Shown: in pieces, positions 1-48,205 of the stretch
Layout: each line of letters opens with the position of its first letter
Position numbering within the stretch: position 1 is the stretch's first letter
Assembly (NCBI GenBank): GCA_002011615.1
Contig: MTOH01000009.1
Span: forward strand, 107,372-155,576
DNA from: Candidatus Hydrothermus pacificus
Lineage (GTDB): Bacteria > Hydrothermota > Hydrothermia > Hydrothermales > Hydrothermaceae
Direction: 5' to 3'
DNA length: 48,205 nt
Translations under genes and position numbers: made by a program
The notes under the pieces: model-generated
The model's input: only the letters and a program-made list of their open reading frames with translations
Told to the model about the DNA's origin: nothing
Databases searched by the model: none

Positions 1-570
1 CAGTCTATTCTAATCTCCCTTTCTTTTGCATTCTTTGGATATATTATAACCTGGTCATTTCTAAGAGCAAGAAAGAGAAGAGATGGTGTTTATATGCAGG
101 TTGAAAAATTATTTGCTATTCTTCAAATTCTGACAGCAACCTATATGGGATTTGCTCATGGTGCAAATGATGTTGCAAATGCGATAGGACCTGCTGCAGG
201 GGTATGGTCAATAATAAAAGGGGGCTTATCAGCAAAAGAGAGTGCTGTTCCAATATGGCTACTTGGAATAGGTGGAATAGGGCTTGCAATAGGAACAGCT
301 TTGTTTGGATATAAGGTTATAAAAACAGTAGGAGAGGAGGTTACAGAAATAACTCCAACAAGAGGATTTGCTGCAGAGTTTGGTGCAGCGACCACGGTTC
401 TCATATTTTCCAAACTGGGACTCCCTATTTCCACAACTCACACAGTGGTGGGTGCTGTTATAGGGATTGGTTTTGCAAGAGGTATTTCAACCCTTAACCT
501 TGGAATAATAAAGAATATATTGCTTTCATGGCTTTTTACAGTCCCATTTTCTGCAGGGTATCGGGCATGA
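1..570 (+). CDS. PiT-family inorganic phosphate transporter, 3' part
   Basis: Inner-membrane phosphate permease of the PiT family. The frame is open from base 1, so the gene begins outside the window; the ATG at 94 is internal. The second PiT repeat is visible, with the signature GANDVANAIGP about 53 codons in, a charged cytoplasmic stretch before it (LRARKRRDG), and the paired motif GLPISTTHTVVGAVIG near the end. The frame stops at 568-570, immediately after SWLFTVPFSAG. PiT proteins normally have one more hydrophobic stretch here, and that stretch is present in another frame up to 602 (VSGMIFIILKFIFL), so a one-base indel near 556-560 is likely. Family assignment is secure. Whether the shift is real or a sequence error is unknown. 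Confidence 0.9.
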   Translation, partial: QSILISLSFAFFGYIITWSFLRARKRRDGVYMQVEKLFAILQILTATYMGFAHGANDVANAIGPAAGVWSIIKGGLSAKESAVPIWLLGIGGIGLAIGTALFGYKVIKTVGEEVTEITPTRGFAAEFGAATTVLIFSKLGLPISTTHTVVGAVIGIGFARGISTLNLGIIKNILLSWLFTVPFSAGYRA

Positions 571-598
571 TTTTCATAATTTTAAAATTTATTTTCCT

Positions 599-628
599 TT
601 GACAATGAAAATTGTTTTTTATTATAAT
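599..628 (+). promoter_or_regulatory. sigma70-type promoter of the DUF6754 cluster
   Basis: TTGACA at 599-604, an 18-base spacer, and TATAAT at 623-628. The start codon at 638 lies only 9 nt after the -10 box and has no Shine-Dalgarno sequence, so the transcript is predicted to be leaderless or nearly so. Confidence 0.75.
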
Positions 629-637
629 TAAGTCTGT

Positions 638-1771
638 ATGATTAAAATATTTTTAATTCTCCAGTTCTCGTTGCCTCCTCTCCCTGTTTCAGAAGTGGTT
701 GCAAAAGATGTTCCGAATGACGCAGGAGGTAAAATACAGATTGAATGGGAGCTTTCTCCGGATGATTCAATAATAGATTTCTATACAGTTTTTAAACAAA
801 AAAAGATTGAGGGACAATGGAGTGAACCTGAGACATTGACAGTTGTGAGGAGTGGAACAAATTCACTCACTGACACTGATTGTAAAGATGGTGTTGAATA
901 CAGGTATTTTGTGAGAGTTTCAAAAGGTGAAGAATTCAGTGATAGCCCCTTTTCAAATATAGCAATGTCTTCTGCCCAGTGGTTCCATAAAAAGAGGGCA
1001 AGTGTTTTGATTCTGCTTATAATAATTGTGGGACTTCTTCTCTACTTTATTCAAAAAACAAGAAAAGGCGAAGAACTTTTTATAAGAAAGATTGCAGGTC
1101 TTGATGCCCTTGATGAGGCTGTTGGAAGGTCAACAGAACTTGGCAGACCCCTTTTGTTTGTTCTGGGGCTCGGAACAATTGCTGACATACCCACGATTGC
1201 AGGACTTTCAATTTTGAAGAGGGTTTCAAAGAAATCCGCTGAATATGAAACAGATTTAATAGTTCCCTGTTTTGACCCTGTTGTTTTTGTTGCAGCACAG
1301 GAAACTGTTAAAGAAGGCTATATAGAAGGTGGAAGACCTGACCTGTTCAAAGAGGGAAATGTATTCTTTCTTTCCTATGACCAGTTTGGATATGCTGCTG
1401 GTGTTGATGGAATAATGGTGAGAGAAAAACCTGGTGCGGTATTTTTACAGGGATACTTTTATGCAGAATCCCTTATACTTGCAGAAACAGGTAACTCCAT
1501 AGGAGCAATTCAGATTTCAGGAACAACTGCAGTTACCCAGTTACCCTTCTTTATTGCTGCAACTGACTATACTCTGATAGGAGAGGAGATGTATGCAGCG
1601 AGTGCCTATCTAACAAAAGATGCTTTATCCCTTGCAACCATAAAGGGTGAAGACTGGGTGAAGATTTTGCTCATAGCTGTGATAATACTGGGAATAATTT
1701 TTGAAAGCATTGCATTTTTTACAAAGATACCCTGGTTACATGTATTGAAAAACTTTTTTACAGTGGTGTGA
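638..1771 (+). CDS. FN3 and DUF6754 domain membrane protein
   Basis: Uncharacterised membrane protein of 377 aa. A signal-like hydrophobic N-terminus (residues 1-17) leads into a fibronectin type III-like domain (about 20-110: IQIEWELSPDD, YTVF, YRYFVRVSKG). A transmembrane helix follows at about 122-138, then an alpha/beta region (about 145-345) that I take to be DUF6754 (LLFVLGLGTIADIPTIAG, IQISGTTAVTQLPFF), then a C-terminal helix at about 341-360. No catalytic motif is recognised. It is the first gene of a coupled cluster: the next gene starts one base after the stop. The FN3 part probably faces outside the cytoplasm. The function is unknown; the domain names rest on pattern recognition, not a profile search. 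Confidence 0.75.
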   Translation: MIKIFLILQFSLPPLPVSEVVAKDVPNDAGGKIQIEWELSPDDSIIDFYTVFKQKKIEGQWSEPETLTVVRSGTNSLTDTDCKDGVEYRYFVRVSKGEEFSDSPFSNIAMSSAQWFHKKRASVLILLIIIVGLLLYFIQKTRKGEELFIRKIAGLDALDEAVGRSTELGRPLLFVLGLGTIADIPTIAGLSILKRVSKKSAEYETDLIVPCFDPVVFVAAQETVKEGYIEGGRPDLFKEGNVFFLSYDQFGYAAGVDGIMVREKPGAVFLQGYFYAESLILAETGNSIGAIQISGTTAVTQLPFFIAATDYTLIGEEMYAASAYLTKDALSLATIKGEDWVKILLIAVIILGIIFESIAFFTKIPWLHVLKNFFTVV

Positions 1772-1772
1772 T

Positions 1773-2558
1773 ATGAAAAAAGAAGTTCCTCTTGCAATAA
1801 CATTTATCTCAGGGTTCTTGCTCATAGTGGCACTTTTTATACCCCATGAGCCCTTTGGAAGTCTTCAGGAAAGATTTAATGACTGGTACATAATTGTATC
1901 AGGATTTACACTTATTCTTGGAGTTGACTCTCTTATCTTATATCACTGGAGAAAAATAAAAAGAAAAGAAAAAGAAGCCCCCTATTCAATAATTCTAATA
2001 TCAACCTTTGTTATTGTTCTCGCATGGGGCATATATTCAGGGGTTAAATATGGAAACCCCTTTGCACCTGCTTCTTCTTTTTTGAGGTATTTTTATACCT
2101 ATATGTTTGTTCCTCTTCAGGCAACCATGTTTTCATTACTTGCCTTTTTTATCGCATCTGCTGCATACAGAGCGTTCAGAGCAAGAGGACTTAATGCAAC
2201 ACTACTTCTAATATCCGCAGGAATTGTTATGCTGGGAAGAGTTCCGAAAGGTGAGGAGGCAGCACCTTATTTTATAGGGATAACCCTTATTCTGCTTGCA
2301 ATAGTTTCTGTGCTTGAAGGAGTTTCAAGGGTAGAAGTTTATGAAAAGATAATATTTTTCGGGCTTGCAGTAGTTTCAATAATTGCAATTTTCCCTGCTG
2401 CATGGTTTCTGAAATTCAACCTGCCCAGACTTGCAGACTGGGTTATGAATGTTCCACAGCTCGGAGCAAAAAGAGGGCTTTTCATAGGAATATGGCTTGG
2501 TGCAATTGCGATGGCAATAAGAATAATACTCGGAATTGAAAGGACATATTTGAAATGA
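1773..2558 (+). CDS. polytopic membrane protein of the DUF6754 cluster
   Basis: Hypothetical protein of 261 aa with about eight hydrophobic helices (roughly residues 6-25, 38-58, 70-90, 107-132, 143-157, 166-184, 192-211, 236-255). A basic loop (HWRKIKRKEKEA) after helix 2 is probably cytoplasmic. No transporter or enzyme signature is recognised. It starts one base after the upstream stop and its own stop overlaps the next start as ATGA (2555-2558), so it is translationally coupled on both sides. It is therefore likely to be a subunit of a complex encoded by the cluster. Confidence 0.7.
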   Translation: MKKEVPLAITFISGFLLIVALFIPHEPFGSLQERFNDWYIIVSGFTLILGVDSLILYHWRKIKRKEKEAPYSIILISTFVIVLAWGIYSGVKYGNPFAPASSFLRYFYTYMFVPLQATMFSLLAFFIASAAYRAFRARGLNATLLLISAGIVMLGRVPKGEEAAPYFIGITLILLAIVSVLEGVSRVEVYEKIIFFGLAVVSIIAIFPAAWFLKFNLPRLADWVMNVPQLGAKRGLFIGIWLGAIAMAIRIILGIERTYLK

Positions 2559-3376
2559 GAGAATTTTTTGAGAGAATTTCAAAAATTGATAGAAGAATTA
2601 TTTATCTTCTTGTTTTCATAGGGGTTACAATACCTCTTTTAACCAGAAAGGGATTTGAGTTTAAACCCCTTCAGGAAGTTGAAACTGCCTATAATTTCAT
2701 TGAGAGCCTTCCTGAAGGCTCAAATGTTCTTGTATCAATAGACTATGATGCAGCGAGTATGCCCGAACTTCAGCCTCTTCTTGAAGTCATGCTCAGACAT
2801 CTCTTTAGAAGAAATTTGAAAGTGATTATGCTCGGTCACTGGCCCTTAGGTTTACCTCTGGGTCAGATTGCTCTTGAAAAAATAGCAAAGGAAATGGGCA
2901 GGAAATACGGGGAAGATTATGTATTTCTTGGTTACAGACCCGGTATCGCAGCGGTAATTTTAAACATAGGTAAAGAGATAAGGGGTGTTTTTGATGTGGA
3001 TTACAGAGGTATTTATCTTGACTCACTTCCAATAATGAGAAATGTGCACAATTACAGTGATATAGCACTTCTTATAGGTTTTGAAGCAGGTTCTGTGGGA
3101 GATTTCTGGGTTCAGTTTGCACAGGCAAGATTCAATCAGAAAATAATTTTAACATCAACCGCAGTCGTAACACCAGACCTTTATCCCTATTATCAGGCAA
3201 AACAGATTGTTGGGTTAATAGGAGGACTCAGAGGTGCTGCTGACTATGAAATCCTTGTTAAAAAGAAAGGTTTTGCGTATGCAGGAATGACTGCACAGAC
3301 AATAATCCATATAATAATAGTTGCACTGATTCTTATAGGGAATATAGGTTACCTTGCGATGAGGAGAGTAAGATGA
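2555..3376 (+). CDS. membrane-anchored alpha/beta protein of the DUF6754 cluster
   Basis: Hypothetical protein of 273 aa. One N-terminal helix (about 15-30) and one C-terminal helix (about 248-266) bracket a soluble domain of about 210 residues, predicted to lie outside the cytoplasm. The domain has alternating strands and helices in a Rossmann-like order (VLVSIDYDAAS, KVIMLGHWPLG, DIALLIGFEAGS, KIILTSTAVV, QIVGLIGGLRGAADYE). The layout of alpha/beta domain plus C-terminal helix mirrors the DUF6754 protein two genes upstream. No catalytic residues can be named. Both ends overlap neighbours as ATGA, showing tight translational coupling. Function unknown. Confidence 0.65.
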   Translation: MREFFERISKIDRRIIYLLVFIGVTIPLLTRKGFEFKPLQEVETAYNFIESLPEGSNVLVSIDYDAASMPELQPLLEVMLRHLFRRNLKVIMLGHWPLGLPLGQIALEKIAKEMGRKYGEDYVFLGYRPGIAAVILNIGKEIRGVFDVDYRGIYLDSLPIMRNVHNYSDIALLIGFEAGSVGDFWVQFAQARFNQKIILTSTAVVTPDLYPYYQAKQIVGLIGGLRGAADYEILVKKKGFAYAGMTAQTIIHIIIVALILIGNIGYLAMRRVR

Positions 3377-4038
3377 TAGATACAATATTTTTATGGATAG
3401 CAGCAGGTTTGACACTTGCCATATTTTCATTTCTATATAAAGACAATCCGTTTTATAAAGTTGCGGAACACATATATGTTGGCTCTGCTGCATCTTTCTG
3501 GTTTTTATATCTCTGGTTTTTTGATGTTGAACCAAAAATTTTAGGGCCTTTTAAGGAGGTTTTCCACGCATACGGATTCTGGGGAATGTGGGCACATTTC
3601 GGGGCAACTCAGTGGATTTTATTTATACCAATATTTTTATCCATATGTATGCTTTTAAGATTTATTCCTCCTGTTGCATGGCTTTCGAGATGGGCAATTG
3701 CTTTCACAGTTGGAATGGCTGCAGGTCTTGGCATTACAGGGGCACTTCAGGGATACATAGTCCCCCAGACACAGGCAACTCTCCTTCCTGTCTGGTCAGG
3801 AGACCTGCTTACAAGCTTTAACAACATTATAATAATAGTTGCAACTCTTACAACACTCGTATACTTCTTTTTCTCAAGGGAACATAAAGGTATTATAGGG
3901 GGATTTGCTAAAATCGGTATAACTTTTATAATGATAGCATTCGGTGCTTCTTTCGGTTATACCGTTATGGCGCGTATTTCCCTTCTTATAGGAAGGATTC
4001 ACTTTTTGATATTCGAGTGGCTTGGTTCCTTATTTTAA
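3373..4038 (+). CDS. polytopic membrane protein of the DUF6754 cluster
   Basis: Hypothetical protein of 221 aa with six predicted helices (about 4-22, 34-50, 80-97, 107-127, 148-166, 175-197). It is rich in aromatic residues (SFWFLYLWFF, YGFWGMWAHFG) and has a glycine-rich segment (VGMAAGLGITGALQG). No family is recognised. Its start overlaps the upstream stop (ATGA) and its 3' end overlaps the next gene by 22 bases. With the three genes before it, it makes a block of four membrane proteins that is probably one assembly. Confidence 0.65.
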   Translation: MIDTIFLWIAAGLTLAIFSFLYKDNPFYKVAEHIYVGSAASFWFLYLWFFDVEPKILGPFKEVFHAYGFWGMWAHFGATQWILFIPIFLSICMLLRFIPPVAWLSRWAIAFTVGMAAGLGITGALQGYIVPQTQATLLPVWSGDLLTSFNNIIIIVATLTTLVYFFFSREHKGIIGGFAKIGITFIMIAFGASFGYTVMARISLLIGRIHFLIFEWLGSLF

Positions 4039-5495
4039 TATTTTTATCTCAGCCGGATTTAAGAGAAGACCTTTTCTTTTCAAACCCCCGGAAATACAGA
4101 ATATACTATTTTAACTTAAGAAACGAATACCTGAGAAAGAAGAACTTTGAAAAACTTTATAAGATTTCTCAAAAGGCGGTTCAGGAACTTGGAAAGGCAG
4201 AAATATATTATTCTGATTTTTTAATCTCAAGGTATTTCACAAAGAGGAAAACAGAACCATTGATAGATTCAATTGATAAATTCTTTAATAAAGAAAGTGT
4301 CAAAAGAATTTTGTTTCAAATAATAAGTTTAAAGTATTATGAATTGGGGGAAAAAGTTGTATCTTACATGAGAAAAAAACAGAAAAATAATAAGATTTAT
4401 TCTGAAATTATGTATAGGATATATATAGAAGAAAACAATTATAAAGATGCTTTTAGAGAATTAAAGAAGTTCGCAAACAAAAATGTGGTTCAGATAGAAC
4501 TGAGAAGAGTCGCAGCGAAAATTGATTTCAAAGAAATTGAAGCAGAGTTCAAGGATAAGGAAGAATTTTACCCCGTCCTTGCTGATATAGCTCTTTTAAA
4601 AGGGCTTACTGAAAAGGCTCTAAATTACTTTATAAAGTCAAAAAATGAAGAAAAGATAAAAGAGTATCTCGAAAAAAACCCTTCTTTTATAATAAAGTTT
4701 ACAGATAAAGAAAAAGACCCCCTTATTTCATTTTACAGAGCAAAAGCCTTTGAGAAGGAAGGAGATATAGAAAAAGCATTTGAAATTTATAAAAAAATTG
4801 AAGGTAAACTTGAAAAATATGCGAAGGATATAAATTATTCAATTACAAAGATATATCTTGAAAAAAAAGATTTGAATGAAATTGAAAAAAGAATTTCAAA
4901 GATAGAGAATAAAGATAAAAAAAATCTGCTTCTTTCAATCTATAATTTATTAAAGGGAAATCCTGAGAAAAACTTCTCAATTTTAAAGAATATAAACACA
5001 GCAGATGGTCTTTTTTATCTTTCATTATCTTATTACTTTTCAAAAAATTTTTCAAGAGCAGAAACAACCTTTTTCAAATTTATAGAAAAATTTTCAGGAG
5101 ATGAAAGAGTGCCCGATGTTCTTTTTTTATCCTATTTGCTGATAAATTTCAAAAACAATCTTGAGAATTATGCTGAAATTCATTATAAGATTTTTAAAGG
5201 TAAAGACATAGAGCCACCTAAAGTAAAAGAAAAAATAGATTACCTTTACAATCTTTTATATTCAAGATATTTAAAGCAAAAAGGAGAACTGGATAAAAGC
5301 TTAAAATTACTTGAGAGGATATCAAAGGGCAAAGAAATTCCTGAAATAGTAAAGGTAAAATCTTTAATAGAAACTGCTGAAATATACGAGAAAAAAGATA
5401 AAAATAAGGCAAAGGAGATTTATAGAGATATTCTTTTAAAATATCCTGAAAATCCATTTTTCCCTTATATTCAGGAAAGAATTAAAAAATTATAG
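4017..5495 (+). CDS. TPR-repeat protein, probably exported or anchored
   Basis: Protein of 492 aa, rich in lysine, glutamate and aromatic residues, made of helix-turn-helix repeats of TPR or Sel1 type (for example FYRAKAFEKEGDIEKAFEIYKK near 240-262 and YLSLSYYFSKNFSRAETTFFKF near 335-360). The best start is GTG 4017, which gives a short hydrophobic N-terminus (AWFLILIFLS) resembling a signal or anchor. It overlaps the upstream membrane-protein gene by 22 bases, which implies coupling. TPR proteins usually scaffold protein complexes. Here it probably belongs to the membrane cluster just upstream, though it could be an independent lipid- or membrane-attached adaptor. Confidence 0.65.
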   Translation: MAWFLILIFLSQPDLREDLFFSNPRKYRIYYFNLRNEYLRKKNFEKLYKISQKAVQELGKAEIYYSDFLISRYFTKRKTEPLIDSIDKFFNKESVKRILFQIISLKYYELGEKVVSYMRKKQKNNKIYSEIMYRIYIEENNYKDAFRELKKFANKNVVQIELRRVAAKIDFKEIEAEFKDKEEFYPVLADIALLKGLTEKALNYFIKSKNEEKIKEYLEKNPSFIIKFTDKEKDPLISFYRAKAFEKEGDIEKAFEIYKKIEGKLEKYAKDINYSITKIYLEKKDLNEIEKRISKIENKDKKNLLLSIYNLLKGNPEKNFSILKNINTADGLFYLSLSYYFSKNFSRAETTFFKFIEKFSGDERVPDVLFLSYLLINFKNNLENYAEIHYKIFKGKDIEPPKVKEKIDYLYNLLYSRYLKQKGELDKSLKLLERISKGKEIPEIVKVKSLIETAEIYEKKDKNKAKEIYRDILLKYPENPFFPYIQERIKKL

Positions 5496-5539
5496 TTGAT
5501 TGTTCTGAAAGATGCGAGAAGATTTTTAAATTTTTATTG

Positions 5540-5632
5540 TTATTGTGACCTTACATCTGATATATCTTTCTCTATAAAGTGAGTTGCGCTTTTCATTGCA
5601 CCGATGGCTATGCCCGGTGCTTGAAGGTCTGT
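5540..5632 (-). pseudogene. possible 3' remnant of an unknown gene
   Basis: In the 242-base gap between the TPR gene and the glycan operon, the minus strand holds an open stretch of about 31 codons bounded upstream by TGA. It reads like a real protein tail (DLQAPGIAIGAMKSA then THFIEKD) and ends in TAA. No start codon or ribosome site is visible and I do not recognise the family. It may be chance. Confidence 0.25.
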
Positions 5633-5675
5633 AATTCATATTATTTAATTTCTATAAGACAATATCTCATTGGAA

Positions 5676-5705
5676 TTGAAGCGTATTTTTTCTTTAAAAT
5701 ATTTT
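5676..5705 (+). promoter_or_regulatory. candidate promoter of the glycan operon
   Basis: TTGAAG at 5676-5681, an 18-base spacer and TATTTT at 5700-5705. The match is weaker than other promoters here. It would give a leader of about 25 nt before the GTG at 5738. Confidence 0.35.
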
Positions 5706-5737
5706 TCTATTCTAAAAAGTGAAAAACAGATGTAAAG

Positions 5738-6634
5738 GTGAAAGTATGGTTAAAAAATCACATGATTGAAACAGAGAATGTAAAGGAAAAATTACCCATT
5801 TCAGTAATCATTTTGACTTACAACGAAGAAGATAATATTGAAAAATGTCTTAAATCTGTTTACAGCTGGACAGATGAAGTTTTTATTGTTGATTCTTTTT
5901 CAACAGATAAAACCCTTGAAATTGTGAAAAAATATACGGATAAAATTTATCAACATGAATTTACAAATTATTCAGAGCAAAGAAACTGGGCTCAGAAAAA
6001 TTTACCTTTAAAAAATGAGCTGGTTTTTCATATAGATGCAGATGAATGGGTAACCGATGGTTTGAAAAAAGAGTTATTTAAAATTTTTCAGAAGGGAGAG
6101 TTTAAAAGGTATGATGGGTTTCTGATTTCAAGAAAAACAATTTTTTATGGAAAGTGGATTAAACATGGAGGACATTTCCCCAGATATCATCTGAGAATTT
6201 TTAAAAAACATAAAGGGAGGTGTGAAAAAAGAGAGTATGACCAGCATTTTATTGTTGAAGGCAATATAAAAAAGCTTAAAAGCGTGATAGTAAATGACCT
6301 GACCCAAGAAATTTCAGAATTTATAAAAAAGCATTTGAAATGGGCTAAATTTGAAGCAGAAACTATTGTCAGAGAAAAACAGGGTGAGATAGTTCCTTCT
6401 TTTAAGGGTAATCCTGTCCAGAAAATGAGATGGTTGAGAAAAAATATATACGGGAAAATGCCCCTTTTTATAAGGCCTTTTTTATACTTTTTCTACAGGT
6501 ACTTCATAAGACTTGGCTTTCTGGACGGAGTGGAGGGACTTATTTTTCATTTTATTCAGGGGTTCTGGTTCAGGTTTATGGTGGATGTGAAGATATGGGA
6601 GATGAAGAAAGCCAAAATTGAATTAAAATGTTAA
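5738..6634 (+). CDS. family 2 glycosyltransferase (WaaE/KdtX-like)
   Basis: Cytoplasmic-face glycosyltransferase of 298 aa that transfers a sugar from a nucleotide donor onto a surface glycan or lipid-linked precursor. The GT-A fold is clear: ISVIILTYNEEDNIEKCL at 21-38, the DSFSTDKT donor loop near 54, and the DADEW metal site near 102. The C-terminal half has hydrophobic aromatic helices (FLYFFYRYF) typical of WaaE/KdtX-type enzymes. GTG 5738 and ATG 5762 are both possible starts; neither has a good Shine-Dalgarno sequence, and ATG 5762 removes only eight residues. Its end overlaps the next gene, placing it first in a four-gene glycan operon. The exact sugar is unknown. Confidence 0.85.
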   Translation: MKVWLKNHMIETENVKEKLPISVIILTYNEEDNIEKCLKSVYSWTDEVFIVDSFSTDKTLEIVKKYTDKIYQHEFTNYSEQRNWAQKNLPLKNELVFHIDADEWVTDGLKKELFKIFQKGEFKRYDGFLISRKTIFYGKWIKHGGHFPRYHLRIFKKHKGRCEKREYDQHFIVEGNIKKLKSVIVNDLTQEISEFIKKHLKWAKFEAETIVREKQGEIVPSFKGNPVQKMRWLRKNIYGKMPLFIRPFLYFFYRYFIRLGFLDGVEGLIFHFIQGFWFRFMVDVKIWEMKKAKIELKC

Positions 6635-8370
6635 TCCTCGGAATTAATTCATATCATCCTGATGCTTCAGCCTGTATAGTTGTTGATGGAAAACTTGTTG
6701 CAGCGTGTGAGGAGGAGAGGTTTACAAGAGTAAAGCATTATGCGGGATTTCCTGAAAATTCAATTAAGTTCTGTCTTAAAAAAGCGGGTGCTCACATAAA
6801 AGATGTAGATTATATTGCTATACCAAGAGAACCCAATGCAAGACTTTTTAATAAAGTTCTTTATGGACTTAAAATACCTGCTCTTACTTTAAAAAGAATT
6901 ACAGCATGGAGAAAAACCTTTGATGTTAAAAAAAAGCTGTCTGAGGTATTTGATATTCCAGAGGGAAATATAAAGGCAAAGATTTTCAAGATTGAACATC
7001 ACAGAGCCCATCTTGCCTCTTCATTTTTTGTCTCTCCCTTTGAAAAAGCATTTTTATTTTCAACCGATGCACTCGGTGATTTTGCCTCAACAATGTGGGG
7101 ATATGGAGAGGGTAATAAGATTAAAGTTCTGGGTGACATAAAATTTCCTCATTCTCTCGGGTTTTATTATACAGCTATAACCCAGTTTCTCGGATTTTTA
7201 AAATTTGGAGATGAGTATAAAGTTATGGGACTTTCTGCCTATGGAGAACCCGAGTTTGAGGAAGAGTTTAAAAAAATTCTAAAAATAAAAGGAAAAACCT
7301 TTAGACTGGGGCTTGAGTATTTTGTTCATCACAAAAAACTGATTGATTTAAACTTTGAAGGATATCCTGAGATTGATATTCTTTTCTCTAAAAGTCTTGA
7401 AAATTTACTTGGAAAGAGACGAGAGTCCGGGGAACCCATTAAAAAGAGGCATGAAAATATAGCCTCAACTTTACAATATCATTTTGAAAAGGTTTTTTTC
7501 CATGTTATAAATTCCCTTTATGATAACTACAGACCACATACATCCAGTCTGTGCATGGCGGGTGGAGTGGCATTTAACTGTGTTGCGAATGGAAAGATTT
7601 TTGATAATACGCAATTTAAAAAGGTTTATATTCAGTCTGCTGCAGGAGATGCAGGTCTTGCAGTAGGTTCAGCCTTTTATTTATGGAATCATGTGCTCAA
7701 TAATAAAAGGAATTTTGTGATGGAACATGCTTATTGGGGTCCTGATTATTCTGAAACAGAAGTTGAAAGGGCAATTGATGAAAAGAAAAATGAGATAAGA
7801 GAAAGGGGATTTAAAATTGAAAAAATCAAAGACAAAGATAAACTTATAAGGTTAACTGCAGGGTATATTTCTCAGGGTAAAATTGTGGGGTGGTTTAGAG
7901 GGAGAGTGGAATGGGGACCAAGGGCACTTGGGGCAAGGAGTATTGTATGTGACCCGAGAAGAGAGGAAATAAAGGATATATTAAATAAAAGGATAAAACA
8001 CAGAGAGCCTTTTAGACCCTTTGCACCCTCAATCCTTGAGGAAAAAACAGGGGATTTTTTCGAAAAAACTCATCCCTCTCCTTTTATGCTCTTTGCCTAT
8101 AAGGTGAAACCCGATAAGAGAAAATTGATTCCTGCTCCAACACATATTGATGGGACAGGAAGATTGCAAACTGTGAGTAGAAAGACAAATCCTGAATACT
8201 GGAAGCTCATTAAGGAATTTGAGAATATCACAGGTGTTCCTGTAATCTTAAATACATCTTTTAATGAAAATGAACCTATTGTTAACACACCTGAAGAAGC
8301 AATTAATTGTTTTTTGAGAACAAAAATGGATGTGCTTGTGATAGAGAATTATATTATTTATAAAGAATGA
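6628..8370 (+). CDS. carbamoyltransferase, NodU/CmcH family
   Basis: Enzyme of 580 aa that transfers a carbamoyl group from carbamoyl phosphate, through a carbamoyl-adenylate, to a hydroxyl group, usually on a sugar. The N-terminal Kae1-like domain starts at once (LILGINSYHPDASACIV) and carries the metal motif HHRAH near 123-127, DALGDFA near 149, and the MAGGVAFNC nucleotide loop near 310. The YrdC-like C-terminal domain has GRVEWGPRALGARSIVCDPR near 425-444. Length is normal for the family. It overlaps the upstream glycosyltransferase by 7 bases and the next gene by ATGA, so it probably decorates the glycan made by this operon. Family assignment is firm; the acceptor is inferred. Confidence 0.92.
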   Translation: MLILGINSYHPDASACIVVDGKLVAACEEERFTRVKHYAGFPENSIKFCLKKAGAHIKDVDYIAIPREPNARLFNKVLYGLKIPALTLKRITAWRKTFDVKKKLSEVFDIPEGNIKAKIFKIEHHRAHLASSFFVSPFEKAFLFSTDALGDFASTMWGYGEGNKIKVLGDIKFPHSLGFYYTAITQFLGFLKFGDEYKVMGLSAYGEPEFEEEFKKILKIKGKTFRLGLEYFVHHKKLIDLNFEGYPEIDILFSKSLENLLGKRRESGEPIKKRHENIASTLQYHFEKVFFHVINSLYDNYRPHTSSLCMAGGVAFNCVANGKIFDNTQFKKVYIQSAAGDAGLAVGSAFYLWNHVLNNKRNFVMEHAYWGPDYSETEVERAIDEKKNEIRERGFKIEKIKDKDKLIRLTAGYISQGKIVGWFRGRVEWGPRALGARSIVCDPRREEIKDILNKRIKHREPFRPFAPSILEEKTGDFFEKTHPSPFMLFAYKVKPDKRKLIPAPTHIDGTGRLQTVSRKTNPEYWKLIKEFENITGVPVILNTSFNENEPIVNTPEEAINCFLRTKMDVLVIENYIIYKE

Positions 8371-9587
8371 AAAGGATTGTTTTTATAAACAGGTCCTTTT
8401 ACCCAGATGTTGAAGCAACGGGTCAGTTTTATACCGAACTTGCAGAATTTCTGTCCGGAAAATTTGATATTACTTTTGTTTGCGGGCTTTCTTATTATGT
8501 TAAGATTCACGGTTTTGGTTTTAAATTATGGCGAAAAGAAAAATTCAAAAATGTGAAAATTATAAGGGTGAGACACACCCTGTTCTGGAAAGGCAATATT
8601 TTAAAAAGATTCATAAACTGGTTAACATTTTCATTTGTTTCATTTTTTGTTCTTTTAAAGATTAAACCTCACATAGTTATATGTGGAACAGACCCTCCTC
8701 TACTCGGGATTTTATGTTATATCCTGAAAAAGTTAAAAAATGTCCCTTTTATTTATGGGTGTAACGACCTTTATCCTGATGTTGCAATAGCACTGGGAAC
8801 ATTCAAAAAAGGATTTCTTACCAGTTACTTTGACTATCTTAATAAAAAAGCTCTTGTTAATTCCCTTAAAATAATAGCACTGGGTGAAGATATGAAGGAA
8901 CTTATAGTGGATAAAGGGATTAAAAAGACAAAGGTTTGTGTTATACCAAGCTGGGTGGATACCAGAAAAATTTTTCCTGTTCCAGAAGATAATAATTTAT
9001 TTTTAAAAAAGTATAACTTAAAAGGTAAATTTGTTATAATGTATTCAGGTAATATAGGGCTCCCTCATAATCTGGAAGTTTTGGTTGATGCTCTTGAAAA
9101 AGTCAGGAGTAAAGAGGACTGGGTAATGGTGTTTGTGGGAGATGGCGTGAAGAGAAAAGAAATTTTACAGAGAATAAAGTATAAAAATCTGGAAAACAGG
9201 GTAAAATTTTTACCCTATCAACCAAAAGATTTTCTTTCACATTCTTTAAGCGCAGCAGATTTACATATTGTGTCTTTAAAAGACGGGGCAAAAGGAGTAT
9301 GTGTTCCTTCAAAAATTTACGGAATTTTATCGGCAGGCAAAGCCTTTATATCAATATGTGATAAAGATTCAAATTCCTCAGTAATAGTAAAAAAATACAG
9401 GTGTGGACTGTATGCGAATCCTGGAGATGTTGATGATATAAAAAATAAAATAGAATGGGCAATAACAAATAAACAGGAATTAAAAAAAATGGAAGAAAGA
9501 GCAAGAAAAACAGCAATTGAAAATTTTGATAAAGATATTGTGTTGAAAAAATGGGAAGAATTTATGGGAGCAGTTTCAATTGATTAA
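8367..9587 (+). CDS. family 4 glycosyltransferase (WbuB-like)
   Basis: GT-B fold glycosyltransferase of 406 aa. The N-terminal acceptor domain includes FINRSFYPDVEATGQFYTEL at 5-24, and a membrane-associating hydrophobic stretch near 85-100. The C-terminal donor domain shows IPSWVD near 192, VIMYSGNIGLPHN near 223, and VPSKIYGILSAGKAFI near 313-328, which is the nucleotide-sugar site of WbuB-type enzymes. It begins inside the carbamoyltransferase stop (ATGA) and its end overlaps the WecA-like gene by 8 bases. It probably adds a sugar to an undecaprenyl-linked glycan intermediate. The specific linkage cannot be read from sequence. Confidence 0.87.
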   Translation: MKRIVFINRSFYPDVEATGQFYTELAEFLSGKFDITFVCGLSYYVKIHGFGFKLWRKEKFKNVKIIRVRHTLFWKGNILKRFINWLTFSFVSFFVLLKIKPHIVICGTDPPLLGILCYILKKLKNVPFIYGCNDLYPDVAIALGTFKKGFLTSYFDYLNKKALVNSLKIIALGEDMKELIVDKGIKKTKVCVIPSWVDTRKIFPVPEDNNLFLKKYNLKGKFVIMYSGNIGLPHNLEVLVDALEKVRSKEDWVMVFVGDGVKRKEILQRIKYKNLENRVKFLPYQPKDFLSHSLSAADLHIVSLKDGAKGVCVPSKIYGILSAGKAFISICDKDSNSSVIVKKYRCGLYANPGDVDDIKNKIEWAITNKQELKKMEERARKTAIENFDKDIVLKKWEEFMGAVSID

Positions 9588-10596
9588 TATATTCTCAATT
9601 ATATTTTCATTCCTGTTCTGTATGTTTCTAACAATTTCATTTATACCTATTGCTCATAAACTCGGAAGAAATCTGAATATAATAGATTTTCCGGATAAAA
9701 AGAGAAAAATTCACCAGAAACCTTTGCCCCGAACCGCGGGAATAGCAATTGCACTATCAGTTATACTTACATTTTTCTTTTTCCCGAAAGAAAAAATAAT
9801 CTATTACCTGATTCCTTTTTCTCTTTTATTCTTCACAATAGGCTTTGTGGATGATACGGGAATAAAAATCAGAAATATCTACAAATGGTTAATAGGGGCA
9901 GGGATTGTCCTGATATTCAGCATTCTTACGCCTTTCAAGATTCAGGAACTGGGGAATCTGATGGGTTTTGGTAAAATCAGTATGAACTTTGTTATCTCTT
10001 TGATTTTTTCTATATTTGCAATAAACTGTGTTGTGCATTCTTTTAATTTGATAGATGGTATTGATGGGCTTGCAGGCGGAGTTAGTTTTCTGGCAGGTTT
10101 GAGCTTTGCCTTTTTAAATTTCAGAAATTCAGATTTTTATCTTGCCTGTGTTTCAGCAGGTATTGCGGGTGCTTCCCTCGGATTTTTATTCTACAACTTT
10201 TACCCTGCAAAAATATTTCTCGGAGATGCTGGAAGTTTTTTCTTGGGAGCAATGATTACAGGTATATCCGTGTTTTCAGCAAAAACAGGTTATGGAGGTG
10301 TAAAACCCATACAGGCAGTTTTAATACTCTCTCTCCCAATTTCTGACATGATGTGGACGGTTTTAAGAAGAGGGTTTACAACAAAAAATATATTTGATTC
10401 AGACCTTACCCATCTTCATTACAGGGTTTTCAAAAAAATTAAATCCCAGAGAAAAACAGTTGTCCTTTTGCTCGCACTCTCTGTTTTGTTCAGCCTTGAA
10501 GCTATTTTTTTAGAAAATTTACCCGATTATATTCTTTTTCTCATATTCTGGATTAACTTTTTCATTGTAGGATTCCTGGATAAAATTTTCAAATAA
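9580..10596 (+). CDS. WecA/MraY-type undecaprenyl-phosphate sugar-1-phosphate transferase
   Basis: Polytopic inner-membrane enzyme of 338 aa that moves a HexNAc-1-phosphate from UDP-sugar to undecaprenyl phosphate, the first step of lipid-linked glycan assembly. Family motifs are all present: IHQKPLPRTAGIAI near 44-57, FVDDTG near 88, NLIDGIDGLAGG near 158, FLGDAGSFFLG near 213, and the HLHYR loop near 274. About eleven helices are expected. The chosen start is TTG 9580, overlapping the GT4 gene; no closer in-frame ATG keeps helix 1. A peptidoglycan MraY is less likely because the neighbours are glycan-modifying enzymes rather than mur genes. It closes the operon; a palindromic repeat begins at the next base. 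Confidence 0.9.
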   Translation: MINIFSIIFSFLFCMFLTISFIPIAHKLGRNLNIIDFPDKKRKIHQKPLPRTAGIAIALSVILTFFFFPKEKIIYYLIPFSLLFFTIGFVDDTGIKIRNIYKWLIGAGIVLIFSILTPFKIQELGNLMGFGKISMNFVISLIFSIFAINCVVHSFNLIDGIDGLAGGVSFLAGLSFAFLNFRNSDFYLACVSAGIAGASLGFLFYNFYPAKIFLGDAGSFFLGAMITGISVFSAKTGYGGVKPIQAVLILSLPISDMMWTVLRRGFTTKNIFDSDLTHLHYRVFKKIKSQRKTVVLLLALSVLFSLEAIFLENLPDYILFLIFWINFFIVGFLDKIFK

Positions 10597-10659
10597 CCTG
10601 CAGAATCATATAAAAATCTAACTTTCTTATTTCAGTCAGATTTTTGATGAGATAACTCG
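10597..10659 (+). repeat. 63-bp dispersed palindromic repeat, copy A
   Basis: It begins right after the wecA-like stop and matches 34796-34858 at 59 of 63 positions by eye. It folds into a stem of about 10 bp (AAAAATCTAAC with GTCAGATTTTT, using one G-T pair). It ends 5 nt before the -35 box of the tRNA-Gly promoter; copy B has the same spacing to the tldD promoter. Confidence 0.8.
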
Positions 10660-10664
10660 TTGTC

Positions 10665-10693
10665 TTGACAAAATTACATATTTCTTGTATAAT
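10665..10693 (+). promoter_or_regulatory. consensus promoter for tRNA-Gly and the alaS operon
   Basis: Perfect TTGACA at 10665-10670, a 17-base spacer and perfect TATAAT at 10688-10693, 25 nt before the tRNA 5' end. Such a strong match fits a stable-RNA promoter. Confidence 0.9.
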
Positions 10694-10718
10694 ATAAATT
10701 CTTTTTTGTCCCAGATTT

Positions 10719-10791
10719 GCGGGAGTAGCTCAGCCGGTAGAGCGCTACCTTGCCAAGGTAGGGGTCGCGGGTTCGAATCCCGTCTCCCGCT
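10719..10791 (+). tRNA. tRNA-Gly (GCC)
   Basis: 73 nt. The acceptor stem GCGGGAG pairs with CTCCCGC and the discriminator is T. The D arm (GCTC/GAGC) and the T arm with GTTCGAATC are standard. The anticodon loop holds GCC at 10752-10754. CCA is not encoded. It lies between a consensus promoter and alaS, so alaS is probably co-transcribed and the tRNA processed out. Confidence 0.97.
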
Positions 10792-10830
10792 TGATGAGTT
10801 GATATTAAAAATTAAGGTCTGATATAAGTC

Positions 10831-13404
10831 ATGTTTGATTCCCGGAAATTAAGAGAAAGTTATTTAAAATTCTTTGAGCAAAAAAAACATAAAATTATGC
10901 CTTCTTCTTCACTTATTCCAAAAGACGACCCCACACTTCTCTTTACCACAGCAGGAATGGTTCAGTTCAAACCTTATTACTCTGGTGCCGTTCCTCTTCC
11001 TTTTACAAGGGCTGTAAGCTGTCAGAAGTGCCTGAGGGTAACAGACCTTGAAAGAGTTGGCAAGACATTAAGACATCATACATTTTTTGAAATGCTGGGT
11101 AATTTTTCTTTTGGCGATTATTTTAAAGAGGAAGCAATTGCCTGGGCATGGGAATTTGTAACTGAGGTTCTTGAAATAAATGTGGAGAAACTTTTTGTCT
11201 CCATTTACCATGAGGACGAAGAATCATTTAATATATGGAAGAAAAAAATAGGATTACAGGAACAAAAAATTTATAAACTCGGTAAAAAGGATAACTTCTG
11301 GGGACCTGCAGGAAAAACAGGAGCATGCGGTCCTTCAACAGAAATTTATTATGACCTGGGCGAAGAGTTTGGATGCGGAGAACAGGGCTGTGGTCCTGGT
11401 TGTGATTGTGATAGATTTCTTGAATTCTGGAATCTTGTTTTCCCCCAGTATGATATGCAGGAAGATGGAACTTTACTTCCTCTTAAAAACATGGGAGTTG
11501 ATACAGGGATGGGTCTTGAGAGGACTCTTCTGATTCTCCAGAATAAGAAATCAAATTATGAAACTGATGTTTTTTACCCGATAATAAAGGGTTTGGAAAA
11601 GATATTCAACAGGCCTTATAAGAATGGAAAAGTCCCTTTTAATGTAATTGCCGACCATACAAGGGCTCTTGTTTTTGCAATAAGTGATGGTGTGTACCCA
11701 TCAAATTTTGGAAGAGGTTATGTTTTGAGAAAAATATTAAGAAGGGCATTGAGATTTGCACAGAAATTAAGATTTGAAGAACCCTTCATGTACAGGCTTG
11801 TTCCTTCTGTTGTTAAAATATTTGGAGATGTTTATCCTGAAGTCTATGAAAAAAAGGAATTTTCGGGTGTTCTTATAAAATCTGAAGAAGAGAGGTTCCT
11901 GCAAACTCTATCAAAAAATTTACCCTATTTAAAAGAGGTTATTGAAAATTCCAGGAAAAAAGGTGTGGTGGATGGCAAAGATTTGTTTAAACTCTATGAT
12001 ACCTATGGATTTCCTGTTGATTTTATAGAAGAATATGCTCAGGATGAAGATTTAAAACTGGATATGGTAGGGTTTAAGAAAGAGATGGAAAGACAGAGAG
12101 AAGTTTCAAAAAAAGAGGAGATATTTGTGGATAAAGGTGTAAAATGGGAAATTTTTAAAGATATTAAAACCGAATTTGTGGGGTATGATTTTACTGAATA
12201 TGAATCAGAGATAACCAGATACAGGGCAAAAAAGGATGGCAAATTTGAAATTGTCCTTGATAAAACCCCCTTTTATGCAAATGCGGGAGGTCAGATAGGA
12301 GATAAAGGCATTCTTGAAGGAGATGATTTTTTATTTCTGGTTGAAGACACAAAATGGTTTGGAGAGGATATAGTGCATATAGGGACTTTGAAAAAAGGAA
12401 AAATCAAAAATATAAGAGTTAAAGCCATAGTGGATAAAGAAATAAGATATGCCTGTCAGAGAGCTCATACATCAACTCATCTTGTCCATACCACTTTAAG
12501 GGAATTTCTGGGTGAGCATGTAAGACAGGAAGGTTCTCTTGTTGAGCCTGATAGACTTAGATTTGACTTCACACACTTTGAAAAGCTTGATGATAAAATG
12601 CTCAGGAAAATTGAAAATTATATAAATGAGAGAATAAGAGAAAACAGAAAAGTAAAGTGGAGATACACTGATTTTAAAAATGCCGTGGAAGAAGGAGCAA
12701 TAGCATTTTTTGGAGAAAAATATGGTGAGATTGTCAGGGTTGTGGAGATTGAAGGGTTTTCAAAGGAGTTGTGCGGGGGCACTCATTGTAAGAGCACAGG
12801 AGAGATAGGTGTATTTAAGATTGTTAAGGAAGAAGGTGTGGGGGCGGGTATGAGGAGGATAGAGGCATGGACAGGGCAAAGAGCAATTGAATCTATTCAG
12901 GAACAGGAAAGAGTTTTAAAAGAAATCGGGGATATATTTCAAACAGAAATAAAAGTAATTACCTCTAAAATAAAAAAGTTTGTTGAAGAAAAAGAGAAAA
13001 CACTAAAGGAAAAAGAGAGATTGGAGGACTTAATTGCTCAAAAAATATTTGAGAATATTGAGCCTGTTAAAATAAATGAATTTGAAATATATCTGGAGGA
13101 TTTCCCGTATCTTAATGTAAATATTTTGAAGAAAATATCTGATAGAATTTTTCTGAAACAGGGCAAAAACAGGATTTTACTCCTTGCAGGAGAAGAGAAG
13201 GGCAAACCTGTTTTTTTTGCCAGGGTGGGTGAGAATGCGATTAACCTTGTAAAAGCCAGAGAACTTGTTAAGGAGTTTGGAAAGTTTATTGGAGGAGGAG
13301 GTGGTGGGAATGATGAAAAAGCTGAAGGTGGAGGTGGTAAAAGGGAAAAGATTAAAGAAGGGTTTGATTTAATGAGAAAAAAATTAGAGGAGATATTTAA
13401 ATGA
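10831..13404 (+). CDS. alaS: alanine--tRNA ligase
   Basis: Cytoplasmic enzyme of 857 aa that charges tRNA-Ala, close in length to E. coli AlaRS (876). The class II catalytic core is at the N-terminus (LFTTAGMVQFKPYYSG near 37, HHTFFEMLGNFSFGDYF near 86). The editing domain has HTSTHLVHT near 547 and CGGTHC near 647, which bind zinc and clear mischarged serine or glycine. A short coiled coil and a DHHA1 domain with the usual glycine-rich loop (near 822-840) close the protein. It is preceded by tRNA-Gly rather than tRNA-Ala and shares its promoter. Its end overlaps the HD gene as ATGA. Confidence 0.98.
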   Translation: MFDSRKLRESYLKFFEQKKHKIMPSSSLIPKDDPTLLFTTAGMVQFKPYYSGAVPLPFTRAVSCQKCLRVTDLERVGKTLRHHTFFEMLGNFSFGDYFKEEAIAWAWEFVTEVLEINVEKLFVSIYHEDEESFNIWKKKIGLQEQKIYKLGKKDNFWGPAGKTGACGPSTEIYYDLGEEFGCGEQGCGPGCDCDRFLEFWNLVFPQYDMQEDGTLLPLKNMGVDTGMGLERTLLILQNKKSNYETDVFYPIIKGLEKIFNRPYKNGKVPFNVIADHTRALVFAISDGVYPSNFGRGYVLRKILRRALRFAQKLRFEEPFMYRLVPSVVKIFGDVYPEVYEKKEFSGVLIKSEEERFLQTLSKNLPYLKEVIENSRKKGVVDGKDLFKLYDTYGFPVDFIEEYAQDEDLKLDMVGFKKEMERQREVSKKEEIFVDKGVKWEIFKDIKTEFVGYDFTEYESEITRYRAKKDGKFEIVLDKTPFYANAGGQIGDKGILEGDDFLFLVEDTKWFGEDIVHIGTLKKGKIKNIRVKAIVDKEIRYACQRAHTSTHLVHTTLREFLGEHVRQEGSLVEPDRLRFDFTHFEKLDDKMLRKIENYINERIRENRKVKWRYTDFKNAVEEGAIAFFGEKYGEIVRVVEIEGFSKELCGGTHCKSTGEIGVFKIVKEEGVGAGMRRIEAWTGQRAIESIQEQERVLKEIGDIFQTEIKVITSKIKKFVEEKEKTLKEKERLEDLIAQKIFENIEPVKINEFEIYLEDFPYLNVNILKKISDRIFLKQGKNRILLLAGEEKGKPVFFARVGENAINLVKARELVKEFGKFIGGGGGGNDEKAEGGGGKREKIKEGFDLMRKKLEEIFK

Positions 13405-14060
13405 TAGACCTTGATACTCTTTTAAAAGACCGGGAAGTTTTAAGTTACATAAAAGCTGCGGATAAGCACCTTGAATCCTTAGGTTATACCGAACATGGTA
13501 TAAGGCATGCAGGTTATGTTGCAAAGACTGCTGGAGAGATTTTAAGAAAGCTTGGCTACAGGGAGAGGGAGTGCAGAATTGCAGAATTTGCAGGGTTGCT
13601 TCATGATATAGGCAATCTTGTGAATAGAGACAAACATGCGCTTATGAGTGCAATTTTTGCACACGACCTTCTTTTAAGAAAGGGTCTGGCTCTGCAGGAT
13701 GTCCTGGAAGTGGCAATGGCTATAGGTAATCACCATGAAGAAGAGGGAAATCCTGTTTCTCCTTCAGCAGCAGCTCTTATAATTGCAGATAAATCAGATG
13801 TCCACAGGAGTAGAGTGAGAAAAAGACATGATTTAAGAAACGATATTCATGACAGGGTTAATTACTCTGCAAAGTCTTCAAAGGTAATAGTTTATCCGAG
13901 AAAAAAGAAAATTACCTTTGATATTAAAATTGATACAAAAATTTCGCCTGTCCTGGAATACTTTGAAATTTTTATGGAGAGGATGCTTATAGCATCAAAG
14001 GCAACAAAGTATTTAGGCCTGAAATTTGAACTTATAATAAACAAAACAAAAATGCTTTAA
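13401..14060 (+). CDS. HD-domain phosphohydrolase
   Basis: Predicted metal-dependent phosphohydrolase of 219 aa. The HD metal ligands are all visible: H36 (IRHAGYVA), H68-D69 (LLHDIGN), H111-H112 (GNHHEEE) and D130 (IADKSD). The residues after 135 are a basic, strand-rich tail. The family acts on nucleotides, cyclic dinucleotides or RNA ends, and sequence alone does not say which. The start overlaps the alaS stop (ATGA) and rho follows after 12 bases, so it belongs to the tRNA-Gly/alaS/rho transcript. That context suggests a role near RNA metabolism, as inference only. Confidence 0.8.
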   Translation: MIDLDTLLKDREVLSYIKAADKHLESLGYTEHGIRHAGYVAKTAGEILRKLGYRERECRIAEFAGLLHDIGNLVNRDKHALMSAIFAHDLLLRKGLALQDVLEVAMAIGNHHEEEGNPVSPSAAALIIADKSDVHRSRVRKRHDLRNDIHDRVNYSAKSSKVIVYPRKKKITFDIKIDTKISPVLEYFEIFMERMLIASKATKYLGLKFELIINKTKML

Positions 14061-14072
14061 GGAGGGATTTTT

Positions 14073-15335
14073 ATGGAACTTTTAGAATTAAAAGAAAAAA
14101 AATTGCAGGAGTTGCATGAGATAGCAAAGGACCTGGGAATTAAATCAGTCTCAGGCATGAAGAAAGAAGACCTTGTGTACGAGATAATGAAGCAGATGGC
14201 GAGAAAAGAAGGTGCTGATTTCAGAGAGGGAATACTTGAAATTCATCCAGACGGTTACGGATTTTTGAGATCACCAAAAAACAATTATCTTCAAGGTCCT
14301 GAGGATGTTTATGTTTCTCAATCTCAAATAAAAAGATTTGGCCTGAAAACAGGAGATAGAGTTGCAGGGTTGATAAAATTACCCATTGAAATGAATGGCA
14401 AATATCCTGCCCTTGTAAAAATTGAAACCATAAATGGCAAAAATCATGAGGAAATGAGAAAAAGACCCTATTTTGATGATCTTATTCCGTTTTTTCCTGA
14501 AGAGAAATTCAACCTTGAGAGAGAAGGTAAAGAAGATTATTCAATGAGAGTGGTTGACCTTTTTACACCGATAGGAAAAGGGCAGAGAGGGTTAATTGTA
14601 TCACCCCCGAGAGCTGGTAAAACGATTCTACTTCAGGAAATCGCAAAGAGTATAAGGAAGAATAACCCTGAGGTTTATCTGATAGTTCTTTTAATTGATG
14701 AAAGACCCGAGGAAGTGACTGATTGGAAGAGAAAAGTTGATGCAGAGATAATAAGCTCCACTTTTGATGAACCCGCTGAGAGGCATGCACAGGTGTCCAA
14801 TATAGTGCTTGAAAAGGCTAAGAGAATGGTGGAGATGGGAGAGGATGTAGCGGTTCTACTTGATTCACTTACCAGAATGACAAGGGCTTATAATGTTCTT
14901 GCCCCGCATTCAGGAAGAACGATGTCAGGAGGACTTGATGCAACCGCACTTCATATGCCAAAGAAATTCTTTGGTTCTGCACGAAATATTGAGGATGGAG
15001 GCAGTCTGACGATAATTGCTACATGTCTCATTGAAACAGGTTCAAGAATGGATGATGTTATTTATGAAGAATTCAAGGGAACAGGAAACATGGAAATAAT
15101 ACTTGATAGAAGACTATCTGATAGAAGAATCTTTCCTGCAATAGACCTTAAAAAGTCGGGAACAAGGAGAGAAGAACTTTTACTTCCTCAATCTACCCTG
15201 AACAAGGTCTGGATTTTGAGAAAAGTTCTTTCTGATATGACTCCTGACGAAGCAATGGAATTCTTAATTCAAAAGATGAAACTTTATAAAACAAACGAGG
15301 AATTCTTAAAATCAATGACTGAAAGCAAATATTAG
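14073..15335 (+). CDS. rho: transcription termination factor Rho
   Basis: Hexameric RNA-dependent ATPase that ends transcription, 420 aa (E. coli 419). The N-terminal Rho_N helix domain (about 1-45) and the cold-shock-like RNA-binding domain (about 50-125: [31 protein letters not shown]) are intact. The ATPase has Walker A SPPRAGKT near 176-183, [13 protein letters not shown] near 207, Walker [12 protein letters not shown] near 263, and the secondary RNA-binding Q-loop region. AAGGAGGG sits just before the ATG. It lies between the HD gene and an aldehyde dehydrogenase in one transcript. Confidence 0.97.
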
Positions 15336-15344
15336 GATAAAGAA

Positions 15345-16766
15345 ATGAAGGAAAAAGTGTTTTTCCTTGGAAAGTGGCAGCAAGGGGAGGAATATTTTGA
15401 TATAAAAAGCCCCTATGACCTCAAAACTCTCTGGGAATTTCCTTTTTTAAGCTCCGAAGATGTTCAGAAGGCAATTGATTTTCTGGAAAAAAACAAAAAA
15501 ATAATGAAAGATATGTCAAGACATAAAAGAGCTCAGATACTTGAAAATGCCAGGAATATCCTTGAAAAGAGAAAAGAAGAGGTTGCAAAGACAATTTCCC
15601 TTGAATGTGGAAAAACCATAAAAGAGGCAAAAACCGAGGTTGAAAGAGGAATTGATACATTAACATACTCTTTCATTGAGACAAAAAGTTATAAGGAAGA
15701 GGTAGTTCCGCTCGATTCCTCAAAATACGGAGAAGGAAAAATGGGATTTTACATAAGAGAGCCTCTTGGAGTTGTGGCTACAATTACGCCTTTTAATTTT
15801 CCTTTAAATTTAGCCCTTCACAAAATAGCCCCTTCTGTTGGAGTAGGAAATTGCATAGTTTTTAAACCTGCAAGTTATACTGCAAGAACAGGAAAACTGC
15901 TTGTTGAAATACTCCTTGAAGCGGGTTATCCACCTGAATGTATTGCATTCCTCACAGGTTCAGGCTCGGTTGTTGGTGAAAGCATTGTTCAGAATGATTA
16001 TGTTAAGGCTGTCAGTTTTACAGGCTCTCTTGAAATCGGGGAAAGGATTTCCCGGATTGCAAAGATGAAAAGGATAACCCTTGAACTGGGTTCAAATTCT
16101 GCCTGTGTTGTCTTTAAAGATTCTGAATGGGAAAAGTATCTTGAAAGAATGGTAAGGGGAGCCTATGCTCTGGCAGGTCAGGTCTGTATATCGATTCAGA
16201 GGATTTATGTGGAAAAAGAAATATACGATGAGTTTTCTCAGAGGTATCTTGAAAAAGTTAAAACCCTGAAAGTGGGTGACCCCCTTTCAGAGGAGACCGA
16301 TGTAGGACCTATGATAGATGAAGCGAATGCAATAAGAGCTGAAAACTGGCTTAAAGAGTCAGAAGAAAAAGGTGCCGAAATTTTGCCTGAGATTAAAAGG
16401 GAAGGAACAATTCTTTATCCCTGTATAGTTAAAAATGCATCTGAGGATACAAAAGTTTGCAAAAAAGAAGCTTTTGCACCTCTTGTGGTTATAAATCCCT
16501 TTGAAAAGGATAATGAGGTTATAGAGAAAGTTAACAATTCAATTTATGGACTTCAATGTGGTGTTTTTACAAAGGATATTAAAAGGGCTTTCAGATTTGC
16601 AAAAGAAATAGAAGTAGGGGGAGTTATAATAAATGATATACCCTCCTATAGAGTTGATTTAATGCCCTACGGAGGTGTTAAAGGAAGCGGAATAGGAAGA
16701 GAGGGACCCCATTTTACTTTTGATGAATTGTCTGAGATAAAATTGATTGTTTTTAATTTAAGTTAA
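15345..16766 (+). CDS. NAD(P)-dependent aldehyde dehydrogenase
   Basis: ALDH-superfamily enzyme of 473 aa oxidising an aldehyde to an acid. Visible active-site elements are the oxyanion Asn in TPFNFP near 148-153, FTGS near 224, the general base Glu in ELGSNS near 247, and the nucleophile Cys in GQVCIS near 279. The EAFAPLVV segment near 376 and the PYGGVKGSGIGREGP tail are typical of lactaldehyde or non-phosphorylating glyceraldehyde-3-phosphate dehydrogenase subfamilies; the substrate is not certain. It follows rho by 9 bases. Its 3' end faces the C25 protease gene with only 10 bases between stops and no clear terminator hairpin. Confidence 0.9.
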   Translation: MKEKVFFLGKWQQGEEYFDIKSPYDLKTLWEFPFLSSEDVQKAIDFLEKNKKIMKDMSRHKRAQILENARNILEKRKEEVAKTISLECGKTIKEAKTEVERGIDTLTYSFIETKSYKEEVVPLDSSKYGEGKMGFYIREPLGVVATITPFNFPLNLALHKIAPSVGVGNCIVFKPASYTARTGKLLVEILLEAGYPPECIAFLTGSGSVVGESIVQNDYVKAVSFTGSLEIGERISRIAKMKRITLELGSNSACVVFKDSEWEKYLERMVRGAYALAGQVCISIQRIYVEKEIYDEFSQRYLEKVKTLKVGDPLSEETDVGPMIDEANAIRAENWLKESEEKGAEILPEIKREGTILYPCIVKNASEDTKVCKKEAFAPLVVINPFEKDNEVIEKVNNSIYGLQCGVFTKDIKRAFRFAKEIEVGGVIINDIPSYRVDLMPYGGVKGSGIGREGPHFTFDELSEIKLIVFNLS

Positions 16767-16776
16767 TTTTACAAAA

Positions 16777-19700
16777 TCAGTGTTTACCACTCAGATAAAT
16801 AATCTTTTTTAACCTGTGATATTTTTCATTTCTGTAAATTATAAAATAGGTTCCAGACTTTATGTTTTCAGGATTCCACAGGATTTTATGAATGCCCTTT
16901 TTCTTCATACCCGAATAAATTTCCGCAATTTTTGAACCTGCTGGAGAGTAAAGTGCTATATTTACATTCCCATCCTTTTCAATTCCAAAGGAAATTTCAA
17001 AGGACTTTAAAGATAAAGAAGGGGCTATTCTGAAAAAGTTTCTAAGAGTCAGATTTTTTTCACTGATTTTAAGTCTCTTTATCACAAAGGTGCTATCACT
17101 TTCATCAAATCCAGTGTTATCATCCTGGTCATAGGCAACAATCCTTATAAGACATGTATTTGACTGGGTGTCAGGAACCTGCCATTCAAATAATGAGTCA
17201 TTGCCCATAATTGTTGTGACTTCAGTGTAAGTCTGGCCTGAATCAAGGGAAAGATAGATTTTAAGAGATTCAACCCTTATATTATCATTTGAATACCAGT
17301 TTATTACTGTTGTGTCATTTGCCATAAGTGTGTCTCCTCCGTTGGGATATATAACAGTGACCTCTGGAGGATAGATGTCCTTTATTTTGAAAAATGAGTC
17401 CGATAAATCAGTTGAGAAGTTGTTCCATTCATCCCATGCTGTTATTCTCACAAGACAGCTTTCCGATGAAATTTCAGGAACTGTCCAGACAAAACTGGTT
17501 TCAGATGCCTGAGGTGATGTAAGAAAATTCCATGTATTTCCACCATCATGAGAATATTCAATTATAACAGAATCAAGCTGGACATTATCACTTGCATTCC
17601 ATCTTATTGTTTCCTGCTCGTTCATATAAAATATTTCACCACCATTCGGATAGATAACCGTTACATCTGGTGAAATCAAATCTGACAGGAAATGGGTTGC
17701 ATATATGTCCCAGTTATTTTCCCTGAAACTCTGCCATACAATCCATATATTACCGTCATTATCACAGCCTGCTCTGGGAAATATATCAATTGTTGTATCC
17801 TGTGTAATCTGGAATGAGTCTCTCCATTCACCATCTTTATAATATTTTGCAAAGATATCCCAGTTTCCATCTCTATCACTCTGCCATATACACCACAAAT
17901 GTCCTTCTCTGTCAACCACTAAGAATGGCTTTTCATCCCTTGCCAGATGTCTCACAACCGGTCTTACAGGAGACCATGCAGTGCCATCAAAATGGCTTTC
18001 ATATATATCAGGGTTTCCATTTCTCCATGTTGTCCATGCAATCCATACGGTTCCATCCCCTGTAACCGCGATGTTCGGGTCCTGATCCTGCGCAGGATTC
18101 CCTGTTACTCTTCTTATATTCTCCCAGTGTCCTGAACCAGGATTATATCTTTTCGCATAGATGTTCTTATTGTTTTCATACCTTTCACTTGTCCATGTGC
18201 ACCAGGCAATTCCGCTACTGTCAACCGCAAGGGCTGGCAGGTAATCATTTGCAGAGTCTATGGTGACCGCAAAGGTTGGTTGCCATGAGCCGTTTTCATA
18301 GTATCTACAATATATATCTGCATTTAAATGATACCATCTTTCATAAATACACCACACTCTTCCATCTCCATCTGTAATCATTACAGGAAATACATCATCA
18401 CAGTCTCTTGAACTTATTTCATAAGAAGGAGCCCATCCGTTATCATAGTAGGTTCCAAAAATATTGTAATGTCTTGCAAAAGCTCTTGTCCATGAAATCC
18501 ATATTTTACCTGTGTTGTCTTTTGTAATTGCGGGAAACCAGTCCCAGTAAAGATAGGGGTCTATAACCTGTGCAGATGTCCAGCCTGTTGAATCCCTGTA
18601 TTTTGCATATATTTCTGTTCTGCCGTTGGATTGGGACCTCCCTGAAACCCATGAAACCCATATTGTGTTTCCGTCAACAATCGTTGATGGATAACCGTCT
18701 GTTTCAGAATCAGAGGTTACTCTTTCTATCTCATAATCCAGAGAAGGAGAAAACAGGTCTTCTTTGGGATGGTTAAAATATTTTTTATGAACGGATTTAT
18801 AGGAGGATTGTCTGGGTTTTAAAGTTGGGTCTCCGCATATTACCATTCCATAAAACCAGTCCACATCGTTTATACCGTGCTGTGCAAACCATGATTTAAA
18901 AGCATCACCGATTGATATACCATTTGCAAGTGGACCATAAAAGTCATCAAAATATAACATACTTCCAACCTTTGTGCTTCCTATTGCAAGAAGCCCGTAA
19001 TCATAGTTAAACAACAGGCAACCTGCGATATAGTTATGTTCAACAAATCTTACCGCACTGCAGGCAAAGAAATTGATAAAAAGAAAATGGGGGCATATAA
19101 CCCAGTCTTCAAAGTTGAATACTGTTCCTGCATAACCTGATGTATTTTTAAAGGTCTGACCCCATGGTGATGAATGAGAGCACACCTGAACCCATTCGTA
19201 GTCCTGATAGAGCCTTACCCTGTAATCTGCAGCAGTTGTCGTATTGTGGTTTCTTATCACATCAACGGTATCGTAGAGATAGCCCAGGTCACAATCGTCA
19301 AAGCCGTACCAGTCATCATCAACATAGGCTAATGCTTTTTGCGGGACTGAAAAACCACCTGTTCTGTATTTGTGGATTTTTGAGAAATACCTGTTAACCA
19401 TTGTGGCTTCTTCTCCAAGTGTCATTTTGCTTGCATCTATTCTGCCAACCCATATTTCAGGTTCTTTGTTTCCTGTGTGGTCATCGAACTTGGAATCGTT
19501 ATCCGAGTCAATCCAGTTACCGTTTAAATCCATAAAAAATAACTCGCAGGGGAATTCTTCATCTCCCTGACCACTTGAGTATTCATACCATGCAATTGGT
19601 GTCTCACCTATGAAAACTGCTCCTACAAGTCCTGAATCAAGTAGTGATACAAGGTGATTTCTTAAAGAGAATATATCATCTCCTGAAAGGGTATCAACTC

Positions 19701-19989
19701 TTATTTCATAACCTTCCTGCTCAAGGTCAGAGATGTAAATGTTTAATGAATCAAGTATTCCGGCGTAGATTCTGGAATTTACTATTATGTTTATAAGTTG
19801 CTGTCTTTTACTTACTTTTGTCCCATAGACTTTACTTATTTTAAATCCTCTTTTTGTTGTGCATTTTGCTTTCCATTCTTCATAGGTGGTCAATTTTCTA
19901 CCCTTTGGGTCGTAAAATCTTGGGATTTCATAGGAAAAAAGAGAACCTGTAAATATAAAAAGGGTAAAAAATTTAATAAACACTTTCAT
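16777..19989 (-). CDS. secreted gingipain-like C25 cysteine protease with T9SS-like tail
   Basis: Exported protein of 1070 aa. A signal peptide (1-19, FFTLFIFTGSLFS) precedes a C25-type protease domain (about 50-420). The His-Cys dyad is recognisable as H272 (VCSHSSPWG) and C310 (FINFFACSAVRF), spaced much as in gingipains. About six beta-propeller-like repeats follow (430-790) with recurring W..DIYA/DIFAKYY blades. Two Ig-like domains start with VTVIYPNGGE/GGD (near 795 and 890). The last 80 residues resemble a T9SS type A sorting domain (VNIALYSPAGSKIAEI, GIHKILWNPENIKSGTYFI). GGGGGTG lies just before the ATG. It sits downstream of tRNA-Arg and probably supplies peptides to the amino-acid catabolic genes; that link is inference. 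Confidence 0.85.
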   Translation of the reverse strand: MKVFIKFFTLFIFTGSLFSYEIPRFYDPKGRKLTTYEEWKAKCTTKRGFKISKVYGTKVSKRQQLINIIVNSRIYAGILDSLNIYISDLEQEGYEIRVDTLSGDDIFSLRNHLVSLLDSGLVGAVFIGETPIAWYEYSSGQGDEEFPCELFFMDLNGNWIDSDNDSKFDDHTGNKEPEIWVGRIDASKMTLGEEATMVNRYFSKIHKYRTGGFSVPQKALAYVDDDWYGFDDCDLGYLYDTVDVIRNHNTTTAADYRVRLYQDYEWVQVCSHSSPWGQTFKNTSGYAGTVFNFEDWVICPHFLFINFFACSAVRFVEHNYIAGCLLFNYDYGLLAIGSTKVGSMLYFDDFYGPLANGISIGDAFKSWFAQHGINDVDWFYGMVICGDPTLKPRQSSYKSVHKKYFNHPKEDLFSPSLDYEIERVTSDSETDGYPSTIVDGNTIWVSWVSGRSQSNGRTEIYAKYRDSTGWTSAQVIDPYLYWDWFPAITKDNTGKIWISWTRAFARHYNIFGTYYDNGWAPSYEISSRDCDDVFPVMITDGDGRVWCIYERWYHLNADIYCRYYENGSWQPTFAVTIDSANDYLPALAVDSSGIAWCTWTSERYENNKNIYAKRYNPGSGHWENIRRVTGNPAQDQDPNIAVTGDGTVWIAWTTWRNGNPDIYESHFDGTAWSPVRPVVRHLARDEKPFLVVDREGHLWCIWQSDRDGNWDIFAKYYKDGEWRDSFQITQDTTIDIFPRAGCDNDGNIWIVWQSFRENNWDIYATHFLSDLISPDVTVIYPNGGEIFYMNEQETIRWNASDNVQLDSVIIEYSHDGGNTWNFLTSPQASETSFVWTVPEISSESCLVRITAWDEWNNFSTDLSDSFFKIKDIYPPEVTVIYPNGGDTLMANDTTVINWYSNDNIRVESLKIYLSLDSGQTYTEVTTIMGNDSLFEWQVPDTQSNTCLIRIVAYDQDDNTGFDESDSTFVIKRLKISEKNLTLRNFFRIAPSLSLKSFEISFGIEKDGNVNIALYSPAGSKIAEIYSGMKKKGIHKILWNPENIKSGTYFIIYRNEKYHRLKKIIYLSGKH

Positions 19990-20045
19990 GTCACCCCCTT
20001 TTGATTAAATTGTAATGATAAAGCAGAACATCTATTTTTTCCAAA

Positions 20046-20118
20046 CGCGCCCGGCAGGACTTGAACCCGCATCCTCGCCTCCGGAGGGCGACGCTCTATC
20101 CTGTTGAGCTACAGGCGC
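20046..20118 (-). tRNA. tRNA-Arg (CCG)
   Basis: 73 nt on the minus strand. The acceptor stem GCGCCTG pairs with CGGGCGC (one T-G pair), with discriminator G. The anticodon stem TCGCC/GGCGA encloses loop CTCCGGA, giving anticodon CCG. The T loop is TTCAAGT. CCA is not encoded. It sits between the phosphodiesterase and the C25 protease genes, probably in the same transcript. Confidence 0.95.
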
Positions 20119-20120
20119 TT

Positions 20121-20609
20121 CTAAGTTATGTTAATTATTTTTGCTTTTATTTCTTCTTTTATTTCAAGAACTGCAAAAGTTCTTTTTAAAGAAAATATCC
20201 TGTCGGTTGGACTTCCTGGATTTAGAAAAAGTATCCCATTGTAATTTTTTATAACTGCCCTGTGGGTGTGTCCAAAGATTATTAAATCAATACTTTCTTT
20301 CTCAAACCTCTTTATGATTTTTTTTTCAATTCCCACAGGCGGACCAAAGCCGTGGATCATGCCTATCTTTTTACTTTCAATTTCCAGAATTCTTTTTTCT
20401 GGTAAATATTCCCATATTTCTTTTTCGTCCATGTTTCCTGCTACTCCATAGAACTCATTCAAATTCTCCAGAAATTTAACAGTTTCAATAGTTGTAAAGT
20501 CACCCGCATGGATTATTGCATCAGACTTTTCAATTTCTTTTAAAAGAGAAGAGGGTAAATTTTTTGACCGTCCTGGAATATGAGTATCAGATATAACGGT
20601 TATCTTCAA
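20121..20609 (-). CDS. YfcE/MJ0936-type metallophosphoesterase
   Basis: Small calcineurin-fold phosphodiesterase of 162 aa. Metal ligands appear in the usual order: D8 and H10 (ISDTHIPG), D37 (HAGDF), N59 (GNMD), H85 (IHGFG) and GHTHR near 113-117, followed by NPGSPTDR. YfcE-type enzymes hydrolyse phosphodiesters in vitro; the natural substrate is unknown. Translation starts at TTG 20609, because no in-frame ATG precedes the metal motif; the start lies 6 bases after the stop of the 29-aa ribosomal protein gene. A paralogue is encoded at 33221-33706. Confidence 0.88.
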   Translation of the reverse strand: MKITVISDTHIPGRSKNLPSSLLKEIEKSDAIIHAGDFTTIETVKFLENLNEFYGVAGNMDEKEIWEYLPEKRILEIESKKIGMIHGFGPPVGIEKKIIKRFEKESIDLIIFGHTHRAVIKNYNGILFLNPGSPTDRIFSLKRTFAVLEIKEEIKAKIINIT

Positions 20610-20615
20610 TGAAGT

Positions 20616-20705
20616 TTACTTCTTTTTATGCCTTTCCCTTTTTCTTCTTTTTTTTAACTTATGTTTTTTGATCTTCTTTCTTTTCCTTTTTTTGCCACAG
20701 GGCAT
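20616..20705 (-). CDS. AURKAIP1/COX24-domain (mS38/bS22-like) small ribosomal protein
   Basis: Tiny basic protein of 29 aa: it begins MPCGKKRKRKK and ends RERHKKK, with 20 lysine or arginine residues. This is the pattern of the AURKAIP1/COX24 family, related to mitochondrial mS38 and actinobacterial bS22, which binds 16S rRNA in the small subunit; Bacteroidota homologues start MPxGKKRKR. The start is set by GGGGGTG 6 bases upstream. It lies 13 bases after the HU stop and 6 bases before the phosphodiesterase start, so it is part of that operon. Confidence 0.85.
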   Translation of the reverse strand: MPCGKKRKRKKIKKHKLKKRRKRERHKKK

Positions 20706-20718
20706 ACTTTTCACCCCC

Positions 20719-20988
20719 TTATTTAATCACTCTTATCTGTTTGGAAGGTTCGAAAACCACCACATCTCTTTCAGGTATCCTCACTTCTTCCTTTGTTCTG
20801 GGATTTCTACCCACCCTTGCTTTCCTTGTTTTTACTTTGAAAATGCCGAATCCCTTGAGGCTTATTTTTTCTTTCCTTAAGAGACTCTCTTTCATGATGT
20901 CAATCATTGATTCTATGATCAGGGCAACATCCCTTTTAGGAAAACCTGTTTTACCATGTATTATTTCAATCAATTTTGCCTTTGTCAT
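20719..20988 (-). CDS. HU/IHF-family DNA-binding protein
   Basis: Nucleoid protein of 89 aa, the usual length. It opens MTKAKLIEIIHGKTGFPK, has the dimer core SLKGFGIFKVKTRKARVGRNP near 42-62, and the beta-arm TKEEVRIPERDVVVFEPSKQIR, where the DNA-intercalating turn lies. GGGGG before ATG serves as ribosome site. A consensus promoter lies 36 bases upstream. It leads an operon with the 29-aa ribosomal protein, the phosphodiesterase and probably tRNA-Arg. HU versus IHF cannot be decided from one subunit. Confidence 0.95.
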   Translation of the reverse strand: MTKAKLIEIIHGKTGFPKRDVALIIESMIDIMKESLLRKEKISLKGFGIFKVKTRKARVGRNPRTKEEVRIPERDVVVFEPSKQIRVIK

Positions 20989-21024
20989 TTTATACCCCCT
21001 TTATTATTTACATATTAAATTTAA

Positions 21025-21053
21025 ATTATACGCAAAAACCATCTCTTTGTCAA
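21025..21053 (-). promoter_or_regulatory. consensus promoter of the HU operon
   Basis: On the minus strand, TTGACA (21048-21053), a 17-base spacer, and TATAAT (21025-21030). It ends 36 nt before the HU start codon, which has a Shine-Dalgarno sequence. Confidence 0.9.
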
Positions 21054-21057
21054 TCAG

Positions 21058-21585
21058 TTACTCTTCTCTTTTAACTTCTTCCCATATGTCTTCTAAGTAC
21101 CACATGCTATCTGCTTCCAGCTCCAGATTCTCGGAAACCCCTTTTCTAAAAGCCACAATTTCAACTCTTTTGCCCAGATACTTGATTTCTCTCACAACCT
21201 CAACAAGGTCTTCATCTCCTGATACAAGAATTGCGACATCATAGGCGTTTCTTGCAGCAAGCATAAGCATATCTGTTGCTATCCTTACATCAACTCCCTT
21301 TTGAATGGGTTTGTCTCCCCTGAATTTCAGTGTTGAAAGTCTGGGGGTAATTCCTCTTCCTATGAAATTCTTTATAAAGGAAATCTTTTTCTCTCTTTTA
21401 TCCATATACTCGGCTGATTTCCTTGCATCTTCCTGGGAATAAATTCCATCGTAATAATAGCTTCTTATGATTTTTCTGTCTTTTTGAACAATCGGGATAA
21501 GTTTGAAAAGGTCATACTTAACATTTCTCTCACTACATGCTGCAAGCATGTACGCGCCATCTATAAATACAATAACTCTTTCCAT
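21058..21585 (-). CDS. NYN-domain (LabA/DUF88-like) predicted RNase
   Basis: Protein of 175 aa with the PIN-like NYN fold, expected to be a metal-dependent ribonuclease. Acidic residues are in place: FIDGAYM near 7, VDVRIATDMLMLA near 97, VSGDEDLVEVVREI near 117. The start is ATG 21585: an upstream in-frame ATG at 21600 lies on the GGAGGTGAG Shine-Dalgarno sequence and would be a poor start. It is divergent from the DUF4175 gene, with a possible promoter at 21619-21647 (minus). Its stop lies 4 bases from the HU -35 box. Confidence 0.85.
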   Translation of the reverse strand: MERVIVFIDGAYMLAACSERNVKYDLFKLIPIVQKDRKIIRSYYYDGIYSQEDARKSAEYMDKREKKISFIKNFIGRGITPRLSTLKFRGDKPIQKGVDVRIATDMLMLAARNAYDVAILVSGDEDLVEVVREIKYLGKRVEIVAFRKGVSENLELEADSMWYLEDIWEEVKREE

Positions 21586-21618
21586 CTTTCTCACCTCCAT
21601 AAAATATTTGAGAGGTAA

Positions 21619-21647
21619 ATTATATAGTTTCTCAAATACAAAACCAA
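21619..21647 (-). promoter_or_regulatory. candidate promoter of the NYN gene
   Basis: Minus-strand TTGGTT (21642-21647), a 17-base spacer and TATAAT (21619-21624), 33 nt before the start codon. The -10 box is perfect and the -35 box weak. Confidence 0.4.
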
Positions 21648-21654
21648 AAGAAAC

Positions 21655-21684
21655 TTGACATCAAAGCAAAGAATATAGTATTTT
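21655..21684 (+). promoter_or_regulatory. promoter of the DUF4175 gene
   Basis: TTGACA at 21655-21660, an 18-base spacer and TATTTT at 21679-21684. The ATG at 21694 is 9 nt after the -10 box and has no Shine-Dalgarno sequence, so the transcript is probably leaderless. Confidence 0.55.
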
Positions 21685-21693
21685 TTATTTCTT

Positions 21694-24600
21694 ATGGGTA
21701 AAGTAAAAGCATTTAGAAGATACTTTTTATCTTTGAAATTTATTGAAAGTTTAATTGTCTCATGTTCACTTCTTATTGTATTTATAATACTCTGTGTGTT
21801 TACAAATATACCCGGTTATTTTGCTTTGTTTGGCTTTTTAATTCCCTTAATTTTCTTTATAAGAACACTGATAAATTCCGGTGATTTTAAAATTGCAAGG
21901 TATATAGAAAAAAATATTCCTGAACTCGATGAAAAAATAATAACATACCTGCAATTCAGAGCCTCAAAGAATGTGAGAGAAAAACAGATTGCTCACAGAC
22001 TGGAAAAAACTTTTGAAAAATATAATTTCAAGAAAACATACCCTCTGTCTATGGTCGTCAGAAAATTTAGAATTCTTGTTTACTCATTAACCTATTTCTT
22101 CCTCTTTATGTCACTGTTTCCAGGCAGATTTGCTGAATATCATGTAGGGGTTGGTTCTCCGCCTCTTTATTTAAAGACCGAGCCTCATGAAGGTGTTTTC
22201 TTTGTACCGGGAACAATTCATATAAAAACAATCCCTTATGGGCAGAAGGTGGAAAAAGTGTTTATTGAATATCAGATTGGACAGAACAAAAACAGAGACT
22301 TAATGAAGAAATTAGATGGTTTTTTTACATATTCAGTGAATGCTTTTAAGCCAGCAATTCTCACATATAATGTAAGAGCAAAGGGATTCAGGGGTAAAGA
22401 GCACAGAATTGTTTTAAAAGAAAAGCCTTTTTTAAAGCTGTGGACAGTTTATGTTCAGATGCCTGATGGTAAAAAGGATACACTGTATCTGACCGATAGA
22501 GTGAATTTTGTTGAAGGTGCCTCTGTGAAAATTGGATTTGAATTTGGTGGAGATTTTGATTCAGGCTATGTTTTCATGAATAATAGTCTGATAAAAAAAT
22601 TTTATGACAGGAACACCGAGCTTGATTTCAAGGATAAATCAGGAATTATAAAGTTTGTATATTTTACAGAAAATATAAAAATAGAAGATTTACAAAAAAT
22701 AGAATTAATAAAGGGAAGGGATTTACCACCCTTTATATATGTGGTGTTCCCACCTTTTGACCAGGAAATAAACGAGGATATGAAGGTTCCTTTTGTTCTA
22801 TATGTAATGGATGACCTCTCCCTTAAATATATTGACCTGAACTACAGATTTAAAACAAAAGATTTAAAAAGAATAAAAAACTATAAAGCGCAGAGAGAGG
22901 ATACAGTATTTTACAACCTTGACCTTTCCCACCTGCCTCTTTTGCCCGGCGACACAGTGGAGGTATGGTTTGAAGTTGCAGACAGGGGTTTAAAAGGGAA
23001 GAGTCAGGTTTCAAAATCCAGAACATACAGGTTCTGGGTTCCAACTTATACAGAGATTTATCAGGAGACATCCGGAGAGATGGAAGAACAGATTTCTTTT
23101 TTAAAAGGTGAAGGCAGAGAGGTGGGAGAATTTTTAAAAGATTTGAAATCTTTTCAGGAAAAAATAAGCCAGTTAAAGGAGAAAAAAGAGTTTGAAGATA
23201 TAAGAGAAATGGTGCAAAATCTTGAAAGGAATCTGGAGCAGATGAGCCAGAGATTTGAAGAATATTCTAAAAAAGTTCAAAACCTCTTGAAGAGACAGCC
23301 TCTTGACGCAGAGCTTCAGGAAAAACTTTTTAAACTCAGAGAACTTTTCAAAGAGATAATGACACCTGAGTTCGAGAAGATTTTTGAAGACCTGAAAAAA
23401 GCTTTAAAATCAATGAATCCTGAAAAGCTGAAGGAGGCTTATAAAAACTTGATGCTGAATCAGGAACTCCTTAAAGAGCAAATTGAAAGGACTCTGGAGT
23501 TGCTTGAAAAGGTGAAGCAGGAGGTAAAACTCAAGGAGTTTATTCAAAGGATGAAAGAGATGGAAGAGAAAATGGAAGGTATGGAGAAAAACCTTCAGGA
23601 CTTATCCATAAAAGATTTTGAAGATTTAAAGGGTGAAATGCAAAGACTTTCAGAAGAGATGAAAGACCTTTCAAAAAGCTTTAAAGGAGAGGAAAAAAGA
23701 GTAGGGGAACAGTTAAAAGAAGGCGAAGAAAAGCTTGAACACTCTCTATCAGAGATGAACCTTTCAATGAATATGCAGTTACAGAACAAGATGAGCGAAT
23801 GTAGAGGTAAAATGAGTTCCTCAAAAAAATCTCTACAGCAGGCAAGACAGAAAACAGAGGAAGCCCTTGAAAATTTACTTTCAATGAGAAATAAGTTAAG
23901 AGCTGAGGAGCTGGAAAATATGTTTTTTTCTGCCATTTTTCTTTCAGAAAAACAATCAGAGATAAGTGAACAGATTAAAAAGAAGGAAGAAGACATAGTT
24001 GGAGTTGAAAAAGAGATTATAAACAACAGGGAATCATTGAGAAGGTTCAAAGAAGATATTCTCAAAGTTGCCAGAAAAAATCTTACTTTCCCGAGAAGTA
24101 TTCTAAATTATGCATTTTCCGCTTATTTTAAAGGTGAAGAACTTTATGAAAAATCCAGAATTCTTGAATTTGATAAAATGGAGAAATTGTCAGAAGAGAT
24201 AAAGGATTATTTAACTCTTCTTGCCCTTGAAATATTGAGGTTAAAAGGGGAGGGACAGGGAGGAGGTGCTTCGCAGGCATTAATGCAGGCTCTGAAAAAA
24301 CTTTCCAGACTTGCAAGAGAACAATCCCATATAAATGCTTTAACTCAAAGCCTCTTACCTCTTGGTACAGGCGAAGCACCTTCAGAAGAATTTCTTAAAT
24401 CAGTTCAGAGAATAGCGGGAATGCAAAAATCTCTTGCAGAAAAATTAAAGGAGATACTCGAGACAATTAAAGAGGCAGGTGGAACAGAGGGGCTTGAGAA
24501 CCAGATTGAAAAGGCACTGGAGGAGATGCAAAAAGTGGCAGAAGAGATTGAAAAAGGAGAAATTAAAAGAGAGGTCCTTGAAAGGCAGGAGAGGATTTTA

Positions 24601-24819
24601 TCAAGGATGCTTGAAGCCCAGAGGTCCATATACAAAAGGGAATTTACAAAGAAAAGATATGCAGAAGAACCAAAACCCTACCAGCCTTTGCCATCTCCTC
24701 AAAAAGTAATAGAGGAAGACGAGATAATAAGAAGAAGTATAATAAAGGTTTTAAACTCAAATATGTCTTATGAAGACAAAAAAACCTTTATAGACTATCT
24801 AAATTCCCTTCTGAAATGA
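21694..24819 (+). CDS. DUF4175-like membrane protein with long coiled coil
   Basis: Large protein of 1041 aa. Two hydrophobic helices (about 17-57) and a third near 125-145 anchor it. The region about 155-450 is strand-rich and Ig-like (YLKTEPHEGVFFVPG, IKTIPYGQKVEKVFIEY), as in DUF4175 proteins of Bacteroidota and related phyla. From about 460 to 830 it is almost continuous coiled coil rich in Glu, Lys, Met and Leu (KEMEEKMEGMEKNLQDLS). The tail (about 860-1040) is helical with a Gly-rich insert (GEGQGGGAS). It resembles envelope scaffolds encoded near BatA/MoxR genes, though none are present here. The next gene overlaps its stop (ATGA). Function unknown. Confidence 0.7.
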   Translation: MGKVKAFRRYFLSLKFIESLIVSCSLLIVFIILCVFTNIPGYFALFGFLIPLIFFIRTLINSGDFKIARYIEKNIPELDEKIITYLQFRASKNVREKQIAHRLEKTFEKYNFKKTYPLSMVVRKFRILVYSLTYFFLFMSLFPGRFAEYHVGVGSPPLYLKTEPHEGVFFVPGTIHIKTIPYGQKVEKVFIEYQIGQNKNRDLMKKLDGFFTYSVNAFKPAILTYNVRAKGFRGKEHRIVLKEKPFLKLWTVYVQMPDGKKDTLYLTDRVNFVEGASVKIGFEFGGDFDSGYVFMNNSLIKKFYDRNTELDFKDKSGIIKFVYFTENIKIEDLQKIELIKGRDLPPFIYVVFPPFDQEINEDMKVPFVLYVMDDLSLKYIDLNYRFKTKDLKRIKNYKAQREDTVFYNLDLSHLPLLPGDTVEVWFEVADRGLKGKSQVSKSRTYRFWVPTYTEIYQETSGEMEEQISFLKGEGREVGEFLKDLKSFQEKISQLKEKKEFEDIREMVQNLERNLEQMSQRFEEYSKKVQNLLKRQPLDAELQEKLFKLRELFKEIMTPEFEKIFEDLKKALKSMNPEKLKEAYKNLMLNQELLKEQIERTLELLEKVKQEVKLKEFIQRMKEMEEKMEGMEKNLQDLSIKDFEDLKGEMQRLSEEMKDLSKSFKGEEKRVGEQLKEGEEKLEHSLSEMNLSMNMQLQNKMSECRGKMSSSKKSLQQARQKTEEALENLLSMRNKLRAEELENMFFSAIFLSEKQSEISEQIKKKEEDIVGVEKEIINNRESLRRFKEDILKVARKNLTFPRSILNYAFSAYFKGEELYEKSRILEFDKMEKLSEEIKDYLTLLALEILRLKGEGQGGGASQALMQALKKLSRLAREQSHINALTQSLLPLGTGEAPSEEFLKSVQRIAGMQKSLAEKLKEILETIKEAGGTEGLENQIEKALEEMQKVAEEIEKGEIKREVLERQERILSRMLEAQRSIYKREFTKKRYAEEPKPYQPLPSPQKVIEEDEIIRRSIIKVLNSNMSYEDKKTFIDYLNSLLK

Positions 24820-26240
24820 TTGATTATAAAGATTTCAGAGATATTCTGATAGATGTATTTCGTGATGAAAAAGATTTTAAAGAATTTATAAAAAGTGTGG
24901 AAAGAGAGTCAGTTCGATACATAAGAGTAAACTCTTTAAAAATTGAAAAAGACAGGCTTATAGAAATTTTGAAAAACAAGGGGTTTAGAATAGAACAGAG
25001 TGAATGGTTAAGAAGCGCTTTCAGGGTGAGAGAAGGACCTTTTGAAATATCAAAGACAATTGAACATTTTCTGGGGTTTTTCTACATACAGAGCCTTTCC
25101 TCAATGCTTCCGGTGGAATTTCTTGACACTGGTAATGACCATACAATTCTTGATTTATGCTCTGCGCCCGGTTCAAAAACAACACAGGCAGGTATAATAT
25201 TGAAAAATAAAGGAGCAATTTTAGCAAATGATGTAAATATAGATAGATTAAGAGCATTATCCCACAATCTTGATAGAGTTGGCCTTTTAAATGTAATGGT
25301 AACAAAGATAAAAGGAGAGAAAATAGGTGAGTTATTTTTTGAACAATTTGACAGGGTGATTCTTGACCCGCCCTGTTCTTCTCTGGGAACGCTTGCGAAA
25401 AACAGGAGTATATTAAAATGGTGGCACCCGAGAGAAATAGATAGATTCTACAATATTCAAAGAGAACTTTTTAAATCTGCTATAAAAGCTTTGAAACCTG
25501 GAGGGAAAATGGTTTATTCTACCTGTACCCTTTCTGTGAAGGAAAATGAGTTTCTTATATCAGAGATGGTTGAAAATTATCCTCTTGAAATTCTAAAAAT
25601 AGATGAGCTTAAAATACCTTTCAGAAAAGGCATAAGAAAATTTAAAAATTTAGAACTTTTACCTGAGATAGAAAGAACAATAAGAATATATCCTCAGGAT
25701 ATTGATTCAGAAGGTTTTTACATAGCGGTTCTGATTAAAAATGATGCACTAAAGAGGGAGAAAAGATTTTATTTGAAGGAAGACAAAAAAATAGTAGACC
25801 CGGATAATCAGGAATTAAAAAAAGCGTTTTCCTATCTTGAAAATGAATTCGGTATAAGTGAAACTCATTTTAAAGATTTTTTATTTTCCGTAAAAAAAGA
25901 TGAGATATGGGTCTTTTCCAGAAAACTCGGAGCAATAAAGAACCCTTTTGATTTAAGAAGAGGATTGAGATTTTTAAGAAAACATAAAAAAGGATACAAG
26001 TTAACAACAAATTTCATACAGTTGTTCGGAAAATTCATAAAAAACAGGAAGTTGGAGCTTGAAGATTTTAAAGATGCAAAAGACTTTCTTGAAGGCAGGG
26101 ATATAAGGATTTCTTCTCCTTTTAAAGGCCAGGTGGTGGTATTCTATAAAGATTATGCTCTTGGAGTGGGGAGTGTTGGCACAGGGATTTTAAAATCTCA
26201 GATTCCAAAATCAAGGAGAATATTTGAAATAGGGGGATAA
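24816..26240 (+). CDS. RsmB/RsmF-type m5C RNA methyltransferase
   Basis: SAM-dependent enzyme of 474 aa making 5-methylcytosine in RNA, most likely rRNA. Motif I is LDLCSAPGSKTTQ near 111-123. The two family cysteines are present: DPPCSSLGTL near 183 (motif IV) and STCTLSVKENE near 235 (motif VI, nucleophile). A PUA-like or RsmF-type C-terminal region (about 320-474) ends in FKGQVVVFYKDYALGVG. This long C-terminus favours an RsmF/YebU-like enzyme over RsmB. It is translationally coupled to the DUF4175 gene by ATGA, a pairing with no obvious functional reason. Confidence 0.9.
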   Translation: MIDYKDFRDILIDVFRDEKDFKEFIKSVERESVRYIRVNSLKIEKDRLIEILKNKGFRIEQSEWLRSAFRVREGPFEISKTIEHFLGFFYIQSLSSMLPVEFLDTGNDHTILDLCSAPGSKTTQAGIILKNKGAILANDVNIDRLRALSHNLDRVGLLNVMVTKIKGEKIGELFFEQFDRVILDPPCSSLGTLAKNRSILKWWHPREIDRFYNIQRELFKSAIKALKPGGKMVYSTCTLSVKENEFLISEMVENYPLEILKIDELKIPFRKGIRKFKNLELLPEIERTIRIYPQDIDSEGFYIAVLIKNDALKREKRFYLKEDKKIVDPDNQELKKAFSYLENEFGISETHFKDFLFSVKKDEIWVFSRKLGAIKNPFDLRRGLRFLRKHKKGYKLTTNFIQLFGKFIKNRKLELEDFKDAKDFLEGRDIRISSPFKGQVVVFYKDYALGVGSVGTGILKSQIPKSRRIFEIGG

Positions 26241-26285
26241 AGGTAAATATAATTGATTTCTTTAATAATATATTTTTGTCCTTTT

Positions 26286-26486
26286 TTATTTGATACTTTT
26301 GAAAAATTCCCATATCACATCAGGGGCATTTATATCTCTTGATGTTTTTTCTGCAGAGCTTTTACCGGGATATTACCACCCACCAGACCATGTATGATCG
26401 CTGACTTCTATTTTTAAAAGCACTACTTTGTTGCCTGTTTCTTCGTTTTTGCATTCATACATTATCACTTTTGTTCCATTTTTATT
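26286..26486 (-). pseudogene. C-terminal remnant of a PHB-depolymerase-type esterase
   Basis: The 252-base gap after the methyltransferase holds a minus-strand reading frame that resembles the last 65 residues of LpqC/poly(3-hydroxybutyrate)-depolymerase-family esterases. The catalytic-His motif appears as SDHTWSGGW, and the usual end as RDINAPDVIWEFFKS then TAA at 26286. One in-frame TAA at 26373-26375 follows GGW, where the family often has Gln, so CAA to TAA is plausible. The rest of the gene is missing: upstream the frame meets TGA and then the Nramp-like gene. It is a decayed fragment left by deletion or replacement. Confidence 0.7.
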
Positions 26487-26492
26487 CTCATA

Positions 26493-27944
26493 TCAAATTT
26501 TAAAGAAAAACATGACCGCTTTAATTATAACATAAAAATGCATTATCACACCGATTCCAAGAACTATAATCCAGAAAATTCCTGGTCTTAGTTCCTTAAT
26601 AATCCCCTTTCTGTAAAAGATTATCGCTCCTATGAAAGTTGCAAGCATTGAGAATAAAAGGCTTATAAAGGAAAGCATTGCTGCATAGGTGACATAGGCA
26701 AAGGGGTTTGCTCCTTTTACAAAATATTGAAGTCCTATAAGAATAAAGGATATTAAAAGATAAATTATCCACCAGATGAAATAAACATTTTTGATGTCTT
26801 CTTTAAAGAATTTTCTGACCTTTGAAGATATAATCCAGGTAATATCCGCATTCTGCCTTACAAGAGCCTCTGCAACTGTAAGCTGGGTGTTAAAAAGCAG
26901 AAGCCATGCAATTAAAAGAAATAAAAGATAACCGGGTTTACCCAAGAACAGGGTAAAGAAATTTGCTTGGTGCTTAACAACATCAAATCCTTTTGGAATA
27001 AGCCCCTGAGGTCTCAGAATTGAATCGGAAAGTCCAACAAAGATTAAAATCGTGAAAAGGCTTCCGAGAAAATAACCAACCCATATTATAAAATGAGACC
27101 GCAAAATCCAGGTTTTGAGTTTTTTTAAATTGTCTCCATTTTTCTCACATATACTGCCTGTTTCCTCAGAACTTGAAGATTTACCAAACCATCCCGGAAT
27201 AGGGGGAACATAGCCTGCCATACCCCATCCTGCATCCTTCATCCAGTAGGTATACCATATAAGAGTCGGACCAGCCCCCACCCATGCAACGGTTGAGCCC
27301 AGAACCCACCAGTCCATCTCCTTTGGTATATTCCATATAAAAAAACTTTTAAACATATTCAACAAAGTGCCTGATTTTATGCCATAAATTGCTGATATTA
27401 TAAGAACTATCCATGCAAGCAAAGTTGACCAGGTTGCTATGTGCTCTATGTATTTTCTTGCTACTTTTGAGAAGAATACAATCATAAAAATTATTATAAA
27501 TGATATGTATGACCAGAAAACCGTGCCTGCTCTTACATCAGCTGGCCAGTTTATAATTTCTCTTAAGGCTGACGCGGAAGCGGTCGCCCATGCGGGTATT
27601 ACAAATGCCACAAACATAAAGAATGTTATAAGTATTATTGCTCCAACAGTTGAAAGAACTCTTGCGTTTCCCTGAACAGCATGTTCACCTGATACACAAA
27701 CCCATCTTGCGAGTTCCTGAACCCAGACTGTTTGAAAGAAAAGCATTAAAGCCATAAGTCCTAACCATCCAGCACCGAATCTTGCAGTTAAATGAGGATA
27801 AAGTATAACTTCGCTTGTTCCAAGCCCTAAGGCAATGGTGAGCATAACAGGTCCTATCCAGACCATAAATCTTTTTTTGGGTGCTGGCTCTGGAACAGAG
27901 GGTTTTAAACCTATCCTTAAAAAACCTATTTTTTCCTCTTTCAT
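26493..27944 (-). CDS. Nramp-related transporter, non-canonical
   Basis: Polytopic inner-membrane protein of 483 aa with about eleven or twelve helices, of the APC/Nramp type. Helix 1 (GPVMLTIALGLGTSEVILYPHLTARFG, about 32-58, read in two parts) and the following LFFQTVWVQELARW match the layout of Nramp-like proteins. The canonical metal-site motifs DPGN (helix 1) and MPH (helix 6, here VAWVGAGPTLIWYTYW near 225) are replaced. It may therefore carry something other than Mn/Fe. The start codon lies 7 nt after a -10 box, so the mRNA is probably leaderless. It is divergent from the polytopic TPR gene. Family moderately sure, substrate unknown. Confidence 0.65.
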   Translation of the reverse strand: MKEEKIGFLRIGLKPSVPEPAPKKRFMVWIGPVMLTIALGLGTSEVILYPHLTARFGAGWLGLMALMLFFQTVWVQELARWVCVSGEHAVQGNARVLSTVGAIILITFFMFVAFVIPAWATASASALREIINWPADVRAGTVFWSYISFIIIFMIVFFSKVARKYIEHIATWSTLLAWIVLIISAIYGIKSGTLLNMFKSFFIWNIPKEMDWWVLGSTVAWVGAGPTLIWYTYWMKDAGWGMAGYVPPIPGWFGKSSSSEETGSICEKNGDNLKKLKTWILRSHFIIWVGYFLGSLFTILIFVGLSDSILRPQGLIPKGFDVVKHQANFFTLFLGKPGYLLFLLIAWLLLFNTQLTVAEALVRQNADITWIISSKVRKFFKEDIKNVYFIWWIIYLLISFILIGLQYFVKGANPFAYVTYAAMLSFISLLFSMLATFIGAIIFYRKGIIKELRPGIFWIIVLGIGVIMHFYVIIKAVMFFFKI

Positions 27945-27951
27945 AATTTTA

Positions 27952-27981
27952 ATTATAGCATCTCAGGTTTATGGAGTTCAA
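27952..27981 (-). promoter_or_regulatory. promoter of the Nramp-like gene
   Basis: Minus-strand TTGAAC (27976-27981), an 18-base spacer and TATAAT (27952-27957). The ATG at 27944 is 7 nt downstream of the -10 box, predicting a leaderless mRNA. It is back to back with the promoter at 28003-28032. Confidence 0.65.
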
Positions 27982-28002
27982 AGAGTTAATCTCAGGAGAT
28001 AT

Positions 28003-28032
28003 TTGCAGACGAAAAAGAAATTAATCTATAAT
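28003..28032 (+). promoter_or_regulatory. promoter of the polytopic TPR protein gene
   Basis: TTGCAG at 28003-28008, an 18-base spacer and TATAAT at 28027-28032. The ATG at 28038 is only 5 nt after the -10 box, so the mRNA should start at or just inside the start codon. Confidence 0.6.
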
Positions 28033-28037
28033 TTAAT

Positions 28038-29930
28038 ATGCGAAAACATAAAATCTCTGCATGGGTGGTTGTTCTCATTTTTCTATTTTTGCTTGTCTTT
28101 TTTCTTTCTCTAAGAAAAATAATGGACCTTGATATAGGATTTCATTTAAGGGGAGGGGAATGGATGCTTGAAAACAAATCCTTTCATAAAAAGGATATTT
28201 TTACCTATACAGTTAGAGGAAATGAATATATTGCAATGTACTGGCTTTATCAGATTTTTTTATTTTTAATTTATAAACTATCAGGATATGCAGGGATTTC
28301 AATTTTAAATTCAATCCTTATAACCCTTTTATTCTATCTTGTATTTTTAAGAATGAGAAAATTCAATATTCCTTTATGGATATCTTCAGGGGTTCTTTTT
28401 CTTATGATTTTTGCAATGGAAATAAGGTTTTCGGCTCGTCCAGAAGTTCTTACTTGGATTTTCATGGCTTTAATGCTCCTTACCCTTGACAATTATTTTT
28501 ATGAAAGAAAAAATTATCTTTTCCTGCTTCCTTTAATTCAGGTATTATGGGTAAACTTTCACGGACTTTTTATTCTTGGCTGGGTTTTGATGGGCTTTTA
28601 TTTTTTAAGTTTCTGGATTCATTATAAAAAGTTTGACAGAAAATTTTTCAGTTATATTCTTTTTGCCGTGCTTGGCAGTCTTTTAAATCCCTATACCTGG
28701 AAGGGAATTCTTTTCCCCTTTTATCTTTTTACAAGACTTCAAAGCTCAAGTGTTTTTAAAAATGTAATTTCTGAACTTACCTCTCCTTTTTCAAAAAAGG
28801 CAATTATACTTATGCCAAAAATGCCCCTTGTTTTCTTCTATATTTTTCTTTTTTCAAGCCTTCTGCTTTTAATTCTTACCTTCAAAAAAAGGAAAATTCA
28901 CGAATTTTTGCTCTACTTTGCCTTTCTTTACCTTTCCTGTACTGCCATAAGAAATGTTCCTCTTTTTTTAATTGTATCATCCCAGATATTTGCCCTCTCC
29001 ATGCTTGATTTTTCAAAGAAATTTGAAAAATTAAAGGAAAATTCAATCTTCAAATTTTTAAAACATACTGGCTATGTTTTACCCATGCTTTTTTCTTTTT
29101 TAATCCTTTTGAGAATTTCTACAAATGTATATTATGTTGAAAGGGGGGGAGGAAATTTTGGAATAGGACTTGATTATGATGTTCATCCAGTCGGTACTGC
29201 TGATTTTATACTGAATAACAATTTAAAGGGAAAAATTCTGAACGATTTAAATCATGGAAGCTGGTTTATATGGAGGGTAAGAGAGCCTGTTTTCATAGAT
29301 GGAAGACTTGAGGTTATAAAAGAAAAGTTTTTTGAAAGGTATCACAGGAGTTATTCGCCGGGTGGTTTAAAAAAGCTCATTTTTGAATACACTCCGAATC
29401 TTGTTGTTTTTGATTATTCCTATCCTGAAGCTCTTTTCTGGGACAGGGATATAAAGAGTATGCCTGACTGGAGAATAATTTACTGGGATTCAAAATCGGT
29501 TATATTTGCAAGAAGGGATTTTGCTCCCCATCTTAAAAGGGTTAATTTTATGAAAAGGATAAAAGAGATGGGAATTGACACAAATTTTACAGACCAGAAA
29601 ATTTGGAGTATATTAAAGAAAAAGCCTGAATCAGGTTTTATCCACTGGATAAAGAGGTTTTTCAAAAAAAGGAAGTCTAAAATTTCCCTTTTAAAAATGG
29701 CATTTTATGCCTATCTATCTCTTGAGTTTAAATGTTCTGAAATACTTTATCTTACAGCCCTTGATAGAGGATGCAGGCTTTATGAAAATATCTATTTTAA
29801 TCTCGGGGCAGTTTACTTTTTTAAAGGAGAGTATGATAAGGCTGTTTACTGTTATGAGAGAGTTTTAAAGGAATCGCCTCACAACTTGAGAGCTATTGAA
29901 ATGATAAGGAGAATAAAATCTATGAAATAA
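28038..29930 (+). CDS. polytopic GT-C-like membrane protein with TPR tail
   Basis: Protein of 630 aa. About ten or eleven hydrophobic helices occupy residues 8-370, with an early loop DLDIGFHLRGGEWM (about 31-44) that resembles the acidic first external loop of GT-C glycosyltransferases, and an ARPEVLTW motif near 136. A soluble region (about 380-560) contains PVFIDGRLEVI, and the end (about 565-630) carries one or two TPR units (YFNLGAVYFFKGEYDKAVYCYERVL). It may be a lipid-linked-sugar-dependent glycosyltransferase or an O-antigen-type envelope protein, but no catalytic residue is proven. Alternative start codons downstream exist if the mRNA is not leaderless. A bidirectional terminator follows at once. 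Confidence 0.6.
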   Translation: MRKHKISAWVVVLIFLFLLVFFLSLRKIMDLDIGFHLRGGEWMLENKSFHKKDIFTYTVRGNEYIAMYWLYQIFLFLIYKLSGYAGISILNSILITLLFYLVFLRMRKFNIPLWISSGVLFLMIFAMEIRFSARPEVLTWIFMALMLLTLDNYFYERKNYLFLLPLIQVLWVNFHGLFILGWVLMGFYFLSFWIHYKKFDRKFFSYILFAVLGSLLNPYTWKGILFPFYLFTRLQSSSVFKNVISELTSPFSKKAIILMPKMPLVFFYIFLFSSLLLLILTFKKRKIHEFLLYFAFLYLSCTAIRNVPLFLIVSSQIFALSMLDFSKKFEKLKENSIFKFLKHTGYVLPMLFSFLILLRISTNVYYVERGGGNFGIGLDYDVHPVGTADFILNNNLKGKILNDLNHGSWFIWRVREPVFIDGRLEVIKEKFFERYHRSYSPGGLKKLIFEYTPNLVVFDYSYPEALFWDRDIKSMPDWRIIYWDSKSVIFARRDFAPHLKRVNFMKRIKEMGIDTNFTDQKIWSILKKKPESGFIHWIKRFFKKRKSKISLLKMAFYAYLSLEFKCSEILYLTALDRGCRLYENIYFNLGAVYFFKGEYDKAVYCYERVLKESPHNLRAIEMIRRIKSMK

Positions 29931-29960
29931 AAAAGGGGCTCGAAAGCCCCCTTTGATTTT
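29931..29960. terminator. bidirectional intrinsic terminator
   Basis: GGGGCT (29935-29940), loop CGAA and AGCCCC (29945-29950), flanked by A-rich sequence on the left and T-rich on the right. It can end both the plus-strand gene stopping at 29930 and minus-strand gdhA stopping at 29976. Confidence 0.85.
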
Positions 29961-29975
29961 TTCAGAATTTTCCTG

Positions 29976-31229
29976 TTATACCCAGCCTCTCAGTTTCATT
30001 GCCTCAATTACTTTCTGGACAGAGACAAGGTATGCTGCGAGACGAGGATGGACTTTTCTCTTGTTGTATTCCTCATATGTGTCATAGAATGCCTTTGTCA
30101 TCTTCCTGTCAAGTTTTTCATGAACCTCTTCAAGAGACCAGTAGTATCCATTTATGTTCTGAACCCATTCAAAGTAGGAAACTGTTACGCCACCTGCGTT
30201 TGCAAGAAAATCAGGGATAACAAATTTACCATTTTCATGGAGAATTTTGTCTGCCTCAGGTGTTGTGGGTCCGTTTGCGAGTTCAACTATGATTTTACCC
30301 TTAATCTTATCAGCATTTTTATCGGTTATCACATTTTCAAGAGCAGCCGGGATTAACACATCAACATCAAGTTCAAGAAGTTCTTCGTTTGTTATCTTAT
30401 CAGTGCCTGGGAATCCGACCACTGTTCTGTTCTCCATCTTGAATTTATATGTTTCCTCAAATTTAAGTCCATTTGTATTTAAAATTCCACCTTTTGAGTC
30501 ACTGACAGCGATTACCTTTGAACCAAATAGCTCTTCAACGAGTTTGTGAGCAAAGTATCCTGCGTTTCCATATCCCTGAATTGCAACTGTTGCTTTTGAG
30601 AGGTCCACTCCCAGAGTTTTGGCAGCTTCTCTTAGAGTATACATCCCACCTCTTGCAGTCGCATCGTCTCTTCCAAGAGAACCTCCAATTTCAAGAGGTT
30701 TGCCTGTTATTATTCCCGGTGCATTGTATTGAACTATCTTGGAATATTCGTCCATCATCCATGCCATTATCTGGGGGGTGGTATAAACGTCAGGAGCAGG
30801 GATGTCTTTTTCAGGGCTTATTATCTGTGCAATTGCTCTTACATATCCTCTTGCCAGTCTTTCCTTTTCACCATCGGACATTTCTTTTGGATTGCATATA
30901 ATCCCGCCTTTTCCACCACCATAGGGTAAGTCAACAATTGCGGTTTTCCATGTCATCCATGTTGCAAGGGCTCTCACAGTGTCTATTGTTTCCTCAGGAT
31001 GCCATCTTATTCCACCCTTTGTGGGTCCTCTTGCATCGTTGTGCTGAACTCTAAAACCCTTAAACACCTTATATGAACCATCATCCATCTTTACAGGAAT
31101 TAAGACATGAAATTCTCTCAGGGGTTCTCTCAGAATCATATGCTCTGCTTTTCCTTCTATTCCCAGAACCTTTGCCGCTTCATCCAGCTGTGCCTGTGCA
31201 ATTTTAAAGGGGTTTAGTTTTTCACTCAT
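29976..31229 (-). CDS. gdhA: Glu/Leu/Phe/Val-family glutamate dehydrogenase
   Basis: Hexameric cytoplasmic enzyme of 417 aa for reversible oxidative deamination of glutamate to 2-oxoglutarate and ammonia. The substrate-site Lys lies in [10 protein letters not shown] near 103-112, the catalytic region has PAPDVYTTP near 144, and the dinucleotide-binding domain starts at [16 protein letters not shown] near 217. [16 protein letters not shown] near 346 is a strong family signature. Length is typical of catabolic enzymes of thermophiles and anaerobes. The start has AAGGAGG upstream. With the ADP-forming acyl-CoA synthetase at 40084 it suggests amino-acid fermentation. Cofactor preference is not readable here. 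Confidence 0.95.
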
Positions 31230-31323
31230 ATTTTTCCTCCTTTTTTGGGTTTTTAAATTTAGACAAAATTTTTAGCCTTCACAGAGAACTTTATAATAAA
31301 GAAAACATATTCTCAATTTCAAA

Positions 31324-32865
31324 TCAGTATCCCTCCCAGTATTCTCTGTCAAGAGCTCTGTACTGGATTGCCTCTGCTATATGATGGGGTTTTATTTCTT
31401 TGCTTTCGTCAAGGTCTGCGATGGTCCTTGAAAGTTTCAAAATTCTTGTATAGGCTCTGGCAGAAAGATTTAAATTTTCCATCGCGTTCTTTAACAAATT
31501 TTCACCATCAGGTGATATTTTAACATAATTTTTAATATGTTTCTGTTTCATATAGGCATTAAAGTAGATTCCACTTTCATTTTTAAATCTTTCCAGCTGG
31601 ATTTTCCTTGCTTTTTCTATTCTTTCCCTTATTTTTTCAGAAGGTTCACCATCCTTTTTTGATGAAAGGTCTGTGTATGTTATTGATGGTATTTCAAGGT
31701 GTATATCAATTCTGTCAAGTAAAGGACCTGAGATTTTTGAAAGATATCTCCTTATCTGGCCTGCTGTACAGGTGCATTCCTTTTCAGAATGTGTTAAATA
31801 CCCGCAGGGACAGGGATTCATTGACGCGAAAAGAACAAATCTTGCAGGAAAAGTTACTGAAAATTTTGCCCTTCCTATTGTGACAGAGCCATCTTCAAGG
31901 GGCTGTCTTAGAACTTCAAGAACGTTTCTTGAAAACTCGGGAAACTCATCCAGAAATAAAACTCCATTATGGGCAAGGGAAACCTCTCCGGGTTTTGGGA
32001 TGTGTCCTCCGCCTATAAGACCAACATCAGAAATCGTATGATGCGGCGCTCTAAAAGGTCTTGTCGTAATAATGGGTTTATCAGATGGCAATTTTCCTGC
32101 AACCGAATGAATTTTGGTTGTTTCAAGAGCTTCTTCAAGGGTCATCCCTGGCAGAATTGTTGGGAACCTCCTTGCAAGCATTGTTTTTCCTGCACCCGGA
32201 GGACCTATAAATAAGATATTATGTCCACCTGCAGCAGCAACTTCAAGTGCTCTTTTAGCAGAAGTCTGTCCCTTAACTTCCGAGAAGTCGACATCATAAA
32301 AGGAAAGTTCAGAGAATATTTTTTCTTTTTCCACTTCAAACTTCTCAATTTTTATATCCCCTTTTATAAAATCAACTGCTTCCTTAAGAGAGTTTACAGG
32401 ATAGACATCAACCCCTTCAACAATTCCTGCTTCGGGCGCATTTTCAAAAGGTAAGACAATCTCTTTAATTCCCTTTTCCCTTAAAAGAATTGCAATGGGT
32501 AAGGCGCCTCTTATTCTTCTTAACTTTCCATCAAGGGAAAGCTCACCGAGAAAAACTTTTTCCTTTAAAAGTTCTGATGCAAAGTGTCCTGATGCTGATA
32601 AAATTCCAAGAGCTATAGGAAGGTCAAGTCCTGTTCCCTCTTTTCTCAAATCAGCAGGGGCGAGATTTATTGTAATCTTTTTTAAGGGCAAAGAAAAACC
32701 CGAATTTTTTATTGCTGTTAAAACCCTTTCCTTGCTTTCCTTAACCATTGTTTCAGGAAGACCCACAAGAGAAAAAGAGGGTATTCCTTTTGATAAGTCA
32801 ACCTCAACATCCACAAGGGTTCCATCAATCCCTATATAGGTTGCGGATTTTAATTTTGCGAGCAT
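31324..32865 (-). CDS. comM: YifB/ComM-type Mg-chelatase-like AAA+ ATPase
   Basis: AAA+ ATPase of 513 aa (E. coli ComM/YifB 506), a hexameric helicase-type motor that promotes branch migration of incoming single-stranded DNA during transformation. The N-terminal ChlI-like domain (about 1-170) shows KITINLAPADLRKEGTGLDLPIA. Walker A is GPPGAGKTML near 220, and FRAPHHTISDVGLIGGG near 270 and NPCPCGY near 346 are hallmarks. The Mg_chelatase C-terminal domain ends near 510. Its start is one base from the yraN stop. It is the last gene of the thioesterase-phosphodiesterase-yraN-comM operon. Confidence 0.94.
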   Translation of the reverse strand: MLAKLKSATYIGIDGTLVDVEVDLSKGIPSFSLVGLPETMVKESKERVLTAIKNSGFSLPLKKITINLAPADLRKEGTGLDLPIALGILSASGHFASELLKEKVFLGELSLDGKLRRIRGALPIAILLREKGIKEIVLPFENAPEAGIVEGVDVYPVNSLKEAVDFIKGDIKIEKFEVEKEKIFSELSFYDVDFSEVKGQTSAKRALEVAAAGGHNILFIGPPGAGKTMLARRFPTILPGMTLEEALETTKIHSVAGKLPSDKPIITTRPFRAPHHTISDVGLIGGGHIPKPGEVSLAHNGVLFLDEFPEFSRNVLEVLRQPLEDGSVTIGRAKFSVTFPARFVLFASMNPCPCGYLTHSEKECTCTAGQIRRYLSKISGPLLDRIDIHLEIPSITYTDLSSKKDGEPSEKIRERIEKARKIQLERFKNESGIYFNAYMKQKHIKNYVKISPDGENLLKNAMENLNLSARAYTRILKLSRTIADLDESKEIKPHHIAEAIQYRALDREYWEGY

Positions 32866-33228
32866 TCACTCCTCCCTGAAAGCATTCTCAAAATGTTCTA
32901 TCTCAATTTCATCATCCTTAAAATTTATTGAAATAACATCAAATCTTACCTCTCTTTTGCCAAGAAGATTTTTTGATTCAAGATAAAACTTTGCTGTCTC
33001 TATTATCTTTTTCTGCTTTACAGGTGTTACAGTTTCATATCCCCTGATATCTCCCTGTTTTTTACTCCTCACTTCAATAAATATTATATTCCCTTCCCTC
33101 TCTGCAATAATATCAATTTCTCCCTTTCTCCATGAAAAATTTCTTTCAAGAATTTTATATTTTTTTCTCTTTAAATATTCCTCTGCAAAAACTTCGTACA
33201 ATCTTCCTTTCTCTTTTCTCTCACTCAA
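32866..33228 (-). CDS. yraN: YraN/UPF0102 endonuclease-like protein
   Basis: Predicted PD-(D/E)xK-fold protein of 120 aa, the family's usual size. GEIDIIAERE (E37, D39) and IIFIEVRSKKQ (E52, K55) form the putative metal site, and FYLESKNLLGKREVRFDVISI is the expected C-terminal segment. Its role is not settled; family members are often next to comM or dprA, as here, which suggests DNA processing. The start overlaps the phosphodiesterase gene by 8 bases and the stop abuts comM. Confidence 0.9.
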   Translation of the reverse strand: MSERKEKGRLYEVFAEEYLKRKKYKILERNFSWRKGEIDIIAEREGNIIFIEVRSKKQGDIRGYETVTPVKQKKIIETAKFYLESKNLLGKREVRFDVISINFKDDEIEIEHFENAFREE

Positions 33229-33706
33229 CCTCTACAATCTCCTCCTCGTTTTTTTCTATATCTATTATCAAAAATGTTGAATTTCCTGTAAGATATCCGC
33301 ATAGCTCTCCGGGATTCAGAAAATTCACGTTTCCTTTTTTTATATACACCCTGTGGGTATGGGCAAAAAGAACATAATCAATATTAAAATCTATTTTCTC
33401 AAATTCAGGAAGCGAATGAAAGAGCAAAAACTTTTTCCCTTTAATTTCAACAAGTTTTGGGGGGTCATATATTTCCCAGTGATATACATCAAACATTTTT
33501 GTGAGAAAAACCTTTTCTCCATCATTGTTTCCGAAAACACCTATAAGTTTACCCGAATAAAAATCTCTTATTTTTCTTATGGTAAAAGGTGCAACATAAT
33601 CACCGAGATGGAAAACGAGTTCTATTCCTTCCTCGCTTATTTTTTTAAAAGCACTTTCAACTTTTGGAAGATTATCGTGGGAATCCGCAACTACCCCTAT
33701 CTTCAT
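33221..33706 (-). CDS. YfcE-type metallophosphoesterase
   Basis: Calcineurin-fold phosphodiesterase of 161 aa, paralogue of the protein at 20121-20609. Metal ligands: D8 and H10 (VADSHDN), D37 (HLGDYV), N59-N60 (GNND), H92 (LFHSLP) and AHTH near 115-118, then NPGELCG. Substrate unknown. It overlaps the thioesterase gene (ATGA-like, 4 bases) and yraN (8 bases), so it is translationally coupled in a four-gene operon. Confidence 0.87.
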   Translation of the reverse strand: MKIGVVADSHDNLPKVESAFKKISEEGIELVFHLGDYVAPFTIRKIRDFYSGKLIGVFGNNDGEKVFLTKMFDVYHWEIYDPPKLVEIKGKKFLLFHSLPEFEKIDFNIDYVLFAHTHRVYIKKGNVNFLNPGELCGYLTGNSTFLIIDIEKNEEEIVEVE

Positions 33707-34098
33707 CTTTTATACTTATCAATTATTTTTCTTAAATCTTCGGGTATTTTGACAGGCTTCAAATCCTTTGTTGTGCAGCAATGTCTTGTAAAACCCTGTG
33801 CAGCAACTTTGCCATCCTTCAAAATTTCATACTCAAACTTAAAGGATGTATTCTTAACCTCTGAAATCCAGCAGTTTACAGTAATTTCATCCTCATAAAA
33901 AAGAGGAGACTTATACCTGCAATGGGCTTCCAGGACAGGTATATAAACCCCTTCCTTTTCAAATTGACCGTAGGATTTACCTTCCTTTTTTAAAAGCTGT
34001 GTTCTTGCTGCCTCAAAATATACAAAGTAGTTGGCATAATACACAACTCCCATCTGGTCTGTCTCTGAATACCTGACAAAAGTTTTAAACTGAAACAT
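33703..34098 (-). CDS. YbgC/FadM-type acyl-CoA thioesterase
   Basis: Hotdog-fold thioesterase of 131 aa hydrolysing acyl-CoA. The catalytic Asp lies in SETDQMGVVYYANYFVYFEAAR (D14, read from residue 11), the classic 4HBT signature, and the central strand region (EDEITVNCWISEVKNTSFKFEY) is complete. It is the first gene of the comM operon. The ATG is 6 nt after a -10 box with no Shine-Dalgarno, so it is probably translated from a leaderless mRNA. The chain-length preference cannot be read from sequence. Confidence 0.88.
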   Translation of the reverse strand: MFQFKTFVRYSETDQMGVVYYANYFVYFEAARTQLLKKEGKSYGQFEKEGVYIPVLEAHCRYKSPLFYEDEITVNCWISEVKNTSFKFEYEILKDGKVAAQGFTRHCCTTKDLKPVKIPEDLRKIIDKYKR

Positions 34099-34104
34099 TT
34101 TTTT

Positions 34105-34134
34105 AGTATAAAGTAAAGAAAAAACTTAATTCAA
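34105..34134 (-). promoter_or_regulatory. promoter of the thioesterase-comM operon
   Basis: Minus-strand TTGAAT (34129-34134), an 18-base spacer and TATACT (34105-34110). The start codon at 34098 is 6 nt downstream of the -10 box (leaderless type). Confidence 0.65.
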
Positions 34135-34187
34135 AATTCTATAGTCTTCTGAAATTATATTTTAAAACCCGATTTCTGGCTCAGATA

Positions 34188-34682
34188 TTATTTTGCTTGT
34201 TCTTCAATGGCGTTATATATGCCGTTTGCATAACCCGCCACCCAGCCTATTGATTCAATGAGCTGGTTTTTATTCAGGTAATAATACCTCATTTTCACAT
34301 TGTAGTCTATATACCATTTCCCGTTTTCACTATCCAGCGAGAAAAATCCCCAGTTTCCTTCCTGAGCATTTAATTTTAAAATATATTCCAGGACCTCATC
34401 AGAAGGCTTCCTGTCCAGTTCCAGAACATTTGTCCATATGTAAACAACATCAAAATCAGGGTCAGACGGGTGCTTACTTAAAAACACATTTATTTTCCAC
34501 GAGTATTCCCAGTCAGGAGATTGAAATTGAACTAACCAGCTTGATTCATTTACTTTTTTCAAAAATTTATATCCTTCACGCTGATGATTTTTTAATACAG
34601 TTTCTATGTTAAGCAATTTATTCCCTGAGTGCAGATTTGAACCTGTAAGCAGGATAATTATACCCATTATTACTTTTTTCAT
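34188..34682 (-). CDS. exported YbjN-like hypothetical protein
   Basis: Protein of 164 aa with an N-terminal signal peptide (KKVIMGIIILLTGSNLHS). The mature part has an alternating helix and strand pattern (WLVQFQSPDWEYSWKINVFLSK, EVLEYILKLNAQEGNWGFFSLD) like YbjN or T3SS-chaperone-fold proteins, but the assignment is tentative. Two ATGs are adjacent; the second (34682) is chosen because AGGAGG lies 4 bases before it and only 1 base before the first. A possible -10 box TATAAT is at 34719-34724. It stands alone between the comM operon and the tldD promoter. Confidence 0.65.
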   Translation of the reverse strand: MKKVIMGIIILLTGSNLHSGNKLLNIETVLKNHQREGYKFLKKVNESSWLVQFQSPDWEYSWKINVFLSKHPSDPDFDVVYIWTNVLELDRKPSDEVLEYILKLNAQEGNWGFFSLDSENGKWYIDYNVKMRYYYLNKNQLIESIGWVAGYANGIYNAIEEQAK

Positions 34683-34795
34683 CATTCCTCCTGTGTTAAG
34701 TTTTTTAAATACGTTCTGATTATAATGTATAAACATGGAAATCATAAAATAAGTTATTTTTTAGAAAAATGCAAGTCATGGTAATTTCTGCAGAA

Positions 34796-34858
34796 CCTGC
34801 AGACTCATATAAAAATCTAACTTTCTTATTTCAATTAGATTTTTGATGAGACAACTCG
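34796..34858 (+). repeat. 63-bp dispersed palindromic repeat, copy B
   Basis: It matches 10597-10659 at 59 of 63 positions. The stem is perfect here: AAAAATCTAA with TTAGATTTTT, plus an outer CTCAT/ATGAG pairing. It ends 5 nt before the -35 box of the tldD promoter, as copy A does before its promoter. The spacer of that promoter also resembles copy A (CATATTT). Confidence 0.8.
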
Positions 34859-34863
34859 GTAGA

Positions 34864-34893
34864 TTGAATTCAGAATCATATTTGTTTTATAAT
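34864..34893 (+). promoter_or_regulatory. promoter of tldD-tldE
   Basis: TTGAAT at 34864-34869, an 18-base spacer and TATAAT at 34888-34893. The ATG at 34904 is 10 nt after the -10 box and lacks a Shine-Dalgarno sequence. Confidence 0.7.
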
Positions 34894-34903
34894 AAGTCCT
34901 TTA

Positions 34904-36388
34904 ATGACAAGAAAGGAATTTTTGAAAAGATTTACAGGTTTTTTTGCAATTTTAATAGGAGGTTTAATTATAAAGCCTTTTAAAAATTTTGCTGAGGTTT
35001 TTTTATCAGAAATAGATGATTTTAAAGACATACTGTCCCTTGCTCTTTCAAAAGGTGGAGACATATCCGAGATATTTATAGAGAACACCATTTCAAGAAA
35101 TTATACAATAAGGAACGGAGTTTTTGAAACTTTGAGAATAAGCCAGGATGAAGGTTGCGGAATAAGGGTTATAAAGGGTGATAAGTACGGTTATGCATAT
35201 ACTCAGAATTTATCTAAGGATTCGTTAACAGAAACAGCCAGAATTGCAGGAGAAATAGCAGAGGCAAAGAGTATAGCAGGGGTAAGGTTTTCAAAAAAAG
35301 AAAAATCTGCAGAACATACTGTTTTACCTTTTAAAATTCCTCTTGATGAAGTTCCTGATGATGAGAAGATTAAGATTTTAAAAGAAATCCACGAGTCAGC
35401 CTTTTCTTTTTCAAATAAAATTAAAACTGTGAGTGTTGGTTATAGTGAGACAATAAGAAGGATAAAAGTTGTAAATTCTGAAGGTATTCATATAATTGAT
35501 TTACAACCAATTTTTACTATAGGGGCAAGTGTTGTTATTGAGGAGAAAGGGCAAAGAGCATCAGGAAGAAAAAGGGAAGGTAAAAACGGTGGGTTTGAGT
35601 TCTTAAAGGAAATAAACCCTTCAGAATTTGCCAGAAGAGCTGTGGAACAGGCAGAAGCAGTTTTAAAGGCAAAAGAGGCACCCGCAGGTGAGATGCCCAT
35701 TGTTATTGAAAAGGGCTGGGGTGGTGTGCTTTTTCACGAAGCAGTGGGTCATGGTCTTGAAGGAGATGCGGTTTCTGAGAATGCATCTTATTATTCAGGT
35801 AAAATGGGTGAGATTGTTGCATCTCCCCTTGTTACATTGGTTGATGATGGCACCTTTAAGAATGCAAGGGGCAGTTTTAACTTTGATGATGAGGGAACTC
35901 CATCACAGTATACGGTCCTTATAGATAAAGGTAAACTTGTGATGTTTATGACCGATATAATAAATGCAAAAAAACTCGGTCTTAAAAGAACAGGTAACGG
36001 TAGAAGAGAATCTTACAGGTATCCGCCTCTTGTAAGAATGAGAAATACCTATATACTACCCGGAGAGGCTGAACCCGGTGATGTTATAAAATCAACAAAA
36101 AGGGGAATTTATTGTAAAGATTTCGGTGGTGGACAGGTTGATACAACATCGGGCAATTTTACCTTCAGTGTAACAGAGGCTTATATGATAGAAAATGGTG
36201 AAATCACATACCCTTTAAAGGGTGTGACGATAATAGGGAACGGTCCCGAGGCACTCAAAAACATAGATATGGTTGCAAAGGACTTTGGTTACGGCCCCGG
36301 AACATGCGGTAAGGGACAATGGGTTCCTGTCACAAGTGGACAGCCCACTTTGAGGATTAAAAAGATAACGGTCGGGGGACAGAAGTGA
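34904..36388 (+). CDS. tldD: TldD-type metalloprotease with Tat-like N-terminus
   Basis: Zinc protease subunit of 494 aa of the TldD/TldE (PmbA) family; the TldD-TldE pair cleaves unfolded peptides and matures some RiPPs. The zinc motif is HEAVGHGLEGD near 279 (HExxxH), with DDEGTPSQYT near 328 and a C-terminal GTCGKGQ near 466. Unlike E. coli TldD it starts TRKEFLKRFTGFFAILIGG, a twin-arginine-like signal (RK instead of RR) plus hydrophobic stretch, so it may be exported or membrane-anchored. It starts 10 nt after a -10 box (leaderless type) and its stop overlaps tldE. Confidence 0.9.
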   Translation: MTRKEFLKRFTGFFAILIGGLIIKPFKNFAEVFLSEIDDFKDILSLALSKGGDISEIFIENTISRNYTIRNGVFETLRISQDEGCGIRVIKGDKYGYAYTQNLSKDSLTETARIAGEIAEAKSIAGVRFSKKEKSAEHTVLPFKIPLDEVPDDEKIKILKEIHESAFSFSNKIKTVSVGYSETIRRIKVVNSEGIHIIDLQPIFTIGASVVIEEKGQRASGRKREGKNGGFEFLKEINPSEFARRAVEQAEAVLKAKEAPAGEMPIVIEKGWGGVLFHEAVGHGLEGDAVSENASYYSGKMGEIVASPLVTLVDDGTFKNARGSFNFDDEGTPSQYTVLIDKGKLVMFMTDIINAKKLGLKRTGNGRRESYRYPPLVRMRNTYILPGEAEPGDVIKSTKRGIYCKDFGGGQVDTTSGNFTFSVTEAYMIENGEITYPLKGVTIIGNGPEALKNIDMVAKDFGYGPGTCGKGQWVPVTSGQPTLRIKKITVGGQK

Positions 36389-37722
36389 AAAAGATTTCAG
36401 ATACAATCAAAAAATTACTTCTTGAAATAGAAAAAAGAGGTTTTGAAGGTGAAATTTATTTCTCCGAGGATGAGAGTTTAACGATTTCATATAAAAAGGG
36501 AGAGATAGATTCAATAAGGAAATCCCTTGACAGGGGTATAGGGGTTAGGATTTTTAAGGATAAAAAGATGGTATTTTTTAACACTGTTTTTAAAGATAAT
36601 TTAAATTTCAAAAAATTGCTTGATAGTGCAGAAATACTTTTAAAAAATTCAAAACCAGATGACGCAAATTTAATTCCTGAACCAGAGGAAAAATACAGGG
36701 GGGTTGAGAAGTTTGATGAAAAGATTTTAAGAATAGACGTGGATAGATTAAAAAAAATTGTCTTTAAATACGATAAACTTATTAAAGAGCAAAAACCTTT
36801 CCTCTGGTTTTCTTCATGTAATAAAGGTGTTGCGAGAAGGGCTATTGTTTCATCAAAGGGTATAAACCTGTATGATGAACAAACATCTTTGAATTTTGGA
36901 TTTTCCCTTTATTTTGAAAAAGAAGGCGAGAAATGGGAATCAGGTGATTATGTTGCGGTCAGAAGGTTTTCTGATATTGAAAAGATGGAGATTGAAAAAA
37001 GGATAAAAAAAGAGGCTGATAGAGCAAGAAAACTTGTGGGAGCAAAACCTATAAAAACCCAGAGTTTACCTGTGCTCTACGACCTGCAGACTTCTTCTTT
37101 TTTTCTCTGGATAATCTCATCTCTTCTGAATGGAAACAATCTTTACCATAGAGAGAGCTTTATTTCTAAGGATGATATAGGAAAGAAGATTTTTTCAGAA
37201 AAAATTAATATTTATGAGGATCCATTTATACCTTATGGTTTAAGGAGCAGGGGCTTTGATGATGAAGGAATCCCCTGTAGAAAAAGAAAAATAGTTGAAA
37301 GGGGCGTTATAAAAGGAACATTTGAAAACTATAGGTCCGCATTTCTGAATAAGAGAAAACCCACGGGCAATGCTTCAAGAGGAGGATATGATTCCATTCC
37401 GGGAATTTCTCCATCAAACTTGATTCTGGAAAACGGAGATAAAGATATTCAGGAAATAATATCAAAAATTGATAGGGGATTTTACTGTCTCGGGACAATA
37501 GGTTTTGGTGTTGATAGAATTACCGGGAACTATTCAAGGGGAGCATACGGATTTTTAATTGAAAGAGGAGAGATAAAAAAGCCCGTTGCAAGGGTTACAC
37601 TTGCCTCAAATCTGAAAAATATGTTGAACAATATTCAGGCTCTATCAAAAGAGTATGATATATCAAGAGGATTCAGGTCTCCTGCAATTTTAATCTCTGA
37701 AATGAAAGTGGGCGGAATTTAA
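36385..37722 (+). CDS. TldE/PmbA-type partner of TldD
   Basis: Protein of 445 aa, the non-catalytic partner in the TldD-TldE heterodimer. It has the family fold (RKSLDRGIGVRIFKDKKM near 54, LRSRGFDDEGIPCRKRKIVERG near 290) and lacks HExxxH, as expected. The N-terminus has no signal peptide while its partner does, so either TldD is not exported or TldE meets it another way. GTG 36385 is the start, overlapping the tldD stop (GTGA). It is convergent with the SufT-like gene, sharing four bases. Confidence 0.88.
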   Translation: MKKISDTIKKLLLEIEKRGFEGEIYFSEDESLTISYKKGEIDSIRKSLDRGIGVRIFKDKKMVFFNTVFKDNLNFKKLLDSAEILLKNSKPDDANLIPEPEEKYRGVEKFDEKILRIDVDRLKKIVFKYDKLIKEQKPFLWFSSCNKGVARRAIVSSKGINLYDEQTSLNFGFSLYFEKEGEKWESGDYVAVRRFSDIEKMEIEKRIKKEADRARKLVGAKPIKTQSLPVLYDLQTSSFFLWIISSLLNGNNLYHRESFISKDDIGKKIFSEKINIYEDPFIPYGLRSRGFDDEGIPCRKRKIVERGVIKGTFENYRSAFLNKRKPTGNASRGGYDSIPGISPSNLILENGDKDIQEIISKIDRGFYCLGTIGFGVDRITGNYSRGAYGFLIERGEIKKPVARVTLASNLKNMLNNIQALSKEYDISRGFRSPAILISEMKVGGI

Positions 37723-38024
37723 ACGTTAAATCCGAATTTTCTTAAAGCTTCTTTCCCCTGTTCTGTGATTTTTTCTGGTGACCAGGGTGGGTCAAAAGTG
37801 AATTCTACATTGCACTCGTCTATTTGCTCAAGTTCTTTAACTCTTTTCTCAACTTCCTGCTTGATTAAATGATAAATTGGACATCCCGGTGCTGTCAGTG
37901 TCATAAGAATATGAGCCTTTTTATCCTCGACTTTTATATCATAAACAAGTCCTAAATCATAGACATTAACAGGAATCTCAGGGTCATAAACGGTTTTCAA
38001 AACCTCAATTATTTTCTCCTTCAT
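37719..38024 (-). CDS. MIP18/DUF59-family (SufT-like) Fe-S assembly protein
   Basis: Small protein of 101 aa thought to help mature iron-sulfur proteins. The family signatures are VYDPEIPVNVYDLGLVYDI near 12-30 and TLTAPGCPIYHLI near 43-55, with the reactive Cys in the latter, and FTFDPPWSPEKIT near 76. GGGAGG upstream of the ATG sets the start. No suf or isc genes are adjacent. It lies downstream of tRNA-Ser(GCU) on the same strand. Confidence 0.92.
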   Translation of the reverse strand: MKEKIIEVLKTVYDPEIPVNVYDLGLVYDIKVEDKKAHILMTLTAPGCPIYHLIKQEVEKRVKELEQIDECNVEFTFDPPWSPEKITEQGKEALRKFGFNV

Positions 38025-38081
38025 TTCAAACCTCCCTCAGGTTTATAGTTTATCTCTAAAAAATAAAAAACTAACTTTACA

Positions 38082-38285
<204 letters not shown>

Positions 38286-38299
38286 TACATAGTAAAAAA

Positions 38300-38662
38300 T
38301 TATTTTTCATTTTTATTTTTTAAAACATTTTTAAAAGACTGAATTTGTTTAATAAGTACTTCTGCCTTTTGCTCTATTTGTCTAACACTTCCATTCTTAA
38401 CAACCCCGAGACTCTCTGCAAGGTCAAAACCCGCAAGGATTTCATAAACTGACCTCAAGGACATTGTGAGAAATCTTGTGAACTCTGCATTAGACTCACA
38501 TGCTGAGCCCTCTGCAATATTCAGAACGACCGAATTAGATGCACGAATTATCTGGTTTGCAAGGCCCTTTTCTTTATTCCACATTTTTACTTTTTCTCTG
38601 CACATTTTAGCAAAATCTTTTGCTTTTTGATAAATTTCTAAATTTTTAAACCTTAAAGCCAT
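38300..38662 (-). CDS. four-helix-bundle protein (23S rRNA IVP / Avd-like family)
   Basis: Protein of 120 aa of the family first seen inside 23S rRNA intervening sequences and related to the Avd accessory protein of diversity-generating retroelements. Signatures are FKNLEIYQKAKDFAKM at 5-20, GLANQIIRASNSVVLNIAEGSA near 33-54, and EFTRFLTMSLRSVYEILAGFDLA near 60-82. Its function is unknown; a nucleic-acid-binding pentamer is known for relatives. It lies between two tRNA-Ser genes, amid heptamer repeats and hairpins, not inside an rRNA gene. No reverse transcriptase or variable repeat is nearby. Confidence 0.9.
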   Translation of the reverse strand: MALRFKNLEIYQKAKDFAKMCREKVKMWNKEKGLANQIIRASNSVVLNIAEGSACESNAEFTRFLTMSLRSVYEILAGFDLAESLGVVKNGSVRQIEQKAEVLIKQIQSFKNVLKNKNEK

Positions 38663-38673
38663 CCGCTATTTGT

Positions 38674-38692
38674 GTTCCGACAGAGTCGGAAC
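38674..38692. repeat. perfect hairpin between four-helix-bundle gene and tRNA-Ser(UGA)
   Basis: GTTCCGAC, loop AGA, GTCGGAAC: an 8-bp stem with a 3-nt loop, the same geometry as the hairpin at 38217-38235. It lies 2 bases beyond the 3' end of tRNA-Ser(UGA) and could act as a processing or termination element, although no T-tract follows. Confidence 0.7.
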
Positions 38693-38694
38693 CA

Positions 38695-38784
38695 CGGAGG
38701 GTGAGGGACTCGAACCCCCATCCCGACTTGCGTCGGGAAGCGGATTTCAAATCCGCCGCCTTAAGCCAATTCGGCCAACCCTCC
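38695..38784 (-). tRNA. tRNA-Ser (UGA)
   Basis: 90 nt on the minus strand. Acceptor stem GGAGGGT/ACCCTCC, discriminator G. Anticodon stem GCGGA/TCCGC with anticodon TGA. The long variable arm CCCGACGCAAGTCGGG confirms a serine tRNA. A good promoter lies at 38850-38878. Confidence 0.96.
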
Positions 38785-38793
38785 ATAACCAGC

Positions 38794-38834
38794 ATATAGC
38801 ATATGGCTTTTAGCGTATAGCTTATAGCAATAGC
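38794..38834. repeat. second heptamer array (NTATAGC type)
   Basis: About six imperfect 7-bp units: ATATAGC, ATATGGC, TTTTAGC, GTATAGC, TTATAGC, AATAGC. It is the same repeat as at 38238-38279 and lies just upstream of tRNA-Ser(UGA). Confidence 0.7.
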
Positions 38835-38849
38835 TTTAGTTAGTATATA

Positions 38850-38878
38850 ATTATACCAGAATGGGATTAAAAATTCAA
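38850..38878 (-). promoter_or_regulatory. promoter of tRNA-Ser(UGA)
   Basis: Minus-strand TTGAAT (38873-38878), a 17-base spacer and TATAAT (38850-38855), about 65 nt before the tRNA. The heptamer array lies between the promoter and the tRNA. Confidence 0.65.
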
Positions 38879-38955
38879 CCAGTCAAATTATTTGAGCCAC
38901 AAGTTCAGTAAATTTCTGGTGCTTATGAAGATGCAGGTTCTTTTAGGGTTTTTAG

Positions 38956-39044
38956 TTTGACGTTCCGCGCGTATCTGAAGTTCCCAAAGAGGAATTTGGG
39001 CGGAGTACCAAAGGCACGAAACCAGGTACGTTCTGTTAGGCGAT
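38956..39044 (-). repeat. attC-like structured element after the HNH gene
   Basis: Noncoding. Read on the minus strand it starts ATCGCCTAAC (39044-39035), which fits the integron heptamer RYYYAAC, followed by strong secondary structure: CCCAAATTC..TTTGGG hairpin at 38983-39000, a GTGCC/GGTAC hairpin, and an outer ACGTACC/GGAACGT pairing. No clear GTTRRRY closes it. The inverse, GTTAGGCGAT, lies 25 bases before the HNH start (39799-39790). Confidence 0.4.
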
Positions 39045-39074
39045 GGTTTATTAATTCTCTTCATTATCATGCAG

Positions 39075-39764
39075 TCACAAATTGCTTTTTCCTCTATTAC
39101 ATTCTCGACATAGAGTTTGTAAATTTTCAAAAACTGTCTCTCCCCCTTTTGAATAAGGAATCTTATGGTCAACTTCTAAAACCACAGAAGGGTCAGTTGC
39201 TGGGGATTTTCCGCACAGGCTACATTTAAAATTATCCCTTTTCATTACTAAAAAACGTAAACGCCAGTTTATTTTTCTTTTTGTTTTATGAAGATTTTTC
39301 CTCTCTTTCCCTTTTAATGATTTTTTGTTTCCTTTATAAATATCAACTTGTTTCTCTTTATTAAATCTCTCATTAACATACTCAATAAAAGATTCTAAAG
39401 TTTTCCTCCACGTTCCAAATCGTTTCTCATAAGTCCCTGCTGAATACTTAGATAAGCTTTTATCATTCATCTCTTTATAACGTGGCTGACGGCCTAGTTT
39501 CCGCCATACCTCTTCCAAATTCATAAATAAATCTTCGTTTGGAATATTTAACGGAGTTCTAGTAGGTTTTAAACCTGCTTTTTCCAGACAAACAAACCAA
39601 GAACCGAATCTTCTCGTTAATGTAGTACTATGGTATTTCCCTTTTTCATTGTACTCTTCGATTGTAACTTTATCTTTTCCAAGTGACTTGGCAACCCGTT
39701 TAAGATCATTAATCAATTCATCATTAGGGACATTTCTATGATATTCTTCTAACTTGAATTTCAT
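39075..39764 (-). CDS. HNH endonuclease with homing-associated repeats
   Basis: Predicted DNA endonuclease of 229 aa. Two N-terminal repeats of about 55 residues, each ending in a R-F-G-S/T-W motif (TRRFGSWFVCLEKAG near 52, YEKRFGTWRKTLE near 112), match the helix-turn-helix-like homing-endonuclease-associated repeat that binds DNA. The C-terminal HNH domain has CSLCGK near 184, LEVDHKIPYSKGG near 201 and LCRECN near 222: two Cys pairs for zinc plus the active-site DH and N. The gene is bounded by a 10-bp inverted repeat resembling integron recombination heptamers and looks like a recent insertion. No intron or intein host was recognised around it. Confidence 0.88.
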   Translation of the reverse strand: MKFKLEEYHRNVPNDELINDLKRVAKSLGKDKVTIEEYNEKGKYHSTTLTRRFGSWFVCLEKAGLKPTRTPLNIPNEDLFMNLEEVWRKLGRQPRYKEMNDKSLSKYSAGTYEKRFGTWRKTLESFIEYVNERFNKEKQVDIYKGNKKSLKGKERKNLHKTKRKINWRLRFLVMKRDNFKCSLCGKSPATDPSVVLEVDHKIPYSKGGETVFENLQTLCRECNRGKSNL

Positions 39765-39789
39765 TTTATCCCCTTCTTATCTTTAAATT

Positions 39790-39799
39790 ATCGCCTAAC
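39790..39799 (-). repeat. GTTAGGCGAT, other end of the HNH cassette
   Basis: On the minus strand GTTAGGCGAT precedes the HNH start codon by 25 bases. GTTAGGC fits the integron R' consensus GTTRRRY. It is the exact inverse of 39035-39044. Confidence 0.5.
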
Positions 39800-39883
39800 T
39801 CATTCATATACGCATTGCTAATATTATTCCAATTCTGGTAGATATATGCAGTATTGCAGATATCTCTCTGTATCTGGACACAC

Positions 39884-40057
39884 TTATACCTCTTCTTCCT
39901 TAAAGATGGTGTCAGGTAGATTCTTTATTCTTGCTGTGTTTGCTTTGCTTACATGAGTGTAGTTTACTTTTGTTTTTAAGACTTTATAGTCTAAAAATTC
40001 CTCCTTTCTCCTTATAGAAAAATCACCTTCCATCATAATTTTATCAGCCTTTAACAT
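39884..40057 (-). CDS. small hypothetical ORF
   Basis: The 319-base gap between the HNH gene and the ADP-forming synthetase holds a 57-codon minus-strand ORF (MLKADKIMMEGDF at the start, NLPDTIFKEEEV at the end). Its composition looks protein-like, but there is no Shine-Dalgarno sequence and the frame stays open upstream, so it may be the 3' remnant of a longer gene. I do not recognise it. Confidence 0.35.
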   Translation of the reverse strand: MLKADKIMMEGDFSIRRKEEFLDYKVLKTKVNYTHVSKANTARIKNLPDTIFKEEEV

Positions 40058-40083
40058 CACATAATAGTTTATAGCAAAAGAAA

Positions 40084-42231
40084 ATGAAAAATAAAGTTAA
40101 TATGGAATTCCATAACATAAATTCTTTAAAATTTCAAACTATGAATGCGATGGATTTATTTTTTAATCCCGGGAAGGTTGCAATAATAGGGGCTTCAAGG
40201 AACCCGAAAAGTCTTGCCTACCAGACCTTCAAGAGCATGATAGAGTCGGGTTTTGAGGGTGCTTTTTTCCCTGTGAATCCTAAGGCTGATTATGTTCTCG
40301 GTTATAAATCCTATAAAAGTGTTCTGGAAATAGAAGATGAAATTGACCTTGCTGTTATAACGGTTCCTGCGAAAATTGTTCCTTTTGTGCTTGAAGAATG
40401 CGGTAAGAAAGAGATTAAGGCTGCGGTAATAATAACTGCAGGGTTTAAAGAGGTTGGTGGTGAAGGAGTTTTTCTTGAAAAGAAGGTCAGGGAAATCGGG
40501 AAAAATTGGGGGATAAGAATTATTGGACCAAACTGCCTTGGTATAATAAATACCTCTCCCCAAAAAAGATTGAATACCTTTTTTGCAACTCCTTTACCTG
40601 AAAGAGGAAAAGTTGCCTTTGTATCCCAGTCAGGTGCAATATGTGTTTCCTTTCTTGACCACGCAAGGGAAAAAGGGATTGGTTTTTCAAAAATAATGAG
40701 CATAGGAAATAAAGTTGATATTGATGAGGTTGATGCCCTTAAGTATTTTAAAGATGACCCTGAAACCGAGATAATACTTATATATCTTGAGGGTCTTGCA
40801 AAGGGAGAGGAATTCCTTGAGGCTGCAAAGGAGGCAACAAAGAAAAAGCCTGTTTTTGTTTTAAAGGTAGGAAGAACCCCTGAAGGAGCAAGGGCTGTAT
40901 CCTCACATACAGGTTCTATGGCAGGGATTGATGAGATATATGAAGCCCTTTTTAAAAAGTCGGGAATTTTGAGGGTATATGAACTTGCAGAGATGGCTGA
41001 TAAGGCTCTTGTTTTTATTTCTCAACCTCTTCCAAAAGGAAACAGGGTCGCAATAATAACAAATGCAGGAGGAACAGGTGTTATAGCAACCGATGAGTGC
41101 GTGAAAAGGGAACTTTCCCTTGCAAAGATAACTCCTGAAACCGAAAAGAAGTTAAGAGAAAAGGTTCCTCCCTATGCTTCCCTTGCAAATCCCTTTGACC
41201 TGATAGGTGATGCTGATGCAGAAAGGTATGACTGGGTGATGGAGCATCTTTTAAAGGATAAAAATGTTGATGCCGTGGTTTCTATGATGGTTCCCCAGAA
41301 AATGATTGATATGGAAGAAGTCGCAAAGAGAATGGCAAAATATGCAAAAAACGGTAAAAAACCGCTTATACCTGCATTTCTGGGAGAAAGAAGCGTATTG
41401 AAGCCCATAGAAATTTTGAAAAAGGAAAAAGTTCCCTTTTATACATTTCCAGAAAATGCTATAAATGCTGTTGCGGGGCTTTATCAGTATATGATTTTGA
41501 AGAAATTTAGAAAAGATGAAAAAGAACCTCTTTTTAAGGTTAAAACAGAGAAAGTAAAGAAAATCATTGAAAAGGCAGAGAAAAGCAGGGATGGTTTTAT
41601 TTCTTTGAAAGATGCATTTCTTATACTTGAATATTATGGTTTTAATCTCATTAAATGGGAATTTGCAGAGGAAGAAACCGATTTAAAAGATAGGTGCAAA
41701 AAAACAGGCTTCCCCCTTGTAATGAAAGTTGTTGCTCCTGAAGTTGTCCATAAGATGGATGTGGGAGGTGTGGTTCTCAATGTAAGGTCAGAAAAGGATG
41801 CAATTATTGAATTCCAGAAAATGAAAAATAGGTTTGAGACCGGATTTAAAGGAGTTATCCTCCAGAAAATGGGCAAACCTGCAAAGGAACTTATTGTTGG
41901 CGCAAGGAGAATAAAGGGATTTCCTCCTCTTATTGTCTTTGGTCTTGGAGGAATATATGTTGAAGTTATAAAGGATGTGAGTTTTGGGCTTGCACCTTTA
42001 GCTCCTTCAGAGGCAGAGGAGATGATAAAGAGCACAAAGGGATATAATTTACTTAAAGGAGTAAGAGGAGAAAAGGGAGTTAATATAAACAGGGTAAAAG
42101 ATGTCATTTTAAGAGCTTCTCAACTTGTTACAGAAATACCCGAGATAGAGGAACTTGATTTAAACCCTGTTTTTGCATATATGAACAAAACTGTTATTGT
42201 TGATGCAAGGATAAAGGTGTTCCAGAATTAA
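40084..42231 (+). CDS. ADP-forming acetate/acyl-CoA ligase, fused alpha-beta
   Basis: Fused enzyme of 715 aa that converts acyl-CoA, ADP and phosphate to acid, CoA and ATP, a substrate-level ATP step of peptide-fermenting anaerobes. The CoA-binding domain (about 22-150) has VAIIGASRNPKSLAYQ. Two succinyl-CoA-ligase-like domains follow (FVSQSGAICVSF near 178, SHTGSMAG near 276 with the candidate phospho-His). The ATP-grasp beta part (about 490-715) shows GFPLVMKVVAPEVVHKMDVGGVVLNV. Starts at 40084, 40102 and 40141 are possible; none has a clear ribosome site, and homology would favour the last (MNAMDLFFNP). Acetyl- versus aryl-acyl specificity is not readable. Confidence 0.9.
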   Translation: MKNKVNMEFHNINSLKFQTMNAMDLFFNPGKVAIIGASRNPKSLAYQTFKSMIESGFEGAFFPVNPKADYVLGYKSYKSVLEIEDEIDLAVITVPAKIVPFVLEECGKKEIKAAVIITAGFKEVGGEGVFLEKKVREIGKNWGIRIIGPNCLGIINTSPQKRLNTFFATPLPERGKVAFVSQSGAICVSFLDHAREKGIGFSKIMSIGNKVDIDEVDALKYFKDDPETEIILIYLEGLAKGEEFLEAAKEATKKKPVFVLKVGRTPEGARAVSSHTGSMAGIDEIYEALFKKSGILRVYELAEMADKALVFISQPLPKGNRVAIITNAGGTGVIATDECVKRELSLAKITPETEKKLREKVPPYASLANPFDLIGDADAERYDWVMEHLLKDKNVDAVVSMMVPQKMIDMEEVAKRMAKYAKNGKKPLIPAFLGERSVLKPIEILKKEKVPFYTFPENAINAVAGLYQYMILKKFRKDEKEPLFKVKTEKVKKIIEKAEKSRDGFISLKDAFLILEYYGFNLIKWEFAEEETDLKDRCKKTGFPLVMKVVAPEVVHKMDVGGVVLNVRSEKDAIIEFQKMKNRFETGFKGVILQKMGKPAKELIVGARRIKGFPPLIVFGLGGIYVEVIKDVSFGLAPLAPSEAEEMIKSTKGYNLLKGVRGEKGVNINRVKDVILRASQLVTEIPEIEELDLNPVFAYMNKTVIVDARIKVFQN

Positions 42232-42242
42232 AGATTAACCGG

Positions 42243-43079
42243 TTATTTTCTTATCTTTTGGATTTCTATAACCCCTGCTCTTGCAAAACATCCCAGAAGG
42301 GGAAAAGCGGTCAGTAATAATCTGTCAATATTTGAGATTGCTTTCCTTCTGTCCTCAAGCCAGTTTGAAATCCTGCATAAACTTTCCAGAACATGAAACT
42401 TACGGATTTTTATCCTGCCGAAATTTTTCCAGAGATAAAAAAGGTCTTTTTTTGATAAAACCCCGCCTCCCCGGGATTCTCTCCATTTCACCGGAATCAT
42501 TGCTCTTAAGTAAACCAGTGGTTCAGGTTGCTCAAGGGGTTCAATAAATATTGCCTTTCCATTTGGAACAAGGATTCTTGCGAGTTCTGGTGCCGCTTTC
42601 TCCATATTTAAGTGATGGAGAATACCCGTTCCTATAATCATATCAAAACTTTCGGATTTAAAGGGAAGAAAATGGGCATTTGAATTTATCAAAATCGGGG
42701 CAAGATTGTATAATCCCGCTCCTCTACGAGCCAGTTTAAGCATCTGGATAGAGAGGTCGAGAAATATAACATTTCCTCCCATTTTTAGAAGATGCAGTTC
42801 CTCCAGGCCAAGTCCTACTCCCAGTCCCAGAATCCTTTTATTTTTTATCTTTTCAGAAATCAAGCTAACATAGGATTCATGAGCAAAATTATAACATATA
42901 TATATTTTATAATTACGATAAATCTCGGAAGTTTCTTTCCAATTTTTAAGGTATTCCATGGACCTGGTGTTCCAGTATTCTTTCTCAAACCTGTCATGGG
43001 AATATATATCCTTTTTAAAATTCCCCTTTATTATACCCAGAATTTCCTTACTTTTATCCCTCCATTTCATTTTTGTCAT
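42243..43079 (-). CDS. class I SAM-dependent methyltransferase
   Basis: Methyltransferase of 278 aa. Motif I is ILGLGVGLGLEELHLLKMG near 81-99, followed by VIFLDLSIQML near 104 and a UbiE-like post-motif FDMIIGTGILHHLNMEKAAPELARIL near 147-172. The C-terminal region is basic and hydrophobic (RRKAISNIDRLLLTAFPLLG) and may touch membrane. The substrate is unknown, possibly a lipid or small molecule as in UbiE/COQ5-type enzymes. It is convergent with the ADP-forming ligase, with 11 bases between stops. Confidence 0.83.
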   Translation of the reverse strand: MTKMKWRDKSKEILGIIKGNFKKDIYSHDRFEKEYWNTRSMEYLKNWKETSEIYRNYKIYICYNFAHESYVSLISEKIKNKRILGLGVGLGLEELHLLKMGGNVIFLDLSIQMLKLARRGAGLYNLAPILINSNAHFLPFKSESFDMIIGTGILHHLNMEKAAPELARILVPNGKAIFIEPLEQPEPLVYLRAMIPVKWRESRGGGVLSKKDLFYLWKNFGRIKIRKFHVLESLCRISNWLEDRRKAISNIDRLLLTAFPLLGCFARAGVIEIQKIRK

Positions 43080-43143
43080 CTTCTGAAGAATAAAAATCTG
43101 TTAAGATTTAAATTAAAAAGACTATGAATGCAGTATTTCAAAC

Positions 43144-43806
43144 TCACGAGTTGTATTTTTTAATCTTTCCATCATTTATTATATGTATTGAATCGGTTAC
43201 TTTCTTTAAAAAATTTATGTCTTGCGAAACAACTATATATGAAAAATGAGGTTTTCTCAATATATCCATCAATTTCTGAACCCCGTCTTCATCGAGTTCT
43301 AAGGTTGGTTCATCGAGCAAAAGTATTTCGGGTTCCATTGCAAGAACCGTGCCCAGAGCCAGTCTTCTTTTTTCCCCACCGGATAGGTGATAGGGTGGCA
43401 TTTTTTCAAGCCCCTCAAGCCCTACAAGATTTAATATCCTCCTCACCACCCTTTTGATCTCTTCCTTAGATTTTCCGAAATTCAGAGGTGCAAAGGCAAT
43501 TTCTTCATATACACTGGGACAGAAAAGCTGGTCATCCGAATTCTGAAATAAAAGCCCTATCCTTTTCCTGACTTCCCTGAAATCCTCCTCATTTTTTCTT
43601 GCCTTACCGAAAATTTCTATTTCTCCATCAAAGGGCTTCAGAAGTCCCATAATTATGTGCAAAAGGGTTGTTTTACCCGAACCGTTATGTCCTGTAAGCC
43701 CTATCCGTTCACCCTTGTGGAAAGTAAAATTTAAATCCTTCAGCAGTTTTGGACGGGATGGATACCCGAAAGTTATATTTTTTAAATTTACGAGGACTTC
43801 ATCCAT
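43144..43806 (-). CDS. ECF-type Ni/Co transporter ATPase (CbiO/NikO-like)
   Basis: ABC ATPase of 220 aa that powers the ECF nickel/cobalt importer. Walker A GHNGSGKTTLL near 39-49, Q-loop LFQNSDDQLFCPSVYEE near 88 (the DDQ-F-P pattern is typical of ECF ATPases), signature LSGGEKRR near 142, and Walker B PEILLLDEPTLELDEDG near 158. Its start overlaps the 3' end of the transmembrane subunit gene by 19 bases. It is the last gene of the operon. Confidence 0.93.
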   Translation of the reverse strand: MDEVLVNLKNITFGYPSRPKLLKDLNFTFHKGERIGLTGHNGSGKTTLLHIIMGLLKPFDGEIEIFGKARKNEEDFREVRKRIGLLFQNSDDQLFCPSVYEEIAFAPLNFGKSKEEIKRVVRRILNLVGLEGLEKMPPYHLSGGEKRRLALGTVLAMEPEILLLDEPTLELDEDGVQKLMDILRKPHFSYIVVSQDINFLKKVTDSIHIINDGKIKKYNS

Positions 43807-44546
43807 TGTAAAAATAAAAGTAATGTTATATAAATACCAAATATTCCTATAGAAAGAATATCAGTTTTCTTAAAAGAATTTTTATTCAATACCCAGAATT
43901 TCCCTGTAAAACCCCTGCAGAGCATTGCCCTGTAAATCTGTTCAGCACGGTCATAACTCCTGATTAAAAGTGTACCGGTCAGATATGCATAAACACGATA
44001 GGTTTGAAGTGATGTCTTCGGAATAAATCCTCTTATTTTCAAAGCATTTTCAAGTCTTCTATATTCTTTTAAAAGGGTAAATATATAACGATAAATGAGG
44101 AAGAAAAGGTAAACCATTTTATCCGGAATGCGAAGGGATTTTAATGCATAGGTAAGATTCAAAATGCTTGAGGTGGATAAAAAAGCTATAATCGCAAGAA
44201 CAATTGTATTGCATCTCACAGTAATCTGAAATGCATAAATAATTCCTTCCTGTGTGATATGTAGTTTCCAGATTGAAAACAACAGTTTTCCAGGGACAGA
44301 AAGAGGTAAGATAAGCCAGAGTAAAAGGATGAAAATATTAACCAGGAAAAGTCTTTTTAATATCTCTTTAAATTCTAAACGGGCAAGAAACACAAGGGCT
44401 AACGAGAAAACAAATCCAGATGTAAGAACTAAAGGATTCGCACTCACAGCCATGATGATTGAAAACAAAAAGGCATAGATTATTTTGATTCTCGGGTCAA
44501 GTTTATGGATTATTGAATCGCCCTTTGAAAACCTCTCCTCTATCAT
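43788..44546 (-). CDS. ECF-type Ni/Co transporter T subunit (CbiQ/NikQ-like)
   Basis: Membrane coupling protein of 252 aa with about five or six helices. The family start GDSIIHKLDPRIKII near 9-22 and the cytoplasmic coupling helix SYDRAEQIYRAMLCRGFTGK near 198-217 (with the A-M-x-x-R-G motif) dock on the ATPase. It overlaps NikL upstream (4 bases) and the ATPase downstream (19 bases). Confidence 0.92.
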   Translation of the reverse strand: MIEERFSKGDSIIHKLDPRIKIIYAFLFSIIMAVSANPLVLTSGFVFSLALVFLARLEFKEILKRLFLVNIFILLLWLILPLSVPGKLLFSIWKLHITQEGIIYAFQITVRCNTIVLAIIAFLSTSSILNLTYALKSLRIPDKMVYLFFLIYRYIFTLLKEYRRLENALKIRGFIPKTSLQTYRVYAYLTGTLLIRSYDRAEQIYRAMLCRGFTGKFWVLNKNSFKKTDILSIGIFGIYITLLLFLQWMKSS

Positions 44547-45100
44547 TTCTTTTTTCTCATAAGGAATGCGATTATTCCGAGAATACCGAAAATATAGCCT
44601 ATTCCTCCAGCAGCCACTTCACTGAATTTTATTCTTTCACTTTTTTTCTGCTCGGCAAGCATTTTATAAAGGGGATGCAATTTCTCATCCATGACCTCTT
44701 CAACTATTTTTCTTATCTCCTGAGTGGAGATGAACGGTAATTCTTTCTTACTCTCTTTTTGAATATTTTCCTTTATCACTTTCTTTACTTCGGGCAACTC
44801 ATTTGCGGGAATTTCGATCTCTGCCCGATGTCCTATACCTGCATAGAGAACAATCTTTAAATCTGTTTTTTCAGGAATGATAAAGGAAAAAATACCCTGT
44901 TCATCGGTTTTGCCCTCAAGCAATTTTCTACCGTCTTTTGCAAATACTTCTATTTTTCCGTTCTTGACCTTTGAACCATCCACATAATAAGCCTCACAGA
45001 AAATTCTGTTTCCCTGGGTCCATGCAAAAACATTTACCTTATGGGCATATCCTTTTGAAATCCACATAATGATTAACACTGGCAAAATAAACTTTCTCAT
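44543..45100 (-). CDS. NikL-like auxiliary component of the Ni/Co transporter
   Basis: Exported protein of 185 aa with a signal peptide (about 1-19), a mature N-terminus with His (GYAHKVNVFAW), a beta-sandwich of carboxypeptidase-regulatory type (GKIEVFAKDGRKLLEGKTDEQGIFSFIIP), a coiled stretch, and one C-terminal helix (AAGGIGYIFGILGIIAFLM). This is the layout of NikL/CbiL-type accessory proteins of nickel ECF systems. The mature-end His may be a metal ligand. It overlaps genes on both sides by 4 bases. Confidence 0.8.
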   Translation of the reverse strand: MRKFILPVLIIMWISKGYAHKVNVFAWTQGNRIFCEAYYVDGSKVKNGKIEVFAKDGRKLLEGKTDEQGIFSFIIPEKTDLKIVLYAGIGHRAEIEIPANELPEVKKVIKENIQKESKKELPFISTQEIRKIVEEVMDEKLHPLYKMLAEQKKSERIKFSEVAAGGIGYIFGILGIIAFLMRKKK

Positions 45101-45702
45101 TCCACACCTCCCAGAATTTCAGGTCTTATCTTTTTTATAACCACTATTATAAAAGAAGTTATAATCCCTTCAAGAATCATGACCGGTATATGGGCAATGA
45201 TTACAAGTTTTGCAACATTTAAAAAAGCCTCACCCGTGGTAACCAGAAAAAGGGCAACAAGGATACTTGCAAGAAAAACTCCAAGGACACCTGTCAGAAA
45301 ACCAGAGATTATTGCTAAAACATCACTTTTACTCCTCATTGATTTACTGAAAAGGTAAAAACATAAAATTGCGGGTAAGCCCATTGTCAGCGTGTTAACT
45401 CCGAGTGTGGTTAACCCACCGAATTGGAATAATATTGCCTGTAATAAAAGTGCAAGAAAAAGAGCGGGAAATACAGACCATCCGAGTATGAGACCTGCAA
45501 GCCCGTTCAGAATCAAATGAACACTCGCAGGACCCAAAGGGATATGTATTAAAGATGCAACGAATAGAGCCGATGAAAGAACCGCAACTTTTGGTAAATC
45601 TTCATCCTTTATCTTTTTAATTCCAAAACCTATACCCGCTGCTGCAGCTGAGGCGCCCCCGATCAATGCGGGTGCTGAAAGGACTCCTTCTGAAATATGC
45701 AT
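45097..45702 (-). CDS. substrate-binding S component CbiM/NikM
   Basis: Membrane S component of 201 aa that binds Ni(II) or Co(II). The N-terminus is MHISEGVLS: in CbiM/NikM the N-terminal amine and His2 take part in the metal site, so this start is well supported. The conserved region HIPLGPASVHLILNGLAGLILGW (about 53-75) and GLTTLGVNTLTMGLPA (about 95-110) are textbook. It shares one base with the upstream DUF4198 gene stop. NikL and the DUF4198 protein beside it favour nickel, but cobalt is not excluded. Confidence 0.95.
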   Translation of the reverse strand: MHISEGVLSAPALIGGASAAAAGIGFGIKKIKDEDLPKVAVLSSALFVASLIHIPLGPASVHLILNGLAGLILGWSVFPALFLALLLQAILFQFGGLTTLGVNTLTMGLPAILCFYLFSKSMRSKSDVLAIISGFLTGVLGVFLASILVALFLVTTGEAFLNVAKLVIIAHIPVMILEGIITSFIIVVIKKIRPEILGGVE

Positions 45703-46463
45703 TATTTTATATCCTCCACTTTTACCCAGATTACCGCACCTATTTCCACAGGATATTCCTTACCGTCTTCGGGATTTTTCATCTTCTCTTCAGCTTCAGT
45801 CAAAGCTGCAAACCCCCACCATCCTGCCTTAGGCATGGCATAGCAGAATGAACCCCTATCATCTGTTTTGATAACCTGTGTAACAAAAGGTCCTGCAGGT
45901 GCCTTATATTTTTTATCCCTGTTATAGTATTCGACTTCAACAGGAATAAAGGAAGCGGGTTTTCCATTAACTTTAACAAGTCCGCGGAATACATTACCCG
46001 TGTATAATCCATAGGGTCTTGTTAAGGGAATAATCTCCGCTTTCAATCCAACCTCTGCATCCCATCCTTCTTCAAGACCGAATGCATTAACGATGACCTT
46101 GGTATAATGAACAATGAACTTTCCTTCTGCTGGCTCCCAGTAAGGCGTAGGCTCTGCATAAAATACATAATCTCCGGGTCTTTTAATCTTATAAAGAGCC
46201 TTCCATGCAAGTTTTCCATCTATCCTGAATCCCTTCAAAATGTTTAAAAGGTCTTCCTTTTGATTTCCTCTTATAAGAACACCGAATTTAAGAGGTTTTT
46301 CCATATTCATCACATCACCTTCAAAGGGATGACAGAAGATCAGATGAAACAAAATTTCACTTTCTTCTTTGCTCTCTATTATGTCTTTGTCCGGAAGAAT
46401 CATTTGAAAATGGGCGTATAAAAAGATAGGGGTAAACAACATTGCAGGAATATACTTCTTCAT
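45702..46463 (-). CDS. DUF4198 (NikK-like) periplasmic Ni/Co transport protein
   Basis: Exported protein of 253 aa. A signal peptide (1-17) is followed by a mature start with His ([13 protein letters not shown]), then a DUF4198 beta-sandwich ([15 protein letters not shown] near 42, [30 protein letters not shown] near 112-141, read in two parts) and a second sandwich with [21 protein letters not shown] near 163. DUF4198 proteins with NikM/CbiM are the NikK type, thought to deliver metal to the S component. It lies between the barrel gene and cbiM. Confidence 0.86.
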
Positions 46464-46475
46464 GACTTCCTTCTT

Positions 46476-47105
46476 TTAGAATTCATAATGCAATCCAATG
46501 GTGCCCGTAATTTTGTTTTCTCCTTCAAAATTGCCGGATATTCCTATATCCAGATTAAACCCATCTGTCAATTTATATCTTCCTCCAAAAAGCCATGTTT
46601 CAAGCTCATTTTCATTCCCCAGTATCTCACCCCCTGCATCAAATTTATCAAATCCCGCAATAAGTGCCAATGCATAGAAAGCCATACCTTTGCTTGCGTT
46701 TCCGGGAATAGAATAACCCAGATTAACATCAAATTCTATTAACCCCAAAGGTTTTGTGAAGATTGCATTCAAATCATAAGAGGATGTCCCGAGTTCATTA
46801 CTTACAGAAACAGAGAAAAAATCAGGCAGGATGGCATATTTTAAGACAAAGGCTGCAGGAGTAAAACGATTTTTGGGAAGGGAAAGAGTGTTATAACCGA
46901 ATTAAGTCCCCACATCCATTTTGGGAGTCAATCCGTGTTTGAAACTTAAACCCAGGATACCTTCATCTTGTCCGAAATCATACCCGATTTCCAGCTCGTA
47001 TCCTGCCACAGAAACCGTTCCAGCATCATCGGTTGCAAAGGGTCTTGCCCCATAGAGGGAGATAGCGGGTAAACCTATTAAGATACCCATCAGGACATAT
47101 CTCAT
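46476..47105 (-). pseudogene. outer-membrane barrel (PF13557-like) gene with internal stop
   Basis: A single 210-codon frame broken by one in-frame TAA at 46902-46904. It begins with a signal peptide (about 1-19) and ARPFATDDAGTVSVAGYELE, a start typical of the 'MetA-pathway of phenol degradation' barrel family, then amphipathic strands up to IGLHYEF at the C-terminus with the final Phe of outer-membrane proteins. Before the stop is KMDVGT, after it FGYNTLSLP, in frame with no length change. So it is a nonsense mutation, a sequence error, or, less likely, readthrough. AGGAGG precedes the ATG. As first gene of the operon it may have been the outer-membrane nickel route. Confidence 0.8.
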
Positions 47106-47118
47106 TTTACCTCCTTTT

Positions 47119-47146
47119 GTAACACCTTTTTTAAAAAAAGTGTTAC
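47119..47146. promoter_or_regulatory. palindromic operator of the Ni/Co operon
   Basis: GTAACAC (47119-47125), 14 bases of T then A, GTGTTAC (47140-47146). It starts one base after the -10 box, covering the transcription start, an ideal place for repression. A NikR-type metal repressor is the natural candidate, by context only; no regulator gene is in the window. Confidence 0.65.
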
Positions 47147-47147
47147 T

Positions 47148-47177
47148 ATTTTAAAGAAAACAAATTAATTATGTCAA
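47148..47177 (-). promoter_or_regulatory. promoter of the Ni/Co operon
   Basis: Minus-strand TTGACA (47172-47177), an 18-base spacer and TAAAAT (47148-47153). The leader of about 35 nt has a Shine-Dalgarno sequence, unlike the leaderless promoters elsewhere in the window. Confidence 0.7.
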
Positions 47178-47236
47178 GTCTTGAAGGGGTGATGAAATCC
47201 AAAAATTATGAGGGATTTAAAAAGTGCTGAATAAAG

Positions 47237-47318
47237 TTTTCAAATCAAAACACAAAGGGTGCTCCATCCAAAGTCTTTCATTGCTTTACCGGGATTTCCT
47301 CTAAAGGGGTCATAGAAT
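47237..47318. repeat. 82-bp direct repeat, left copy
   Basis: Matches 47965-48046 at 79 of 82 positions, same orientation. The two copies bracket the PIN/DUF2281 gene pair closely: 15 bases from the toxin stop on this side. Confidence 0.9.
47240..47317 (-). pseudogene. C-terminal fragment of a glycoside-hydrolase-like gene, copy 1
   Basis: On the minus strand the repeat reads as 25 codons plus TGA: FYDPFRGNPGKAM then KDFGWSTLCVLI. The Y-P-x-TG...FGWS pattern is the usual C-terminal end of GH63/GH37-like alpha-glucosidases and trehalases. Only the tail is present; toxin DNA replaces the rest. Confidence 0.55.
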
Positions 47319-47333
47319 TTATATAACCTGAAT

Positions 47334-47729
47334 TCACAGAATTTGAGAGGGTATTTTTCTACCTCTGTCTGTTTTATCAAAATCCTTATCAAAACTTATA
47401 ATGGTAAGGTCATGTTTCTCTGCAAGGGTATACTGATAAGCATCATCGAAATCTATATTAAATTTTTTGGAAACTTCTATAATTCTCTCCATATCATAAG
47501 GACTTAATCGTAGAATTTTAATATTTCCATTTATTATCATTTCATTTATAAGTTTTTGAAAAACTTTATATTTTTTGTGTTTTATTAAAATAACTCCGAT
47601 TGAGTAAAGAGAAAATTCTGAGATAAAAATCTTATCTACTGGAATATTATGAAGAAATTTATCTACATCATACGCTCTTTCCTGGTCAAGTAAAAATTCA
47701 AGTAGAATATTTGTATCTATCAGGTACAT
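47334..47729 (-). CDS. PIN-domain toxin, VapC-like
   Basis: Predicted ribonuclease toxin of 131 aa. The four acidic PIN residues are visible: D5 (YLIDTNILLEFL), E38 (ISEFSLYSIG), D95 or D96 (FNIDFDDAYQYTLAEKHD) and D114 (IISFDKDFDKT). It starts at the last base of the DUF2281 antitoxin gene stop. RNase activity and toxicity are inferred from the family. Confidence 0.87.
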   Translation of the reverse strand: MYLIDTNILLEFLLDQERAYDVDKFLHNIPVDKIFISEFSLYSIGVILIKHKKYKVFQKLINEMIINGNIKILRLSPYDMERIIEVSKKFNIDFDDAYQYTLAEKHDLTIISFDKDFDKTDRGRKIPSQIL

Positions 47730-47935
47730 TAATCATTAAACCATTCAAGAGACTTATGCTGAAGCTCAACCGAAGTGTACTTTTTTTTCAAATCTTTAAG
47801 GGCTCCTCTTAAAGTAAGTTTTAATTTCTTTTTTCTTCTTATCTTGTTTTTTTCAATTAAAAAAAGTATAAAATCCTCCACTTCCTGAAATAAATACGGT
47901 GGCAACTTTTTTAATAATTTATTTATTGTTTTCAT
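47729..47935 (-). CDS. DUF2281-type antitoxin
   Basis: Small basic protein of 68 aa. The N-terminal LLKKLPPYLFQEVEDFILFLIEKNK matches the DUF2281 antitoxin core (read from residue 7), followed by a positively charged linker (RRKKKLKLTLRG) and a C-terminal part likely to wrap the toxin (SLEWFND). It shares one base with the toxin gene, the usual antitoxin-first order. Its ATG is 6 nt after a -10 box (leaderless type), whose -35 lies in the right-hand repeat. Confidence 0.82.
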   Translation of the reverse strand: MKTINKLLKKLPPYLFQEVEDFILFLIEKNKIRRKKKLKLTLRGALKDLKKKYTSVELQHKSLEWFND

Positions 47936-47941
47936 TCTAAA

Positions 47942-47971
47942 ATTTTAAGGTAAGATATCTATTTTTTTCAA
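47942..47971 (-). promoter_or_regulatory. promoter of the toxin-antitoxin pair
   Basis: Minus-strand TTGAAA (47966-47971), an 18-base spacer and TAAAAT (47942-47947). The start codon is 6 nt downstream. The -35 box is contributed by the end of the 82-bp repeat, so the repeat gives the TA pair its promoter. Confidence 0.55.
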
Positions 47972-48046
47972 ATCAAAACACAAAGGGTGCTCCATCCAAA
48001 GTTTTTCATTGCTTTACCCGGATTTCCTGTAAAGGGGTCATAGAAT
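47965..48046. repeat. 82-bp direct repeat, right copy
   Basis: 79 of 82 identical to 47237-47318. The three differences fall in the reading frame as two missense and one silent change. Confidence 0.9.
47968..48045 (-). pseudogene. C-terminal fragment of a glycoside-hydrolase-like gene, copy 2
   Basis: 25 codons plus TGA: FYDPFTGNPGKAM then KNFGWSTLCVLI. It matches the family consensus (TG, NFGWS) better than copy 1 and may be the ancestral copy. Upstream on the minus strand is noncoding sequence, then the end of another gene, so this copy too is only a tail. Confidence 0.55.
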
Positions 48047-48069
48047 CAAAGCTTTTTATTTGAAAAATT

Positions 48070-48205
48070 TTACCTGCCTATCAGGGTAATTTTCCTTACA
48101 TAAATCCTTTCTTCTGTTATTATTCTCAAAAAATAGTTTCCTCTTGGAAGGTTGTTTAATGCATTTATAAAAAATTCCTTATTTTCTCTATCGGTAAAGA
48201 AAATT
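48070..48205 (-). CDS. C-terminal end of a T9SS-like sorting-domain protein (partial)
   Basis: The last 44 codons of a gene that starts beyond the window. It reads FINALNNLPRGNYFL then RIITEERIYVRKITLIGR and TAA, the L-x-x-G-x-Y-F/I pattern plus basic last strand of type A sorting domains, like the tail of the C25 protease at 16777. The product is therefore probably a secreted surface protein; its main domain is not visible. Confidence 0.65.
   Translation of the reverse strand, partial: IFFTDRENKEFFINALNNLPRGNYFLRIITEERIYVRKITLIGR

Follow-up and report, generated by a model that had tools for sequence, protein, structure and literature searches.

The window (48,205 nt of Candidatus Hydrothermus pacificus, contig MTOH01000009.1) carries near its start five closely packed open reading frames on the plus strand. 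The first, g1 (638-1771), encodes an FN3-DUF6754 membrane protein; g2 (1773-2558), a polytopic membrane protein; g3 (2555-3376), a doubly anchored alpha/beta protein; g4 (3373-4038), a membrane protein with ~6 transmembrane (TM) segments; and g5 (4017-5495), a TPR protein that falls outside the conserved system described below. One base separates g1 from g2, the g2/g3 and g3/g4 junctions are ATGA overlaps, and g4 and g5 overlap by 22 bases; the five reading frames and their junctions are thus as the initial annotation had given them. A sigma-70 type promoter, TTGACA-N18-TATAAT (599-628, plus strand), precedes the genes. Its -10 box ends 9 bases from the g1 ATG, which would leave the transcript with almost no leader. 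The description of this promoter as strong agrees with its 12/12 consensus bases, but L003, the closest relative at 80% identity, does not conserve the element. The sole other 12/12 promoter within the first 11 kb, TTGACA-N17-TATAAT at 10665-10693, directly precedes tRNA-Gly(gcc) (10719-10791).

The end of a Pit-type (PHO4) transporter gene (94-570; also L118:9758-10942) lies 67 bases before g1, in the same orientation, and no such gene was found adjoining other cassettes. Downstream, positions 5738-10596 hold what appears, as read from the sequences only, to be a polysaccharide cluster that includes a GT2-like glycosyltransferase, a NodU-type carbamoyltransferase, a GT4-like glycosyltransferase and a WecA/MraY-like membrane transferase. 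The genome contains a second complete g1-g2-g3-g4 cassette (G000:C7), which is followed by a type I phosphodiesterase family gene (L115:7295-8641; PF01663, E 9.6e-45).

The g1 protein matches PF20539 (DUF6754) over nearly the whole profile (profile positions 2-252 of 257; E = 6.6e-110, 366.7 bits against a cut-off of 27). The Pfam entry covers one domain of unknown function and is silent on a cassette, partners or a role. From the N-terminus, g1 consists of a signal peptide, an extracytoplasmic FN3 domain (~17-111), a TM segment (~118-140), a predicted cytoplasmic Rossmann-like DUF6754 domain (~145-328) and a C-terminal TM segment (~329-362). The FN3 domain falls below the cut-off in a single-sequence Pfam search (13.2 vs 25); the family alignment profile matches many FN3 chains, the structural model resembles FN3 folds (e.g., 6pol_E, TM-score 0.81), and FN3 matches dominate the fold search. 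The assignment of g1 as an FN3-DUF6754 protein is therefore upheld by domain, profile and fold searches together.

For g2, g3 and g4, no Pfam or NCBIfam family scored above its curated cut-off. The matches obtained, such as TssN (E 0.008) and SpoVAB (E 0.005), were all sub-threshold, and profile searches of the PDB gave nothing credible. The earlier statement that these proteins carry no recognizable transporter, secretion or enzyme signature thus holds, and no homology of the membrane pair to a known transporter was found. The 8 TM segments noted earlier for g2 are predicted in the source lineage, but most relatives have 6. Most of these (about 206-220 aa) are without residues ~165-215, so the 8-TM form is a lineage-specific feature. 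The g3 protein has, as first described, two TM segments (13-30 and 240-270) around an alpha/beta domain, which is Rossmann-like and predicted to lie outside the cytoplasm; the C-terminal segment contains the invariant residues H252 and N263. In g4 the invariant residues are D24, N25, E32, R106, Q132, T197 and R201. Several invariant polar residues, H252 and N263 in g3 and E32, R106, Q132 and R201 in g4, are within or adjoin membrane helices. Based on the signal peptide, hydropathy and the distribution of positive residues, the FN3 domain of g1 is probably outside, its DUF6754 domain inside and the g3 domain outside.

AlphaFold models built from family alignments are confident (pLDDT 93.4 for g3 and 89.8 for g1). 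In the models, the DUF6754 domain of g1 and the g3 domain have an identical order of helices and strands and both end in a TM helix, suggesting a similar fold class. Homology between the two heads was considered and is not claimed, since hhalign scored them no better than a reversed-profile control and they share secondary-structure order only. The fold search with g3 returned weak Rossmann-like matches (best 5i45, E 1.7e-4, TM-score 0.32; 1kjn_A, TMt 0.63), which are insufficient for assigning function.

The four genes g1-g4 form a well-supported conserved module of fixed order. When one genome of each species was scanned, 80 loci were returned. The record labels include WOR-3, Hydrothermota, Cloacimonadota, Poribacteria, Latescibacterota, Zixibacteriota, Fermentibacteria, Aegiribacteria, Coatesbacteria, Calditrichaeota, Ignavibacterium and CSSED10-310. 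In six-frame profile searches the order g1-g2-g3-g4 was found within 4.5 kb in 78 of 87 scorable g1 copies (those with enough downstream sequence) from about ten phyla. Most of the nine exceptions come from a gene match in two pieces, a g1 that is split, or genes lying further apart. Scattering of the genes in related genomes, which the initial annotation had set against a system, was therefore not seen, and the conservation of order across phyla that it had set in favor of one extends to all four genes.

The cassette is nearly universal in at least two deep-branching phyla. Of the 147 genomes that represent the source (WOR-3) phylum, 140 have DUF6754, at 1-7 copies, and g3 and g4 are each present in 144, the same three genomes being without both. 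In a second phylum (that of L069, L035, L039 and L076) DUF6754 is present in all 133 genomes, mostly in five copies. None of 14 named control genomes carries it. Two or three cassettes often stand in tandem. Genomes typed for copy number numbered 80; g1, g3 and g4 agree in 61 of them and differ by at most one copy in 77, a correlation inflated by kinship among the 80 genomes. Across 83 complete cassettes, the pairwise distances of the four proteins co-vary, with correlations of 0.87-0.92. When cassettes were shuffled only within one locus, so that the species signal was kept, the g1/g3 correlation, observed at 0.889, averaged 0.771; the highest value among 500 shuffles was 0.845, and none reached the observed one. 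Furthermore, tandem cassettes resemble the corresponding cassettes of other genomes more closely than they resemble one another. This pattern is what partner-specific, anciently duplicated complexes would be expected to show.

The initial annotation had proposed that all five genes encode one complex of fixed stoichiometry. The part concerning g1-g4 stands, given their order and co-evolution, but g5 does not belong. Domain search confirmed its TPR content, and it has no match in the other cassette loci fetched. Among 16 genomes searched (the source and 15 of the same order and class), a full-length g5 is found only in the source. One genome (G027) retains a fragment with two stops directly after g4, and the remaining matches are weak, unlinked or absent; L003 has a 126-aa remnant. 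A stoichiometric complex that includes the TPR protein could draw on the 22-base g4/g5 overlap, but a gene with no orthologues beside other cassettes, decayed or absent in the nearest relatives, makes such a complex extremely improbable, and in L007 the same position overlapping g4 is occupied by lspA, the signal peptidase II gene. The g5 candidate was thus rejected as a system member; it is a local neighbor unrelated to g1-g4.

Two other genes recur next to the cassettes, one encoding a protein of the GlmL/MutL family (PF13941) and the other a ~375-aa protein, c0, that has no Pfam family of its own. A third, c9, encodes a protein of 100-165 aa that carries the motif TxPAIxFLExxKP. Locus L119 shows c9-MutL-c0-[g1-4]-[g1-4], all contiguous; L120 shows MutL-c0-[g1-4]-[g1-4], and in L121 cassettes come after MutL-c0. 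Linkage of cassettes to these partners is also seen in records from Fermentibacteria, Latescibacterota, Coatesbacteria and Zixibacteriota. In most genomes of the WOR-3 phylum tested, c9 adjoins MutL (e.g., G001, G002, G027, G029, G083, G087, G106, G110, G124, G125, G128 and G129). MutL is present in 139 of 147 source-phylum genomes, and c0 in 29 of 32 DUF6754-bearing genomes chosen across many phyla. In the source genome MutL, c0 and c9 lie on contigs C10, C16 and C1, respectively, all unlinked to cassettes, and were thus invisible to the initial annotation. In three other genomes (G125:C118, G128:C53 and G010:C89) a second, diverged MutL adjoins a diverged c0-like gene, indicating that the MutL-c0 pair itself has paralogues.

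The MutL of the source genome matches PF13941 with E 8.4e-127 and has an N-terminal phosphate-type motif, DCGSTTTKA, which together make it a candidate ASKHA ATPase. It is about 610 aa long, compared to ~450 aa in the GlmL/MutL family (PF13941, TIGR01319), and MutL proteins of this kind neighbor c9 and c0, not a mutase; no mutase occurs in the neighborhoods examined. A phmmer search with MutL found nothing. The Fermentibacteria relative scores 217.5 bits against a cut-off of 475 for GlmL and 158.7 against 204 for the GlmL family, and is also below the Or-4 cut-off. With these scores and no mutase partner, the protein is not placed in GlmL. The similarity to GlmL nevertheless allows a reading in which MutL and c0 act in one-carbon or cofactor metabolism, through glutamate-mutase-like reactivation, glycine cleavage or lipoate, and the cassette is their membrane partner or a substrate transporter. 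GcvPA/GcvPB/GcvT genes lie upstream in Fermentibacteria, and in two loci the gene after g4 belongs to the lipoate-ligase family (LplA-B_cat; L119:2881-3627 and L121:3966-4820), but neighbors of this kind are limited to single lineages and absent around the cassettes of the source genome. Since MutL proteins of this type are, in addition, under the curated GlmL and Or-4 cut-offs, this reading is improbable.

Neighbors of other types were similarly restricted. Glycine cleavage P-proteins, AroB, a sulfatase, MazG and a TonB receptor were considered as general partners and rejected, each being confined to single lineages. ExbB/ExbD-like genes are found near cassettes in a few lineages (L010:2079-3100; L045:14295-15878).

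The c0 protein is highly conserved, with a mean column identity of 68% among 11 sequences from four other groups and the source genome. It matches RnfC_N (PF13375, E 3.8e-5), NQRA_N (PF05896, E 4.9e-5), biotin-lipoyl-like and KOW profiles; the RnfC_N match is weak, its E of 3.8e-5 being the best per protein and the match occurring in five of the 11 members. The C-terminal domain is probably KOW-like. These matches, together with the multi-TM pair g2/g4, would fit a redox-driven ion pump distantly similar to Rnf or Nqr, in which c0 takes the place of RnfC/NqrA and g2 and g4 that of the membrane subunits. However, only the N-terminal barrel-sandwich domain family is represented in c0, the rest of which, with its KOW-like C-terminus, is unlike RnfC/NqrA and has no further Rnf/Nqr domain. 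Proteins g2 and g4 match no Rnf/Nqr family, g1-g4 as a whole are unrelated to these complexes, and the other Rnf/Nqr subunits were not found. The family alignments of g1-g4 contain no invariant cysteine, which argues against iron-sulfur chemistry, nor any other cofactor-ligand pattern. A pump of this type is thus about as doubtful as the metabolic role considered above, and the system is not assigned to the Rnf/Nqr complexes.

The partners are not only linked to the cassette but were also lost with it. The two genomes of genus g67 (G126 and G127, 94-95% complete) lack g1, g3, g4, MutL and c0; c9 is absent from G127 and represented in G126 only by a broken match (E = 6.5e-4). The four other members of the family that were tested for the same six parts keep all of them, so that the co-loss is one evolutionary event in one genus of draft genomes. 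Two further draft genomes, in which gaps are possible, have partial sets: G013 is without g1/g3/g4 but keeps MutL and c0, and G080 is without MutL but keeps the remaining parts. Linkage, co-loss, copy-number tracking and shared distribution support the assignment of g1-g4, c9, MutL and c0 to one seven-protein system.

The reading we favor, which we put at about an even chance, is that g1-g4 form an inner-membrane complex that works with c9-MutL-c0, probably in transport or energy coupling. The four proteins would associate into one hetero-oligomer, its body formed by the polytopic g2 and g4 and flanked by the doubly anchored g1 and g3 with their Rossmann-like heads. The DUF6754 head of g1 would be on the cytoplasmic face, with FN3 outside, and the head of g3 on the outer face. 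On the cytoplasmic side c9, MutL and c0 would form a group in which MutL, as a GlmL-family ASKHA ATPase, may bind and hydrolyze ATP, while c0 would contribute an RnfC_N/NqrA_N-type barrel-sandwich domain and the probable KOW-like domain. ATP-driven changes in MutL may then be relayed through c0 to the membrane complex. Alternatively, the complex may draw on an ion gradient, with the invariant polar residues of the membrane helices conducting the ions. We know of no ASKHA protein that drives membrane transport, which counts against the favored reading. In either case something would be moved or sensed across the inner membrane. The several ancient, partner-specific cassettes of each genome may represent parallel versions of the machine or subunits of a larger one.

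A cytoplasmic ASKHA protein next to membrane-spanning partners is also found in known systems. PilM, FtsA and GspL are actin-like cytoplasmic platforms; the likeness to them is by analogy, and the membrane partners are unrelated. The MutL-type protein might similarly be a platform that g1-g4 connect through the inner membrane to a surface or outer-membrane structure, so as to align or anchor that structure, with no transport in the complex itself. Such a trans-envelope scaffold would account for the ASKHA-type partner, for two doubly anchored proteins whose heads are predicted on opposite faces, for the FN3 domain outside the cytoplasm, and for the occurrence of the cassette mainly in lineages taken as diderm. 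But pilus, secretion and division genes do not recur beside the cassettes, and two polytopic proteins with invariant polar membrane residues are more than a scaffold needs. A scaffold is therefore unlikely, if less so than the redox pump. The transport or energy-coupling complex can be stated in a stronger form, in which the seven proteins constitute a core machine of several deep-branching phyla that belong to the FCB group or lie near it. The ASKHA ATPase would act through a barrel-sandwich adaptor on a transport or energy-coupling complex of the inner membrane that bears Rossmann-like heads on either face. This version is put forward tentatively.

What is already known is DUF6754 as a catalogued domain of unknown function and MutL as a family. 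In the open-access literature searched, no paper on DUF6754 or PF20539 was found, nor any on GlmL-type proteins relevant to the cassette. Neither the cassette nor its partners, universality or co-loss turned up in those papers, and earlier descriptions are possible. The seven-gene parts list, the genus in which the parts were lost together and the high-confidence models make the system directly testable. If the stronger form is true, the seven-protein machine would constitute a new class of membrane complex coupled to ATP. A near-universal, multi-copy and strongly conserved membrane complex with a dedicated ATPase candidate would point to a gap in the picture of basic cell biology for several uncultured phyla.
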